From: Asterias amurensis
Lineage: Eukaryota; Echinodermata; Asteroidea; Forcipulatida; Asteriidae
Direction: 5' to 3'
NCBI RefSeq assembly: GCF_032118995.1
Contig: NC_092651.1
Span: 23,110,349-23,174,348, forward strand
DNA: 64,000 nucleotides
Shown here: positions 1 through 64,000 of the stretch, piece by piece
How the letters are laid out: each line of letters starts with the position of its first letter
How positions within the stretch are numbered: the first letter of the stretch is position 1
Program-made: the position numbers and the translations under genes
Notes under the pieces: generated by a model
The model's database searches: none
What the model was told of the DNA's origin: nothing
Seen by the model: only the letters and a program-made list of their open reading frames with translations

Positions 1-1155
1 AATAACTGCATGATTGTACAAATATGTGAGTATAAAGTTAATATTGTAGGCTTTCATATTATGGGCAATACTGATACTATTTTTAGTATACGGAGATTGA
101 AACAACCAATCACAGAATTCTACAGCACACCCCTCTTCGGTTCCCTGGTCCTAGTAAAGACCGTCTTGACTGAATTCCTCTTGACTGAGTATTGCGTTCT
201 GTCCCGTGTGATTTTCTTGATAGTTAGGTTCTGGTAGATCATTTTGTCCGGGTAAAGTTGTTTCCTCCACACAAATAAGTTGATACAGTCTTTCATTTAA
301 GTTTTCGATCTCCTCCGAAGAGAGACACCAGTATTCAAGAAATTACCTTTTAACTTTCCCGTTGTCAAAGCATTGTCAAGGGATATATTCTGTGAGATTG
401 TAAGGTCATGAAGGTATTTAAACCCAAGGTTGGTTCCAACCCCTGCCCTCTGAGATTCCAATACATCCAAATATCTCTGTTTGGTTATTTCATTTGTACA
501 TTGGTTGAGTCCTTTGCAGCTAGATTTGTCTTTCTCACCAAAACTGAAGTAGGTTTTACTACACAGTGCTACAATTCCGTCACCCTCCCATTGTACCTTA
601 AAAAGTTCTGGGGTTCTCTTGTCAAATGCATGATGCTGAGGGTTGTCTTCTCTCCAACACCATTTGGGTTTGTTAAGGATATATTCCGTTTTTCTTTCTG
701 GTTTGATCATATCATCTAAGTGTCCTTTACATCTTGCACCTGAAAGTCAGACGGATGGATGTATTCGGTCAAAAAGTCAAAATAAAATACTAACATTCTC
801 ATATTGGCATGCAAAGAAACCTATTTTGAATGGTGAGGTTTAGATTCAGTTTAGTTTAGTGATCCGAAGCTCATTCATAAATTCCTCAATGACATGTAAA
901 GCTGGAAAGTGGGAGTCATTGATACACTGCAAGGCGTCTGAATCGCTGCATACTTTAACTTGCCTGCATTTCTTGATTGGTTACGGATTTACCATAAGCG
1001 GAGTTTCCGTGGAGTTTCATAGTATCTGCCAAAATGGGGCTTGATGTGTCTCTATCTTTTGGTACAACCTTTATAAAACACTCATGATCAAAGGACACCA
1101 TCTCTTTACATAGATTACAATAATCCTTGGTACAATCGTGTTTTCCAAACTTGAA
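1..1155 (-). mobile_element. Polinton/Maverick DNA polymerase fossil, fragment
   Basis: Minus-strand reading shows pieces typical of the protein-primed family-B DNA polymerase of Polintons. One is a palm-type motif of the K-L-x-G-N-S-x-Y-G-K kind (about 955-1100). Another is the carboxy-terminal block with the S-K-T-Y and S-S-C-K-G-L-N signatures (about 300-710). The block recurs almost identically at 27,427-28,577, and part of it again at 26,380-26,960. It is a fragment, cut by the window edge on the left and diverging from its paralogue after about 1,152. I regard it as a fossil with several breaks. The near-identity of the copies suggests recent duplication of an already dead sequence. Family assignment is from motif recognition only. 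Confidence 0.75.
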
Positions 1156-2079
1156 CGTCATATTAGCGCTTAGGCCAAACAAAATAAATGTTGTGTTTAG
1201 GTTAACGGCCCTAAAAAATTCCAGGTAGGTAGGTAGGAAAATAATTTTATTTTGTAATTTTATTTTTATTTTTAAGTTCTTGAATTTTGAGTTATTTGTT
1301 AATATTTTAAACCCGTTACCATGAATTATACTAACCTTGTTCGACTCATCAAGTTATAAACCCTCATGTTGGAAAGTGGTAAAATATAAAAGTTTATAAG
1401 TTGTTTTAGAAAAAACATAACATAGGTCAAGTTGCAAGCGCTTTAGAAGTTACAAGGAAACTTTTTATCTTACCATTAAATCAGGGCCATGTTTTAAATG
1501 CTGACATCAGTTTTACCAACTTTCAATTTGAGGTGTGGTTATTTTGTTCACATTTTTCATTCCATTGTTGTTTGTTGTACACTTACTTGCACTTTACCCA
1601 GACTGACGAACCTCCGGGTTGCTGGGTGAAAATGATGTCACTCAGTAGGCTCAGTGGTGCAAGGTGTACCATAACATTAACAACAGAGCCGAAACTCACA
1701 ACTCACATTTTCCCCAAAATAATATAGCAAAATGAATAAACACTTTTGAGGGTCAAACTTACTATTTTGAATGTCAGCCTGATCTGATCTGAATGTGTGT
1801 TGTGAGCACAAACGTGATAAAAGTTTGGCCCATGGTGATCTTCGAAAATATTGAGAAATGTCTTGCTGACATCGATGTTTACTAGCTTCAACTTGGCTGG
1901 CTGATGGAGGCACTTTTCTGTTTTCGGTCCTACCGATTGGGCGAGACGGTGGTATGTTTCAAGCAGGGCCAGTTGTCTTAGGATCTTTCTTCGCCAGAAA
2001 GATCAAGAGCGAGCATCTTTTTCTTCCGAAGTTTTGGGGCGAGATGAAACAAAAATTTCCCAAGTCCTTTCACTGAACA
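1156..2079. other. No gene seen; AT-rich spacer
   Basis: No ORF with credible coding character on either strand. There is a short GGTA run (about 1225-1240) and a long AT-rich stretch. The short predicted frames here lack domains, splice context or biased composition. Confidence 0.5.
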
Positions 2080-2572
2080 TTAAAGGCAGTGGACACTATT
2101 GGTAATTGTGGTACTTTTACTTCTCTTTTTTTTTCATCTCAAAGCGCATATAGGGACTTCTCTGTGATTGTGATATGCGCTCTACAAAAATGGTTCATTA
2201 TTATTATTATTATTGTCAAAGACTAGCCTTCACAGTTGGTGTATCTCAACATAAGCATAAAATAACAAACCTGTGAAAATTTGAGCTCAACAGTCATCGA
2301 ACTTGCGTGAACATAATGAAAGAAAAAAACACCCTTGTCACACGAAGTTGTGTGCATTTAGATGGTTGATTTCGAGACCTCAAGTTCTAAATCTGAGGTC
2401 TCGAAATCAAATTCGTGGAAAATTACGTCTTTCTCTAAAACTATGGCACTTCAGAGGGAGCCGTTTCTCACAATGTTTTATACAATCAACCTCTCCCCAT
2501 TACTCGTCACCAAGTAAGGTTTTATGCCAATAAGTATTTTGAGTAATTACCAATAGTGTCCACTGCCTTTAA
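2080..2572. repeat. TTAA MITE, family A copy 1
   Basis: Terminal inverted repeats AGGCAGTGGACACTATTGG / CCAATAGTGTCCACTGCCT are flanked on both sides by TTAA (2080-2083 and 2569-2572). Target choice and duplication of TTAA are the hallmark of piggyBac-type transposition, so this is probably a non-autonomous piggyBac-like MITE. The interior holds a characteristic palindrome built on GATTTCGAGACCTC / GAGGTCTCGAAATC. This copy is longer than its relatives because a SINE tail sits inside it near the left end. Other copies: 6348-6738, 6848-7219, 8501-8841, 33471-33841, 53567-53975, 57551-57915. Confidence 0.88.
2110..2214 (+). repeat. SINE 3' tail nested in MITE
   Basis: A stem-forming 3' tail (AAAGCGCATATAGGG ... 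ATATGCGCTCTAC) is followed by an (ATT)n run, the same design as the tail of the SINE at 9.1-9.4 kb. It splits the MITE sequence GGTAATTGT / GTCAAAGAC, which is contiguous in the other family copies. The SINE fragment therefore arrived after the MITE. Only the 3' end was inserted, as is usual for 5'-truncated retroposition. Confidence 0.7.
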
Positions 2573-3390
2573 GTGTGAGCCTGTATGTTTTTAATTGAAG
2601 GGTTAGCTGGAAGAGAGTGCTGGAAATAAAACAAAAAATCGTTTTTTATTGCTAATGTCAGGCATTCTCATGCTGTAAAAAGTAAATAGATTCATGTTGT
2701 GAAACGAATATTTTTGTTATCACATTAAAATGGGAGACTTTGGAACGCTAGATGGCAATTTCCATTGTTTACGTAGTTCTGAGCATGCGTACATTGCCGA
2801 GAACAATGGATTTTACCTGGTAAGTCTGCTGCCACCAAGCGTCCCAAAAGCGCCACCAAGCGTCCCATTGGTGCACGGTGTAAATAAATTGAGTCCTATC
2901 GACCCTCCTAATTTTAAACTACAGCTGTCTGACCACTCAATAATGTGGTTTTAAACTATAGATTAATTATAATGCCAGCCTGCAATGTGGTATCATGTGG
3001 CGAATGTAAAGTACTAACTCCATAGAGAAAGGACCACGTTGGTCTTTTCTCTATGGTATAGTCTACGTATTATTTAAGCCAAGTTAAAAAAAACAAAAAA
3101 CATGTTTAGCGTCCCCGCCCGCTTCCTTTCTACAGGCCGCCTCTTTTTTTTTTTTTTTTTTTTTTTTAAGGGTTATTTTAAGCGATTTCAGCTAAAACAA
3201 TCTGAATGTCTTGTCTGAATGTCTTGCCCAAAGTGTTTCATTTAAACAGAATGGCGGCCATCTTGAAATAAAAAAAGCAAAAAGCCCCTCCTCCTTCCTT
3301 TTTTTGAGAAAACCGGACGCTAAACATGTTTCTTTTTTTACTCGGCCTTTATTGCATCTTTACTTGTTTGGTCAATCATCAAGTATAGGA
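2573..3390. other. Spacer with a good splice donor, a 17-bp hairpin and poly-T
   Basis: No full gene is seen. An ATG-led short frame begins at 2730 and meets a consensus donor (CCTG|GTAAGT, about 2819), so 2730-2819 could be a first exon; I see no partner exon. An inverted repeat at 3020-3056 (CCATAGAGAAAGGACCA, loop CGT) has one mismatch. A poly-T tract runs at about 3147-3169. Confidence 0.35.
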
Positions 3391-3600
3391 TAATGCCCGA
3401 GGTGCGCGCCATTCGGGGGTAAGAATGGCCCGAGCGCGACTTAACCCACACCTGGGACGTCATGCTATTGTTAAAATCGCTCCACTATTTTGCACGAATG
3501 GCGCGTTATTGCTGGAGAGCGCGTCACGTGGGGATGTTTAAACCGTTGATAATGGCCAGTGTTTATAACCGGTTGTCCGCGCTAGTCTTGATGCAAGACG
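3391..3600. repeat. CG-rich dispersed-repeat-like block
   Basis: A CpG-rich island in AT-rich surroundings with inverted motifs (GCGCGCCATTCG at about 3405 and CGAATGGCGCG at about 3496) and a CACGTG box (about 3526). It could be the end of a transposable element or a dead promoter. I have no second copy in the window to decide. Confidence 0.35.
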
Positions 3601-3820
3601 ATGCATAGGGGCGCTGTCAGTGAGTTGGCCATTGTCTGTCCCAGGCATCCCTACATAAGCCTCTGCTTCCAGATGATGCCTCCATACTCTATTTATTTAT
3701 TTTTCTCTGCCTCGTTAAAAATATTTGTTCATTGGTTAATCCTTCAAAAAAATGGTTTGTACTCTGTTTTCATAAAGTATGCAAATAAAATATGTAAGTT
3801 TGAATGAATGAATGAGTAGT
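3601..3820 (+). repeat. Possible non-LTR retrotransposon 3' end
   Basis: Gene-like sequence changes to AATAAAATATGTAAG and then a short (GAAT)n tail at 3800-3815. Microsatellite tails of this type close CR1/L2-like LINEs. No reverse transcriptase is seen, so only a 3' stub could be present. This is inference from the tail alone. Confidence 0.3.
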
Positions 3821-4889
3821 CGCCTAAAGAAATTTAGATGAAGGAGTGTGCAAACAAAAGCTGATAAGAAGAAGGGGGGAAACTGTCAACATATCAGGAG
3901 TGAATTAATTTTGTTTCTTTTCCAGTTGACTTGGACATGTCCGTTCACTAAAAGAAACTTCACTATTAGAGATTGCACAAATTAATATTACGTAAAAAAA
4001 ATAATAATATTATGTGGCTTTTAACTTTTGGTAGATCAGTGTCATGTGCACTCAATGCAGTCCTATGATATTCAACTCTATTATTAAATAGTATTTGGTG
4101 TATTTTACATACTGCTATTACCATTTCGCATGGATAAATAAAGCACATTAGAAAGATCCAAACTTACTATTATATATTTATTTATTTACTCATTAATTAT
4201 TAATTTATTTCCACAAAGCCTCCAGAAATTGAGAGTATAAAAAAATAAGAGTCCATCAGATTACAATAAAAGGTACATGAACGCGTAATTAAATAAACAC
4301 GAAAACCCTGATACTCATGGACCATCTTGAAAAACGGTAAAACTGATTGTCAGAACGACCTCGAGCAGTAATTCGTGAATTAACTCAAATCAAGAAGAAG
4401 AAGAATTTTAACTGATGGTTACACTTAATCTTTATCAGTTATGAAAATTAATCCCTAATAAAAATGACAAATCTAGCATTTGGACTCAATCAGTATAACT
4501 ATTGTGGCGGGCAATTGCAAACTATTACAGGCAAATTACAATTTGATCCTTGGCCTAACTATTCTCTAGGCTTAAAGACCATCGAGGGGTCTAAAGGCTG
4601 TGAGACGAGGTCCGTTTTGGAGGAAATATACCGCCGATTGCGTAATGATCAGTCTAATTATGTTAGGTACACAAACACAAGTTACACGTAAGCAAAGAAA
4701 CCTTGACAAATTGGCTGTCGGTAAAACTGATCACTAGATCCTTTATTGCACAATCAATATTCAATCAAATCATATACATAATTGGGCAGGGATTCGTTTA
4801 TTAAGCACTTTTCTCTCAGGGTCAATGAATATACATCTCAACAACACATTAAATCAGTACTACTGCATACCCCATGAATACACATACCC
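3821..4889. other. No gene seen; AT-rich
   Basis: AT-rich DNA with no convincing coding potential, tandem structure or inverted termini. The one frame of 75 codons (4464-4691) has no recognisable feature. Confidence 0.45.
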
Positions 4890-5145
4890 TTGCTCTAATG
4901 TAACCACAAGTAACCCTTTGCTTTATCAAAAGTAACTCAAAGTAACCCTTTGCTAGACCCAAAGCCACTCTAAGTAACCCTTTGCTTTATCAAAAGTAAT
5001 TCAAAGTAACCCTTTGCTTTATCAAAGTAGCTCTAAGTAACCCTTTGCTAGACCCAAAGCCACTCTAAGTAACCCTTTGCTTTATCAAAAGTAGCTCTAA
5101 GTAACCCTTTGATAGACCCAAAGTAACCATGTAACCTGATGACGC
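4890..5145. repeat. Minisatellite, roughly 33-bp units
   Basis: About seven imperfect units built on AAGTAACCCTTTGCTTTATC and AAGTAACCCTTTGCTAGACC alternate, so a higher-order unit of about 65 bp is visible. A shorter echo (GTAACCTGATGAC) continues to about 5170. Confidence 0.8.
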
Positions 5146-5404
5146 CTACTTTGTAACCTGATGACACTTACTTTGTAATCATGTAACCCTCTCTTTACTT
5201 TTACTTTATATATCTGAAACCCTTATATTTGCACAACGGCTCACAGAGCACTAAATATTGGGTACAACCACCAATACAAGAAAACAACAAATACCCGAAA
5301 GTAACCACACCAAACCACACTTCCCGAACTGTGCTCACACTTACTGCAAGCCAAAAGCTTTAACAGTGTGCCTTTACACGTTCCCAATGCAGCACAAAAA
5401 CCAC

Positions 5405-5626
5405 GAAAACCCAGCTTAATTCCTACACTACCAGGAGGTGTTCTTTACCTGGTCACAAGCCAAAGCATTTGCGACCGGAAACTATACACTCAACTAGCGT
5501 GTCCAAAACCACAATCACAGCCTAACTTAATTCTTACACTACCAGAAGGTGTTCTTTACCTTGTCACAAGCCAAAGCATTTGTGACTGGAAACGTTACAC
5601 TCGACTAGTGTGTCACAATAACACAA
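5405..5626. repeat. 111-bp tandem duplication
   Basis: CTTAATTC ... ACACTACCAGGAGGTG at 5415-5436 is repeated 111 bp later (5526-5547) with few differences, through TGTTCTTTACC and CAAGCCAAAGCATTTG. 111 is a multiple of three, so a frame stays open across both units. I see no protein family and treat it as non-coding. A shorter pair (GACCCC-GGCCTATCA) lies at 5690-5740. Confidence 0.7.
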
Positions 5627-5979
5627 TTACATGAAATACACCTAGAAATACTCAACAACTTATGCAATAACAATTCCGTAGACCCCCGGCCTATCATATA
5701 AGAATACAAAATAAACACGTATAAGACCCCTGGCCTATCACATAAAATGCAAGGATAAACTCAATATGCAAGAATGAACAAACTAATATATACACTTTGT
5801 ACAGAAAAATTAACTTATGATCACTCCCGCTCCATCCACGAACTATTTACACAGCACCTCCTCTTGGAGGTCTTCCGCTACACACACCTGACTCGTAACT
5901 GCCCTCTACACGCTAGCCCCCGGTGCCATGCCTCTACACATGCGGTCCCAGATCGCTAACCGCGCACGCTAACCTGATC

Positions 5980-6045
5980 ACTGCGCATGCGCACCATGCC
6001 AGCCTGAGTCACTGCGCACGCGCACCCTGCCAGCCTGAGTCACTG
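5980..6045. promoter_or_regulatory. Two NRF1-type palindromes in a 31-bp repeat
   Basis: TGCGCATGCGCA (5982-5993) is the textbook NRF1 consensus. A near-match TGCGCACGCGCA follows at 6013-6024 because a 31-bp unit (CACTGCGCATGCGCACC ... CCTGAGT) is tandemly repeated. The surrounding 5.9-6.1 kb is the most CpG-rich part of this area. NRF1 sites mark many animal promoters, but no downstream gene is obvious on either strand, so promoter function is only a possibility. Confidence 0.35.
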
Positions 6046-6347
6046 CAAGCGCTTAGGCTCCGCCCACTTGCCCCGATCGCCCAGCCACACAGCAAACACA
6101 TGCAAACACATGGACTTCACTAAACAGTCACATGTTCGTCACATGCATTTCCGCTACACTATTATAAATCAACAATGAATAACCACTAAATATTACAATG
6201 TCCCTAAATAGATGGAAAATGTCAACCCACATAGTTGCAATAAAAGAGTTCTTTTGTCTCGGCAGTTCAACAGTGAAAATTCTAACTGTACGTCTTAGCA
6301 GATTGACAGCTCAAGTCAGATTGCAGCTATTTGCCACAAGACCAAAT

Positions 6348-6738
6348 TTAAAGGCAGTGGACACTATTGGTAATTACTCAAAATAATTATTAGCATATAA
6401 CCTCACTTGGTAACGAGTAATGGGGAGAGGTTGGTAGTATAAAACATCGTGAGTCGAAACGGCTCCCTCTGAAGTGGAGTAGTTTTCGAGAAAGAACTAT
6501 TTTTCCACGAATTTGATTTCGAGACCTCAAGTTTAGAATTTGAGGTCTCGAAATCAAGCATCTGAAAGCACACAACTTCGTGTGACACGGGTGTTTTTTT
6601 TTTCTTTCACTGTTATTTCGCAACTCTGACGACCAATCGAGCTCAAATTTTCACAGTTTTGTTGTTTTATGCATGCTGAGATACAGCAAGTGAGAAGACT
6701 GGTCTTTGACATTTACCAATAGTGTCCACTGGCTTTAA
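6348..6738. repeat. TTAA MITE, family A copy 2
   Basis: Flanked by TTAA at 6348-6351 and 6735-6738. It has the same inverted termini and central GAGGTCTCGAAATC palindrome as the 2.1-kb copy, in the opposite orientation. The body is about 383 bp. Several bases differ from the other copies, so it is not the youngest. Confidence 0.88.
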
Positions 6739-6847
6739 ACGGAAAGTCTTCGGATTGTTTTCAGAAACACAAACAACCCATATCCGACAAGAAGCTTCAA
6801 GCACAGGTTCAAACAAGGACATACGAGATAACTTTGTTTATCCCGTC

Positions 6848-7219
6848 TTAAAGACACTGGACACCTTTGGCAACTGTCAAAGACCAGTCTTCTCCCTTGG
6901 CGTATCTCAACATTTATTATGCACAAAATAACAAACCTGTGAAAATTTGAACTCAATTGGTTGTAGATGTTGCGAGATAATAATGGGGAACACCATTGTC
7001 ACACAAAATTGGTGTGTTTCATAAAGATGCTTGATTTTGATACCTCAAAACCGAATTCAAATTTAAGTGGAAAACTACTTCTTTCTCGAAAACACGTTAT
7101 TTCAGAGCAAGCCGTTTCTCACAATGTTTTATACTATCAACAGCTCTCCATTGATTGTTAACAAAAAATATATAATGGTAACTAATACAGTGGCTACCAA
7201 TAGTGTCAAGTACCTTTAA
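6848..7219. repeat. TTAA MITE, family A copy 3 (diverged)
   Basis: TTAA at 6848-6851 and 7216-7219. Termini AGACACTGGACACCTTTGG / ACCAATAGTGTCAAGTACCT are more diverged than in other copies. It lies only about 110 bp from copy 2. Confidence 0.8.
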
Positions 7220-7564
7220 TGAGAAAGGAGTTTAGTCACCCAACACTTTCTTGATGACCCAAAGCTAAATTGTTGTTATTGTAATACAAAAAGTAATAAC
7301 ATAACTTTATTGTTATATTAATCTCACTTCGTTTTGATGTTGTCCAGAATTTACTCGACTATTCTAGAAATCCATGACAATTTAAAAATAAATACTTTGT
7401 AATTTTGTATTTTGACAGCTACATTCAAGATTTCAACGTCATGCAGAATACCGACCAAATTATGCAACTTTTTTTCGTTGTCTTTGTTTGTGATAACTTC
7501 GCCTTTAAATCATCATTCCGTTGATAGTGTAACGCAGAGATTTATATGATTATTATATGCAAGA
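7220..7564. other. No feature seen; downstream of fucosyltransferase exon
   Basis: AT-rich. The missing 3' half of the adjacent fucosyltransferase was looked for here on the minus strand and was not found. Confidence 0.5.
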
Positions 7565-8376
7565 CTAAAATGCAAGTGGGCATTTTAGGTTTCCGCATCC
7601 TCCGTACATATCGACGTTGATAACCTTATTCAGTGCTTGTACAAAGGCAGTCCTTGGCCAGGAAGTGCCGTGACAGTTACTGGCCATCCATGCAACCAAT
7701 TTGTTCTTTCCTGCAACCCATTCTTCGGGTGATTTTGTCCGATTAGTCATGGGCATCCCTGTTCGGTAAATTCCTAACGGGACGCTTATGTCGGAGCCCC
7801 TGTGGTATGGCCAGGTTGCGTGAACGGATAGGCGGTTGATTGGGAAACCTCTTTCCCGTGCGTTTGAAATCGGGGATTCCATCGAGAAATATAGCCACGT
7901 CTGTTTGGGGTTTGCTGGTGCAGGAAGGGGTTTTGGAATTTGGCTTTTCGCTATATGGAAGACAACTGCGTCCATTCCTTTAAACTTGTTGTTTTCATTG
8001 GCGACTATAAGCTCAATGTTGCAGTGATTATCACAGAGTATGTTGGTTTGAGATATTATGTTCAATTTCTTAATTCTTTCATTTGTGTCGTGCACTTGAA
8101 CCCTGTAATTACATTGGCCCCCTGTAGACGAGTGCATGTGATGATATCTTCTCGCAGTTATAGCTTGATCGCTAGTAAGTAATTTAGTCATATTTGTATT
8201 TGTGGGCAACCCTTTGCTGCGGAATCTTCTCACGATAGGTGGTCTATCGTTCACACAAGTGAGATTGTTTGTAATGTGTACAATGTTCTCAACATGTTTG
8301 TAGACGCTTGGTAACATCGTCAATAAGTAATATCCAATCAGACCAAAGCTTATAACGCCCAAGAAGATGTCTCTCT
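7565..8376 (-). pseudogene. Alpha-1,3-fucosyltransferase (GT10) 5' exon, truncated
   Basis: The minus-strand frame encodes about 269 residues with a single hydrophobic signal-anchor near the start (GVISFGLIGYYLLTML), as expected of a type II Golgi enzyme. A luminal stem with an N-L-T sequon follows, then GT10 landmarks: D-A-V-V-F-H, T-W-L-Y-F-S-M-E-S-P, Y-H-R-G-S-D-I, and K-N-K-L-V-A-W-M-A-S-N-C followed by V-D-M-Y-G-G-C-G. GT10 enzymes transfer fucose from GDP-fucose to N-acetylglucosamine in glycans. The frame ends just after the C-G-x-x-x-C segment. The conserved donor-binding half (the region with F-Y-L-A-F-E-N-S and Y-x-T-E-K in the family) is absent downstream. The first in-frame ATG is internal (about 8326). 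A consensus acceptor (TTTTCCTCTTTAG) ends at 8377, so the initiator is probably in an upstream exon. It is either a half gene or an exon whose partner lies elsewhere. Confidence 0.75.
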
Positions 8377-8500
8377 AAAGAGGAAAACAAAAAGAGCAAT
8401 ACATTCTTGTAAACCCCAATTTTGCAATTATTGTTGAGAGGGAAGTTAAGGACTTCACACATCAAGTCATATTATTAGGCTCATCATTTTCGTTATAATC

Positions 8501-8841
8501 TTAAAGGCACTGTACTCGTTTGGTAATTGTCAAAGACCAGTGTTCTCACTTGGTGTGTACCATCATAAACATAAAGTAACAAGCCTGTACAAAATTTGGG
8601 CTCAATCGGTCGTCGAAGTTGCGAGATATTAATGATGCTTGATTTCGAGACCTCAACATTGTAAATCAGAGGTCTCGAAATCAAATTCGTGGAAAATTAC
8701 TTCTTGCTCGAAAACTACATTAATTCAGAGGGTGCCGTTTCTCACAATGTTTTATACTATCAACCTCTCCCCGTTACTCGTTACCTAGAAAGGTTTTTGC
8801 TAATAATTATTTTGAGTAAGTACAGTGTCCACTGCCCTTAG
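8501..8841. repeat. TTAA MITE, family A copy 4
   Basis: TTAA at 8501-8504; the right flank is TTAG (8838-8841), a single decayed base. It has typical termini and the central GACCTCAAC ... GAGGTCTCGAAATC palindrome. It lies immediately upstream of the fucosyltransferase exon (minus strand). Confidence 0.85.
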
Positions 8842-9074
8842 TTTCAAACTGTGAGCGTACATTTCTTGCTTGGAGTTTGCTCATCCATTGGGTTGTTCAA
8901 AAGGACAGGTTATTGCTATACAATTTTTGTTAAATTTAAAGTCATAAGAAATGAATGAGGCTCTACCTAAAGAATTCCTTTGAATGCCAGAAATATCATG
9001 CACGATGTATATTTGCATGTAAATCACTGTTTCAGTGGCCATGTGCGTTGCAATGTTATTATCAGTCCACTAAG
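8842..9074. other. Short spacer, nothing seen
   Basis: Unremarkable AT-rich sequence between MITE and SINE. Confidence 0.4.
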
Positions 9075-9395
9075 AACTCCGAATTCAAGCTCTGCTGATT
9101 CTGTGCAGCAGAGTGTGAGTTCGAATCCCGGTCGTGACACTTGTGTCCCTGAACAAGACACTTAACTAGTAGTGCTTCTCTCCACCCAGGGGTAAATGGG
9201 TACCTGTGAGGGCAGAGATGGTTCTTGTGATTGATTTAGCCGAGTAGCGTATTTGTTGCACGAGGCTGTATACTCCCCAGGGAGCTGAGATGGTTTAAGG
9301 AGTGAAGACCAGTATACCTTGAAGCGCTTTGAGACACCCGTAGGGAGTGAAAAAGCGCTATATAAAAACTCAATATTATTATTTTCACTAACCAG
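9075..9395 (+). repeat. tRNA-derived SINE with ambulacrarian-type tail
   Basis: A degenerate tRNA-related head ends in a good pol III B box (GAGTTCGAATCCCGG, 9117-9131). The conserved central body includes CCACCCAGGGGTAAATGGGTACC. The 3' module AAGCGCTTTGAGACACCC ... AAAAAGCGCTATATAAAA ends in an (ATT)n tail. The AGCGCTTT / AAAGCGCT inverted pair would form the 3' stem that such SINEs share with a partner LINE. Family name not assigned. The A box is hard to see, so this copy may be transcriptionally dead. Confidence 0.85.
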
Positions 9396-10009
9396 GCTAG
9401 AGTGAGAACCCTCTCGGTTCCAGTCACTCGTTCGAACAATAAATCTCTCCTTTTGTCATTAAGAATTATATACCAAACTAATTCTTTCCATCAGGAATCG
9501 ACAGACCCTTGGTAAAATGAACACAAAAGCTGAAATGTAGATTTTAAGAAAAGTTAAAACGATTACCAAACTGTTAAGAAAACCCCTCTTATAATGGTAT
9601 AAATTACTTCACTTAAGGCTGTTGAGTTTGTGTTCCTTGGCGAACCCAATATCGATGTCATGCAAATTAATCTGATTTAATCGTGTGTTTTTCTCTCTAT
9701 TTTCTCGTGACCCATGGATGGCCGATCGATCTAATAACCTTTTACATGATTGTCAGTTTATGTTATGGTGAATTGCATGAAGTGCTTACACTGCAAGCAA
9801 CTATTTTGTAAGCAAAAAAAAACACACAATAATTGTGTCATGTTCCTTTAAAGCTATTTTACATTTTCGGTACAGAAAAAAAGTTCACAGATTTACAAAT
9901 ATATTACAGGGTTTACAGAAGGTAATGGTGAAAGACTTCTCTTTAAATATTGTTCCATGAAATGCTTTACTTTTTGAGAAAACATTAAAACGATATAAAT
10001 AGAACTAGA
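9396..10009. other. No gene seen
   Basis: AT-rich; no open frame, tandem repeat or inverted termini noticed. Confidence 0.45.
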
Positions 10010-11130
10010 GATTGAGAGTTTGTGAACAAACTCAAGGTGTTCGGTTTCCGGGAGTAAAAGCCTGGATTAAAAAAAACAAATAATATTACACCTTGCTTTG
10101 TTCTCAAGATTTGTAATAAATGATTCAAATTACAAAAACTGTCAAAACCACGTGATTACGTCATCTAGTAAAAGTGTATGTTTGGTGACGTCATCGGTAA
10201 TATTTAAACCAGACCTTTGCCAGACTTGTATGGTGTGATGGTAAAGCATCAAAGGATGTTTATTTCGACATAAAAGACAATAAACCACGTCCTTTCAAAT
10301 CATTTCACAGTCACTTCCCGTTTAAACAGGTCAAAAGGTCAACGAAAGTTCACCAACATATTCATTTCTGTCAAGTACGTAAAGCCCTTTCATATGTTGA
10401 CAGATTGTCAAAATAGCTTATGTAGTTTAGGAAATATGAACTTAGGAAATATTGACTGACGACTGAAGAAAAGACTGTAAGGGGCATGTATGTTTTAACT
10501 GCCTTGAACGAAGACTATTCTTCATGAAGCTTTTTCGCGCTCTATTGATAATATTTCTAAAAAGAATTAAAAAAAAACACGTGGATTAAAAATAATGATT
10601 TTTTGAAATAATAATTTGAATTTTTATTACTCAAGAATGGATGACGTCATCATGACCTAACTAACACATTATTCCACTCCTAATGCATATCTAACTATGT
10701 GCGAAGTTTCAAGTTCATACGAGTTTGGGAAGTGTGCTTTTGTTCGAGGACTAGGGACGAAGAGAAGAAGAAGATGAAAATCTGGATTGTTTTATTGATT
10801 TGTTTGTACTAAAGTTTTGTTTAATCCGGCAGTTTATTTTAGCAAGACCACTCCTAATTGCTTGGGCCTTATGCTTTAACCATTCTGTTTTCTTTGAATG
10901 TTTTGTATTGTAACATCCATGTCTGTGCATGGAGGTAGAAATAGATTAGTTTACGTAACGTCCTTTCCTACTAGAGAAAGTTTGAAAGGGCTTATGTTAT
11001 TTCAGAGATTTTTTTTCTTCAAAATATTTAACTCAAAATAACTTGGATAGTTGTTTTAACAAATAATCAAAACAATTGATGATTATGCTAAGTTCAAGAA
11101 GTAATAGATATCGTAATACTGACGTGAATT
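10010..11130 (+). repeat. Composite dispersed repeat R1, unoccupied copy
   Basis: Recognisable blocks in order: AAGGTGTTCGGTTTCCGGGAG; ACTTCCCGTTTAAACAGGTC with CAAAAGGTCAACG; TGATTTTTTGAAATAATAA; a TGACGTCATCATGAC box; AAGTTTCAAGTTCATACGAG; a GAAGAGAAGAAGAAGATG purine run; then CAGTTTATTTTAGCAAGACC and TTTCTTTGAATGTTTTGTATTG. The same order recurs at 16.6-17.58 kb, where the DIRS element interrupts it, and continues at 23,669. Partial copies lie at 11.37-11.57, 14.55-15.0 and 16.29-16.55 kb. No coding capacity and no clear termini, so its class is unknown. Confidence 0.75.
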
Positions 11131-11571
11131 CCGTGGGCCCAAAACGCCCTTCACCCAATTTGACGCTGAAGATTGAAATGAAATCGTTTTCGCAGCGTTC
11201 TGCATAGCTATATAGCTCTATGCATATCACGCTATGGCACAGAGTACAACAAACTTGGCAGCATGCCACCAAATAAATTATGCCTAATACACTACACGTG
11301 TACGCCACAAGTGTTACGCACAACCAATGGGGAAATTTCGTAGTTCTTTATACAAGAAATTGTGAATTTTCAAACTCGATTTTGAACCAGAAGACGAGCT
11401 CAAAATGGGATCACGTGTGCGAGGCATTTACGGAGTTTTTAACGAACTTTCCGATGATGTGTCGATTGTAACAACCCATCATGTAGATCAAAAGTTATTA
11501 TTTTTTGAATTAATAAACTTTGAAAATTCATAACTCAAGAATTGATGACGTCATCGTGACATAACCCAAAC
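11131..11571. repeat. Partial copy of repeat R1
   Basis: From about 11,370 it matches the R1 block TTTTGAACCAGAAGAC ... GCGAGGCATTTACGGAG ... GATGACGTCATCGTGAC. It is then cut by the foldback transposon. 11,131-11,370 shows nothing I can name. Confidence 0.6.
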
Positions 11572-11587
11572 GTATGGTGGCCCTGAA

Positions 11588-12761
11588 GGGACACAGCCAG
11601 TCGTGAATATTTTCGCGACGTCGTATATTTATTCACGACAAGTCGCGAATATTTTCGCGACGTCGCGAATATTTTCGCGACGTCGCGAATATTTTCACGA
11701 CTAGTCGCAAATATTTTCGCGACGTCGTATATTTATTCACGACGAGTCGCGAATATTTTCGCGACGTCGCGAATATTTTCACGACTAGTCGCGAATATTT
11801 TCACGACTAGTTGCAAATATTTTTTACGACGTCGTGAATAATTCTGCGACTAGTCGTGAATAAATTCGCGACTAGTCGTAAATATTTTTTCAGTAGCTTG
11901 AGTGTGTAATTCTTACACGGCACGCGTAGAGAGCCAAGCTATGAAGATTGTAGCCACTCAGCTATGTGTATGGGGCCATGTTTTATCCAGTAGAATTGTT
12001 ATCGAAGTTCGAAAAAACAGTGTCTGACTTTCATCAATATTTCGGGGGTTTTCAAGGTTGAATTACTCCAAACCCAAATAATTCGGAATGCCAAAGGATT
12101 AATCTTTCAGTTAAACTTGGTGGGGGATTACGTGATGTGTTGCACCCTGCCGTTTCAAGTTGGAAATAACAACGCAAATTGCTCTAACATTTCAGGTAAA
12201 AATTGTCAAATTTATTTGCTGAAATTGTCAACACATTATAATTAAACTTATTATTGGGTTGTTTGTAAAATTTACCTCGGGTGACATATAACGTTATGTT
12301 TTATCTGAAGAGTGAAAGTGCCAACGTTTATTGCCTAGCATAGGATAGCCTACTCCTACTAAAGTACTAGTAAAACTATAACGTCAGGCCTCGTAGGCCT
12401 ACCGTAAGGGCCATACGTCAACGTTAGTTTTGTTTAAATAACCCACCATCGATTTGCAAGAGTCGGAATTCTCCTCCGGATCCATCATCGTACGGGACAG
12501 CTTTTACTTAGTCTTACTAAGCCGTCAACGTGAATACAGTAATTACACACTCAAGCTACTGGAAAAATATTCGCGACTAGTCGCAGAAATATTCACGACG
12601 TCATGAAAATGTTCGCGACTAGTCGTGAAAAAATTCGCGACTAGTCGTGAAAAAATTCGCGACTTGTCGTGAAAAAATTCGCGACTAGTCGTGAAAAAAT
12701 TCGCGACTTGTCGTGAATAAATTCACGATGTCGCAAAAATATTCACGACTGGCTGTGTCCC
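11588..12761. mobile_element. Foldback-type DNA transposon with tandem-array inverted ends
   Basis: The outer termini GGGACACAGCCAGTCGTG and CACGACTGGCTGTGTCCC are exact inverted repeats. Each end then runs into an array of alternating 20/22-bp units (TCGCGAATATTTTCGCGACG, with ACTAG, ACGTC or ACAAG linkers): about 14 units on the left (to 11,893) and 9 on the right (from 12,560). The inner edges also mirror each other (CAGTAGCTTGAGTGTGTAATT, then its complement before the right array). Each unit is itself nearly palindromic. The unique middle (11,915-12,540) has no transposase. Long inverted ends made of tandem units are the signature of foldback elements such as FB of Drosophila or TU of sea urchins. 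The left flank extends to GGTGGCCCTGAA; no clear target duplication was found. Confidence 0.8.
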
Positions 12762-13790
12762 GTCAAAAACGAACAATAACAAAGAGTTGTTCAGGCTGTT
12801 ACCCGAACACCTAAAAACTAAAACTCAATGCAAAACACATGTAGGGGATGGAGGGGCTCATAAAAAGCAAACCTTAACGAGTACGGACTCCCCCCCCCCC
12901 CTTTTCTAAGGAATAAAGCAATGTAAGCAATTCTATTTAGTGGGTGTAATCTTATGTAGCGGCAAAACAATTCAAAATTACAGGAAGAACAAACACAAAA
13001 ACAGTTAGCGTAAAATAAAACTTAACCATATATAACAGATAAACAAAATAGGCAAAATAAATACTAGAGAAGAAATTGGGCCCCACAACTCTTGCTGAAA
13101 AAAAAAAAAACATGTCGAAATATACCATTGTTATCCATTAGAGACGTTTTGTAGTCACTTTGGTTGGGGAGCGAGGAATCTAGCACAAAACACACGAAAA
13201 TCCCATGGCTGGGACATCAGCTAGTTTAAATACACCAGATAAATCTATTATATGGATATTCTTTTGAATATTTTATTTTGTGCATAATGGTCCGTGATTC
13301 ATGGTCCGGTGAATATAAGTGGGCGGTTGTGTATCGACAACAGACTTTTATCCTTTTGATCACCATCAGCTCCATGTATAATAAACTTCAAGGGCTGACG
13401 ATTGCACTTATGGTATTGTCATTGTTAAACTCCCGTTCCATTGTGCGCTGTCTGTTACCCTCCACGCATAGATTTTCTTGTGAATAGTAGCTGGGTATGA
13501 TTCATGGTTCGCTGAATAATCTGGCAATAACAAACTTTTATCATTCTGAACTGAACGCTTGATTTATTATCTAGAGGTAAATGCTCGAGGCAAGTAAGAG
13601 TATTGTGCACGTACACCATGTAGTTTTTTTGGAAACCGTTTGCTAACAGCCATTTATGTTACCCTTTGAAATAAAATCAGAAAATTTATAAGTTTGCCTG
13701 TTGCATAAAATTAAATTGAAGATGATGCCTCAATTGGTTTTTACAATCAGAGCTGGACTCTAGACTGACGTGTTGGACTCATTGAACACT
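12762..13790 (+). repeat. Local direct duplication D, left copy
   Basis: The first 450 bp (CAATAACAAAGAGTTGTTC ... CATCAGCTAGTTTAAATAC) is nearly identical to 15,040-15,490. The match resumes more weakly in 13,650-13,790 versus 15,610-15,770 (AATTGAAGATGATGCCTCAA). It includes a C-run at 12,890. No coding potential. An LTR pair was considered and rejected because there are no TG..CA ends, priming site or internal genes. Confidence 0.75.
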
Positions 13791-14154
13791 CCAAGTGGTT
13801 CAATAGGTACAATTCCAATAGGTGCAATTCCAATACTTATGCTGATGTTCTCATGATGTCAGCATCAACAGGAAGTTCCAACAACTTTGTCCCCTTGTAC
13901 AATTAAATATGCAAATATGGGTCACGTGGTTGATTAATTACGATTTTTTTATTTGGGGGGGGGGGGGGGTCGGTGGTTTGACGTTTGATCTAGTACGACT
14001 TGATTTCACATCATCGTGTCATGCATGCACTCAGGTTATGTTTGGCTAACAATTGAGAAAAAGAAAAGGCAACACTGTCGATATAAAGATAAGAATCTAA
14101 CTTAAATACATGTATTACAAAAATAAATATTTTTTAGTTTTGGGGGATAAAAAA
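13791..14154. other. Spacer with G-run
   Basis: Contains a G-run of about 13 (13,957-13,969) and direct short repeats AATTCCAATA (13,810-13,830). No gene seen. Confidence 0.4.
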
Positions 14155-14245
14155 ATTTTTTGATTTCACACGGAGACTAGAACTCGCAGGTATCAGAGAT
14201 GTGTGCGCGACTGATGACCACTAGATCATCAGGCCTGATGCATCA
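14155..14245 (-). repeat. tRNA-related SINE head
   Basis: Read on the minus strand, GCCTGATGATCTAGTGGTC resembles a pol III A-box region. GAGTTCTAGTCTCC about 40 nt later resembles a B box, with the TGTGCGCGACTGATG stretch between them. Spacing fits a tRNA-derived head, but both boxes are imperfect. It may be a short relic of a SINE different from the one at 9.1 kb. Confidence 0.4.
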
Positions 14246-14439
14246 TACGAGGGTTTACATGTATTTGTATCAACAGAGGAGATTATGATACGGTGAAATA
14301 ATTCTTGTGTCATGATTTTGCGAACATTGTCACTAAATATGAACTGCTAACGCCTTTAACTATTAAGTAGGGTTGAAATGTAGTATTAGATGCCTTTAGG
14401 GGTTTTTGACGACGACATTTTTTTGGAAGCTTTTTCGCA

Positions 14440-15010
14440 CTCTATTGATGATCACTGGAGCGTGACTCTCCCGCACAGCTAATACATTGCACGTTGTGTG
14501 TATGCCTAAGTGTAATGTTTATGCACATACCAACGGGGGATGTACGTTGTTCTTTAGACGTGATTTTTGAAATTTTCAACCTCTCTTTTGAGCCAGAAGA
14601 CAAGATCAAAATGGGGTCATGTCTGTGAGGCGTTTACAGAGTTTTTAATGCCCTTTCCGCTGATGTATTGATTGTAAAAATCCCTCATGTATTTTAGAAT
14701 TTTCAACCTCGATTTTGAACCAGAAGACAAGATCAAAAAGGGGTCATGTCTGCGAGGCGTTTACGGAGTTTTTGTTGACCTTTCCGATGTTGTATTGATT
14801 GTAAGAATCACTCATGTAGATCAAAAGTTATGATTTTTTGAAATAATAAACTTTGAATGAGTGTATCTCGTCAACTGATGACGTCATCGTGACGTAACAA
14901 CTTTTGCATCATCTACTGGTTATTGTCTACAGGTGTGCAAAGTTTCAACTTAATAATGCAAGCTTTGCATCTATGCTTTTTCTTGCGGACAATCGACAGC
15001 GAGAGGAAGA
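14440..15010 (+). repeat. Two tandem partial copies of repeat R1
   Basis: The block AACCAGAAGACAAGATC ... GCGAGGCGTTTACGGAG ... TGTATTGATTGTAAGAATC appears twice (about 14,575-14,690 and 14,705-14,820). It is followed once by the GATGACGTCATCGTGACG box and a purine-rich GAGAGGAAGAAG end. Confidence 0.7.
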
Positions 15011-15034
15011 AGAAAAAACCCCAAAAAGAAAAAA

Positions 15035-15770
15035 CCGAACAATAACAAAGAGTTGTTCAGGCTGTTACCCGAACACATGAAAACTAAAACTCAATGCAAA
15101 ACACATGTAGGGGATGGAGGGGCCCATAAAAAGCAAACCTTAACGAGTGCGGACCCCCCCTTTTTTTCTAACGAATAAAGCAATGTAAACAATTCTATTT
15201 AGTGGGTGTAATCTTATGTAGCGGCAAAACAATTCAAAATTACAGGAAGAACAAACACAAAAACAGTTAGCGTAAAATAAAACTTAACCATATATAACAG
15301 ATAAACAAAATAGGCAAAATAAATACTAGAGAAATTGGGCCCCACAACTCTTGCTGGAAAAAACCCATGTCGAAATATACCATTGTTATCCATTAGAGAC
15401 GTTTTGTAGTCACTTTGGTTGGGGAGCGAGGAATCTAGCACTAAACACACGAAAATCCCATGGCTGAGACATCAGCTAGTTTAAATACACCAGAAGATTT
15501 TAAAGTATAAAGGCTTATAGTTTGATGAATAATATGACGAAAACAAAGTTTTATTCTTTTGAACTGAATTCATGATTTATTGTCTCATTTTTCTCACGTA
15601 GCCGTTTAGTAGGGTGTAGTTGGAAGCAGTTTGCTAGCAGCCATTAACCCTTTTTTAATAAAATCAGTAAATTAATAGTTTTGCTTGTTACATAAAATAA
15701 AATTGAAGAGGATGCCTGAATTGACTAATACAATCGGAGTTGGATGAGGTGTAGACTTGATTCAAGTCTT
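15035..15770 (+). repeat. Local direct duplication D, right copy
   Basis: Partner of 12,762-13,790. It is preceded by the purine-rich end of an R1 copy, whereas the left copy is preceded by the foldback element. The left unit was therefore probably R1 plus D before the foldback insertion removed the join. Confidence 0.75.
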
Positions 15771-15904
15771 AGATTATGGTTATTCTTCTTCATCCCAGGC
15801 ACGAAAAACGCCCCCACATTATTAGCGATCACGCGGGCCCTAACGCGCAATCTCAATACGCACACGTTGCAACGTGTGCAGGCTGTGTATAAGTAAACTT
15901 CTTA

Positions 15905-16115
15905 ATTAGTTACTGTAAGTCGACTTGGTGAGATAAATTATGTCAGTAAGTCGACTTACCATTTTATCTAAGTCGACTTGGTGAGATAAATTATGTTGTT
16001 AAGTCAACTGATTGTTTTGAATAAGTCGACTTAGCAAAATAATATGTCGGCAAGAAACTGATTCCACGAAATAAGTCGTCTTGATGAGATAGCGTATGTC
16101 GGTAACTCGATATGT
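15905..16115. repeat. Palindrome-bearing tandem repeat (AAGTCGACTT)
   Basis: Three to four imperfect units of about 55 bp carry TAAGTCGACTTGGTGAG followed by ATAAATTATGT. Each unit has the 10-bp perfect palindrome AAGTCGACTT, which decays to AAGTCAACTG and AAGTCGTCTT to the right. No coding function seen. Confidence 0.7.
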
Positions 16116-16289
16116 CGGATGGCACTCCTGGAGCTCCGTACCTTTTGCCAGTCAATGGAAAATCACGCCATGTGCACGCACATATGGCACTGGCGTATAA
16201 TGTGTAAACAAGTTTGAACAAGCTATAGACACGAGGGGTATGCTGCGTTAGGCATAAACTCTTAGGCCAAGAAAATATACAAATGCTTA

Positions 16290-17584
16290 CTTTTGAACCG
16301 TAAGACAAGGTCAAAATGGGATTATGTCTGCGAGGCGTTTACGGAGTTTCGAATGATGATTCCGATGATGTATTGATTATAAGAATCCCCTGTGTAGATC
16401 AGAAGTAATGATTTTATATTAATAAACAACTTTGAATGACCGTCATTCAAGAACGGTTGACGTCATCATGACGTAACTTAAACGGTTTCCTCTCCTTATG
16501 AATATCTAACTTTGTGTGAAGTTTCAAGTTCATACGAGTTTGGAAAAGGTGTTTTTGTTAGCGGACAAGGTATTTTTGAGTTGGCCGAACAAACGTAAAA
16601 ATACACTAGACTCAAGTTTTTGTCATAACAAAAACAAGGTGTTCAGCTTCCGGGAGTACAAAAATACACCCTGGTGGACAATTATCAAAGGAAAAACCCA
16701 TGAAAATAGGCCTTTTCAAAGCATTTTACATGCACTTCCGGTTTAGAAAGGTCAAAAGGTCAAGAGAAGGTCACCAACATATCCATTTTTGTGAAGTACG
16801 TAAACCCCTTTCATATGATGTATAGATTGTCAAAATAGCTTTTGTGGTTGAGGACATAGGAACTTATGAATGATGACGACTGGAGAAGAGACTAACTAAA
16901 CGAAAGGGAAATGTTTATTGAAAACGCCTTGAAAACAGACTATAAACGAAGCTGATATAATATTTTAAAAAAGAAGTAAAAAAACAAACAAAAAAAACAA
17001 AAACAAACAAACAACAACATCAACAACTGGTTTAGCAGGTTTCCCATCAACGTACTGACCGGGCCCGATGTTGCTTAACTTCACTGATCGGACGAGAACC
17101 GGTGTGATCAACGCAGTACGGTAGTAGTCAAAACAAAAAATGTATTTTTGACGAAAATACACAAAAAATCTGATTTGAACCAGAAGACAAGGTAAAAATG
17201 GGGTCATGTCTGCGAGGCCTTTACGGAGTTTTTAACGACCTTTCCGATTATGTATCGATTGTAAGAATCCATCACGTGGATCAAAAATAATGATTTTTTG
17301 AAATAATAAACTTTGAATTTTTAAAACTCAAGAATGGATGCCGTCATCATGACCTAACTAACACATTATTCCACTCCTAATGCATATCTAACTATGTGCG
17401 AAGTTTCAAGTTCATACGAGTTTGGGAAGTGTGCTTTTGTTCGAGGACAAGGGACGAAGAGAAGAAGAAGATGAAAATCTGGATTGTTTTATTTATTTGT
17501 TTGTACTAAAGTTTTCTTTAATCCGGCAGTTTATTTTAGCAAGACCACTCCTAATTGCTTGGGCCCCATACTTTAACCATTCTG
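16290..17584 (+). repeat. Repeat R1, copy interrupted by the DIRS element
   Basis: Shows the same block order as 10,010-10,887: the CGGGAGTACAAAAATAC region, GGTTTAGAAAGGTCAAAAGG, the CGTCATCATGACC box, the GAGAAGAAGAAGATG purine run, then AAGACCACTCCTAATTGC and AACCATTCTG (ending 17,584). The next base belongs to the DIRS element and R1 resumes at 23,669. A 5S-derived SINE sits inside at 17.0-17.14 kb and is missing from the 10-kb copy. Confidence 0.78.
17025..17138 (-). repeat. 5S rRNA-derived SINE or 5S pseudogene
   Basis: The minus strand reads like the first 90 or so nucleotides of 5S rRNA: GACTACTACCGTACTGCG, then CACCGGTTCTCGTCCGATCA, GAAGTTAAGCAACATCGGGC and CAGTACGTTGATGGG. The internal pol III promoter (box A AGTTAAGCAA, intermediate element, box C GTTGATGGG) is visible. 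After the 5S part comes a T/G-rich run (TTGTTGTTGTTTGTTTG) to about 16,975, i.e. a retroposon-style tail. A 5S head with a simple tail matches SINE3-type elements or a 5S retropseudogene. It is absent from the R1 copy at 10 kb, so it is an insertion. Confidence 0.8.
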
Positions 17585-17598
17585 GTCTACTTCACTCT

Positions 17599-17742
17599 AC
17601 TTACCGGTAGAGTCGAATTACTAATTTGCATATTCCCCTATGCCGCGAGGCAGAATGCTAAGACTTTTACACACAATAGCGCCCTCCACCGTCCTACCCA
17701 TAACGCCCCGCGACATGCCCGTCACGGAGTCGTCCTCTTTTC
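17599..17742 (+). repeat. DIRS left inverted terminal repeat core
   Basis: ACTTACCGGTAGAGTCG ... GGAGTCGTCCTCTTTT. It reappears inverted at 23,485-23,628. An extra 14 bp (17,585-17,598) is unique to this extremity and is represented only in the internal complementary region. Confidence 0.9.
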
Positions 17743-17915
17743 TCTTAGCCGCGAGTGGGTGAGGTTGTGTTTTAAATCTGTTCCACAGTTCAACCGTTAT
17801 AACTAAACCTTTCCTCGCTAAGAGTGCTTATAAAGACTTGATAATTGTAGAGTTGTAGTTGTTGTTGTTGTAGTGAGTTGTGAAATAAACTATAGTTTGA
17901 TTTCGTTGATAAATA

Positions 17916-20126
17916 ATGAGTAGTGTTAAGAAACTGGGGAGGGCTTCGGCTGTCGCTACTGGGGTTACGTCCGTTTCCCCGGGACAGTCCGAGCTCTCGG
18001 GGGGCTGCACCGGCGACACTCCGTCGCCCGGCTTGCAGCCCTCCAGCCGGCCCACGCAGCCTCTGTCGGCTACGTCGGCCGGATTACCCACCGATCAAAG
18101 AGGGGTTGCTTCCCGCTCCCCCTCTTCGGTCAGTGTGCGTGGGTCGACCCAGTCGAAGGTCAAACGCCCCGGCAAGGCCAAGAAGAACGGTGCCGGGGCA
18201 GCGACCAAGAGAGGCAGGGCAAAAGGTGGCTCCGTTCCGAAGCGCACCGCCCACTCTCCCAGCACCGCCTCGGGGTCTCTGCAGCCGGAGGGCATCCCCC
18301 CTCCGCACGGCTCAGAATACCCGGCCCGCACCGACACCGTGGATTCCCCCACGACGGTTGGTGACGGCCTTTTGCGAGGTTTTAAGACCCACAAGGCACC
18401 TGCCCACGCCATAGGCTGTGGGGCGCTGGCCATGGGGAGAAGGATTATGGGTGCGGAGTCGGGTACCTGGGACTCCCCCGGGATACCCCACTCACAGGGC
18501 CCGCCCTCGTCTTCGGGTTTCACCCGTTGTTCGGGCATCCCTGTCACTCAAGTTTCCTCAGAGAGAGCCTCGGATTCGTCCCGTGAGCGGGTACCGAATA
18601 AGCGGCAGAGGTCCAGAAAAGACCGTCATCTTCGGTCGTCTGACGACTCCTCTCCTGACGGCCATAGGAAACATCATCGGGGTAGCGAGCCGCTCTCCCG
18701 AGACGAATTCCTCACGGCTTTCCAAACCTTAGCGGCCTCAATATCCGGCCGGCGCGAGGTTCAGGAATTTTCCCAATTTTCGGGACCGTACACCCAGCCC
18801 GACCAATCCGGTCATGGCTGGGTGCGCCAGGATCGAGGCGGCGTGCCGTGCACGGTCAGCCGGCCACCGGCCTCCCCTCCCAGTCACCGTCCCACGGTCA
18901 CCACACAGGAGGTTGCATGGGGTGTGATGGAACAGGGTGATGTGCGGTCACGCACGGGTGCACGTCCACAGTCCCAGACGGGGATTAGCATACACCCCTC
19001 TGGATCCTTTGTATCCGATCGGGATGCAGAACACCATGATTTGTTAGACACAGCCCTGCCTTTGGGTCAACAATCAGTGAGTGTATCCGACCCCCCCGGG
19101 TCCGGCGGCTCGTCCCCGGAAGAGGACGAGTTGACCACGGCAGTTCAACGGCTTTTGATTGCCGAAACTGAATTGCGCCTTGTCCAAAGGGACATGGCCC
19201 GGGTGTTAGGTCTCCCCGCCGAGGAAGCGGGGGACGCCCCCGAGGAACGACGGTCTTTTAAGAGAAGGACTGGCCCCGCTCCGAGGAGTGGGAATGTTTT
19301 CCCGGCGATGCCGCTAGACCGGGTATGCGCTGACCGCATCGAAGGCATCATGTCGGCATCCTCTTGGACGGCCTACCCCAAGCGGGCGGATTTATATTAC
19401 CGATTTCCCCCCGGGGATTTCGATAAATATTTCTCGACCCCAGTCCTGCCGGACTCGGCGGCAGACAAGCTGACCGCAGACAGGGGGGCAACCTCTTCTA
19501 AACTTCCCTTCGCCGACAAGGCGCGGGGGAAGTTGGAAGAAGCAGCCAGGAAGATAGACTCAGCATCACGCTTTGGCATGCGAACGTCGTCTTTTTTGCT
19601 CCTTCTGTCCGAGTACCTCACGCTTGCCGGCGACGAGGACTCGGCAATCCCAGCGGACATGATGGTGGCGGCCCTCCACTGCCTGGATAATGGCCTGCGC
19701 ACGGTCCTAGACCAGTTTACGAGGGTTTCAACCCTAGCAACATCTGCACGTAGGGCAAACGTCCTAGACGCTCTGTTCCTCCCGTCCGTCGGGGCTCGCA
19801 AACGACTTGATGCGCTCCCCCTAACGGGACGAGACCTGTTTGCAGGGAAATTCCAGGAGTCCATGGAGGCCGAAGCCAGACGCCTCAAGGCCACGGATAA
19901 AATCAACTTAAGGAAGCCGCGGACCTCTGTACCGGCGGCAAGGAAGGGCAAACAAGCCTCCTTTGTGATTCCATGTAGGCGCCCACAGAGACCCGCCCGT
20001 GGCGGTTTTCGTGGGAACCAAGGACCACCGAACGCACGCACGCCGGCCCAAGGTCAACAGCGGGCCCAGCCGGGCCGTGGTTTTCGTGCGTCCGCCCCCC
20101 GGTATCCCGGGGCGTGGCGGAAGTGA
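17916..20126 (+). CDS. DIRS ORF1, Gag-like
   Basis: An open frame of 736 codons at the position of the DIRS first ORF. The amino-terminal half is Ser/Pro/Arg-rich and low in complexity. A more ordered part follows from about residue 470 (after the region with P-L-D-R-V). The carboxy end is basic and Arg/Gly-rich (R-G-G-F-R-G-N, then P-G-R-G-F-R), suiting nucleic-acid binding. The start is the first ATG about 330 bp inside the element. Its role as the element's structural protein is inferred from position, not from a recognised domain. Confidence 0.7.
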   Translation: MSSVKKLGRASAVATGVTSVSPGQSELSGGCTGDTPSPGLQPSSRPTQPLSATSAGLPTDQRGVASRSPSSVSVRGSTQSKVKRPGKAKKNGAGAATKRGRAKGGSVPKRTAHSPSTASGSLQPEGIPPPHGSEYPARTDTVDSPTTVGDGLLRGFKTHKAPAHAIGCGALAMGRRIMGAESGTWDSPGIPHSQGPPSSSGFTRCSGIPVTQVSSERASDSSRERVPNKRQRSRKDRHLRSSDDSSPDGHRKHHRGSEPLSRDEFLTAFQTLAASISGRREVQEFSQFSGPYTQPDQSGHGWVRQDRGGVPCTVSRPPASPPSHRPTVTTQEVAWGVMEQGDVRSRTGARPQSQTGISIHPSGSFVSDRDAEHHDLLDTALPLGQQSVSVSDPPGSGGSSPEEDELTTAVQRLLIAETELRLVQRDMARVLGLPAEEAGDAPEERRSFKRRTGPAPRSGNVFPAMPLDRVCADRIEGIMSASSWTAYPKRADLYYRFPPGDFDKYFSTPVLPDSAADKLTADRGATSSKLPFADKARGKLEEAARKIDSASRFGMRTSSFLLLLSEYLTLAGDEDSAIPADMMVAALHCLDNGLRTVLDQFTRVSTLATSARRANVLDALFLPSVGARKRLDALPLTGRDLFAGKFQESMEAEARRLKATDKINLRKPRTSVPAARKGKQASFVIPCRRPQRPARGGFRGNQGPPNARTPAQGQQRAQPGRGFRASAPRYPGAWRK

Positions 20127-20249
20127 CCTCCCGGTCTCCAGGCGACCTCCCGCCGACGGACCCGTGGGAGGCCGCCTTCAGGAATTTTTGGGGTCCTGGG
20201 CTCAGATCACGTCCGACAGATGGGTCCTCGAGACGATCGAGTACGGCTA

Positions 20250-21130
20250 CGCACTCGAGTTCACGAGGACCCCCCCGTTGGACATGCTGGTTCGGCCAAC
20301 GCCCACCCCGTCCAACCCTCTCAAGCGCCGTGCCCTCGAAGGGGAGATCAGTTCCCTTCTCCTCAAGCGGGCAATACGCGTTGTCCCCGACCAGGGGACA
20401 CGGACGGGGTTCATGTCCACTTTCTTCTTAGTTCCCAAGAAGGAGGCGGACGCTTGGCGGCCGATCCTGAATTTAAAGCCCCTAAACCGATTTATCCGCC
20501 CAAAGCGCTTCCGCATGGAAACGCTGCGGGCAATCCTCGAATCAATCGAAACGCCCGCATGGGGGGCGAGCTTGGACCTTCGGGACGCTTACCTCCATGT
20601 CCCCGTCAGGGCCGAACACCGCAAATTCCTGCGCTTCCTCTACAACGGAACGCTATACGAATTTGGGGTGCTCCCCTTTGGGCTGTCGACCTCCCCTCGG
20701 GTTTTCACCCGAGTGGTACGGGCGATCGGGGCAGCACTTCGGAGACGAGGACTGCTGATTTTTCAATACCTCGACGATTGGCTGATTGTGGGCCGATCGC
20801 GGGAGGCAACGGACGCGGCGCTTACACTTACTTGGCGCCTCACGTCCAGCCTGGGGTTTCTCATCAACTCCGAGAAATCGCACCCGATCCCCTCTCAGGT
20901 GCCCACCTTTCTCGGTGCGGCTCTCGACTTTCAGAGGGGGCTAGCCCGCCCTTCGGCGGAACGGGTACAGAACTTACAGCAGTGCGTGGCCCTTTTCCTG
21001 GGGGCTACGGTGGCGCCAGCGGTAGCCTGGCTCAAGTTACTTGGTCTTATGGCCAGCATGGTAGACCTAGTAGATTTCTGCAGGCTGAGGATGAGACCTA
21101 TCCAGCTCCATCTCCCTCCTACTTTCGGCC
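20250..21130 (+). mobile_element. DIRS reverse transcriptase domain
   Basis: Contains the RT blocks F-L-V-P-K-K, W-R-P-I-L-N-L, S-L-D-L-R-D-A-Y, L-P-F-G-L-S-T-S-P-R-V-F and Y-L-D-D-W. These are typical of the DIRS branch of LTR-related reverse transcriptases. It copies element RNA into DNA. Boundaries are approximate domain limits. Confidence 0.92.
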
Positions 21131-21199
21131 CAGCCGTCATTCGGTCAACCTCCCGGTGCCTACCACGCCGTGGCTGACCCCCCACCTTCAATGGTGGGT

Positions 21200-21640
21200 G
21201 GAGGACGCCAACCTTACACGTGGTCGGGTGTTCCGCCCGCCCCGACCATCAGCGACCGTCGTCACCGACGCGTCTCTGTACGGCTGGGGGGCGACCCTCG
21301 ACCCCTGCCAGATAGCGGGGGTGTGGGGCCCGGAACACCACTCGACCCACATCAATGTCCTGGAAATGCTGGCGGTCCGGAATGCCCTCCAGCATTTCCG
21401 GGCAAAGCTAGTGGGGCAGGCCGTCCTGGTGCGCTCCGACAACGCTACAGTGGTAGCGTATATCAATCACCAGGGGGGCACCCGGTCGGCCCGGCTGTGT
21501 GCACTGGCGTGGGACCTGATCCACTGGTGCATACAGCAGGGGATCGCCCTGTCGGCGGTGTACATCTCGGGGAAGGAGAATGTCACGGCCGACGCTCTTT
21601 CCCGGGGCTGGATCGTCCCGACAGAATGGTCCCTCCGCCC
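21200..21640 (+). mobile_element. DIRS RNase H domain
   Basis: Contains the RNase H signatures V-T-D-A-S, H-I-N-V-L-E-M-L-A, R-S-D-N-A-T-V and N-V-T-A-D-A-L-S-R. It degrades the RNA strand of RNA-DNA hybrids and lies directly after RT as in all DIRS elements. Confidence 0.9.
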
Positions 21641-22079
21641 CTGTGTGGCCCAGTCGCTCTTCCTGCTTATCGACCAACCTCATGTGGATCTGTTCGCCTC
21701 TCGGATGAACAATCAACTGCCGATCTACTGCGCCAGGGGCCCCGACCCGGGGCATGGCGGATCGACGCTCTGACTATACGATGGGAGGGGCTGTTGGCAT
21801 ACGCCTACCCGCCCATCTCCCTCATTTCACGGGTGCTGACAAGGATCGAGCAGGATCACTGCAAAGTTCTCCTGATCGCCCCTTTTTGGCCCCGACAGCC
21901 CTGGTTCCCACGGCTGGTCAGGCTCCTGGTACACAGGCCGGTAGTTCTCCCACAGCGCCCGGACCTCATATACCAGCCCGGGTCCAGAGTAGTGCATCCG
22001 ACTCCGAGGGACCTGCACCTGACGTGCTGGGTGCTGTCACAAGACCCCTCAGAGCAGCGGGCCTTTCGAGACGGGCTGC

Positions 22080-23080
22080 GGAAGTTGCCGCCCAGTCCCG
22101 AAGGGCCTCAACCCGAAGAGTTTATGACTGCCGACTACGCCATTTCTTTAAATGGTGTAGGCGGCGAGCTATTCATCCCGCCGATACTTCTGTAGAGGAA
22201 GTCGGGGATTTCCTCCTATATCTTTTTGATAGCGGGCTGGCAACGGCCACGGTGAAAAATTACCGTTCGGCCATTGCTGCAGTCCACGGAGGATTCACCG
22301 ACGGCTCGACAGTCTCAGATAACCAGGCGATTGGACAGCTGACTAAGGGGATGTTTGTCACCCGTCCCCCGGTGCGCAAACTGGTCCCATCGTGGGACCT
22401 CTTTAGCGTGCTGTCAGCACTAAGAAAACCCCCTTTCGAGCCACTGAGTGGGGCCACGCTACTACATCTAACGATCAAAGTGGCCTTTTTGTTAGCGGTC
22501 GCTACGTCTCGCCGACGTAGCGAGCTGCACTCCCTTACGGTGGCGGCGGGGCACATCCGGTGGGAACCCGGAGGTGTCCGCCTGGTCCCTGCGGCGGGGT
22601 TTTTAGCCAAAAATCAATCCAGTGCTTTCGAACCCCCGGATATTTTTGTTCCCGACCTTAAAACCTTTTCGGCGGTCGCGGGAGACAAGCTTTGGTGCCC
22701 GGTACGGGCCCTAAAGTGGTACATCGATCGCACAAAGTCAATCCGAACCGGCCACGAACAGCTGTTCGTGTCCACGGTTCCACCATTCCGACCAGCGTCC
22801 CGCGATACAATCGCGCGTTGGATAGTCACAGCCATCCGCTCGGTGCCGGGCGGATGGCCAGCGTCCGATGGTCCAGTTCATGCCCACGAAGTATGGGGGG
22901 TGTCGGCCTCATGGGCTTTCTTTAAAGGGGTCTCCATGAGTGATATTACAGGGGCGGCCTCCTGGAAGAGCCCGTCCACGTTCTCTGACTGCTACCTGAA
23001 GGACGTTCTACAGGTGGATGGGAGAGCGGGTAGAGCGGTTTTACAGGCGGCCAGCCGAGCTGCAAAGCCAGGACAAGCTC
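22080..23080 (+). mobile_element. DIRS tyrosine recombinase domain
   Basis: Amino-terminal core-binding part (about 22,080-22,330, with Y-L-F-D-S-G-L-A and K-N-Y-R-S-A-I) and a catalytic part (22,470-23,060) with the T-S-R-R-R-S-E-L box and the H-E-V / I-T-G-A-A-S-W region. It integrates the circular cDNA by site-specific-type recombination, which explains the lack of a target-site duplication. Confidence 0.88.
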
Positions 23081-23320
23081 CACCTCGGCAGTCACGTGTT
23101 TAGGTGAGTTCTTCCACGGTAATACAGTGCTAACAATACTTATAATGTTTTGTTCACCCGTGGGACGATACCCCCTGTACGTTTTGGGCATGGACCACTA
23201 TCGGGCCTAGCGGCCGCGAAGCGTTCTCTGAATTTTGAGCGCGCCGGGGTCCTACGCCCCCCCCACTTAAGACATGCAGTAGCACCGCGTATACCCACCG
23301 CCTTTCCTCGGTGCGAGTCT

Positions 23321-23423
23321 ATGCAAATTAGTAATTCGACTCTACCGGTAAGTAGAGTGAAGTAGACTCCCCCCCCCACAGTAGTGTGGATGGGGTCTAC
23401 GAACGAATACTTACCGGTAGAGT
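23321..23423. repeat. DIRS internal complementary region
   Basis: 23,321-23,367 is the exact complement of the left end (17,585-17,631). 23,368-23,423 is the exact complement of the right end (23,613-23,668). The two join base to base, so the segment is a mirror of the circle junction the element would form. It is the proposed template for restoring the outer ends in the DIRS cycle. Confidence 0.92.
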
Positions 23424-23484
23424 ATCCCTCCCTCCTTCCCCACATACTCGGTCCTTGGGTGCTTACATTTAGTAGGGCTCATCG

Positions 23485-23668
23485 AAAAGAGGACGACTCC
23501 GTGACGGGCATGTCGCGGGGCGTTATGGGTAGGACGGTGGAGGGCGCTATTGTGTGTAAAAGTCTTAGCATTCTGCCTCGCGGCATAGGGGAATATGCAA
23601 ATTAGTAATTCGACTCTACCGGTAAGTATTCGTTCGTAGACCCCATCCACACTACTGTGGGGGGGGGA
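23485..23668 (-). repeat. DIRS right inverted terminal repeat
   Basis: The core 23,485-23,628 is inverted relative to the left repeat. The outer 40 bp (GTATTCGTTCGTAGACCCC to the final G-run and A) is specific to this end. Confidence 0.9.
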
Positions 23669-23870
23669 TTTTCTTTGAATGTTTTGTATTGTAACATCCA
23701 TGTCTGTGCATGGAGGTAGAAATAGATTAGTTTACGTAACGTCCTTTCCTACTAGAGAAAGTTTAAAAGGGCTTATGTTATTCCAGAGATTTTTTTTCTT
23801 CAAACTATTTAACTCAGAATAACTTGGATAGTTGTTTTAACAAATAATCAAAACAATTGATGATTATGCT
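23669..23870 (+). repeat. Repeat R1, right half after the DIRS element
   Basis: TTTTCTTTGAATGTTTTG onward matches 10,888-11,092 closely to AATTGATGATTATGCT, then diverges abruptly at 23,871. Confidence 0.85.
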
Positions 23871-24060
23871 GGGGGGTTTCTTTCCAACAGTGAGATAAGC
23901 GGTAGTCATTGCAGCAGTAGTCTTTGTTGTGAGGCAAGCGAGGCGTGTGGTCGTCCTTGGCCTGGTGCCAAGTTCCTGGGTATACACATGCTTTACAGAG
24001 GGAGCCTGCTGTAGCGCCACAGTACTCCCTAGATCGGTAACAAATTATCCACAACTATGA
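23871..24060 (-). other. Cys/His-rich coding-like fragment, unrecognised
   Basis: The minus-strand frame contains a compact Cys/His cluster: C-G-A...C-K-A-C, H-Q, then K-D-Y-C-C-N-D and S-H-C-W-K-E. The spacing resembles a small zinc-binding module such as those at the carboxy end of some transposases, but I cannot name the family. It begins exactly where R1 stops. Confidence 0.35.
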
Positions 24061-24065
24061 CATCT

Positions 24066-24428
24066 TCCTAATGGTATGCAACATGGTATGCAATAAAATT
24101 CACGACATTGCGAAACAAATCGCACTCGTGTGCGCACATATTCATGATTTGGTTCACGAAATTGCATACGTGTGCGCACATATTCACGATTTGGTTCACG
24201 AGATTGCATACGTGTGCGCACATATTCGCGATGTGTTTCACGACATTGCATACGTGTGCGCACATATTCGCGAATTGTTTCACGACATTGCATACGTGTG
24301 CGCACATATTCGCGAATTGTTTTACGATATTGTATACGTGTGCGCATATATTCGCGATTTGTTTCACGACATTGGCTACGTGTGCGCACACGTTTGCGTT
24401 ATGCGTTGTCCCTTCGGGGCCACCATAC
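24066..24428. repeat. 42-bp minisatellite with transposon-like terminus
   Basis: About seven units of CACGACATTGCATACGTGTG + CGCACATATTCGCGA + TTTGTTT, period 42 bp. Each holds the palindromes ACGTGTGCGCAC and ATATTCGCGA. Because 42 is a multiple of three and few units contain stops, several frames on both strands stay open. I read these as artefacts. The right edge GTCCCTTCGGGGCCACC (24,408-24,424) is the complement of the sequence at the left edge of the 11.6-kb foldback element, and unit composition is similar, so this may be a reduced relative. Confidence 0.75.
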
Positions 24429-27426
24429 ATAAGCAACAGAACCATTCAGGGTCTCACACAGGAATACTGTATAGATCTCTCACGTCAACAACACAGTATG
24501 TACCTGATATATCTTGCCATTATAAAACAGAACCTGTGTTGTCATATAAATTTGTCACATTGATTACATCTGAAACACAGCTGACATATGGTTTTACCCC
24601 TTATCATTCTAGATTTATGATTCTCATAACACTTTTGACTTTTAAAATCTCTGTTACAATCATTACAATGAAAATCTGTGTTTGATTTCCCTCCCCCACA
24701 ACCCTGACAACAACACAGTTTGCATTCGATATTACATATGTTCCGTTTTGCACATATCATAACCCCTTTGACATAATGACAAAAATTGCTTCTATTCAGA
24801 AATCCTGATATAGAGGTTATAAGATCGTAGTGATTTTCGGCAAAGTGTAAATATATCACACGTTCTTTTGGTGGTCCTTTGAAAATAGACGCATAAAAAT
24901 GCTCTCTCGAAAGTACAACGATTTGAAAATCACCGATCACGTTTTGAAATTTTTGAATCTCTTCGATTCCACACGGACCCTGTCTCACTCCCGTCTTGAT
25001 ATGTAACTGATTAGCCAATACTTCTTGTTGAATTCAACTTTTTCGAATATACTTTTCATCAGGATGTTTTTCATGAATGGCTATACCCGTAACAATAGCC
25101 CTAGCGCAACATGTTTGTGTTCCATGATCATTGATCTGATTGATAGACTGTTTACTCAATAAAAATTCCTTCAGTTTCAGTAACTTCTTGTTTTCCCTAG
25201 TATATTTCCCTCCTTTAGTCATTTTCTAATGAACAAAATGTATCATGGCTGATTGATCAAAACGTATTGTTTGGTACGATTGTAAAACCGCTTCAAGACG
25301 GGATAGAAATCGATCTACTGTTAAGTCATTCATTTTCAGAAATGGGAGTGAGATGGGAAAGTCGAGATCGGGAGAGTGAAAAACCATTCTAACCATATCA
25401 TTGGGTCTACACCTTCACACAACCTATCAATTAAACTCTGTAACATAGAACCTAATCTAGGTAGTATTTCTCGTAAAGTTAAGTCATTTAAGTTAGCAAA
25501 TTCAACTTCATCATCATAAGTGGAAGCTTGTAATTTTTTTGTCTGTTTCTGTTTAACACTTACTATTTTATAGAAGTCTTCAGGTGTCTCTGATCCCGTT
25601 GTCTCTTTTGTGGTGTTTCATAGTCATCGTCATCGAACCATTCACTGCGTAGCTCGTCAACTTCCTGATTTCTTCATTTTATTAATCTCAAGAGGTAGAA
25701 AATGTAGAAGCTCAGGTGACACTTCTGGTATCTGTATCAGAGCTTCATAGAGGTCCATCACGTTGGAAATCATTTTGATAAATTTTGTTTGCAAGTCTTC
25801 AGGTGTCTCCTCCCGTTGTCTCTTTTGTGGTGTTTCATAGTCATCGTCATCGAACCATTCACTGCGTAGCTCGTCAACTTCCTGATTGGTGTCTTGACAG
25901 TCCGGTGTTTCAATCCCTCCGCCAATCATCTCTCCGGTTCCCTGGTCCATGTCATAGTAAAGACCGTCTTGACTGAATTCCTCTTGACTGAGTATTGCGT
26001 TCTGTCTTTCGTATGCATAAAAACACAGCCTGGCAAGGGGTAATCACCTCTTCGTTGGGTTGGACCCCGTTCCAACCCCTCATTTCTTCATCTTTATTAA
26101 TCTCAAGACGTAGAAAATCTAGAAGCTCTGGTGACACTTCTAGTATCTGTATCAGAGCTTCATAGAGATCCATCACGTTGGAAATCATTTTGATAAATTT
26201 TGTTTGCAAGTCTTCAGGTGTCTCATCCCGTTGTCTCTTTTGTGGTGTTTCATAGTCATCGTCATCAAACCATTCATTGTTGACAAGTTTCTACTTGTTA
26301 ACAATTCCCATCTTTAACTCATCCAGATATTGTCCCCAGGATTACAAAATGGATAAAGTCCATTCTTGTCAAAGGTACCTTTTAACTTTCCCGTTGTCAA
26401 AGCATTGTCAAGGGATATATTCTGTGAGATAGTAAGGTCATGAAGGTATTTAAACCCAAGGTTGGTTCCAACCCCTGCCCTCTGAGATTCCAATACATCC
26501 AAATATCTCTGTTTGGTTATTTCATTTGTACATTGGTTGAGTCCTTTGCAGCTAGATTTGTCTTTCTCACCAAAACTGAAGTAGGTTTTACTACACAGTG
26601 CTACAATTCCATCACCTTCCCATTCTACCTTAAAAGTCCTGGGGTTCTCTTGTCAAATGCATGATGTTGAGGGTTGTCTTCTCTCCAACACCATTTGGGT
26701 TTGTTAAGGATATATTCCGTTTTTCTTTCTGGTTTGATCATATCATCTAAGTGTCCTTTCCATCTGGCACCTGAAAGTCAGACGGATGGATGTATTTGGT
26801 CAAAAAGTCAAAATAAAATTCTAACATTCTATATTGGCGTGCTGATGAACAAAGAAACCTATTTTGAATGGGAGGTTTAGATTCAGTGTACGTTTAGTGA
26901 TCTAAAGCTCATTCATGAATTCTCAATGGCATGTAAAGGGATTAGGGAACTTCGTCTGAAAACCAAGTTACATGCCGAAGCTATAGTATTTATTTTTAAA
27001 AGGATCCACTCCTAAATCCCTTGGCTCTGTCGATGTTACCCTTTGGAACAATTGTTTGAACTGAATACAACATTGTCGTAATACAACGACATCACTCACG
27101 CATTAAGCAAGTAATTCATCTTGAAGATTAAATGGTAGATCAAGCATCTTTTCTATTTCGTACCATTCATAAAACTCTGTCCTTCTTTCTGGACTCATGC
27201 TATCTGAACCGTAGAATTTTGCTTCAGGAAGAGCCCCTTGATACTTTTGATTTGCTTTTGTATTGAAGAAGTGTTGGAAAAATCCCTTCTTCAGTTCGGT
27301 CAAACCGGATGTCTTGGGTAATTTCGCCAGAGCCATAGGAAGGAAATTAAGGGAGTCTATTACCTTTCAGTCTAATTGAGGTATTCTAATACTCATAATT
27401 TTAGCCCCCGTATAAATCACTTTATG

Positions 27427-28577
27427 AATAACTGCATGATCGTACAAATATTTGAGTATAAAGTAACCATTGTAGGCTTTCATATTATGGGCAATACTGA
27501 TACTATTTTTAGTATACGGAGATTGAAACAACCAATCACAGAATTCTACAGCACACCCCTCTTCGGTTCCCTGGTCCTAGTAAAGACCGTCTTGACTGAA
27601 TTCCTCTTGACTGAGTATTGCGTTCTGTCCTGTGTGATTTTCTTGATAGTTAGGTTCTGGTAGATCATTTTGTCCGGGTAAAGTTGTTTCCTCCACACAA
27701 ACAAGTTGATACAGTCTTTCATTTAAGTTTTCGGTCTCCTCCGAAGAGAGACACCAGTATTCAAGAAATTACCATTTAACTTTCCCGTTGTCAAAGCATT
27801 GTCAAGGGATATATTCTGTGAGATTGTAAGGTCATGAAGGTATTTAAACCCAAGGTTGGTTCCAACCCCTGCCCTCTGAGATTCCAATACATCCAAATAT
27901 CTCTGTTTGGTTATTTCATTTGTACATTGGTTGAGTCCTTTGCAGCTAGATTTGTCTTTCTCACCAAAACTGAAGTAGGTTTTACTACACAGTGCTACAA
28001 TTCCGTCACCCTCCCATTCTACCTTAAAAAGTCCTGGGGTTCTCTTGTCAAATGCATGATGTTGAGGGTTGTCTTCTCTCCAACACCATTTGGGTTTGTT
28101 AAGGATATATTCCGTTTTTCTTTCTGGTTTGATCATATCATCTAAGTGTCCTTTACATCTCGCACCTGAAAGTCAGACGGATGGATGTATTTGGTCAAAA
28201 AGTCAAAATAAAATTCTAACATTCTCATATTGGCGTGCAAAGAAACCTATTTTGAATGGTGAGGTTTAGATTCAGTTTAGTTTAGTGATCTGAAGCTCAT
28301 TCATAAATTCCTCAATGACATGTAAAGCTCGAAAGTGGGAGTCATTGATACACTGCAAGGCGTCTGAATCGCTGCATACTTTAACTTGCCTGCATTTCTT
28401 GATTGGTTACGGATTTACCATAAGCGGAGTTTCCGTGGAGTTTCATAGTATCTGCCAAAATGGGGCTTGATGTGTCTCTATCTTTTGGTACAACCTTTAT
28501 AAAACACTCATGATCAAAGGACACCATCTCTTTACATAGATTACAATAATCCTTGGTACAATCGTGTTTTCCAAACT
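27427..28577 (-). repeat. 1.15-kb segment shared with 1-1152
   Basis: Base-by-base reading shows only scattered differences from the window's first 1,152 bases, in the same orientation. Both ends of the identity are abrupt on the right (…CCAAACT). Confidence 0.88.
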
Positions 28578-28589
28578 ATTAATTTGACA

Positions 28590-31150
28590 CTAAGCATTCT
28601 GTGGCCCTTATCCCATACTTTTGATTCTGTTTCAGCCCACAGTTTTCCTTGGCTTTTCGTCTAACGAAGGCACCAGTTGGCATATTTTGCATTAGTGCCC
28701 ACAAATATAAGGCATTGTCAACAAAGCCAATTACCTTTTTGCATAATTTGTCGCCCCTCTAAAAGTGTTTTTTTTTTCCTTCATGATACCTATGAAAAAC
28801 TATTAACAGGCCACTAAGGATACTATTTTTTATCATGTAGTACAAATCTTTGTTTTTGCTGTCAATGAGGGGAAAATATGTGTCGGACAAAGTCAGAAAT
28901 AAGTGGCTCAGTGAAAGACCAGGTACAGATATGGCACACTTACACTGTTAACAATATCATTTCATTTTATTTGCCAGCAAACATGAAAAAACACAAACAT
29001 GTATTAAAAAGTTGCACATCAAAGATTTACAAGAAAAAACAATATTACAATGGTTATAAAAAGAGAACAGCAAAAAATATGCAAAAACAAAAGCAAATTA
29101 CTGAGAAACCTGGCCTAGCCGCGGGCAGATATGTGTAGGAAACATGCTGTGTTGTTCCTAGAACTCGAAACGTTTTGGCAACAGCACTCAAAAATGGAAC
29201 CATGTCCAAATTGTTGTACCAAACCACATAGTCCCGCATAGTTTGCACTCTACCACCTACACACTTTTTAAACAATCCTTTTGTCTGTGTTGGGTCACGT
29301 GGTATATGTGTGTTGTACTTTGATTCCAATGGATAAGTACCTCTGGAGAAGAGGAGTCGCCAACAAAAAATTTCTCCCCAAATATACTCCCTATTAAACT
29401 CTTTAGAGAAGTCTTCAGGAGACCTTCCCGCTTTGCATAATCTGACATAATGATCACCGATATCATTTGTATTGAAATAAGAAGAAGCTATTTTTAAGAT
29501 TGGTGTCATTTCTTCAAATTCTTCTTTTAATGCTTGAGGAACATGCAAATCACATTCTACCAGCCCAAACATCAATCCCTTAGCGATTAAATGCAGGATC
29601 TCACGCCGGGTCATCCTTTATTGGTCGAAGTGTGTGGGACGGATTGTCTTAAAGAGTTTTCTGAAATCTAAGTTTCCCTTGATTTCTGTTTCCCATTGGC
29701 ATTCGGTTATCTCAATAAGGTTATATCCCTGATCCTTTATGTAAGATGACATTTTTTTGCGTCTCATCTTGTAGCTGTGCACAGCTCTTTTGTCTCATTT
29801 CATTATAATTTGTTTCGTTGAAGAAGCAGTTGTGTTCATGCCAGAAGCACCATGAAATTAGTAGACGGTTTGAGTCTGTTGACAAAATCCGTCCACGGGA
29901 ATGTTTCTTGCCACTACCCATTTTTCTTTTCCATTGAATTTGTTTTGGATATGTACAACTTGCGCTTCTGACTCTTAGCATTCTGTGGCCCTTATCCCAT
30001 ACTTTTGATTCTGTTTTGGCCCACAGTTTTCCTTGGCTTTTCGTCTAACGAAGGCACCAGTTGGCATATTTTGCATTAGTGCCCACAAATATAAGGCATT
30101 GGCAACAAAGCCAATTACCTTTTTGCATAATTTGTGGCCCCCTCTTACATGTTTTTTTGTTCATGATACCTATGAAACACTATAGACGGGCCACCAACAA
30201 TATTCTTTTTCATCACATAGTACAAAGCTTTGTTTTTGCTGTCAATGAGGGGAAAATATGTGTCGTCAGAAATAAGTTTTCCTTGGCTTTTCTTCTAACA
30301 AAGGCACCAGTTGGCATTATTTGCATTAGTGCCCACAAATATATGGCATTGGCAACGAAGCCAATTACCTTTTTGCATAATTTGCCGCCCCCTCTTATAT
30401 GTTTTCTTTCTTCATGATACCTATGGAAAACTAAAGACGGGCCACCAACGATATTCTTTTTCATTAAATAGTACAAATCTTTGTTTTTGCTGTCAATGAG
30501 GGGAAAATATGTGTCGTCGGACAAAGTTAGAAATAAGTGGCACAGTGAAAGACCAGGTACAGATATGGCACACTTACACTGTAAATATATCCATGCTGTG
30601 TTGTTCCTAGAACTTGAACTGTTTTGGCAACAGCACTCAAAAATGGAACCATGTCCAAATTATTGTACCAAACCACATATTCCCGCATGGTTTGCACTCT
30701 ATCACCTACACGCTTTTAAAACAATCCGTTTGTCTGTGTTGGATCACTTGGTATGTTGTACTTCGATTCCAATGGATAAGTACCACTGGAGAAGAGGAGT
30801 CGCCAACAAAATGTTTCTCCCCAAACATACTCCCTATTAAACTCTTCTAAGGAGTCTTCAGGAGACCTTCCCGCTCTGCATAATCTGGCATTATGATCAC
30901 CGATATCATTTTTTCTGATATAAGCATTTTTGAAGATTGGTGTCATTTCTTCAAACACTTCTTTTAATGCTGGAGGAACATGCAAATCACATTCTACCAG
31001 CCCAAACATTGATCCCTTAGCGGTGAAATGCAGGATCTCACGCAAGGTCATTCTTTTTTGGTCGTAGTGTATGGGACGGACTGTCTTTAAGAAGTTTCTC
31101 AAATCTAAGTTTCCCTTGATTTCTGTTTTCCATTGCCATTGGGTTATCTC
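28590..31150 (-). repeat. Tandem copies within the polymerase fossil
   Basis: AGCATTCTGTGGCCCTTATC to the GCCAATTACCTTTTTGCATA region occurs at 28,598-28,750 and 29,977-30,140, with its second half again at 30,280-30,390. The AAGTTTCCCTTGATTTCTG module occurs at about 29,670 and 31,100. The unit is about 1.4 kb. Confidence 0.8.
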
Positions 31151-32534
31151 AACAAGGTTATATCCCTGTAACTACCCACTTTTCTTTTCCATTGAATTTG
31201 TGTACACTCTAAATTACAGAGATTTAAATTTAAATCTTTTATAGGATTAAAATAAAAATAAGTCCTAAAGATTTATTTTTAGTCCAAATCGATTTAATAA
31301 ATCAACAATTATCCGCAGAGTCTATTTTGTTTTTCAATCCTCCGAACGATTAAAAAAGGACGCCAACTTTATGGACAGTGGACCAATCAGCGTGGCGCGA
31401 TTTCCTGACGTATTGCACAAACGTATATACAACTCAAAACTTTGTCGGCAGCCATTAAAATAAACCGACTGTGTGTGCGCTGTTGTTGGCTACACAACTA
31501 CTGCTGTCTGCTGCATGCTAAACGCGCACGTTCAATTACAAATGTAAACGTACATGAACGATGATCAGTCATTCATAGTCACACAAGTTTCTTCGGTCAG
31601 AACAGTCGGCAGTAAGGAGGCAAAACTTCAATATTATTTCATGAGGTAGGTAAATCCAATCTTATGTAGGACGTAGTATATCGGATAGGATATGGATAGG
31701 TTTTTGCAATGATTGTTTACACGACGATCATCCTGTGGTAAAAATTATATCTCGACGAAATTATGTTAATGTTATACATTTTATACAACGTCCACGTATA
31801 TTTTGGTGTTGTATTAAAGTCAGTGTGAACATCGTTGTTTTAACTAAATAAACCAAACATTAACCATTCCATGGAGAAACGTTATGTCAATGGCCATGAC
31901 CATACTCCGCATAGACAGAGACAACGAACTTGAATTGAAGAGGAAAAGAGTGAATTCAAGACCGATTTTCACTCAGTTTCCCCCACCAAGTTCATTTTTT
32001 TCCCAGCGACGGCGGCGGACCAGACTTCAGCTCCCCGTTGCAAAGGCCCTATAGTCATATTCTCTCTACAGTTCACGAACGGAAGTGTTTTACTGTTTGG
32101 TGTTGCTTTTGAGTTTTGTTGGTCACCCAACATGATAATTAATATATGTAGATAGGGCAATATTTTACAATAGAAACGTGTCTAATTTATAGACTATGTG
32201 CTCTAAAAATGAAGAAAGAACGATTTCGATAGGCTAGCAAATTTAAATTAGTTAGAGAATCATGTTTCTTTTTAATAACATATCTTGAGTGAACCCACAT
32301 AGTGGTATTGTTTTGCAGAATAAATAATTTAAGAAAATGTAGTTTTAAATCCTAGAAAATATAATGCACAGATTTTTTGCGAGTCGAAAAAAAACAAAAC
32401 ATGACACTATTTTGTTAGACCAAATTGTCTCTAGTTAAAGCTTTGTTTGAAGTTCCATAGGCTACTGCTAAAACTCTTCATAATAATGTGAGGTTTTTCT
32501 TAATTGTTATCGTCTGAATGTTTCCATTTTTCAG

Positions 32535-32650
32535 GTGACCTGTCTTCCTTCTGGTCGCTGTTTACAGTTTTCTTCGTTCAGGCAAAGTCAAGAGATTTCA
32601 ATTGTATCTGATGCAAATTCCAACGTTATTCCAGTCAGATCAAGCTGGTA
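32535..32650 (+). other. Exon-like cassette 1 in the 4.07-kb element
   Basis: The acceptor TTCCATTTTTCAG|GTGACC and the donor AAGCTG|GTAAGC bound about 115 bp, open in one frame. A diverged second version follows at 33,047-33,160. Transposons can carry captured exons or drive their own spliced RNA; nothing identifies the protein. Confidence 0.45.
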
Positions 32651-33046
32651 AGCATGTCTTGTGTTTTTTTCGTTGATATATTGTTCCCATGTAATACAAT
32701 TAAGATACAATTAAAATTTTGCATTTGTTGGCATGGTTGCTATAAAGGAAAGCAATACTTTTTACGATATGGTGGGAGATATAATTTAATACAAAGCTGT
32801 TTTTAAAAACGAGTGGTTTGTTTGTATATTGCCACCTGAGCCCTATTGCAAGAGCCTCAATAACATAAACTAAAAAATAGAGACTGACATGTTTTTTATA
32901 TTCAACGATTGTGTGCTGGTCAACAGAAAAACAACCGTAAATTACAGTGACATATACTGTACATTTAGTTAATGCTACCGTTTTCCATGGTAATGATGTG
33001 GAGGGTTTGTTAACACTAACAGTCGTCTGGATGTTTTCATGTTCCA

Positions 33047-33160
33047 GGTGACCTGTTCCAATAGTGTTTGCTGTTTACAGTTTCCTTCATCCAGTGTAGA
33101 GGTCAAGAGATTTCAATTGTAGCTGTTGAGGTTCAGAACATTATTCAGAACAAGCTGGTA
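33047..33160 (+). other. Exon-like cassette 2 (duplicate of cassette 1)
   Basis: ATGTTCCAG|GTGACCTG ... AACAAGCTG|GTAAGT: the same acceptor and a perfect donor, with shared core TGCTGTTTACAGTTT and CAAGAGATTTCAATTG. Length changes relative to cassette 1 alter the frame, so coding function is doubtful while splice signals are kept. Confidence 0.45.
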
Positions 33161-33470
33161 AGTACTATTTCCCCTAGATGGAGGTTGTTTAAAATTATGT
33201 TTCCTTTACTGAAATGTAACAGTGGTCCATTTCACTAAGCAATAACATTCATTGCAAGACAAATTGTCAGTATTACCTTGCTAATTTGTATAGTGACATC
33301 ACACTTTACTTAGCAACTGCGATTGATTTGCAGCTAAAATCAAACTTAGCTCTTTGTGAAACCTGGGCCTACTAATTCCACTTTAAGCCACAATGTTGTT
33401 TAAATCAACTCTATCAGAAAGAACTCACGTTTATTTAGAACTTGATTTCTTTGATGCGATTCCTTTTGCT

Positions 33471-33841
33471 TTAAAGCCATTATACACTTTCGGTAAACAG
33501 TATTGTCCAAGTCCCACACTTCGTGTATCACAACTTATATATAAAATAACAATCCTGTGGAAATTTAGGCACAATCGGACATCGGAGTCGGGAGAAAATA
33601 ACGGGAAAACCCACTCCTGTTTTCGCGCGTTTCGCCGTGTCATGACATGTGTTTGTAACAAATCCGTAATTCTCGTTAACGAGAATTTATATTGTTTTAC
33701 CGTTTTCTCAAAAAGTAAAGCATTTCATGGACTAATATTTCAAGAGAAGTCTTTCACCATTACCTTCTGTAAACCCTGTAAATTATTTGTAAATCTGTGA
33801 ACTTTTTTTTTTCCTGTACCGAAATGGTCCAATGGCTTTAA
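33471..33841. repeat. TTAA MITE, family A copy 5 (diverged), nested
   Basis: TTAA at 33,471-33,474 and 33,838-33,841. Termini AGCCATTATACACTTTCGG / GAAATGGTCCAATGGCT are the most diverged of the seven copies, yet spacing and body layout agree (AACAATCCTGTGGAAATTT for the usual AACAAACCTGTGAAAATTT). It lies inside the 4.07-kb transposon. Confidence 0.7.
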
Positions 33842-34199
33842 ACAAGGAGTGAGTTTATAATAATATCATTTGAAAAACAATCACATATCCACGTTTGAGG
33901 GGCCCCTATAATAGCTGATAGCTGATAATTTGAAAGTATTTTATCTTGTCACATAAACATGCGGATTCACCTATATCAAGGTCACATTCACATACAGGTC
34001 CAGGGTCACGTTTGTGTTTGTTGTATTATACATACATGTTTTTTATCATGGTTATGTCGACCAGGGACAGAATTCTTCAAAGACGTTTCTTTGGGACTTA
34101 AACAGCCCCCCCCCCCCTTTTTCCAAACCGGTCAAGAAAAAACTGTGCATTTCAAATGAAAACATTTCATTATCACGAGCATGTTTTTGTTTTTTCAAA

Positions 34200-34286
34200 T
34201 ACAGGAGGGGAGTAGCACACACATCGATGAAGCAGTTACAAACTTGACATCTATAGAGATACAGCAACCTGAACAACTTCCCTGAG
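34200..34286 (+). other. Exon-like cassette 3 with terminal stop
   Basis: The acceptor TTTTTTCAAATACAG (ending 34,204) is followed by an open frame of 26 codons ending in TGA at about 34,286 (residues E-G-S-S-T-H-I-D ... Q-P-E-Q-L-P). It could be a last exon for the cassettes upstream. Too short to recognise. Confidence 0.3.
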
Positions 34287-35274
34287 AGAAAGCTGAAGCA
34301 GTTTGTCTTTTGTATGGATTGCATTCCCGTTAGTGCGGGGGGGTCGTCAGTAGTTGAAACTTTTGATAAGTTCTTAAAATCCGTTATTTTGAGTGTGGGT
34401 CAGACTATTCTGAAAAACCAACAACTTTGGAGATCCTTGCTGCAATGAAATCCGGTTATCCAACTGATATCAAACATAATTCACAAATCTAATTTGAAGT
34501 GGCATTCCCTTGGATACAGCATACAGTTTTGTTTAAAATAAATAATTTGTAGGAGAAAGGTAGTTCATCAGTTAATTCAAAAGCATTTAACAAATTGTGG
34601 CAATATCTTTTTTTTTTAAACAAGTTATTTGAAACAAAGTTAGTGTCGTTACTAGACTGTCCATGTTCACCCTATCTAGGAAACAAACAAATTGTTTTGT
34701 TTTAAAATAAATCTCTCAAATGTGCCCAGAGGCTGTAAACAACTGGTTAACAACCACTCGAATCTTCTTAGAATTGTTGAATGAAATTGCAGATTTAAAC
34801 CTTGAGTGATAAACATGTAGCTACAAAAAAGAACTCCTCATGTTTATGGACAACATAGGTCAAATGTATGTCGAGGTTTATTGTCGAAACTATGTGTATT
34901 ATTTAACTTGTATACTTGAAAATAAAATTTTGAAGGCAAATATTTTAAAACTGTTGTTTTTACTTTGTTTTGTTTTTCCTGCTGGTTCAGAAATCGTGTT
35001 TACTGTTTTAATCCCAAGGAAGATTAGAACTGAATCCTAAAAGATTGCTAGCATCAAGGTTTAAATCATTCAATGGGTGAAGGTTAAATCTGTAAAGATT
35101 TGGAAAAATAAATCCACTGGGATTGATTTAATTAATCCTCCACAGACTTAATTGTTTTAATCTTTTGAAAGATTAATTTTAAATCCACGCTGATTGGTCC
35201 CTAACGACAATCCTTGAAAGATTTAAAATTTAATCCTGTGGATTTAAATTTAAATCCTTGTAATTTAGAGTGTA

Positions 35275-35322
35275 GGATATGTATACCTTGTGCTTCTGAC
35301 TCTAAGCATTCTGTGGCCCTAG
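35275..35322 (-). mobile_element. Polinton polymerase fossil, continuation after insertion
   Basis: GGATATGTATACCTTG ... AAGCATTCTGTGGCCCT matches 29,948-29,993 and picks up exactly where the fossil left off at 31,202. It ends abruptly at about 35,322. Confidence 0.8.
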
Positions 35323-35341
35323 GTTGCCACTGTGAACAGTC

Positions 35342-35601
35342 ATATTATTTATTGATTGGGCGACGACTGCGCTTTCTCATCGGCTGTGAAGCATCATATC
35401 CAGAATCTGATAATTGCTGCTGGATGATTCTTTGTGGGCGTCTCGGTATTCTTGTACTCTGTCGTGGAGGGATGGACGATGAAGTGCTTGGAAGGGTTTC
35501 TGCAGGGACAGATAGGGGTGGAAACACAGCAGAACTAGTGCTTGGCTGATTGGGGTCGAATGCCTTGGGTCTTGGAGTGCGTGAAGTTTCCGCCGTAACG
35601 C
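35342..35601 (-). CDS. Ser/Pro/Thr- and Arg-rich terminal exon, unrecognised
   Basis: The minus-strand acceptor CCCTTCCTACAG is followed by about 86 open codons ending at a TAA. The amino part is Ser/Thr/Pro-rich (P-S-T-S-S-S-I-P-P) and the end is basic (R-I-P-R-R-P-Q-R, then R-K-R-S-R-R-P), which looks like a disordered tail with a nuclear signal. Smaller exon-like segments with good borders follow upstream on the same strand: 35,843-35,911 (donor AGGAAG|GTACGA) and 36,019-36,108 (donor TTAAAG|GTAACA). Their phases do not chain cleanly, so they may not belong together. No domain recognised. Confidence 0.35.
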
Positions 35602-36214
35602 TGTAGGAAGGGTAACTAAAATGTCTTAAAAGAATAATGCTGTGTTCCTGTCACTCTTTGAGTAACACAAACATGAAATAAAATTTTAATATTTTACTTA
35701 AAGTAAAATTGTTTCAAAATATTTTTCCGTTTTTGGGGGGGCTATTAAAGAACAAAATTAAATATAATTTTAAACAAAAATTAGCAGCTGATTTTGTTTG
35801 TCCTCATGATGAAATGAGAGTCAATTTACTTATATTCGTACCTTCCTGAGGAGATTGATTACTCACTGGTTTGGGGAGTTTTGCCCCTTGTGCCATCTTC
35901 AACAGATTAACTGCAGGAATGTTAGGGTGTTTCTAATACCTTTGGGGTACGAAATATCAAAGATGAAATATGTGGCCAGCAAAGCTAACGGGGCATCAAT
36001 AATCCCTGTTACCTTTAAGAGCTCCTGTTGCTCTGCATACACAGCATAGCTGTCCTTCATGGACATGAGGTCATTCTGTTGTCCTATGTATTGTAGGTGT
36101 GGCTGATTAGTAGACTCATCCCAACAAAAATTGGAAGGGAAAAAATGATTTGTTTTTTCATCTTATCAATATCATAATAATATTAATGCAATTTCTAAGG
36201 CATGTGCCGACCAG

Positions 36215-36350
36215 AAGTGCTGCTTAAAGTACTACATTTGTATTATCCCCTGTTCATTGGGCCAAAGAGAGATTCAAAAATCTCAGCTCGCTGGGGAGTA
36301 TACAGCTTAATGCTGCCTGTTAGGCCAAAGGAAGCTAGATTCCTGGTAAG
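36215..36350 (-). repeat. SINE fragment
   Basis: ATCTCAGCTCGCTGGGGAG and TATACAGC match the complement of the body of the 9.1-kb SINE (GGCTGTATACTCCCCAGGG). Head and tail are missing. Confidence 0.5.
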
Positions 36351-36354
36351 GTAT

Positions 36355-37015
36355 TTTGGCTAGATGTAGCTAATCGAGTTTACCAGAATTAAGATCCCTG
36401 TACCAATAATGCTGTACTGTAGCGGTAGTTCTAATTCAGCTAGATGTAGATGATTGAGACTGCCATGCTTATTCAGCAACTCTAGTCATAAGGATGTGTA
36501 TAGATGAAGCCAATTGAGTTTACCGGAAATAAGATACCAAATTCAACTAAAGACCCATTATACCTGCACCAATAATGCTGTACTGTAGTTGTAGTTCTAA
36601 TTCAGCTAGATGTAGCTGATTGAGACTGCCATGCTTATTTCAGCAACTCTAGTCATAAGGATGTGTAGTTTATAGATGAAGCCAATTGAGTTTACCAGAA
36701 GTAAGATAACCGAATTCCAATTAAGACGCATTATACCTGTACCAATAATGCAGTACTGTAGTGGTAGTTCTAATTCAGCTAGATGTAGCTGATTGAGACT
36801 GCCATGCTTATTTCAGCAACTCTAGTCATAAGGATGTGTAGTTTATAGATGAAGCCAATTGAGTTTACTGGAAGTAAGATACCAAATTCAACTAAAGACC
36901 CATTATACCTGCACCAATATTGCTGTACTGTAGTGGTAGTTCTAATTCAGCTAGATGTAGCTGATTGAGACTGCCTTCATTATTTCAGCAACTCTAGTGA
37001 TAAAGATATGTACAC
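36355..37015. repeat. 172-bp tandem repeat, four units
   Basis: TACTGTAGTGGTAGTTC ... CAGCTAGATGTAGCTGATTG recurs at 36,415, 36,581, 36,754 and 36,926 (spacing 166-173 bp). The block GATTGAGACTGCCATGCTTA with TCATAAGGATGTGT reappears alone at 46,098-46,145, where it abuts an exon. The unit may therefore derive from intron sequence of a minus-strand gene. Confidence 0.8.
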
Positions 37016-37730
37016 AACAATATCCTGAAATGGAAGGCCTGGCTATCAGTGGCTGTGGCTTAATCATCCTTTGAACAGTGGCTGAAGTATAAGTTGCCCA
37101 GCAACACTCTAAGCCATAACATAGCCACAGCCATCAACTCAAACACCACTATGTTCCCATTTGCAATGTAGTGGTATACTAGTTTGGCCAGGTATGGCTG
37201 AATGAGAATGCCAAAAATACATGCAAAGACATTGCTTAATGGATCATTTTTATGTTAGACTCGTGAATTTTAATGACATGCTAGTTTGGCTAGATGTAGC
37301 TGCATGAGTGTGTCAGTAAAGGAAGCCGATGTACGTTAATTTGCATTCTTTAAGATTTAAGAAGTTACAGGTGCAAAAAACAGTCATTACTTACAATACA
37401 TTTTACAAGTAGGCTTTAATGGTTTCGGAGATGTAATTGTGAACACACATTACCCAAATTATGCATACTATGTTGAAATGTGAATTGTTAGGGTTAAAGA
37501 GGTTGATTTGTAGGATAGGTTGGTTGAAGCTTAAACTTGTACAGAATGGATGCTAGTACTTACATGTTCTATTATTCCCTCAATGGTAACTTGTCTGTCT
37601 GATGTAGGGAATATATTGTCGCAACTGGTGGCATTGGTCAATCTTTCAGGGATTAGAGCCTTAGCCTATTTCGTCGCTGATTGGTTGTTTTAGTGATGGA
37701 CATGGAATGATCCGGGCTTGCTTGTTGGCC
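37016..37730. other. Spacer, no gene seen
   Basis: Degenerate echoes of the 172-bp unit (TAGTTTGGCTAGATGTAGC at 37,285) and otherwise unique AT-rich DNA. Confidence 0.4.
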
Positions 37731-37731
37731 A

Positions 37732-38290
37732 TCAGTATGCCTGTAAATCCTCTCTGAAAGTGCACATTGTTATGACATCTCCAGAGTTGTAATGTTGGCA
37801 GATGTTGTCATATGTGACACACTTTATAGCTCCTGTATGGTCTGCTAGACTAAGTTGATGTGCCTTGTCGATTTTGAGCATTTTCACACTTTGAGCTTTT
37901 AGTGCTTTTGGATACGGCTCTTTTTTTGAGGATGACTTGTTTATGTTAGCAATTGTGTCCATTTCTGTCTGTTGAGATGAGAGTGAAATAATTGATTGTT
38001 TAGCGAATTTGTAAAAAATGCATGTAATTAGCTTTCCCTCAATCTCAATACATCCAGTACAATGTTTCACCCCCTTCTTCTTGCACATATGTCACTCCTA
38101 AATCAATAATATTTCTTCCTTGCACAACAAATTCAACAATATTTTTTTGGTCAAGATTTTCAACATTATCACTCACAACAACAATGCCCAAAACTTTGTC
38201 TTCTGGCATTTCATCTAGCTTGTGCTTTCCTCGCACACCCCTGCCATTTGCATTGACCCTTTCTTCGTCCTTGGAAGATAAGCCCCGCAA
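37732..38290 (-). CDS. OB-fold-like ORF pair, unrecognised protein
   Basis: Two overlapping minus-strand frames. The downstream one (37,732-38,088) has a Cys pair (C-T-G-C), then a stretch L-S-L-A-D-H-T-G-A-I-K-C-V-T-Y-D followed by Y-N-S-G-D-V-I-T-M. That is the beta-strand pattern of an OB fold in RPA-like single-strand-binding proteins. The upstream one (38,045-38,290) has V-L-G-I-V-V-V-S-D-N-V-E-N. They could be one exon damaged near 38,070, or two exons. Function is not assigned; the OB-fold call is by eye. Confidence 0.4.
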
Positions 38291-38753
38291 GCTTACATGC
38301 CAAGGCCATGCTGTCTGATAACAGATAGGCCAAGCTTTGCTAAACTTTAGTCATTGACTTTTTGCCATTATATGCATTATTGATTAATCTTGTTAACTTT
38401 GGCAATAGCATTGGTCAGAACTTTTTTCTGTTAACTTTGGCAATAGTATTATTTACAATCTCTTGGAAATGAATTTTGAAAGGAGAGTTAGGAGCTTCTG
38501 AAATGTACTCATCGTGGGTTATATTCATGTTGTCACTTTCATCCCCTAGTCATGATTCATAATCAAAATCCTCGCCAAATGCGTCTTCATCTTGAAAGCA
38601 AACTACTTTATAGCAAATTTTGATTGTTTTGCTCTCTTTATTGTTTGAGTTTTTGATGCATTTTGACAAGGTTTATTGTATATTTCTCGCATGTTAAGAT
38701 TGATATAGATTCAACAATTTCATTAAGGGCACTGATATAGCTTGAAGGAGCAA

Positions 38754-40505
38754 TCCCATCCAAAACATTGCATCACGAAAGTTGTTTCTGTAGTACTTCC
38801 TACATGCCTTAGCGGCATTCTTCATTAAAGTGACTTGCGCAGCAATGGACAATTGTCTTTGTTAAATCAGTATCCTTCGCTGACCCATTTACGATTCTGT
38901 TCCCATCCAAAACATTGCATCACGAAAGTTGTTTCTGTAGTACTTCCTACATGCCTTAGCGGCATTCTTCATAAAGTGACTTGCGCAGCAATGGACTATT
39001 GTCTTTGTTAAATCAGTATCCTTCGCTGACCTATTTACGTTTCTGTTCCCATCCAAAACATTGCATCACGAAAGTTGTTTCTGTAGTACTTCCTACATGC
39101 CTTAGCGGCATTCTTCATAAAGTGACTTATGCAGCAATGGACAATTGTCTTTGTTAAATCAGTATCCTTCGCTGACTCATTTACGATTCTGTTCCCATCC
39201 AAAACATTGCATCACGAAAGTTGTTTCTGTAGTACTTCCTACATGCCTTAGCGGCATTCTTCATAAAGTGACTTGCGCAGCAATGGACAATTGTCTTTGT
39301 TAAATCAGTATCCTTCGCTGACCCATTTACGATTCTGTTCCCATCCAAAACATTGCATCACGAAAGTTGTTTCTGTAGTGCTTCCTACATGCCTTAGCGG
39401 CATTCTTCATAAAGTGACTTGCGCAGCAATGGACAATTGTCTTTGTTAAATCAGTATCCTTCGCTGACCCATTTACGATTCTGTTCCCATCCAAAACATT
39501 GCATCACGAAAGTTGTTTCTGTAGTACTTCCTACATGCCTTAGCGGCATTCTTCATAAAGTGACTTGCGCAGCAATGGACAATTGTCTTTGTTAAATCAG
39601 TATCCTTCGCTGACCCATTTACGATTCTGTTCCCATCCAAAACATTGCATCACGAAAGTTGTTTCTGTAGTACTTCCTACATGCCTTAGCGGCATTCTTC
39701 ATAAAGTGACTTGCGCAGCAATGGACAATTGTCTTTGTTAAGTCAGTATCCTTCGCTGACCCATTTACGATTCTGTTCCAATCCAAAACATTGCATCACG
39801 AAAGTTGTTTCTGTAGTACTTCCTACATGCCTTAGCGGCATTCTTCATAAAGTGACTTGCGCAGCAATGGACAATTGTCTTTGTTAAATCAGTATCCTTC
39901 GCTGACCCATTTACGATTCTGTTCCCATCCAAAACATTGCATCACGAAAGTTGTTTCTGTAGTGCTTCCTACATGCCTTAGCGGCATTCTTCATAAAGTG
40001 ACTTGCGCAGCAATGGACAATTGTCTTTGTTAAATCAGTATCCTTCGCTGACCCATTTTCGATTTTGTTCCCATCCAAAACATTGCATCACGAAAGTTGT
40101 TTCTGTAGTACTTCCTACATGCCTTAGCGGCATTCTTCATAAAGTGACTGGCGCAGCAATGGACAATTGTCTTTGTTAAATCAGTATCCTTCGCTGACCC
40201 ATTTACGATTCTGTTCCCATCCAAAACATTGCATCACGAAAGTTGTTTCTGTAGTACTTCCTACATGCCTTAGCGGCATTCTTCATAAAGTGACTGGCGC
40301 AGCAATGGACAATTGTCTTTGTTAAATCAGTATCCTTCGCTGACCCATTTACGATTCTGTTCCATCCAAAACATTGCATCACGAAAGTTGTTTCTGTAGT
40401 ACTTCCTACATGCCTTAGCGGCATTCTTCATAAAGTGACTTGCGCAGCAATGGACAATTGTCTTTGTTAAATCAGTATCCTTCGCTGACCCATTTACGAT
40501 TCTGT
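38754..40505 (-). repeat. 146-bp satellite array, 12 units, exon-derived
   Basis: The first 147-bp spacing is followed by strict 146-bp spacing (unit starts 38,754, 38,901, 39,047, 39,193, 39,339 and so on). Units differ at only a few positions. On the minus strand each unit encodes T-D-L-T-K-T-I-V-H-C-C-A-S-H-F-M-K-N followed by C-R-K-Y-Y-R-N-N-F-R-D-A-M-F-W-M. 146 is not a multiple of three, so the array cannot be one long protein. The segment entering the first minus-strand unit has an acceptor-like CATCGCTGTTACAG (ending 40,506). The last unit runs into new coding-like sequence (38,750 downward). The protein text looks like the middle of a transposase-type gene. Confidence 0.9.
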
Positions 40506-40857
40506 AACAGCGATGGTAATATTCAAAAACAGTTTTGATGTAAAACACTTCAGACTGGAAAGTAGGAGAGTTGAACTTCCATCTATCATAATCATGAGTG
40601 GTTGTTTGGTGCCATTATGACAATGACCATACATATGTATGATGCTCTAAATTAAAAAAAAAACAGGATTCTTTTAATTTTTCTAATTACAAGGTCGTAC
40701 AATTGGTATTTTTTAGCAACGAGAAAGTGTTGAGTTGTTATGTATAACCAACATGTTGCATATAAATATATTTTATCCCTTGATGCAATATGATGGTTAA
40801 CTCTATTACAGCTGTGTTCTGAGGATAATATAACAGAGGGAGGAAGGTGCTTGCGTC
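40506..40857. other. Intron-like spacer
   Basis: AT-rich between the array and the next coding-like block. It ends on the minus strand in an acceptor-like sequence before the array. No other feature. Confidence 0.4.
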
Positions 40858-41482
40858 TTAGGTTTTTATGCTGGGACTGCTTGAGGCAACATACAATGTC
40901 TGTAAATTATGACCAAATTGATCAACCGTTGGATTATCCCAACTACCTCCAGCAGCTCTCTGTTTACTGAAAAGCTCCTCTTGTGGATTCTGGTTCAGTT
41001 TCTCACTGAATAGGTACTTAACTCTTGGGTAGGTCAGCAAAGATTTGGTTAGTTCCATAAATGAGGTCGGTCCAAACCGAAGTAAAGTGTTCGTAAGAAA
41101 TCGTTTTCACGATTCCCCGTTCTACAAATTCAGCCACCATCCTTTCATACATAGATTTCTTAGTATATGTTGGCAGTAGGGGCACTTGAGGTTTGTGCGG
41201 CATCCAATCGCCGATCCGCCTAAATTTCCATGATGGACAGTTCGTTATGCTACATGGAAACAACTTTTGGCACCTAAAAAACCTCTTGTGTGTTGGATCA
41301 TGCACAATGCACCAAGCTTTGGGATCACAAACTGACTTTCCTCTCAGCACAAAACTCTTTTCGATCAAACTTTTTCCAGACTGGCTGAGCTGAACTTGAC
41401 TTTTTACTCTGATATTATCTAATTTGTACTGTCGTTGCTGAGTGGTGCCTTTTCCTTTAAATTGAAGTTCGTAAATCTCCAC
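40858..41482 (-). pseudogene. Transposase-like gene fragment, copy 1 of 3
   Basis: The minus-strand frame 41,018-41,482 encodes a block with F-V-L-R-G-K-S-V-C-D-P-K-A-W-C-I-V-H-D and, further on, Y-T-K-K-S-M-Y-E-R-M-V-A-E-F. An overlapping frame (40,858-41,058) carries F-S-K-Q-R-A-A-G-G-S-W-D-N-P-T-V-D-Q-F followed by Q-T-L-Y-V. The G-G-x-x-D-N-P-T-x-x-Q-F pattern resembles the carboxy-terminal part of P-element/THAP9 transposases. The frame change between them suggests damage at about 41,060. Neighbouring copies repeat the first block. Confidence 0.45.
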
Positions 41483-41579
41483 ATGAAGAGGGGACAGAGC
41501 TTTTTATTACAGTACTGATTTTTCAGGATGTCCGCAAAGTTTCTAATCTGTTCTTTTTTCTATGGTAGTATTTAATTAG

Positions 41580-42235
41580 TTTCTCACTGAGTACATACTT
41601 AACTCCTGGGTAGGTCAGCAAAGATTTTGTTAGTTCCATAAATGAGGTCAGTCCAAACAGAAGTAAGATGTTCGTAAGAAATTGTTTTCACGATTCCCCG
41701 TTCTGCAAATTCAGCCACCATCCTTTCATACATCGATTTCTTAGTATATGCTGGCGGTAGGTGCACTTGAGGTTTGTGCGGCATCCAATCGCCGATCCGC
41801 TCAAACAGATATCGCATCCATGCGATGGCTTCGGTTGTTTTTGCTTGCATAACATTCCAGCCTAAATTTCCACGATGGACAGTTTGTAATGCTACATTGA
41901 AACACCCTTGGCACCTAAAAACCTCCTGAATGTTGTATCATGCACAATGCACCAAGCTTTGGGATCACAAACTGACTTTCCTCTCATGACACAAAACTCT
42001 TTTCGATCAAACTTTTTCCAGACTGGCTGAGCTGAACTTGACTTTTTACTCTGATATTGAGTGGTGCCTTTTCCTTTAAATTGAAGTTTGTAAATCTCCA
42101 CATGAAGTGGGGACAGCTTTTTAAGCTCCGTTTACTGATTTTTCAGGATGTTCGCAAAGTTTCTTATCTGTTCTTTTTTTCTTTGGTAGTGTCCCATTGC
42201 TGCAATGAGCAATCAGTGATACTTGCTGGAATTTA
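41580..42235 (-). pseudogene. Transposase-like gene fragment, copy 2 of 3
   Basis: Repeats the copy-1 sequence at an offset of 581 bp (TAGGTCAGCAAAGATTT at 41,030 and 41,611). It includes I-G-D-W-M-P-H-K-P-Q-V followed by K-K-S-M-Y-E-R-M, plus an additional segment (T-T-E-A-I-A-W-M-R-Y-L-F-E) that copy 1 has lost. Frames are interrupted. Tandem copies on one strand suggest unequal crossing-over. Confidence 0.5.
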
Positions 42236-42750
42236 ATTAGTTTCTCACTGAATACGTACTTAACTCCTGGGTAGGTCAGCAAAGATTTGGTAAGTTCCAT
42301 CAATGAGGTCGGTCCAAACAGAAGTAAAGTGTTCGTAAGAAATCATTTTCACGATTCCCCGTTCTGCAAATTCAGCCACCAACCTTTCATACATAGATTT
42401 CTTAGTACATGTTGGCGGTAGGTGCACTTGAGGTTTGTGCGGCATCCAATCGCCGATCCGCTCAAACAGATATCGCATCCATGCGATGGCTTCGGTTGTT
42501 TTTGCCTGCATAACATTCCGGCCTAAATTTCCATGATGGACAGTTTGTAATGCTACATTGAAACAACTTTTGGCAGCGAAGGAACCTCTTGTATGTTGTA
42601 TCATACACAACGCCATGATGGACAGTTTGTAATGCTACAATGAAACAACTTTTGGCAGCGAAGGAACCTCTTGTATGTTGTATCATACACAACGCACCAA
42701 GCTTTGTCGTAAACTTCTTTCCTCTCAACACAAACACTCCCTACACATGT
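42236..42750 (-). pseudogene. Transposase-like gene fragment, copy 3 of 3
   Basis: A third copy 661 bp further on. A nested duplication of about 78 bp (CCATGATGGACAGTTTGTAA at 42,530 and 42,613) repeats the V-A-L-Q-T-V-H-H-G segment. It is partial at its upstream end. Confidence 0.5.
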
Positions 42751-42880
42751 ACACCATCATGCATAGTGACCTTGCATCCTCCTCAATCATGCATAGTGAC
42801 CTGGTGCTCCTTGAAATATCTCCTTGAAGAGCGTTACTTCACTGCATGTCCCTCCCTTGGTCTCCATTTTTAACAGGGTG

Positions 42881-43282
42881 TCACCAAACTTCATGATCCC
42901 ATGATCCCAGGAAATTTAAGGGGGACAAACTAAAACAGGATTTTGCGGGTTGTGTTAAATCATTGTTCCATGACTCTAAATTGGTCAAATTTACAATGAT
43001 TTTTTGGATTGCAGCCAGTTGATTGAGCTCTTCCCCTTCTTTCTTGAACTCTGACAGAGTTATGTCACCATTTGACACCTTTAGTAACATAGGAGTGAAT
43101 GCTGCTTCTGGCAAGCTTCTGTAAGGTCGAAATAAGTACTGTTTTCTTTGTGGAACTTTGGTTTTGAGAGCTTTTTTGTTTAGGTTTTGGCCTTTTAGGT
43201 CCCCATTTTCATGCTTTGTCATTACCGACTCTAGTAAGTCAAAAGAGGGTTCTTGTGATCCGGCTAGGAACAGTAGCGTCCT
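42881..43282 (-). CDS. Upstream exon of the transposase-like gene
   Basis: The minus-strand acceptor CACTATTTCAG (ending about 43,283) opens a frame of about 133 codons: L-F-L-A-G-S-Q-E-P-S-F-D-L-L-E-S, K-V-P-Q-R-K-Q-Y-L-F-R-P-Y-R-S-L-P-E, then T-L-S-E-F-K-K-E-G-E-E-L. Codon pattern and lack of interruption make it the best-preserved exon in this cluster. I have the impression of a multi-exon transposon-derived family in cnidarians and echinoderms but cannot name it. It ends at TAG near 42,881, so it may read into a degraded splice site. Confidence 0.45.
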   Translation of the reverse strand, partial: RTLLFLAGSQEPSFDLLESVMTKHENGDLKGQNLNKKALKTKVPQRKQYLFRPYRSLPEAAFTPMLLKVSNGDITLSEFKKEGEELNQLAAIQKIIVNLTNLESWNNDLTQPAKSCFSLSPLNFLGSWDHEVW

Positions 43283-43301
43283 GAAATAGTGACTCTTGAC
43301 A

Positions 43302-43500
43302 TCATCCTGTAACCAAAGGATGATCAGATTCCTTGGTCAGAAAACATTTGTGCTTTGGCTGACGACAACCCCGTCCAGTCAAGCTATCATCTTCATCAGT
43401 TTCACAAAACGGGCATCTCAAGGCATACAGAAGGTTGTCCAACATTTTGTCAAAGACAATGTACTTCTTTTCTGTACACAACTTTTCGTCTTCATCCATG
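43302..43500 (-). CDS. Short Cys-rich exon
   Basis: The minus-strand frame has the motif C-P-F-C-E-T-D-E-D-D-S then G-C-R-Q-P-K-H-K-C, a plausible zinc-binding knuckle (C-x2-C ... C-x6-C). It precedes the 42,881-43,282 exon on the same strand by about 20 bp, so an intervening intron would be impossibly short unless the exons are alternative. Unrecognised. Confidence 0.35.
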
Positions 43501-44300
43501 TCATCAGTGCATTCTGAGTCGAGTCTGATGAATGGATGAACTCAGAAGAAGATTCCCATCAATTGAACAAACAAAGTCACTGTCAGAATCATCATTATCA
43601 AAGCTACCATTATAATCTGTTGTACTTGATTATGCATGAAATTAATTTGGTGATTATCAAACCAAGCTGTTCATACAAAAAATACTTGCGCTACTACATG
43701 TAGATCAGTTTCAAAGTCTGGCTCTAGTCAGAGTATTCTGAGACCTTTTCTTCGCTTGTGTCCTGTTGTTCTAGTACACTCAAAGTCACTGGTTGAAGCT
43801 TTTTGGGTATTCTTTAAGTATACTCCGCCTGTTGCTCATTATCGGTGCATCTGGAAATATCGACATCTCTCTTTGTCTAACTGTTCTTCTTGAGTACTTC
43901 TTGAGATGTGAGATAGTAGTAGTTTATGTAAAACCCAAGAACTGGTTCCAAAAAGTTGTTTGATTTTGTTTCTGGTCAATTGAAGGCAACTAATGTAGAA
44001 AGTGTGCGGAAGTTATGATATGAGGACCAGAGCTGGCAAGAGAAATTTCCATGAAAAAAAAAAAAACAACAACAACAACAACAATCTGTCAATGTTTTGA
44101 TGAATAATCCCTGATGATTAATTTGTCCTTACTATGTTGAATGTAATCAAACCAATTCCCCGATTGTGGTACCAAATCTATGGTACACTAAACTGCAGGC
44201 ATAATATGTTATTCTTCCTACTTTAATATATAATATCCAATTCAATTACCACTTTAATCCCCCGTACATGAGTTACATATGTACAAGTAGTTTCAGGTGG
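43501..44300. other. Spacer, no gene seen
   Basis: AT-rich with an A-run plus (AAC)n at 44,048-44,085. No coding evidence. Confidence 0.4.
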
Positions 44301-44303
44301 CAG

Positions 44304-44805
44304 TTACACATCGGGGAAGAACTCGACCGATGTGGTGGTGGTGGCCGTCACTCGCCCTCCCCTGAAGCGATCGACTATCGTCGTCACTCTAACCCCTTCA
44401 AGTGGTTGAGGTTGATCCCCTTCAACCGTTGGCTCTAGGTGGGTACTTGAGGCGTTGGAGCTCTCCGTGGAGGATGACCATGGAGATGGAGGTCGGTCCT
44501 GCATGGCCTGGCGGAGAGTGGCCAGGTTTTTTTTAAACCCCGTTCCTCATCATTCCACTTGTTGATGATCGTTGTTGTTGGCCGGGTTCTTGGATGCTGA
44601 CCTGTTCCGGGTTCAACTCTGGAGATAGTGGCTCTGATTCCGTTGGCAGCGACTCTTCGCTGACTTCCGATAATTCATCCAGCCAGTCCATCCTCCCATC
44701 TGCTTGAATGTCGTCCAACAGCTCCCTGTAGGTGGGGGAATCCATCGGCAAATAGATGGCATCTACATCATTGCCGTCCAGGCTGTCTTGTTTCTCCATG
44801 TTTGA
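44304..44805 (-). CDS. Acidic Ser/Pro-rich protein, unrecognised, two adjoining frames
   Basis: The minus-strand ATG at about 44,800 opens M-E-K-Q-D-S-L-D-G-N-D-V-D-A, then an acidic stretch (W-L-D-E-L-S-E-V-S-E-E-S, P-L-S-P-E-L-N-P-E-Q), to a stop near 44,533. A second frame continues immediately to 44,304 with R-Q-A-M-Q-D-R-P-P-S-P-W, then a Ser/Thr-rich tail. An eight-base A-run (minus strand) lies at the junction of the two frames. Both are the same compositional type, so a single-base length error or polymorphism in that run is a plausible reason for the split. No domain is seen; it could be a disordered N-terminal region of a nuclear protein. Confidence 0.45.
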
Positions 44806-44929
44806 CTTATATTTACAGTAACTTGAACAAAGCTTGCCTTCCGTCGTAAACAAAAGTTGTAGAAAACTGAAGTCAATATTGCTGGTAAATAGATCCAAGA
44901 AATCGCTCAAAGAAAACAGCTCCAAGTAG

Positions 44930-45795
44930 TTCCAAAAAATAGCTCAAAGGAAATAGCTCCAAGTAGCTTGTACAGGCAAAAGAAGAACAAATAAGTAAAT
45001 GTGGAAATAACCTTCTATCTCTATTTCTGCTCAATAAACCTTGAACTCAAATTAGTCCAATCACATCCTTATGAATTAAGAACTAATAAAGAACTTGAAC
45101 CATAACCCTTAAGTTATTACGGATCAAAGACTATAATCAAGAATGTACAAGGCAAGTGATTGCTTTGACTTGAGACTCTTAATTAATTAATTCACAAAAC
45201 TTAGTCAAAGTGCATAGACTTGTTCTACAATAAACCATAGAATTAATAAACCCAATAGCAGCATAATAACACAGCAGCTAGGCATTCCAAAGACTTGTAT
45301 AATGAAACATAAGCTCTGGCAGTACTTGTTTTAGACCGAATACATAATGAGTTTACAGTAGAGAATAGTAGCCTACTTCTCCATAGTGTACTCTTATCAA
45401 GATTAACAATAAACAAAGAACCCAGTGTAAGTCTAGAACATGTAGGCAACACACCAGTGATCACATATCAATTGCTTGACTGAACCTTATGTGGCAGTGT
45501 ACACTTAAGGATGCTATATCGATAAGCTATGCTGTGCAGCAATACTGACTATCGATATGCTCACTTCCTAACCACAAACATCATCCGCATCTTGTCACAT
45601 TTTCTCTGTGTCACAGGTAGGTTTGCTTACATGATTACATAATCCTGAACCAATCATACTACGAATTCTGGACTCCAAGTTTCAGTGTCGAGGTCACTGT
45701 TTTTATCCGTGATTGTTTATTTCAAAGTTATTCTTGGATGTAGTCCTCTAGATGCATTGATTTCCTCCTACGGCGTCCAGGGTACCTTTGATTTC
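44930..45795. other. Spacer, no gene seen
   Basis: AT-rich, with a short direct repeat AGCTCCAAGTAG (44,917 and 44,955). Nothing else supported. Confidence 0.4.
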
Positions 45796-45797
45796 AT

Positions 45798-46097
45798 TCA
45801 TTTACAGTTATCGTTATCTTGGTTATCACGATCTCGTCCCCTCCTGCGGACTTGAATTGACTCCGGTTCAATTCGGGTATACGGGTCGTTAGAGTTATGA
45901 TCCGTATCATCCAGGGGCTTCTTACGTTTCCACCTGCATGTTGGCTCAGCGACTGTGTCATATCGTTTATCCGCTAGCATCCTTCGTTGCACATCATTAG
46001 TGCTCTCCCTATCCATAGAAATTCCTCTGTGTGTTGATTCAGCGGCTGTTTCATGTCGCCTATCCGCTAGCATCCTTCGTTGCACATCACTAGTGCT
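45798..46097 (-). CDS. Basic carboxy-terminal exon with internal repeat
   Basis: The minus-strand acceptor GCAGTCTCAATCAG (ending 46,098) opens about 99 codons to a TAA. An internal duplication encodes D-V-Q-R-R-M-L-A-D-R-R-H and D-V-Q-R-R-M-L-A-D-K-R-Y. This is followed by W-K-R-K-K-P and a basic, polar tail (R-R-R-G-R-D-R-D-N). It lies just downstream of a SANT-like exon on the same strand and could be its tail. The acceptor sits inside the repeat also seen at 36.4-37.0 kb. Confidence 0.5.
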   Translation of the reverse strand, partial: STSDVQRRMLADRRHETAAESTHRGISMDRESTNDVQRRMLADKRYDTVAEPTCRWKRKKPLDDTDHNSNDPYTRIEPESIQVRRRGRDRDNQDNDNCK

Positions 46098-46208
46098 GAT
46101 TGAGACTGCCATGCTCATTTCAACCACTCTTGTCATAAGGATGTGTGGTTTATAGACACAACAACATCCTGAAATGGCAGGCCATGGTCTGAATCAGTGG
46201 CTCATGAC

Positions 46209-46608
46209 TTAATTATCATGTAAGCAAGGGATGTATAGATTACATGTTGAACATGTATGTTGAATTGAAGTCCGTTGGTAAATCTCATTATCTAGCTCAC
46301 TGTCCATTTCCTCGAAGTACATGAACGTCTGTCTTCCACAGCCGGAACTATTATTATTGCGAAGTACTTCTCTGTAACAGCATTTGAGATAAGTCCACTT
46401 ATCGTGACACTTCTCAGCTGGATACATGTTGTCTAGCTGAGCAGCAACGTCTTTCCAAACTTTATGGTTATGCACCATCCTGTCCAACTTTTGTTGGACG
46501 CCGGTGGATTGGAAGAATTCGATAAGCCTGATAGTGTTGTCATACGACCAAGTTGTTTTAGTTGTCTTCTTTTTTCTGCTAGAGTAACATCCGTCACAAT
46601 GCTTTCAG
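46209..46608 (-). CDS. Myb/SANT-like (MADF-type) DNA-binding exon
   Basis: One minus-strand frame is open from about 46,608 and reads T-T-W-S-Y-D-N-T-I-R-L-I-E-F-F (helix 1 Trp), V-W-K-D-V-A-A-Q-L (helix 2 Trp), C-H-D-K-W-T-Y-L-K-C-C-Y-R-E-V (recognition helix) and F-M-Y-F-E-E-M-D. The spacing of the three tryptophans and the Y-F-E-E-M-D ending fit Myb/SANT-like DNA-binding domains found in host transcription factors and in Harbinger-type transposon accessory proteins. There is no ATG upstream of the domain in frame. An acceptor-like TTACTCTAG about 30 bp before the Trp suggests an internal exon. An overlapping ATG-led frame (46,433-46,618) is its shadow. Confidence 0.65.
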
Positions 46609-46661
46609 TTACGTCCAATTTTTGGTTGGAGTGCTTCTCAAATTCTTGTTCTAAAATCTAA

Positions 46662-47588
46662 TGAGACGTGACGGTGACTGAAAGCTGAAATGGCGGGTAC
46701 CCAGAAAGCGTTCAATGGTAACCTAACACAGTTACGTTCCATTGCACGGTACACAAACAAAATGCTTTATATCACCTTATATAAAGCATGGGCTAACCCA
46801 TCGTTGAGAGACAAATCTAGTAGGTTAATAAAAAAATCCAAATTGGTGTAAATTTATATTAACAGAAGTTGTTCCTTCAATTAAGATTGCCTCATGTGAT
46901 GCTTGATGCGCTCATAACTATTAATGTCTAAGGGTCTTGTCTGTTGATGCAATGTGAAGTTTGCATTTAGACGTCGAGACAGAAATGCCGATAAGGTAAT
47001 AATAAAGTATTAATATTAGTAATTGGAAACAAAAAATAACCCCCCCCCCCCCCCCCAAAAAAAAAATGGTTGTTCCAGCTATGCTGCGCTTGCTGGGACA
47101 CTGACAAATAAAGAAAGAAAAAGTGACATGGAAATTACATTCAGTGTTGTTGTCATCCTCTTCCATTAGGCCGAGTTCATCTGGTGACAGTGAATGGTCT
47201 TCATGAGAAGTGTCATTTGAGGCAGGAACATTTATAATAAAAAAAAACGGATTAATAAATTATACAGTTGATACTGTTTTTGGCAAAATAAAAATACCAA
47301 AAATACACACGTTGTTTCCATGATGGTTGTGTATAATTTTAAATCGACTTCATTGCCAGACTCATTATAGTTAAGGTATAACTTTGTACGAAATTGTTGT
47401 ACATCATCTGTTTAATAAAATGGCTATTCTAATTATATTGCTGCATTATAACGAATACAACCTGATACACCTTAAATGGGTTTGCCGAGAATGGCGGTAA
47501 ACGATTGCACCTTTTACGTGAAAAAAACAACAACAAAAACATTTCACTTATCACTGTTATACTCGGGGTTGGGGGTCTCGGAAAAGGG
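46662..47588. other. Spacer with C16A10 tract
   Basis: No gene. A C-run of about 16 directly followed by an A-run of about 10 sits at 47,041-47,066; similar junctions are at 48,498-48,520 and (complement) 56,618-56,643. Confidence 0.4.
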
Positions 47589-48400
47589 CTACAAGATGTA
47601 TTGAGAATAATGTAATGAGTTGTCGTCTTCACCTTCTGAGACGTTCCCCGAACTTTTGAGAACCATTCCTCTAGGAGGTTTGACGGAATGCCTTGTTGAT
47701 AATACTTGATCCATGTCGTCGAAAAACTGGCATGTCTTCCGACCTCTACCGCTCCGTCGGTTGTTGTCCATGACGTCTTTAAACTTATGCTTAAAGGAAC
47801 ACGTTGCCTTGGATCGGTCGAGTTGGTCTTTGAAAAGCATTTGTAACCGTTTTTTATAAAATACATATGGGTAGAAAGATGTTGTAAAAGTAGAATACAA
47901 TGATCCACACAAACATGCCTTGAAATTGCGTGGTTTTCCTTTTACCTCGTCGACTAACACGTCGGCCATTTATGGGGGTCAAAATTTTGACTCCCATAAA
48001 TGGCCGACCCTGTTAGTTCGCACAGTAGAAGGAAAACCACGCAATTTCGAGGCAAACTTGTGTGGAGCATTGTATTCTACTTTTAAAACATCTTTCCAAC
48101 CATATGCATTTTATAAAAAAACGGTTACAAACGCTTTTGTTTTGACCAACTCGTCCGATCCAAGGCAACGTGTTCCTTTAAGAGCCTTGATTTTTTGTTG
48201 ATTGCAGCGGGTTCGTGGTAATATCCCAGTTCCATTAATCGCTTTGACAGTTTCGTGTTCCTGGTCAGAGGGTCCTCCAAGGCCGACTGTATTTTCAATT
48301 CTCCCCAAAGGGCGATTAAGGCCTTGACCTCCCCCTCTGACCAGTTGGTTGAACGCAGATTTCGAACTCCCCTTCGATGCAGACATGATTCTGAATCTGA
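47589..48400 (-). pseudogene. Myb/SANT-like domain gene split by a TTAA MITE
   Basis: Minus-strand pieces on both sides of the MITE belong to one domain. Upstream (48,345-48,185): N-W-S-E-G-E-V-K-A-L-I-A-L-W-G-E, then M-E-L-G-Y-Y. Downstream (47,790-47,600): F-K-D-V-M-D-N-N-R-R-S-G-R-G-R-K-T-C followed by F-F-D-D-M-D-Q-V-L. This is the trihelix-like pattern of Myb/SANT proteins, including the R-K-T-C-x-F-F ending. The flanking sequence with a single TTAA keeps the downstream frame open across the insertion point. An additional one-base frame change near 48,225 separates the W-S-E-G-E part from the rest. It may be a Harbinger-type accessory gene or a host gene; in either case it is disrupted. 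Confidence 0.65.
47791..48181. repeat. TTAA MITE, family B copy 1
   Basis: A 383-bp near-perfect palindrome. It begins AGGAACACGTTGCCTTGG and ends CCAAGGCAACGTGTTCCT, with TTAA at 47,791-47,794 and 48,178-48,181. The whole element is two inverted arms of about 190 bp meeting at GTCAAAATTTTGAC. It differs in sequence from family A but uses the same target, so it is probably also mobilised by a piggyBac-type transposase. Confidence 0.92.
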
Positions 48401-48409
48401 ACGGCAAAA

Positions 48410-49059
48410 ACGGACGGACTCAAGTGTCTAGGGGCTTCTGTGACTATAGACCTATAATCATCTTAATTTCAATGTAAAATTTGCGATAAAATTATTGCCC
48501 CCCCCCCCCCAAAAAAAAAATCTCACGAGCGATAGGAAAAAGACTGTTGACAAATCAATTTTGGCGTCCTTACAAAACACAAAAAGGACGCGCGCTTTCT
48601 TCAGATGCTGGCCGTGTTCATTGGTCAATGAGTATTACATAACGATCACGGAGGTCAATGGGTCAGCGACCGCGAGTTAGTCCGGATGTGGTCTATTTTA
48701 TTCTGTCCACACGCAGTGTTAAAAGACAAATCCGAAGCGGTCTTAAGATAAACCCCCTCGCTCAACGGTTTAACTTTTGTGGGTTTAACTCGATTCGGTC
48801 TAACTTTAGATCCGTTCAGACACACTGAGTTGAACTTGACCGAGTTGAACCATGACTTAAACTGACTTTAGTACTGTGTCTGTAACGACCTCTATGTTCC
48901 CATAGCACATCACCGATTTGTGGCACCATGGTGTGTTCCCTTCTGCTACATGTATGTAGTGGTATACTAGTTTGGCCTGGTGTGGCAGAATGAGAATGCC
49001 AAAATACATGCAAAGAAATTGCTTTCTGGATCTTTGGATGTTAGACTAGTCAAGTATCC
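48410..49059. other. Spacer, no gene seen
   Basis: Includes the C/A homopolymer junction at 48,498-48,520. A region at 48,770-48,870 is rich in GTTTAACTCG, GAGTTGAAC and similar words that resemble the subterminal sequence of the element at 50.7-51.4 kb. Confidence 0.4.
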
Positions 49060-50155
49060 ATAAATGACAGGGTACTATAACAGTTTTACAACTTGAGTTA
49101 CTGTTGGAGGGTCCAAGTCAAAAACGTTTGGGTGGTTTGTACAACAGCAAGATATCACTGAGGATTTGCTGGAAGTGGTCGAAGGAGGCATTTTGCCGAA
49201 AACCAAAGCTGTCGGTAGAGCTTGTAGCATGGGTGCATTGACAGACTCCTCTTGATCTGCCACCACTGGGACTCAACATTTTGAGTGTGAACACCAGTAG
49301 TGAGATCAACGAAATTTGAAAAATTTCTTGGCTAAGGCAGTGATAGGCTTTCTAACAGTCCGATATGATTGTGGATCCAGTAGTAACTCATTTCTTAACT
49401 GAATCCGATTTAGCATTTTGCCGGAAACCGAAGGCATCAGTGTAAGATGATACAACTTTGTATGTTATGATTATAAGTCAAGCTTTATTCCAGATAATGA
49501 GAGTTGACTGTTACATGCGGGCGGCCATGTTATAAGGTGGTACAATGCATTATGGAAAGTTAACACTAGACTTGAGTCAGTCTGCTTATGGCATACTGCT
49601 ACAGTCAGTAGAGCTGGTAGCGTGGGTGCTCGGCAGACTCCTTTTGATCTGCCATCAATTGCACTCAATATTTTGAGTAGGGAGCACCAGTGGTGGGATC
49701 AACGAAATTTAAGGAGTGGTTTACTGTGAGACATTTTCCTGACTAAGGCAATGATAGGCTTTCCAACAGTCCGATATGATTGTGGATCCAGTGGCAACTC
49801 ATTCTTTAATTAAAGGAATAATAGTGTCGCTGAATCAGGTTTAGTCAATAGATATCACTGAGGATTTGCTGGAAGTGGTCGGCATTTTGCTGGAAACCGA
49901 AGGCGTCAGTAGAGCTGGTAGCGTGGGTGCTCGGCAGACTCCTTTTGATCTGCCATCAATTGCAATCAATATTTTGAGTAGGAGCGGCAGTGGTGGGATC
50001 AACGAAATTTAAGGAGTGGTTTACTGTGAGACATTTAAAATTCCCTGACTGAGGCAATCATAGGCTTTCCAACAGTCCGATATGATTGTGGATCCAGCGG
50101 CAACTCATTCCTTAATTAAAGGAATAGTAGTGTCACTGAATCCGGTTTATAGTCA
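49060..50155. repeat. Imperfect tandem repeat, about 300-410 bp, three units
   Basis: CAGTCCGATATGATTGTGG recurs at about 49,357, 49,768 and 50,072, with GATCTGCCATCAATTGCA and GGGATCAACGAAATTTAAG in each unit. The second and third units are closest. Short frames such as 49,075-49,266 lie within units and have no domain. Confidence 0.8.
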
Positions 50156-50705
50156 ACTCAATCATTGTACCAACAAACATCCCACACTCTTTGCAGAACT
50201 GTATTATAGTGTGCATCTTGGCAACACTCTCCAACAATAAATGGCAAACTGATTCAAACTAAAAGTGAATGTACAGAAAATAATAAACAGATATGCAAGT
50301 TCAACTGATGAGTCATAAATTTGACGAAAGGTCAATTAGCAGCATCCAAAGTAAACTTAAACAGACAATTGGTAGCATTCTTGCTGGGCTTTTTATAAGC
50401 TAAAAAATAACTACCACTTAATAAGTGTGTTAAGTTTTGAAGAAATTGTAGCAGCCCAAAATTTAAAGGGCTTTACAAGCTGCTGATTGGCCTATTGAAC
50501 AGTGTATGCTGATGTTCAATTAATTTGTTTATCAAAGTGAATGAAAAACCTTAATATAATATAAGGGAACATGTATAATATGGAGACTGCAAGCTTAGGT
50601 TGATTAGGGAAACCTCTTGCCCCGTACAGTGGATGTAATACCTGCTGAAACCAATTGGTAGCAAAGTGACTGTTTAAACTCTGTAATAATTGATACTGTA
50701 GCTTA
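50156..50705. other. Spacer, no gene seen
   Basis: Unique AT-rich DNA without supported features. Confidence 0.4.
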
Positions 50706-50707
50706 AG

Positions 50708-51406
50708 CCCTGTTCGCATTGGATAAAGTTTGGGTAAACCATGGAGGAAGGAAGAGAAGGAGCTCGAACGAACCGCAAAACTACAGAGTAACAAAAGAAT
50801 ACTCTGACAATGCCCCTGTCTGGCCAGTAGAAAAAGATAGGAGACCTCCAGCTGGACGGCCGATTAACGAGCGGGATTAAATCTCTTTGTACAGAACATG
50901 TGGTACCGCCAGTCTGCGCTCTTGCCTGCGTGTAAAGTTGAATCATTGGAGACAAGAATTGTGAATATACACATTTTCATTTACCGTTTGTGGTGTTTCA
51001 CGGAAACATCATGGCATATTTTTACATTTTTTGTGACTTTCCGGTCACTAGCGGTGGTTCAAAATTTGGGTATTAGCACACGAGGGTGGTTGGTATTCAA
51101 TTGTGTTTTTTCGATTTGGTGAGCACAAGTGTACACAATTTTTATCAGGTCTCAAAAAAGTTGTTTTTTTCTGTATTATGTCCATACGACATACGACACC
51201 ATAGTCGAGTGAAGAACCAAGTGCGCACGCGTAAACTCTTATACGCCAGGTCGCTCATTGTCTGTGTAAGGTTTGTGGGTGATTACGAGGTGTCGTTAAA
51301 CGACCGCGGCACCACGGGTTCGACTTTTGAAGTCCCTTCTTTCGAGCTCCTTCTCTTACTTCCTCCGTGGGTAAACTAACCATTTTAAGTCCAATGCGAA
51401 CAGCCC
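50708..51406. mobile_element. 0.7-kb inverted-repeat element (non-autonomous)
   Basis: The left end CCTGTTCGCATTGGA and the right end TCCAATGCGAACAG are inverted. The similarity continues for about 65 bp (GGTAAACCATGGAGGAAGG versus CCTCCGTGGGTAAACTAACC; AGAGAAGGAGCTCGAA versus TTCGAGCTCCTTCTCTTA). No transposase. Related words (CCAATGCGGAC, TTCAGTGCGAAC) continue to 51,790, so a second, older member may abut it. No target duplication could be settled. Confidence 0.7.
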
Positions 51407-52277
51407 AGGAAGTTTTCCTCCAAGGTAACTTACCCAGCACGAATGGGTAGTTTAACCATGGTTTAACCGAGCCAAAGGTGCCCAGGAAGATTGACCAGGT
51501 CAGTTTAACCGAGCCGGAAAGTCCAATGCGGACGCGACGACTTGGTTAAATCTCCCATACGTCAGTGACCAGAAGAAGCTGACTTGTTTTGTCATGGAAG
51601 AATAAGACTTTTGTGATTATCTATTCAATGTGACGCAGGGGGTCAGCTCGGTTTGTTTACCCACGGTCTCTGTAAGTTTAGCCGAGTCAAATAAATCCAA
51701 GTGCAGACGGTGGAAAAGTTAACCTGTCGGAACGTTACCCAGCGTCATGGTATAAGTTACCCAAAATATTTGTTCAGTGCGAACACAGTTTTTGTGAACT
51801 GTAGGTCCAAATATTTTTATATGTGTAATTCACACATATAACAATATTTTACATAAGAGTAATCAAGTTTTCATAAATAATATTACATCTGTTATGAGCG
51901 TTAAACCTGCAAACGTGGTTACTGTATTGTTGACCAGTGATTTTGGTCAGTCAAATTTTCCCCAACTAATTGAAAGAGAACTAGGAAAAGTGAAATGGAA
52001 AAAAAATACTACTTGAAAACAAATTTGTGGTGAAAGTTTAGTCTTTACCTTTTGTCCATCTTGTTTTGTATGAATTTTCTTAATGAAAAACATCCCAAAT
52101 ACACCATGATGTATATTTGGGATGTTTTTTTGTGACCTCTCTAAAGAATGTTAATGATTTTAAGTAACATTGTTTTTATTTACAGACACTTGATTGAGAT
52201 CAACCCCAAGACAGGGTCAAAGATGAAGAAGACCTGGAGAGGTTCCATCACTGGTTTTAAGGACTTGAAATAAGATT

Positions 52278-52278
<1 letters not shown>
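51407..52278. other. Spacer with degraded element-like sequence and a hairpin
   Basis: 51,407-51,790 is rich in GGTTTAACCGAGCC-like words. A hairpin AACATCCCAAATACA ... TGTATATTTGGGATGTT lies at 52,089-52,127. No gene. Confidence 0.4.

Positions 52279-52336
<58 letters not shown>
52279..52336. repeat. (CT)n microsatellite
   Basis: About 29 uninterrupted CT units, followed by a T-run and (TTTC)n. Confidence 0.95.
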
Positions 52337-52344
<8 letters not shown>

Positions 52345-53560
52345 TCTTTCTTTCTTTCTAGGCAAATAGTAGATGCAAAGAATAGGCAATAAAACTATGA
52401 CTACACAGAGAACAAGCCTGCGGATAACCAAAAAGCAAGAATAATCACTATCTTAAGGCGATCCAGTCAATAAAAATAACAAAGGCACAATAGGGTACTA
52501 AGACAAAAACGTCATAAAAATTTGGAAAATAGCACATCAAATACCATATCAAGTGTAAATATATATATAAAATCTATAGAAAATTCATTGAAATTCCCCA
52601 TAAGGGCCTGGCAACAAATTTTGTATTAAAAAAAAATGTATCGACCAGAAAGGACACAACATCCTCGCTCCTTTTAAAAAGGTAATAGGCCAATCATTTT
52701 CCCTTTAATGCTACCTTACACCTTAATACTTTACTTACAATGCCAAGAGGAATAATGCACAAAATTAGTGAAACCAGGAACCTCAAGGGAACCATAAAAA
52801 ATCAAGATTGGAGCAATTAAACCATTAGACAAAGGGTTTACACTTATAGGGTTTGTGATGATTTGTGTACTATGTGTAACACAAAACCCAATGTCACTGT
52901 GGAAGAGGTGGCAAACCCATTGTATATTATTCAAGGTGGTTCAAGCATGGAGGAAGAAAATAGTTGGTTCAAGCATGGAGGAATAAATAAGGAGTTGCCA
53001 GCTTTCTTATCTTAATCCCAATTAGCACCTTCCCAAGCCTGCACAAACTCCCATTGGGTCTCCCCAGCGCTTACCAGTTTTAACTCGCTAATCCCCTTGT
53101 GCAGGATCTCCTCCTTTTGCGCTTGCAAATTTTGCACAGGTCACTTATGGTTCAAGTTAACTGCCTTTCCTGTTTACATTGCCTCCTTAAGCTGGATAGC
53201 ACCCCTGTACCTGTTAATTGTTCTTTTCTGAGAAGTCTATTGTCAAAAGTTTAATGTTTCTTAATCTTTGGTAGTGGAGTCACCCATCCAGTACATGTAT
53301 ATTGAATAATAATCAGAGCCTGGCAGCGCCAGGGGCACTCCATATTTGTGTTCTATCTTCACAAGATTCCTTGTCTACATTGATAGTTTTGCCTGCTCAG
53401 GTGTATTTTCTGCTATATGGACGCAATTGTGATATCCTTTGTTTCTTTAGATTTTTCGTTTCTGAAATTATATTTTAAAAGATTCTGTCTTGGAAGGTAA
53501 TTTTCTTAAACCTTGCATTTGTTTCTAGGACCATGTGTTTCTTCCTAAAACTTTTAGAGC
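52337..53560. other. No gene seen
   Basis: Low-complexity and unique AT-rich DNA. A short direct repeat GGTTCAAGCATGGAGGAA (52,940 and 52,968) is the only structure noted. Confidence 0.4.
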
Positions 53561-53566
53561 TGTGTT

Positions 53567-53975
53567 TTAATCATACACTATTGGTAATTACTCAAATTAT
53601 TAGCATAAAACCTTTCTTGGTGACGAGTAATGGGGAGAGGTTGATGGTATAAAACATTGTAAGAAACGGCTCCATCTGAAGTGCCGAAGTTTTTGAGAAA
53701 GAAGTAATTTTCCACAAATTTTATTTCCTCAGATTTAGAACTTAAGGTCTCGAAATCAACCATCTAAGCGCACACAGCTTCGTGTTATCATGGAGCTATA
53801 TAGCTACCGTCATGGTGTAACAAGGGTGTTTTTTCCTTTCATTTCGCAACTTTGATGACTGATTGAGCTCAAATTTTCACAGGTTAGTTATTTTATGCAT
53901 ATGTTGAGATACACCAACTGTGAAGGCTAGTCTTTGACAATTACATGTAAAACCAATAGTGTCCACTGCCTTTAA
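53567..53975. repeat. TTAA MITE, family A copy 6
   Basis: TTAA at 53,567-53,570 and 53,972-53,975. The left terminus has lost its first bases (TCATACACTATTGGTAATT) while the right one is canonical. It contains an extra stretch of about 35 bp (GGAGCTATATAGCTACCGTC). Confidence 0.85.
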
Positions 53976-55340
53976 GACATACAGGCTAGGAACCAGAGTA
54001 CAACATTCCTGCAGGGCTGGGCTATGACTAAGCTAATGAATTAACATGAAACAAACAACAAAGGAATATGCAAATGAGACTACTGGTGCTACTTGTGGTT
54101 CCAAGTTCCAACAAACAATGACCATAGGTGCAAGGTTATTCCCACAGATCATGGAGGTACCTCCACGCACACAGATGCAATAAACTGTAAAATAAAATCT
54201 ACATGTAATGGAAGATCATGGAGGAATAAATCCTCTATGGATGGATCTCTATCGCTTTGTAAAAATCAGATGGAATTTTTATAAATTGTTAAAAAAAAAA
54301 TAACAGAAAAGAAAATCGTTCGTTTCCACCTATATTAAATGTTTATTGTATGCCTATCTGTTATGTATACCAGTGAATTGGGAAGGGGAAATAAAGTCGC
54401 CGAATTGAGCTTTTGAGAAGGTCGTGACGTCATAACCAAAACGGTCGTTCAGTCTGAACAACAGAACCACCAACAACCAACAACCGAAACAGGACCGCCG
54501 CCAAAACGCACCACAACTAAACCTATCTAGCGCCCTCGTACTGTGGCCAACAACAAACTGACAGATTGGTATCCAGACGACTTGAAAGTAACTCTCGTCT
54601 ATACTAACCATTAACTTTAGAGGTACCTGACTAAGCGATGCCATGCATGTGCACACTGTAAAGTCGTGTTCATTCTGCAGCGGTGCTACGCGGGGATGTG
54701 TCGTGTGGACGGAAGGGTTTGCTTTCTTCGTGAATTTCAATGTTTGCAGGGTTGGTTCTGTAAGTAGACGAATTCCAACCCTCTGTTAAAAGCCTCAAAA
54801 TTCCAAAAAAAAAAACCTTTAAGCCTAGTCCGAACTGCTCAAAATGGCTACTACGTGTAGCGTTTTTCCAGGACCGGAGCTTGGACGGAGATTCGTACAC
54901 AGAGAAGAAAGTGGCGACCGCCCGTGTCTCAGTTGCTGCATTTTTGTGATGTCCACGAAGCCCAAAGGGGAAACTCTAACGCAGTGACCCTTCAGCCATC
55001 AAGCAATGCGAAGGTGGGTTTCTGACCGAATTTCCGTCTGACCAGTGACTGATGGATGGGTGGGTAAGTCATGTGTTGTTACAGCCGGACTCAGTCAGAA
55101 TAAAAAAGTGGTAATTTTCTATTTATTATTTATTGCGCTATAATATAATTAATTAATGCAATTATTGTCCTTAAAAATGGTGTGTGTTTCCTCGAATTGG
55201 GCACTAAATAATAGGTCAGAAGATGATTGATTTAACAAGAACTCACTTAGCGATATTGGACTAATTGATAATGGCAATGATCGAAAATAAGGAGAAATTG
55301 TGTAAAAACTGTAAGAAAACCTCACTTGACTAAAAAATAA
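53976..55340. other. No confident gene; possible first exon at 54,844
   Basis: 54,420-54,990 is richer in CpG than its surroundings. A plus-strand ATG at 54,844 in good context (CAAAATGGC) opens 47 codons (M-A-T-T-C-S-V-F-P-G) ending at a TGA near 54,987. It could be a first coding exon or chance. The rest is AT-rich. Confidence 0.25.
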
Positions 55341-55343
55341 CAA

Positions 55344-56035
55344 TCACAATAAATTGTAAGTGTTATCAACTCTGATTATAAGGATCAAGAAAGTAAAGCT
55401 TACCTGAGAAAGGATGTCTTTCTGCATATCTGAATGTCTAGTCAAGTTGAAGGCTCTGTGTAGGGTGACTTGGCTGATTTTGTCTTGTTGGGGTGTGGGT
55501 ACATGTACTTGTGATGCTAGTAGCTGCCACAAAATATGATCAGCCGCGTGAATCCCTAATGCAATGCGTTGGACAATGTCAATTGTCTTTGATTTAGGGG
55601 GGACAGTTCCACCTTTGATTGCTTCGTTAAAGGAACACGTTGCCTTGGATCGGACGAGTTGGTCTATTAAAAGCGTTTGAAACCGTTTGTTATGAAATGC
55701 ATATGGTTAGAAAGATGTTTTAAAAGTAGAATATACTGATCCACACAAGTATCACTCAAAATTGCACGGTTTTCCTTTTACGTCGCGAACTATCACGGTC
55801 GGCCATTTATGGGAGTCAAAATTTTGACTCCCATAAATGGCCGACCGTGTTAGTCGACGAGGTAAAAAGAAATCCACGCAATTTCGAGGCATATTTGTGT
55901 AGATCATTGTATTCTACTTTTACAATATCTTTCTAACCATATGCATTTTATAACAAACGGTTACAGAACGCTTTTCAAAGACCAACTCGACCGATCCAAG
56001 GCAATGTGTTCCTTTAAGAATGTTAACAAAATCGG
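55344..56035 (-). pseudogene. Unrecognised exon U, copy 1 (carries a MITE)
   Basis: The minus strand encodes, in pieces, T-I-D-I-V-Q-R-I-A-L-G-I-H-A, W-Q-L-L-A-S-Q-V-H-V-P-T-P and H-R-A-F-N-L-T-R-H-S-D-M-Q-K-D-I-L-S-Q. The exon ends at a strong donor CTCAG|GTAAGC (about 55,402). Other copies lie at 58,024-58,365 and 61,946-62,350. The family B MITE sits at the TTAA within N-E-A-I-K. A partial repeat of the exon's donor end follows at 56,085-56,147. The protein family is unknown to me; the conserved donor argues for a real spliced gene at one time. Confidence 0.5.
55627..56017. repeat. TTAA MITE, family B copy 2
   Basis: A 383-bp palindrome identical in design to 47,791-48,181, with TTAA at 55,627-55,630 and 56,014-56,017. 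Empty sites GCTTCG-TTAA-GAATG survive at 58,102-58,116 and 62,102-62,116, which proves precise TTAA duplication. Confidence 0.95.
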
Positions 56036-56154
56036 TTTCGTACTTTTTAAGTTCTTAAGTGTTATCAACTCTGATTATCAGGATCAAGAAAGTATAACTT
56101 ACCTGAGAAAGGATGTCTTTCTGCATAGCTGAATGTCTAGTCAAGTTGGAATGT

Positions 56155-56205
56155 CGATCACTTCGTACCCAGGTCACTTCCTACCCAAGTCACTTCGTAC
56201 CCAGT
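56155..56205. repeat. Short tandem repeat, 17 bp x3
   Basis: TCACTTCGTACCCAGG, TCACTTCCTACCCAAG and TCACTTCGTACCCAG in a row. Confidence 0.8.
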
Positions 56206-56840
56206 ATTTGAACAATGAAACCAACTTTCGTTTAAAGTGTCCTGTTGTTACTGGGTCCTCCTTGTTCGGTTTTTATGATTAGCAAAGATCATAGTGCGCT
56301 ACCTCCATTATTATAATTATACGCTCTTTGTTTTTTTAGGTGATTTGAAGGTTTTTTTTATTGGTTACTGTCCAACAAATGGAGTGCGCCCTTTGCATGT
56401 TAAATATATTGTTTCTGTGTTTTGCAATTTTTAATTAATGGTTATTTTTGGACGGGTTTTCCCAAACAACTTGATTGATTCGCGTGTTTGGTTTTAAAAA
56501 TAAGGATGAATTGTTGAGTAGAAAAATTGAAAGGATTTCAGAATAACTATTCCCCTTTTGTATGTTGTAATTAACTTTTTTAAAATTGTAATTTTTTAAC
56601 AAAATTTGTTTACCCTGTGTTTTTTTTTTTGGGGGGGGGGGGGAACAGGATTGTTGTCTTTAAAGATTTTTTTTTTTTTTTAATCAGAACTGTTGTTGAG
56701 TTTCTGCTTGTTGATTTTAAAAATGAGCAAAAGTTTTCCCATTTATGGGGTAAATTTGCAGTGGAATAAACGACAAGCATGAAAATCTCTTTAGTTGGGG
56801 ATGGCCCTGAAAAGGACTTTTGTTTTGGTGCAAGCACTTA
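56206..56840. other. Spacer with T/G homopolymer junction
   Basis: No gene; T-run followed by G-run at 56,618-56,643, then more T-runs. Confidence 0.45.
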
Positions 56841-56843
56841 TGC

Positions 56844-57389
56844 TTACAGGGATGGCCTAGTTAGATGCTTGCAGGCTGCCAGAAGTGCTGTTGTCGGGAT
56901 GGTACCTGCTCTGTAGTCGTCCCAAAGCTTGAACACCCGCCCTTGAATCTGGTGGTACATGCGCCTCTGGTTGCGGCAAAGTCTTGCTTCTTTTACCAGC
57001 TTCACTTGAATCTGCACAAATCTGGATTCTGCATGCAAAAGTTTGACGACGTTGTATTAAACTGGACGGTGTGCCGTCCTGCACGTCCATTGATCCTTCG
57101 ATACCAACCCTCTACATCGTTGTTAGTGCGGACACTCCGCTGACACTTTGCCGACGCTGGTGGTAATTTTCTCTTCAGGGCCTTAAATACTTTCCGGTAG
57201 TCTCTTTTCGTACGGCGTGACAACATGACGAATGCCAGAGGCACCTGCTTCTGGCCACCACTGGCACTCTTCACAAAGGCGTGGACAGAAAATAGCTGGA
57301 CAAACAGCTGCTTCACATATTTGAATGTTCCGTCCAGGTACCAAGTCAGGTCCATTGTCAAAAAGGGGAGAGGGTGGGGGGTCCATCAT
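56844..57389 (-). pseudogene. MULE transposase fragment, internally deleted
   Basis: The minus-strand frame opens with W-Y-L-D-G-T-F-K-Y-V-K-Q-L-F, then Q-L-F-S-V-H-A-F-V and V-P-L-A-F-V-M-L-S. This is the first-aspartate region of the Mutator-like (MULE) DDE transposase. It jumps directly to the carboxy-terminal signature R-T-N-N-D-V-E-G-W-Y-R-R-I-N. The 100 or so residues that normally lie between, including the other catalytic acids, are absent. A shifted frame (56,844-57,038) continues the tail (V-K-L-V-K-E-A-R-L, then Y-R-A-G-T-I). So there is one internal deletion and one frame change near 57,035. No terminal inverted repeats were identified. Confidence 0.75.
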
Positions 57390-57550
57390 TCACTTTCTTG
57401 CAAATTGTAAAAGTAAAGACAACTTCAGCAATAATAAGAATAATAACTGGACACTTTGCCAATGAAAACTAAAAACCAGAGTTTAATGTCAAAGTAAATA
57501 CAACTTCGGCAATAATAACAATTATATCTGGACACTTTACCAATGAACAC

Positions 57551-57915
57551 TTAAAGGCAGTGGACACTATTGGTAATTACTCTAATATTTATTAGCATAA
57601 AACCTTACTTGGTAACGAGTAATGGGAAGCTGTTGGTAGTATAAAACCTTGTGAGAGTCGGCTCCCTCTGAAGTGGAGTAGTTTTCGAGAAAGAAGTAAT
57701 TTTCCACGAACTTGATTTTGAGACATTTGATTTATAATTTGAGGTCGCGAAATCAAATTTTGAGGGTGTTTTTTCTTTCATTATTATTATCTTGAAACTT
57801 CAAAGACCGATGGAGCTCCAATTTTCACAGGTTTGTTATTTTATGCATATATGTTGAGATACACCAAGTTAGAAGACTTGTCTTTGACAATTACCAATAG
57901 TGTCCATGTCATTAA
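57551..57915. repeat. TTAA MITE, family A copy 7
   Basis: TTAA at 57,551-57,554 and 57,912-57,915. The left terminus is canonical; the right terminus is CCAATAGTGTCCATGTCA. The inner palindrome is partly lost. Flanking sequence is a pair of direct repeats (AATACAACTTCGGCAATAAT / ATAACTGGACACTT) at about 57,420-57,545 and 57,935-57,975. Confidence 0.87.
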
Positions 57916-58023
57916 AACCAGAGTTTAATGTCAAAGAAAAATACAACTTCGGCAACAATAATAATAACTGGACACTTCACAAATGAAAATGAAATACCAA
58001 ACTTTTATCGTTCAAAAAATGAT

Positions 58024-58365
58024 GAAGCGTGAATCCCTAATGCAATGTGTTGGACAATGTCAATTGTTTTTGATTTAGGCGGGACAGTTCCACCTTTGAT
58101 TGCTTCGTTAAGAATGTTAACAAAATCGGTTTCGTACTTTTTTCGTTCTTCTTTGGCTGCGGCACTGAACTGATACATCTTGGGCGCAAGGTGAACGTCA
58201 TGAAGGGCTGACACAAATTCAATAAAAGAATGAATTTGTTGGTTTTGGATGAATTCTTGGGCGAGAGATGTTTGGTCTGGCGTAGGGCGTAGGGCGAAAG
58301 CATTCGGGGATAAGTATTAGCATCTGTCAAGAAGCCCTTGACCTTCATCCATAGTGATAATTAGT
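58024..58365 (-). pseudogene. Unrecognised exon U, copy 2 (empty MITE site)
   Basis: The minus strand encodes E-F-I-Q-N-Q-Q-I-H-S-F-I-E-F-V, S-A-L-H-D-V-H-L-A-P-K, K-K-Y-E-T-D-F-V-N-I-L-N-E-A-I-K and T-I-D-I-V-Q-H-I-A-L-G-I-H-A. The unoccupied TTAA is at 58,108-58,111. It is open over the main block, with a 9-bp tandem gain (GGGCGTAGG) upstream. The copy breaks off after G-I-H-A at 58,024. Downstream non-coding sequence to about 58,620 is also shared with copy 3. Confidence 0.5.
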
Positions 58366-58619
58366 TTGGCTAAAGGTTGGAGTTGTGTACTGCCTAAGAT
58401 TGAGAATGGGGTGTTGGGTTGAACTTTTTAATTGCACCTTTCTTTAAAACAAACGCTGAAGGAAGTCACCACATATAATTCAAGAAAAAGTAAAATCTTT
58501 ACACATTTGAATTCAAAGTTTCCTATCCAAATTTCATCACAGAAATGCTCATTCTCCAAGATGTTGTCTGGTTAAGGAGTAGGGAAAAAAATTAGGAGGC
58601 GGTTTATGTTAACATTAAA

Positions 58620-60750
58620 ACAATAACAAACAAACAGTACACACAATTCTGTTAAACCCTGTATATCTTGTAGTATTACCTTGCAACAGGCAGTAATTAA
58701 ATCTCTTTTTTTTTAAATGTGGTGGCTCTTAAATGAGAGAATGCCACTGCTGCTGCCTGCACACCTCTCACCATCTTTTTTAAAAACCACTTTCACAAGT
58801 ACTTCCTTTGGATATGGTTTGGACTGGTTGTCAGATCTCCGAACAGGTGACAGCTATTCCATCTTTCTGAAAAACAACATAAAATAACAATTTTTAGAAA
58901 TAAACAATATATCTTGAAAGATAGCAATCAAAAGTATTTATTCAATGTTGCAAAAATCACAGTATCGCTCACTCAGTTCATACTTCAAATGATAGCCAAT
59001 GCAAACTGAATATTGACAACACAAATTTCCAACCAACACTTCACAACAGTTAAACTTTCCTCAACTCATTTTACATCAAATTCACATACAATTCACTTTT
59101 ATTCTCATTCTCGAAAAGTATGCACCAACTTAGCTCAAAGTTAAAACAAAGCAATTTCCAACTTATTTCACACAAAAACAATCAACAAACTATCCAAATT
59201 CCATTCGCCACTTCGTGACAAGTTCGATTAACTTTTCTAGGCCTTCAGGTGATATGTTTCCATGTGCTCTCATTACTTCAGTAACATGGTACCCTAGCAC
59301 ATGCTTCTAAGGTGTGATGTCTTTTACCAAGTACACAGTTTGATGAAATTTTAACCTTTCCTTTGCTTCAAAACCTCCAGGAACTCTTGCTCGTGCAGGG
59401 GTTGCCCTTAACTTTTTTCAACTGGCCAGCAGGACCAGTTGGCTTGATTTTTCACTGGTCCGCCAGGTTTTTGACTGGTCCGTCAATTTTTTATGTTATT
59501 TTTTTAAAACTAATAGTATACTGTTGTATACCAACTGCTCGATTTCTGGTCGTCACTATTTCAAAATTCAACGTGAATTGCAACGACAACTTAACTGCAC
59601 TTGAAGCCATACTTTACTTGACCGTCCCTGTCCAGCTGATGTTTGGGGGTTAGAACCCAGGTTCTGTCCGTCTGTCGACCAACAGAAGATGCGCACAAAC
59701 TTGGCCGGTGGTCTGCTCCTCTGTACATGGGCTATAATAGGTTATACTTAAACATAAACTATGAATATTTAGTGTGAATTGAATGATCATCCATGATCAT
59801 TCAATGGTGAAGTAGTTATATACACTCATCTGAACATAACATTTGCTTTGTAATATTTCATTTTGTGATTCGTGGGTCACAGAAAATTAACATAATTATA
59901 TGAACGTATGCCTAATTGAATTTATCAAATTCAACATCGCTGTCAGCGTGATTTAATCATTCTATAGCTGCGCCTTGTGTCACAATCAGTTTATTTCCAT
60001 TTGGAGTTTGCAGATTGCAACATAAACGGCGAACACATGCACGTCGATTCACAAAGCTTTTTTATAATCTGAGGAGATTTGTTCAATTGTCAAACCACAT
60101 GATACACGATTTTACAAAGTAGCAATATTCAAAAAAATTGGCCGTATTTGCTAATCGGTTTTTACATAACCAGAATTTTTAAACCAGAAAGGGTCGAAGT
60201 GTCATTCTGTGACCTCATAACGGCCTGTACTGAAACTGGGTGTAGATACACATAATTGAAAATAAAGTAATGGCACAAACATTCATTATGGTGTTTTAGA
60301 TGTAGGTAGTAGAGTAACGGTTTGCGGTAATACATAAATGATCATCTCTAAATTAGTTAGGGTGATTGTGTATTGTAAGAACCACTGCAGGTTTATTAGA
60401 CGTTTCGATTTTATATGATGTAAAATACTAAAGCGGTCAAGCAGGTGCATTGTAATACCATGTCCAAGTACCATCACTTAGTGATTCAAAAGTTGAAATT
60501 GTGACTTGTTAAACCATGGTGTAACATTAACAGCTTCAAATTCTGGTTCGAACCAGAATACAATTATAACAATTAACAATGAGCTCACCGAGCCATTGAA
60601 ACTTATAAACTTATATATCCATATGTAATGTTGGTTTGAGATATTTCACGCTACTTATAAAACCTTCTGTTTAAATGCAACACCTTCATGGCGTCACCGA
60701 CTTTGCAGTCTTGAAAGTTAGTGTCATTTCAGTTTCTGCTGAGTGTCTAG
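58620..60750. other. No gene seen
   Basis: About 2.1 kb of AT-rich unique DNA. The 96-codon plus-strand frame at 59,363 has no domain. Palindrome CATGATCATTCAATG-like words lie at 59,785-59,815. No tandem or terminal repeats noticed. Confidence 0.4.
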
Positions 60751-60756
60751 TTTCAA

Positions 60757-61013
60757 TTATTTTATCACAAGCTGTTGTTTGACGAGAAGATCTGTGCTTA
60801 TCTCAGAACAAAGAATGACAACACCAAAGTCACGGGAAAAAGAGATACCGGTTGTAGCATTCAATTTCCCGAAGGAAAAAGTTGTTAAGTCTTTTGCCGT
60901 GAATGTGTGGATCAACCCTCCTGAGCCTTGACCCTGGGCACCAAAAGATCGTCTGAGTTCGTTGGTAAATTTCTCGATATTCGTGTTAATTGAACTTTGG
61001 AGAACGAAGCACC
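60757..61013 (-). CDS. Unrecognised exon V, copy 1
   Basis: The minus-strand acceptor TGTTTATGTAAACAG (ending about 61,014) opens a frame of 85 codons: R-C-F-V-L-Q-S-S-I-N-T-N-I-E-K-F-T-N-E-L, R-R-S-F-G-A-Q-G-Q-G-S-G-G, then T-F-S-F-G-K-L-N-A-T-T-G-I-S-F. It ends at a TAA. No family recognised. The first third recurs at 61,557-61,660, where sequence diverges exactly after the G-S-G-G codons. That suggests either an exon edge or the duplication breakpoint. Confidence 0.45.
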
Positions 61014-61283
61014 TTCTGTTTACATAAACAAAGACAACAACCAAAGATTAGAAATATACAAACTCTTGAAAAAATCTGGAATATTCTTTCGAGGTTTCCA
61101 AAAAGAAAAGCCTCGACCAAACACTCAATGCAATGATAACCGTTTATTTAACGCACTGAGGGCGTCGTGTTTATTTGTTGGTATTTGAACACTATCTCAG
61201 AAAGAAACATTTGGCCAGGTTAACAAAATACCAGTTAATCATCCACAATTTTCCGAACAGAAGAGGATGATGGCCTTCTCATT
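60915..61283. repeat. Direct duplication E, left copy
   Basis: Matches 61,557-61,946 at about 95% by eye, from CCCTCCTGAGCCTTGACC to GATGGCCTTCTCATTTG. It covers part of exon V and its upstream intron. Confidence 0.85.
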
Positions 61284-61556
61284 TGTTTTTGTAAATTTTT
61301 CTCAAAGGTGGCCACTAAGGATTCTCCTTATCAAACTGGCCACCAATTCCTCATTTTCATGTCACTAACACATTCTTATAAGATTAGTAAGTTTAATGAC
61401 ACTTAAACCATGCTTATACACAGTAAAGAAACACATACAATACAATGGGATGCAACCTAAACAAATATGAGGGAGTGGACGCCCAATCGGTGGTGTGTAC
61501 ATCACTGTTGGACCAAAGAGAACTTTGTTTTACTCTAAGTTATTGTGTTCGTAAGG

Positions 61557-61946
61557 CCCTCCTGAGCCTTGACCCTGGGCACCAAAAGATCGTCTCAGTT
61601 CGTTAGTAAACTTCTCGATGTTCGTATTTATCGAACTTTGTAGAACGAAGCACCTTCTGTTTACATAAACAAAGACAACAACCAAAGATTAGAAATATAC
61701 AAACTCGTGAAAAAATCTGGAATATTCTTTTGAGGTTTCCAAAAAGAAAAGCTTTGACCAAACACTCAATGCAATGATAACCGTTTATTTAACGCACTGA
61801 GGGCGCCATGTTTGGCCTGGGTGTACCGTGTTTGTTTGTTGGTATTTGAACACTATCTCAGAAAGAAACATTTGGCCAGGTTAACAAAATACCAGTTAAT
61901 CGTCCACGAGTTTCCGAACAGAAGGGGATGATGGCCTTCTCATTTG
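61557..61946. repeat. Direct duplication E, right copy
   Basis: Partner of 60,915-61,283, with an extra stretch of about 20 bp (GGCCTGGGTGTACCGTG) near 61,815. It runs directly into copy 3 of exon U at its right edge. Confidence 0.85.
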
Positions 61947-62350
61947 TGACTTGACTGATTTCATCTTGTGGGGGTGTGGGTACATGTACTTGTGATGCTA
62001 GTAGCTGCCACAAAATATGATCAGCCGCGTGAATCCCTAATGCAATGCGTTGGACAATGTCAATTGTTTTTGATTTAGGCGGGACAGTTCCACCTTTGAT
62101 TGCTTCGTTAAGAATGTTAACAAAATCGGTTTCGTACTTTTTTCGTTCTTCTTTGCCTGCGGCACTGAACTGATATGTCTTAGGCGCAAGGTGAACGTCA
62201 TGAAGGGCCGACACAAATTCAATAAAAGAATGAATTTGTTGGTTTTGGATGAATTATTGGGTGAGAGATGTTTGGTCTGGCGTAGGGCGAAAGCATTCGG
62301 GATAAGTATTAGCATCTGTCAAGAAGCCCTTGACCTTCATCCATAGTGAT
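61946..62350 (-). pseudogene. Unrecognised exon U, copy 3 (empty MITE site)
   Basis: This copy has the longest uninterrupted exon U sequence, from S-A-L-H-D-V-H-L-A-P-K-T-Y through T-I-D-I-V-Q-R-I-A-L-G-I-H-A-A-D-H to V-P-T-P-P-Q-D-E-I-S-Q-V. The donor end is lost at the join with duplication E. An in-frame TAA replaces the GAA of copy 2 upstream (about 62,257). Empty TTAA at 62,108-62,111. Shared flank continues to about 62,580. Confidence 0.5.
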
Positions 62351-62580
62351 AATTAGTTTGGCTAAAGGTTGGAGTTGTGTACTGCCTAAGATTGAGAATG
62401 GGATGTTGGGTTGAACTTTTTAATTACACTTTTCTTTTAAACAAACGCTTAAGGAAGTCACATCACCACATCTAATTCAAGAGAAAGTAAAATCTTTACA
62501 CATTTCAATTTAAAGTTTCTTATCCAAATTTCATCACAGAAATGCTCTTTTTCCACGATTTTGTCTGGTTTCTTGCTGAA

Positions 62581-63770
62581 AAGAATAAGGGAAAAATAAG
62601 AGGGGGGGGGTATGTTAACATAAAAAACAATAACAAACAAACAAGTTTCTTCTTCAATATAATAGATTGCTCTGCACCAACGTGTTGTTGTCAACGACTT
62701 TCTTATATTTTGGTTTAAGGGTTTTATTTGATTGTTGACGCTGACTGGAGATCTTCTATATCCCAAGTCAGCCATTTTCTTTGCCAGTTTTTTTGTATAC
62801 TTTGGTGTTTCTTGTTAATGGGTCTTTCAATTTTGTTGGATTTGCTTATCGGCCCACAGCGTAATCAATGCCTTTACCTTATCCTCCTTCCAGTTTTGTT
62901 GGTAAGGTGTAGCCTTGTTTGCCGTCCCTTTCACTTTCACTTCCATTTTTTTCCAGCCGAGGACATCTCTCAACTTCATATTTAAACTTACTGTAGAAAT
63001 ATCTGCGTATATCCAGATGGGATGATTTTCAGCTCCTTTGACCAGTTTTGATCAGCAAAGTTTGGATCGTTGCTTTATATATATCTGCTGACGACTGGGT
63101 TTCCAACACCACCAACATTAAGCTTGTTTTTGTCCTAAACTGACCAACATGACACTTCCTTTTCAAATCAGGCCGCCATCCCCAAAAGATAACTCACTTG
63201 CACTCAGCAAAAGTGGGAGTTGATGTGCGGTTTAGCTGCATTGTTTTTGTTAATACACAGACACAGACATAAATAACATAACAGACATAAATTTCTCATT
63301 TCTCCTTGGAACGCAAGTGTAACGAAGACAAAATAATATAAACCACAAAGACAAAATAAATCGGTTTTAATTGTATTAGTCTGTTGGGGAGGAGGCGGCG
63401 GCGAAGGAACGGGTGATGATATCAGGCCGCCAGTACAGCAAAATCCTTGCCAGATCATTTGCCAGCAAAAAGACAGTCAGAAAGATTGAGATGAAAGGCT
63501 TTTACCTATGCCAGAACTTATCTATTGAACTGTCTAGGCCCTAGTAGTACACTCTAATGACCATTCGGTTTGGCCATTAAAAAAACTGAAACTTTGCATA
63601 CGTCAGTTTTCACACTTGATAACTTGATTTTATATGCATTTCAGATGTACATTTGGTTACAGGACTTACATAAGAAAAAAGAAAATAATCCATACCACCA
63701 TTACAGAATGTACGTGTACCTGTTGTCTTCTGCTGGCAATCGGTTCTGCAGCTGTTGTTGCAGTGGCCTA
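62581..63770. other. No gene seen
   Basis: AT-rich with a G-run (62,602-62,609). Small frames on both strands lack domains. 63,204-63,458 holds a proline-run frame that is low complexity only. Confidence 0.4.
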
Positions 63771-63774
63771 AACC

Positions 63775-63990
63775 TTACTCTTCCATGAGGCTTATTATAG
63801 GCCCATGAGGGATGGGTGGAGCCTGCTGCATGGTTCCGAGCGAGTTTGGGAGATTCGCCAGTGAGGTGACATTATGCTGAAGTAGGTTAATTCTTCTTTT
63901 CAGTTTAATGTAGCAACAAAACATCATCAATATGGCAGTTATCCCCACAACACCATTACTTAGCTGGATCCAGTACAGCAAGTGACACTC
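63775..63990 (-). CDS. C-terminus of a single-pass membrane protein, unrecognised
   Basis: The minus-strand frame entering near the window edge reads N-G-V-V-G-I-T-A-I-L-M-M-F-C-C-Y-I, a convincing transmembrane helix. A basic stop-transfer K-L-K-R-R follows, then about 45 polar residues to a TAA near 63,778 (Q-A-P-P-I-P-H-G-P). The arrangement, helix then short cytoplasmic tail, fits the end of a type I membrane protein whose main part lies beyond the window. No family assigned. Confidence 0.4.
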   Translation of the reverse strand, partial: ECHLLYWIQLSNGVVGITAILMMFCCYIKLKRRINLLQHNVTSLANLPNSLGTMQQAPPIPHGPIISLMEE

Positions 63991-64000
63991 TCCTAATCAT

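Follow-up and report, generated by a model that had tools for sequence, protein, structure and literature searches.

The window, a 64,000-nucleotide stretch of the Asterias amurensis genome (NC_092651.1, positions 23,110,349 to 23,174,348), contains a DIRS1-like tyrosine-recombinase retrotransposon of 6,084 bp at positions 17585-23668, inserted into a host repeat that we call R1. The features are as follows, with coordinates referring to the window.

10578-11089, plus strand: empty paralogous R1 copy, junction 10887^10888
17273-17584, plus strand: interrupted host repeat R1, left part
17585-23668, plus strand: DIRS1-like element, 6084 bp; ends, internal complement and empty site are concordant, and sister copies exist
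17585-17597, plus strand: left terminus outside the perfect inverted repeat; its first 3 bases are the circle trinucleotide GTC
17598-17742, plus strand: left inverted terminal repeat, 145 bp, 100% identical to its right counterpart
17916-20126, plus strand: gag-like ORF, 736 aa, no Pfam match
19999-21177, plus strand: pol, reverse transcriptase part (PF00078, 3.7e-20)
20220-21773, plus strand: pol, RNase H part, in a different frame (PF17917, 6e-5, slightly under the cut-off)
21170-22195, plus strand: pol, C-terminal part, in a third frame, at the place of the DIRS methyltransferase domain; no Pfam match
21754-23103, plus strand: tyrosine recombinase ORF, 449 aa, with the Arg of HxxR replaced by Trp
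23320-23423, minus strand: internal complementary region, the complement of the right end (23368-23423) fused to that of the left end (23320-23367)
23484-23628, minus strand: right inverted terminal repeat, 145 bp
23629-23668, plus strand: right extension, terminating in nine G and A
23669-23671, plus strand: target trinucleotide TTT (NTT in 34/39 parsed right ends)
23669-23870, plus strand: interrupted host repeat R1, right part

When joined, the element's flanks align to 10578-11089 across CATTCTG|TTTTCTTTG without an indel at the junction, with identities to the empty copy of 96.2% on the left and 98.0% on the right. The insertion boundary does not permit a slide of even 1 base, and relative to the empty copy 0 host bases were gained or lost. 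Genome-wide, all 40 scored R1 matches (out of 263 candidates at first look; the window's own copy at 10788-10987 is among the 40) are contiguous across the junction, each aligning along all 200 bp at ~100% identity. An initial reading of the sequence alone had taken the empty R1 copy for the pre-insertion sequence, with no duplicated bases, and both results bear this out; the outcome it had named as contradicting, extra junction bases in other R1 copies, did not occur. A single paralogue by itself would be weak evidence against the site being a deletion derivative and the repeats an assembly artefact, but this explanation is very unlikely given the 40 contiguous genomic copies, an assembly described as built from PacBio HiFi reads (PMC10625585), and the flanks of the 20 other full copies, which are distinct except for the duplicated pairs L016/L017 and L021/L022 and one repeat shared by L012/L013.

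The two inverted terminal repeats are identical at 145/145 bp. In a self-comparison, the right end (23613-23668) matches the complement of 23368-23423 at 56/56 positions (E 7e-24) and the left end (17585-17632) that of 23320-23367 at 48/48 (E 1.5e-19), values that rule out chance complementarity. The two parts, 104 bp in total, abut with gap 0 and overlap 0, placing the circle junction between 23367 and 23368. The DIRS architecture proposed by the sequence-only reading is therefore confirmed, as is the exact complementarity of its internal region, which a dot plot could have failed to reveal at 23,321-23,423; the region's first base is 23320, one before the 23321 given there. Published practice treats the 3-bp target trinucleotide as the end of the element, and on that basis the annotation would extend to 23671. 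A PAT-like or Ngaro element would bring the same enzyme set and would suit the lack of a methyltransferase profile match, yet such an assignment is very improbable and is ruled out by repeat structure, since PAT (PMC3266345) and Ngaro (PMC9210276) are described with split direct repeats, as against inverted repeats and a fused internal complement here. The one direct match listed in the self-comparison is a 35-bp piece of the inverted repeats that recurs in the internal region.

The reverse transcriptase and RNase H are of Ty3 type, the best PDB matches being 4ol8 (RT/RNase H) and 7q5b (Ty3 Gag-Pol). In the window copy pol is spread over three frames; in seven sister copies, two of which represent one duplicated locus, the pol motifs lie in a single frame. 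The C-terminal part after RNase H has motifs that may resemble those of the DIRS methyltransferase domain; Pfam gave no match to such a domain in the window pol pieces or in intact sister pol, and a structure prediction of this part (217 aa, single sequence) reached a pLDDT of only 33.3, so that neither profile nor fold confirms the domain. In the recombinase, where the HxxR and Y motifs were located by eye, Trp replaces the Arg that is retained in 16/16 other copies with a recognised motif. The window protein matches a SAM-like domain (3.4e-5, below the cut-off) and phrog_1 integrase (1.3e-4), and that of sister L013 matches phrog_1 integrase (9.1e-9) and PF00589 (0.003, below the cut-off); structure prediction for the recombinase (331 aa, 4 rows) gave a pLDDT of 34.5. 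Neither a tblastn search of phages with the element's reverse transcriptase nor a recombinase search of viral contigs returned a match. The description of the locus as a clean DIRS case thus holds for the structure, but not for the genes.

All 20 sister copies fetched match from query base 1, and for 18 of them that comparison also extends to query base 6080-6084. The window copy diverges from the nearest sisters read by 0.38-0.41%, in agreement with the earlier suggestion of a recent arrival, and C>T or G>A accounts for 8 of the 9 substitutions private to it. Even HiFi assemblies carry single-base length errors, and sequencing error in an intact copy could in principle account for the broken frames and for Trp in place of Arg; this is unlikely, because two frame changes and one substitution would be needed and the private substitutions show the pattern of real decay. 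Judged from its sequence, this copy inserted recently and has since become defective.

Across the sister copies of the window element (family A), the target is R^NTT. The base at -1 is a purine in 39/44 left ends, the right-end trinucleotide is NTT in 34/39 parsed right ends with T at +2 in 36/39, and AA occupies -10/-9 in 22/44 left ends. Left ends were taken from 51 rows classed as ends after removal of 5 duplicates, the recombinant L046 and L084, a near-copy of an array flank. Right ends came from 49 such rows, less the duplicated loci L017 and L022 and the misfiled internal regions L038+ and L039+, leaving 45, of which six were unparsable (L030, L033, L036, L064, L070, L074); in 5 of the 39 used the tail was taken as AGA rather than A, and L026 was parsed manually. 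These statistics rule out sequence-neutral insertion and qualify the earlier claim of duplication-free integration, which stands as regards the lack of a target duplication. In place of "no target duplication" there is now a target that can be measured, R^NTT preceded at one helical turn by an A-rich patch. At the window copy the circle trinucleotide is GTC versus the target TTT, and GTC was found at 0/39 parsed right ends; the identity of circle and target trinucleotides expected in the published model does not hold for this family (GTC versus NTT). We did not treat that identity as defining for DIRS1-like elements, as start and end are unequal in 10 of the 28 elements in Table 3 of PMC3266345.

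The element is of a known kind; the interesting part is its strict polarity. In 30/30 parsed non-redundant two-ended copies the circle's GTC lies on the left and the target trinucleotide on the right, and the reverse product (NTT left, GTC right) was seen in 0/30. This sample comprises 35 rows less L017 and L022, giving 33, of which L033, L036 and L064 had unparsed right ends; L033 reads GTG at its left end. For 13 of the 33, with L037, two fetched stretches were joined by position; L037 additionally bears the left end in an inverted second copy, and the left end of L028 was read separately. One left-end listing is biased towards GTC because it was restricted to those of 172 places with at most one mismatch; unbiased checks are provided by the right ends and by an exact genome search for the opposite left end, whose one match is a decayed internal junction rather than an end.

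Three further families of the same genome, B, C and D, have DIRS reverse transcriptases at 62, 42 and 38% aa identity and, like the window element, an internal region consisting of the right end fused to the left end, with no added bases seen. Family B has GTC as well, together with the same junction hairpin bearing one compensatory change, and agrees in polarity in 2/2 two-ended copies; one copy lies in a ~100-bp satellite and, judged against an empty satellite site, is a second duplication-free insertion of that polarity. Families C and D differ in having ATT in the circle and ATT at 5/5 and 5/5 right ends, and family D lacks the junction hairpin.

So far the integration step of tyrosine-recombinase retrotransposons has been mostly a model. 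In this starfish genome, the copies are many and young, the crossover trinucleotide is mismatched and empty sites occur within repeats, which makes strand fate readable for each insertion; strict polarity can discriminate between integration models. We are confident that the window holds a young, defective copy of a DIRS1-like retrotransposon whose circle junction would have recombined with R^NTT via one defined strand exchange. According to the published DIRS model, RNA without parts of its termini would undergo reverse transcription, and the internal complementary region would serve as template or splint to rebuild the ends and join them into a circle, whose junction would here read ...GGGA^GTC.... 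The tyrosine recombinase would then recombine this junction with genomic R^NTT, neither adding nor deleting host bases. Since the mismatched trinucleotide always segregates one way, we infer that a single defined strand exchange, rather than a two-strand heteroduplex segregating freely, would give rise to the inherited product. As for end rebuilding, right ends pair better with their own internal region than with permuted ones (mean 2.86 vs 3.58 differences, 0/5000 permutations), although shared subfamily history would yield the same signal; left ends gave no covariation signal. The lengths of the terminal G-run and internal C-run are uncorrelated (Spearman -0.02), against a simple template-copy model, which would predict tracking.

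A two-strand crossover whose heteroduplex could segregate in either direction would not be expected to give strict polarity, which is compatible with single-strand or strand-biased integration. An ordinary two-strand recombinase crossover of the same element, with polarity arising because mismatch repair of the heteroduplex is biased or because the crossover point is effectively blunt, is nevertheless fairly likely: the target weakly matches the circle (purine at -1, T at +2), in keeping with a need for limited homology, and families C and D use an identical ATT. Repair of this kind would need to have gone to completion in all 30 parsed two-ended copies and both of family B, and known tyrosine recombinases make staggered cuts rather than blunt ones. 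A defined exchange might instead take place through a single DNA strand, a possibility we put forward tentatively. Folded cDNA, its ends paired with the internal complementary region or in the junction hairpin, would be linked to R^NTT, with replication completing the product and the circle trinucleotide always remaining on the same side. Integron cassettes (attC) offer an analogue of mechanism, with no homology claimed: there a tyrosine recombinase acts on a folded single strand with fixed product polarity, and single-strand use here is our proposal.

In Table 3 of PMC3266345, the start matches the circle in 7/8 elements with unequal, decidable termini, all seven with a right extension and AmDIRS2 with a left one too; the end matches in 1/8, AcasDIRS1, which has a left extension only. 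This leads to the prediction that the terminus matching the circle should lie opposite the extension. The DIRS model of that paper involves no target duplication. By description, the window element resembles hemichordate and echinoderm DIRS1-like elements (SkoDIRS1/2, Strongylocentrotus DIRS; PMC3266345). SkoDIRS1 and 2 are given in Table 3 as 6052 and 6283 bp long, with conserved inverted repeats of 202 and 142 bp, right extensions of 30 and 27 bp and a two-part internal region (parts of 63-67 bp); 0/28 elements in that table start with GTC, as the window element does. DIRS-1 of Dictyostelium discoideum, for which a circular intermediate has been proposed, likewise has inverted repeats, an internal complementary region and a recombinase (PMC5633606); it differs in host, in its trinucleotide (TTA in Table 3 of PMC3266345, GTC here) and in the extended target preference found here. 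Both DIRS-1 and the window element's family are clustered in limited chromosome regions.

The element under study, a DIRS1-like retrotransposon, does occupy 17585–23668 of the window, to the base at both ends. Comparing the sequence with itself showed that its right 56 bp are complementary to 23368–23423 and its left 48 bp to 23320–23367, both at 100%, and that the two parts of this internal complementary region (ICR) abut at 23367/23368 with zero gap and zero overlap. The sequence-only reading, which took the ICR for an exact complement of both extremities fused, is thus borne out, its start moving from 23,321 to 23320. The inverted repeats of the element are 145 bp long with no difference between them. 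When spliced across the element, the flanks align with an empty copy of the interrupted host repeat R1 (10578–11089) without an indel at the junction, and no sliding of this alignment is possible, which fixes the element/host boundary. R1 is part of a larger repeat of ~2.4 kb, and among 40 genomic R1 matches scored of 263 candidates, one being the empty copy in the window, the insertion point was uninterrupted and free of extra bases in all 40, so that the claim of insertion without added bases holds as well.

The circle junction of family A, to which the element belongs, was read from the ICR as A^GTC. All 30 non-redundant two-ended copies that could be parsed carry GTC at the left end and a differing target trinucleotide at the right; three more two-ended copies with unparsable right ends were left out, one of which reads GTG at the left. 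GTC was absent from the 45 right ends, and an exact genome search over 26 bases for the opposite left end gave a single match, inside a decayed internal junction. If a two-strand exchange around the mismatched trinucleotide were followed by free segregation, both product types should be common. Integration through a single strand is a live hypothesis, which we hold tentatively and consider rather doubtful, and not a result.

Family B also has GTC as its circle trinucleotide, and its two two-ended copies carry GTC at the left and GTT or TTT at the right; a third copy has ATG at its right end, its left window having missed the end. One family B copy, at C10:7.75 Mb, has split a satellite of ~100 bp, the adjoining units of which represent the empty site. 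For families C and D, ATT is the trinucleotide of the circle and also that of the right end in 5/5 cases each (one more family C window missed the end), and these families are therefore uninformative on polarity.

According to PMC3266345, the published model involves recombination with an identical 3-bp sequence, whereas in family A the circle GTC meets a differing target trinucleotide. Table 3 of that paper contains 28 DIRS1-like elements, 10 of them with unequal start and end. In our own re-reading, which is not a statement of the paper, 7 of the 8 decidable unequal elements have a start equal to the complement of the circle junction, AmDIRS1 and BfDIRS2 being excluded.

Unequal elements of Table 3 (PMC3266345), as re-read here
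Start matches circle junction: AcDIRS1, AcDIRS2, AmDIRS2, BmDIRS1, NveDIRS6b, TnDIRS1a, XtDIRS2
End matches circle junction: AcasDIRS1 (left extension present, right absent)

Such polarity was not found in the titles, abstract beginnings and term-searched full texts of the papers listed on DIRS elements and recombination. The element belongs to the DIRS1-like group as a well-defined member; the mismatch of its circle trinucleotide and its strict polarity of integration merit follow-up.

As a single strand, the family A circle junction folds at −11.2 kcal/mol (z −3.9, 0/200 shuffles), with the crossover adjoining an unpaired A. The corresponding values are −10.9 for family B (z −6.0, 0/200) and −4.9 for family C (z −4.1, 1/200); family D has no junction hairpin (z 0.4, 120/200). 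This junction dyad could merely represent recombinase binding sites. The outermost pair is G-C in A and A-T in B (GTAGAC/GTCTAC vs ATAGAC/GTCTAT), and one compensatory pair between two related families would favour a hairpin, a suggestive observation and not proof.

The ICR and the right end of its own copy show a mean of 2.86 differences, compared to 3.58 for permuted pairs (0/5000 permutations), a closeness that a common subfamily would also produce; the same comparison gave no signal for the left end. Across 36 copies, the C-run of the ICR exceeds the terminal G-run in length in 18, equals it in 8 and falls short of it in 10, and the two lengths are uncorrelated.

Searching the 491.5-Mb genome, in which the window occupies C4:23110349–23174348, with family A DNA yielded 44 matches, from 40 scored of 328 candidates. 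All 20 fetched copies align from query base 1, and 18 of them reach base 6080–6084, the exceptions being L027 and L028. Target preferences were derived from the left ends, 44 after removal of redundancy, and from the 39 right ends that could be parsed, with p values that are uncorrected and refer to positions picked after inspection: a purine (A or G) at base −1 in 39/44 left ends (p 7e-8 vs 0.5) and, against a background of 60% A+T, NTT after the terminal G-run and A in 34/39 right ends (TTT 22, ATT 9, GTT 3; p 1e-30) and AA at −10/−9 in 22/44 left ends (p 3e-12).

Several loci stood out individually. L012 and L013 are insertions at the identical point of a ~393-bp repeat (87% alike in direct orientation, 96% in inverted), a putative target hot spot. 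L066 (C5:15909900–15910430) is a miniature of ~380 bp that retains both ends of family A, and its right junction, A|TTT, is normal; it is apparently a non-autonomous derivative. The left end of L046 (C19:305380–305860) starts within the right end's own GTCTAC, as in a presumptive recombinant terminus. Family-A-like left ends, all on one strand, occur at C2:21.76–22.77 Mb and C6:19.586–19.612 Mb (L075, L076, L077), and at L084 on C3; they lie in places ~6.0–6.6 kb apart, with the same flank read in three of them, and appear to be tandem arrays containing a DIRS end.

The window copy encodes a gag-like ORF (736 aa), pol and a recombinase. Its pol is split among three frames, and the Arg of the recombinase HxxR motif is replaced by Trp, for which reasons it would not be expected to be autonomous. 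All searched pol motifs lie in a single frame of 688–781 codons in L009, L010, L012, L013, L016 and L017 (one duplicated locus), and L024, and the HxxR Arg is kept in 16/16 other copies where the motif was found. Pfam profiles run on the window pieces and on an intact sister pol did not confirm a methyltransferase domain, and fold predictions for the recombinase and the pol C-terminus confirmed neither fold.

Among 12 aligned sister copies, the pairwise difference to the window copy is smallest for L009 (0.38%) and L013 (0.41%) and reaches 1.68%. We agree with the proposed recent arrival, with decay probably already begun, because the inverted repeats are perfect and the window copy carries nine private substitutions, of the kind C>T or G>A in eight cases.

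According to PMC10625585, the published assembly of Asterias amurensis contains 416 DIRS fragments, 0.04% of the genome. Among the DIRS RT matches listed, 67 of 118 (neighbours merged, three single-match chromosomes excluded) fall in whichever 1-Mb stretch of the respective chromosome is richest in them, compared to 33 expected randomly; C4 and C10 show no cluster among these matches.

Examples of DIRS RT clusters among the matches listed
C1:7.3–8.1 Mb
C5:13.2–14.2 Mb
C7:5.4–6.0 Mb
C9:15.1–16.0 Mb
C11:22.0–22.2 Mb

By analogy with DIRS-1 in Dictyostelium, these clusters may possibly be pericentromeres. In the COX1 of contig C23 (16.4 kb), 8/8 AAA codons in the stretch read lie at Asn of a solved COX1 chain (e.g. 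5j4z) and the 16 ATA codons mostly at Ile or another aliphatic residue, a usage in line with the echinoderm code. Two nuclear COX1 copies (C5:658874–660214 and C5:675294–676634) have 12 TGA codons apiece and probably arose by insertion of mitochondrial DNA into the nucleus or by misassembly. The window itself further contains a tandem repeat at 38754–40505 (unit 146 bp, units ~98% alike) and a direct repeat of 1.15 kb between 1–1151 and 27427–28577, with 98.4% identity.
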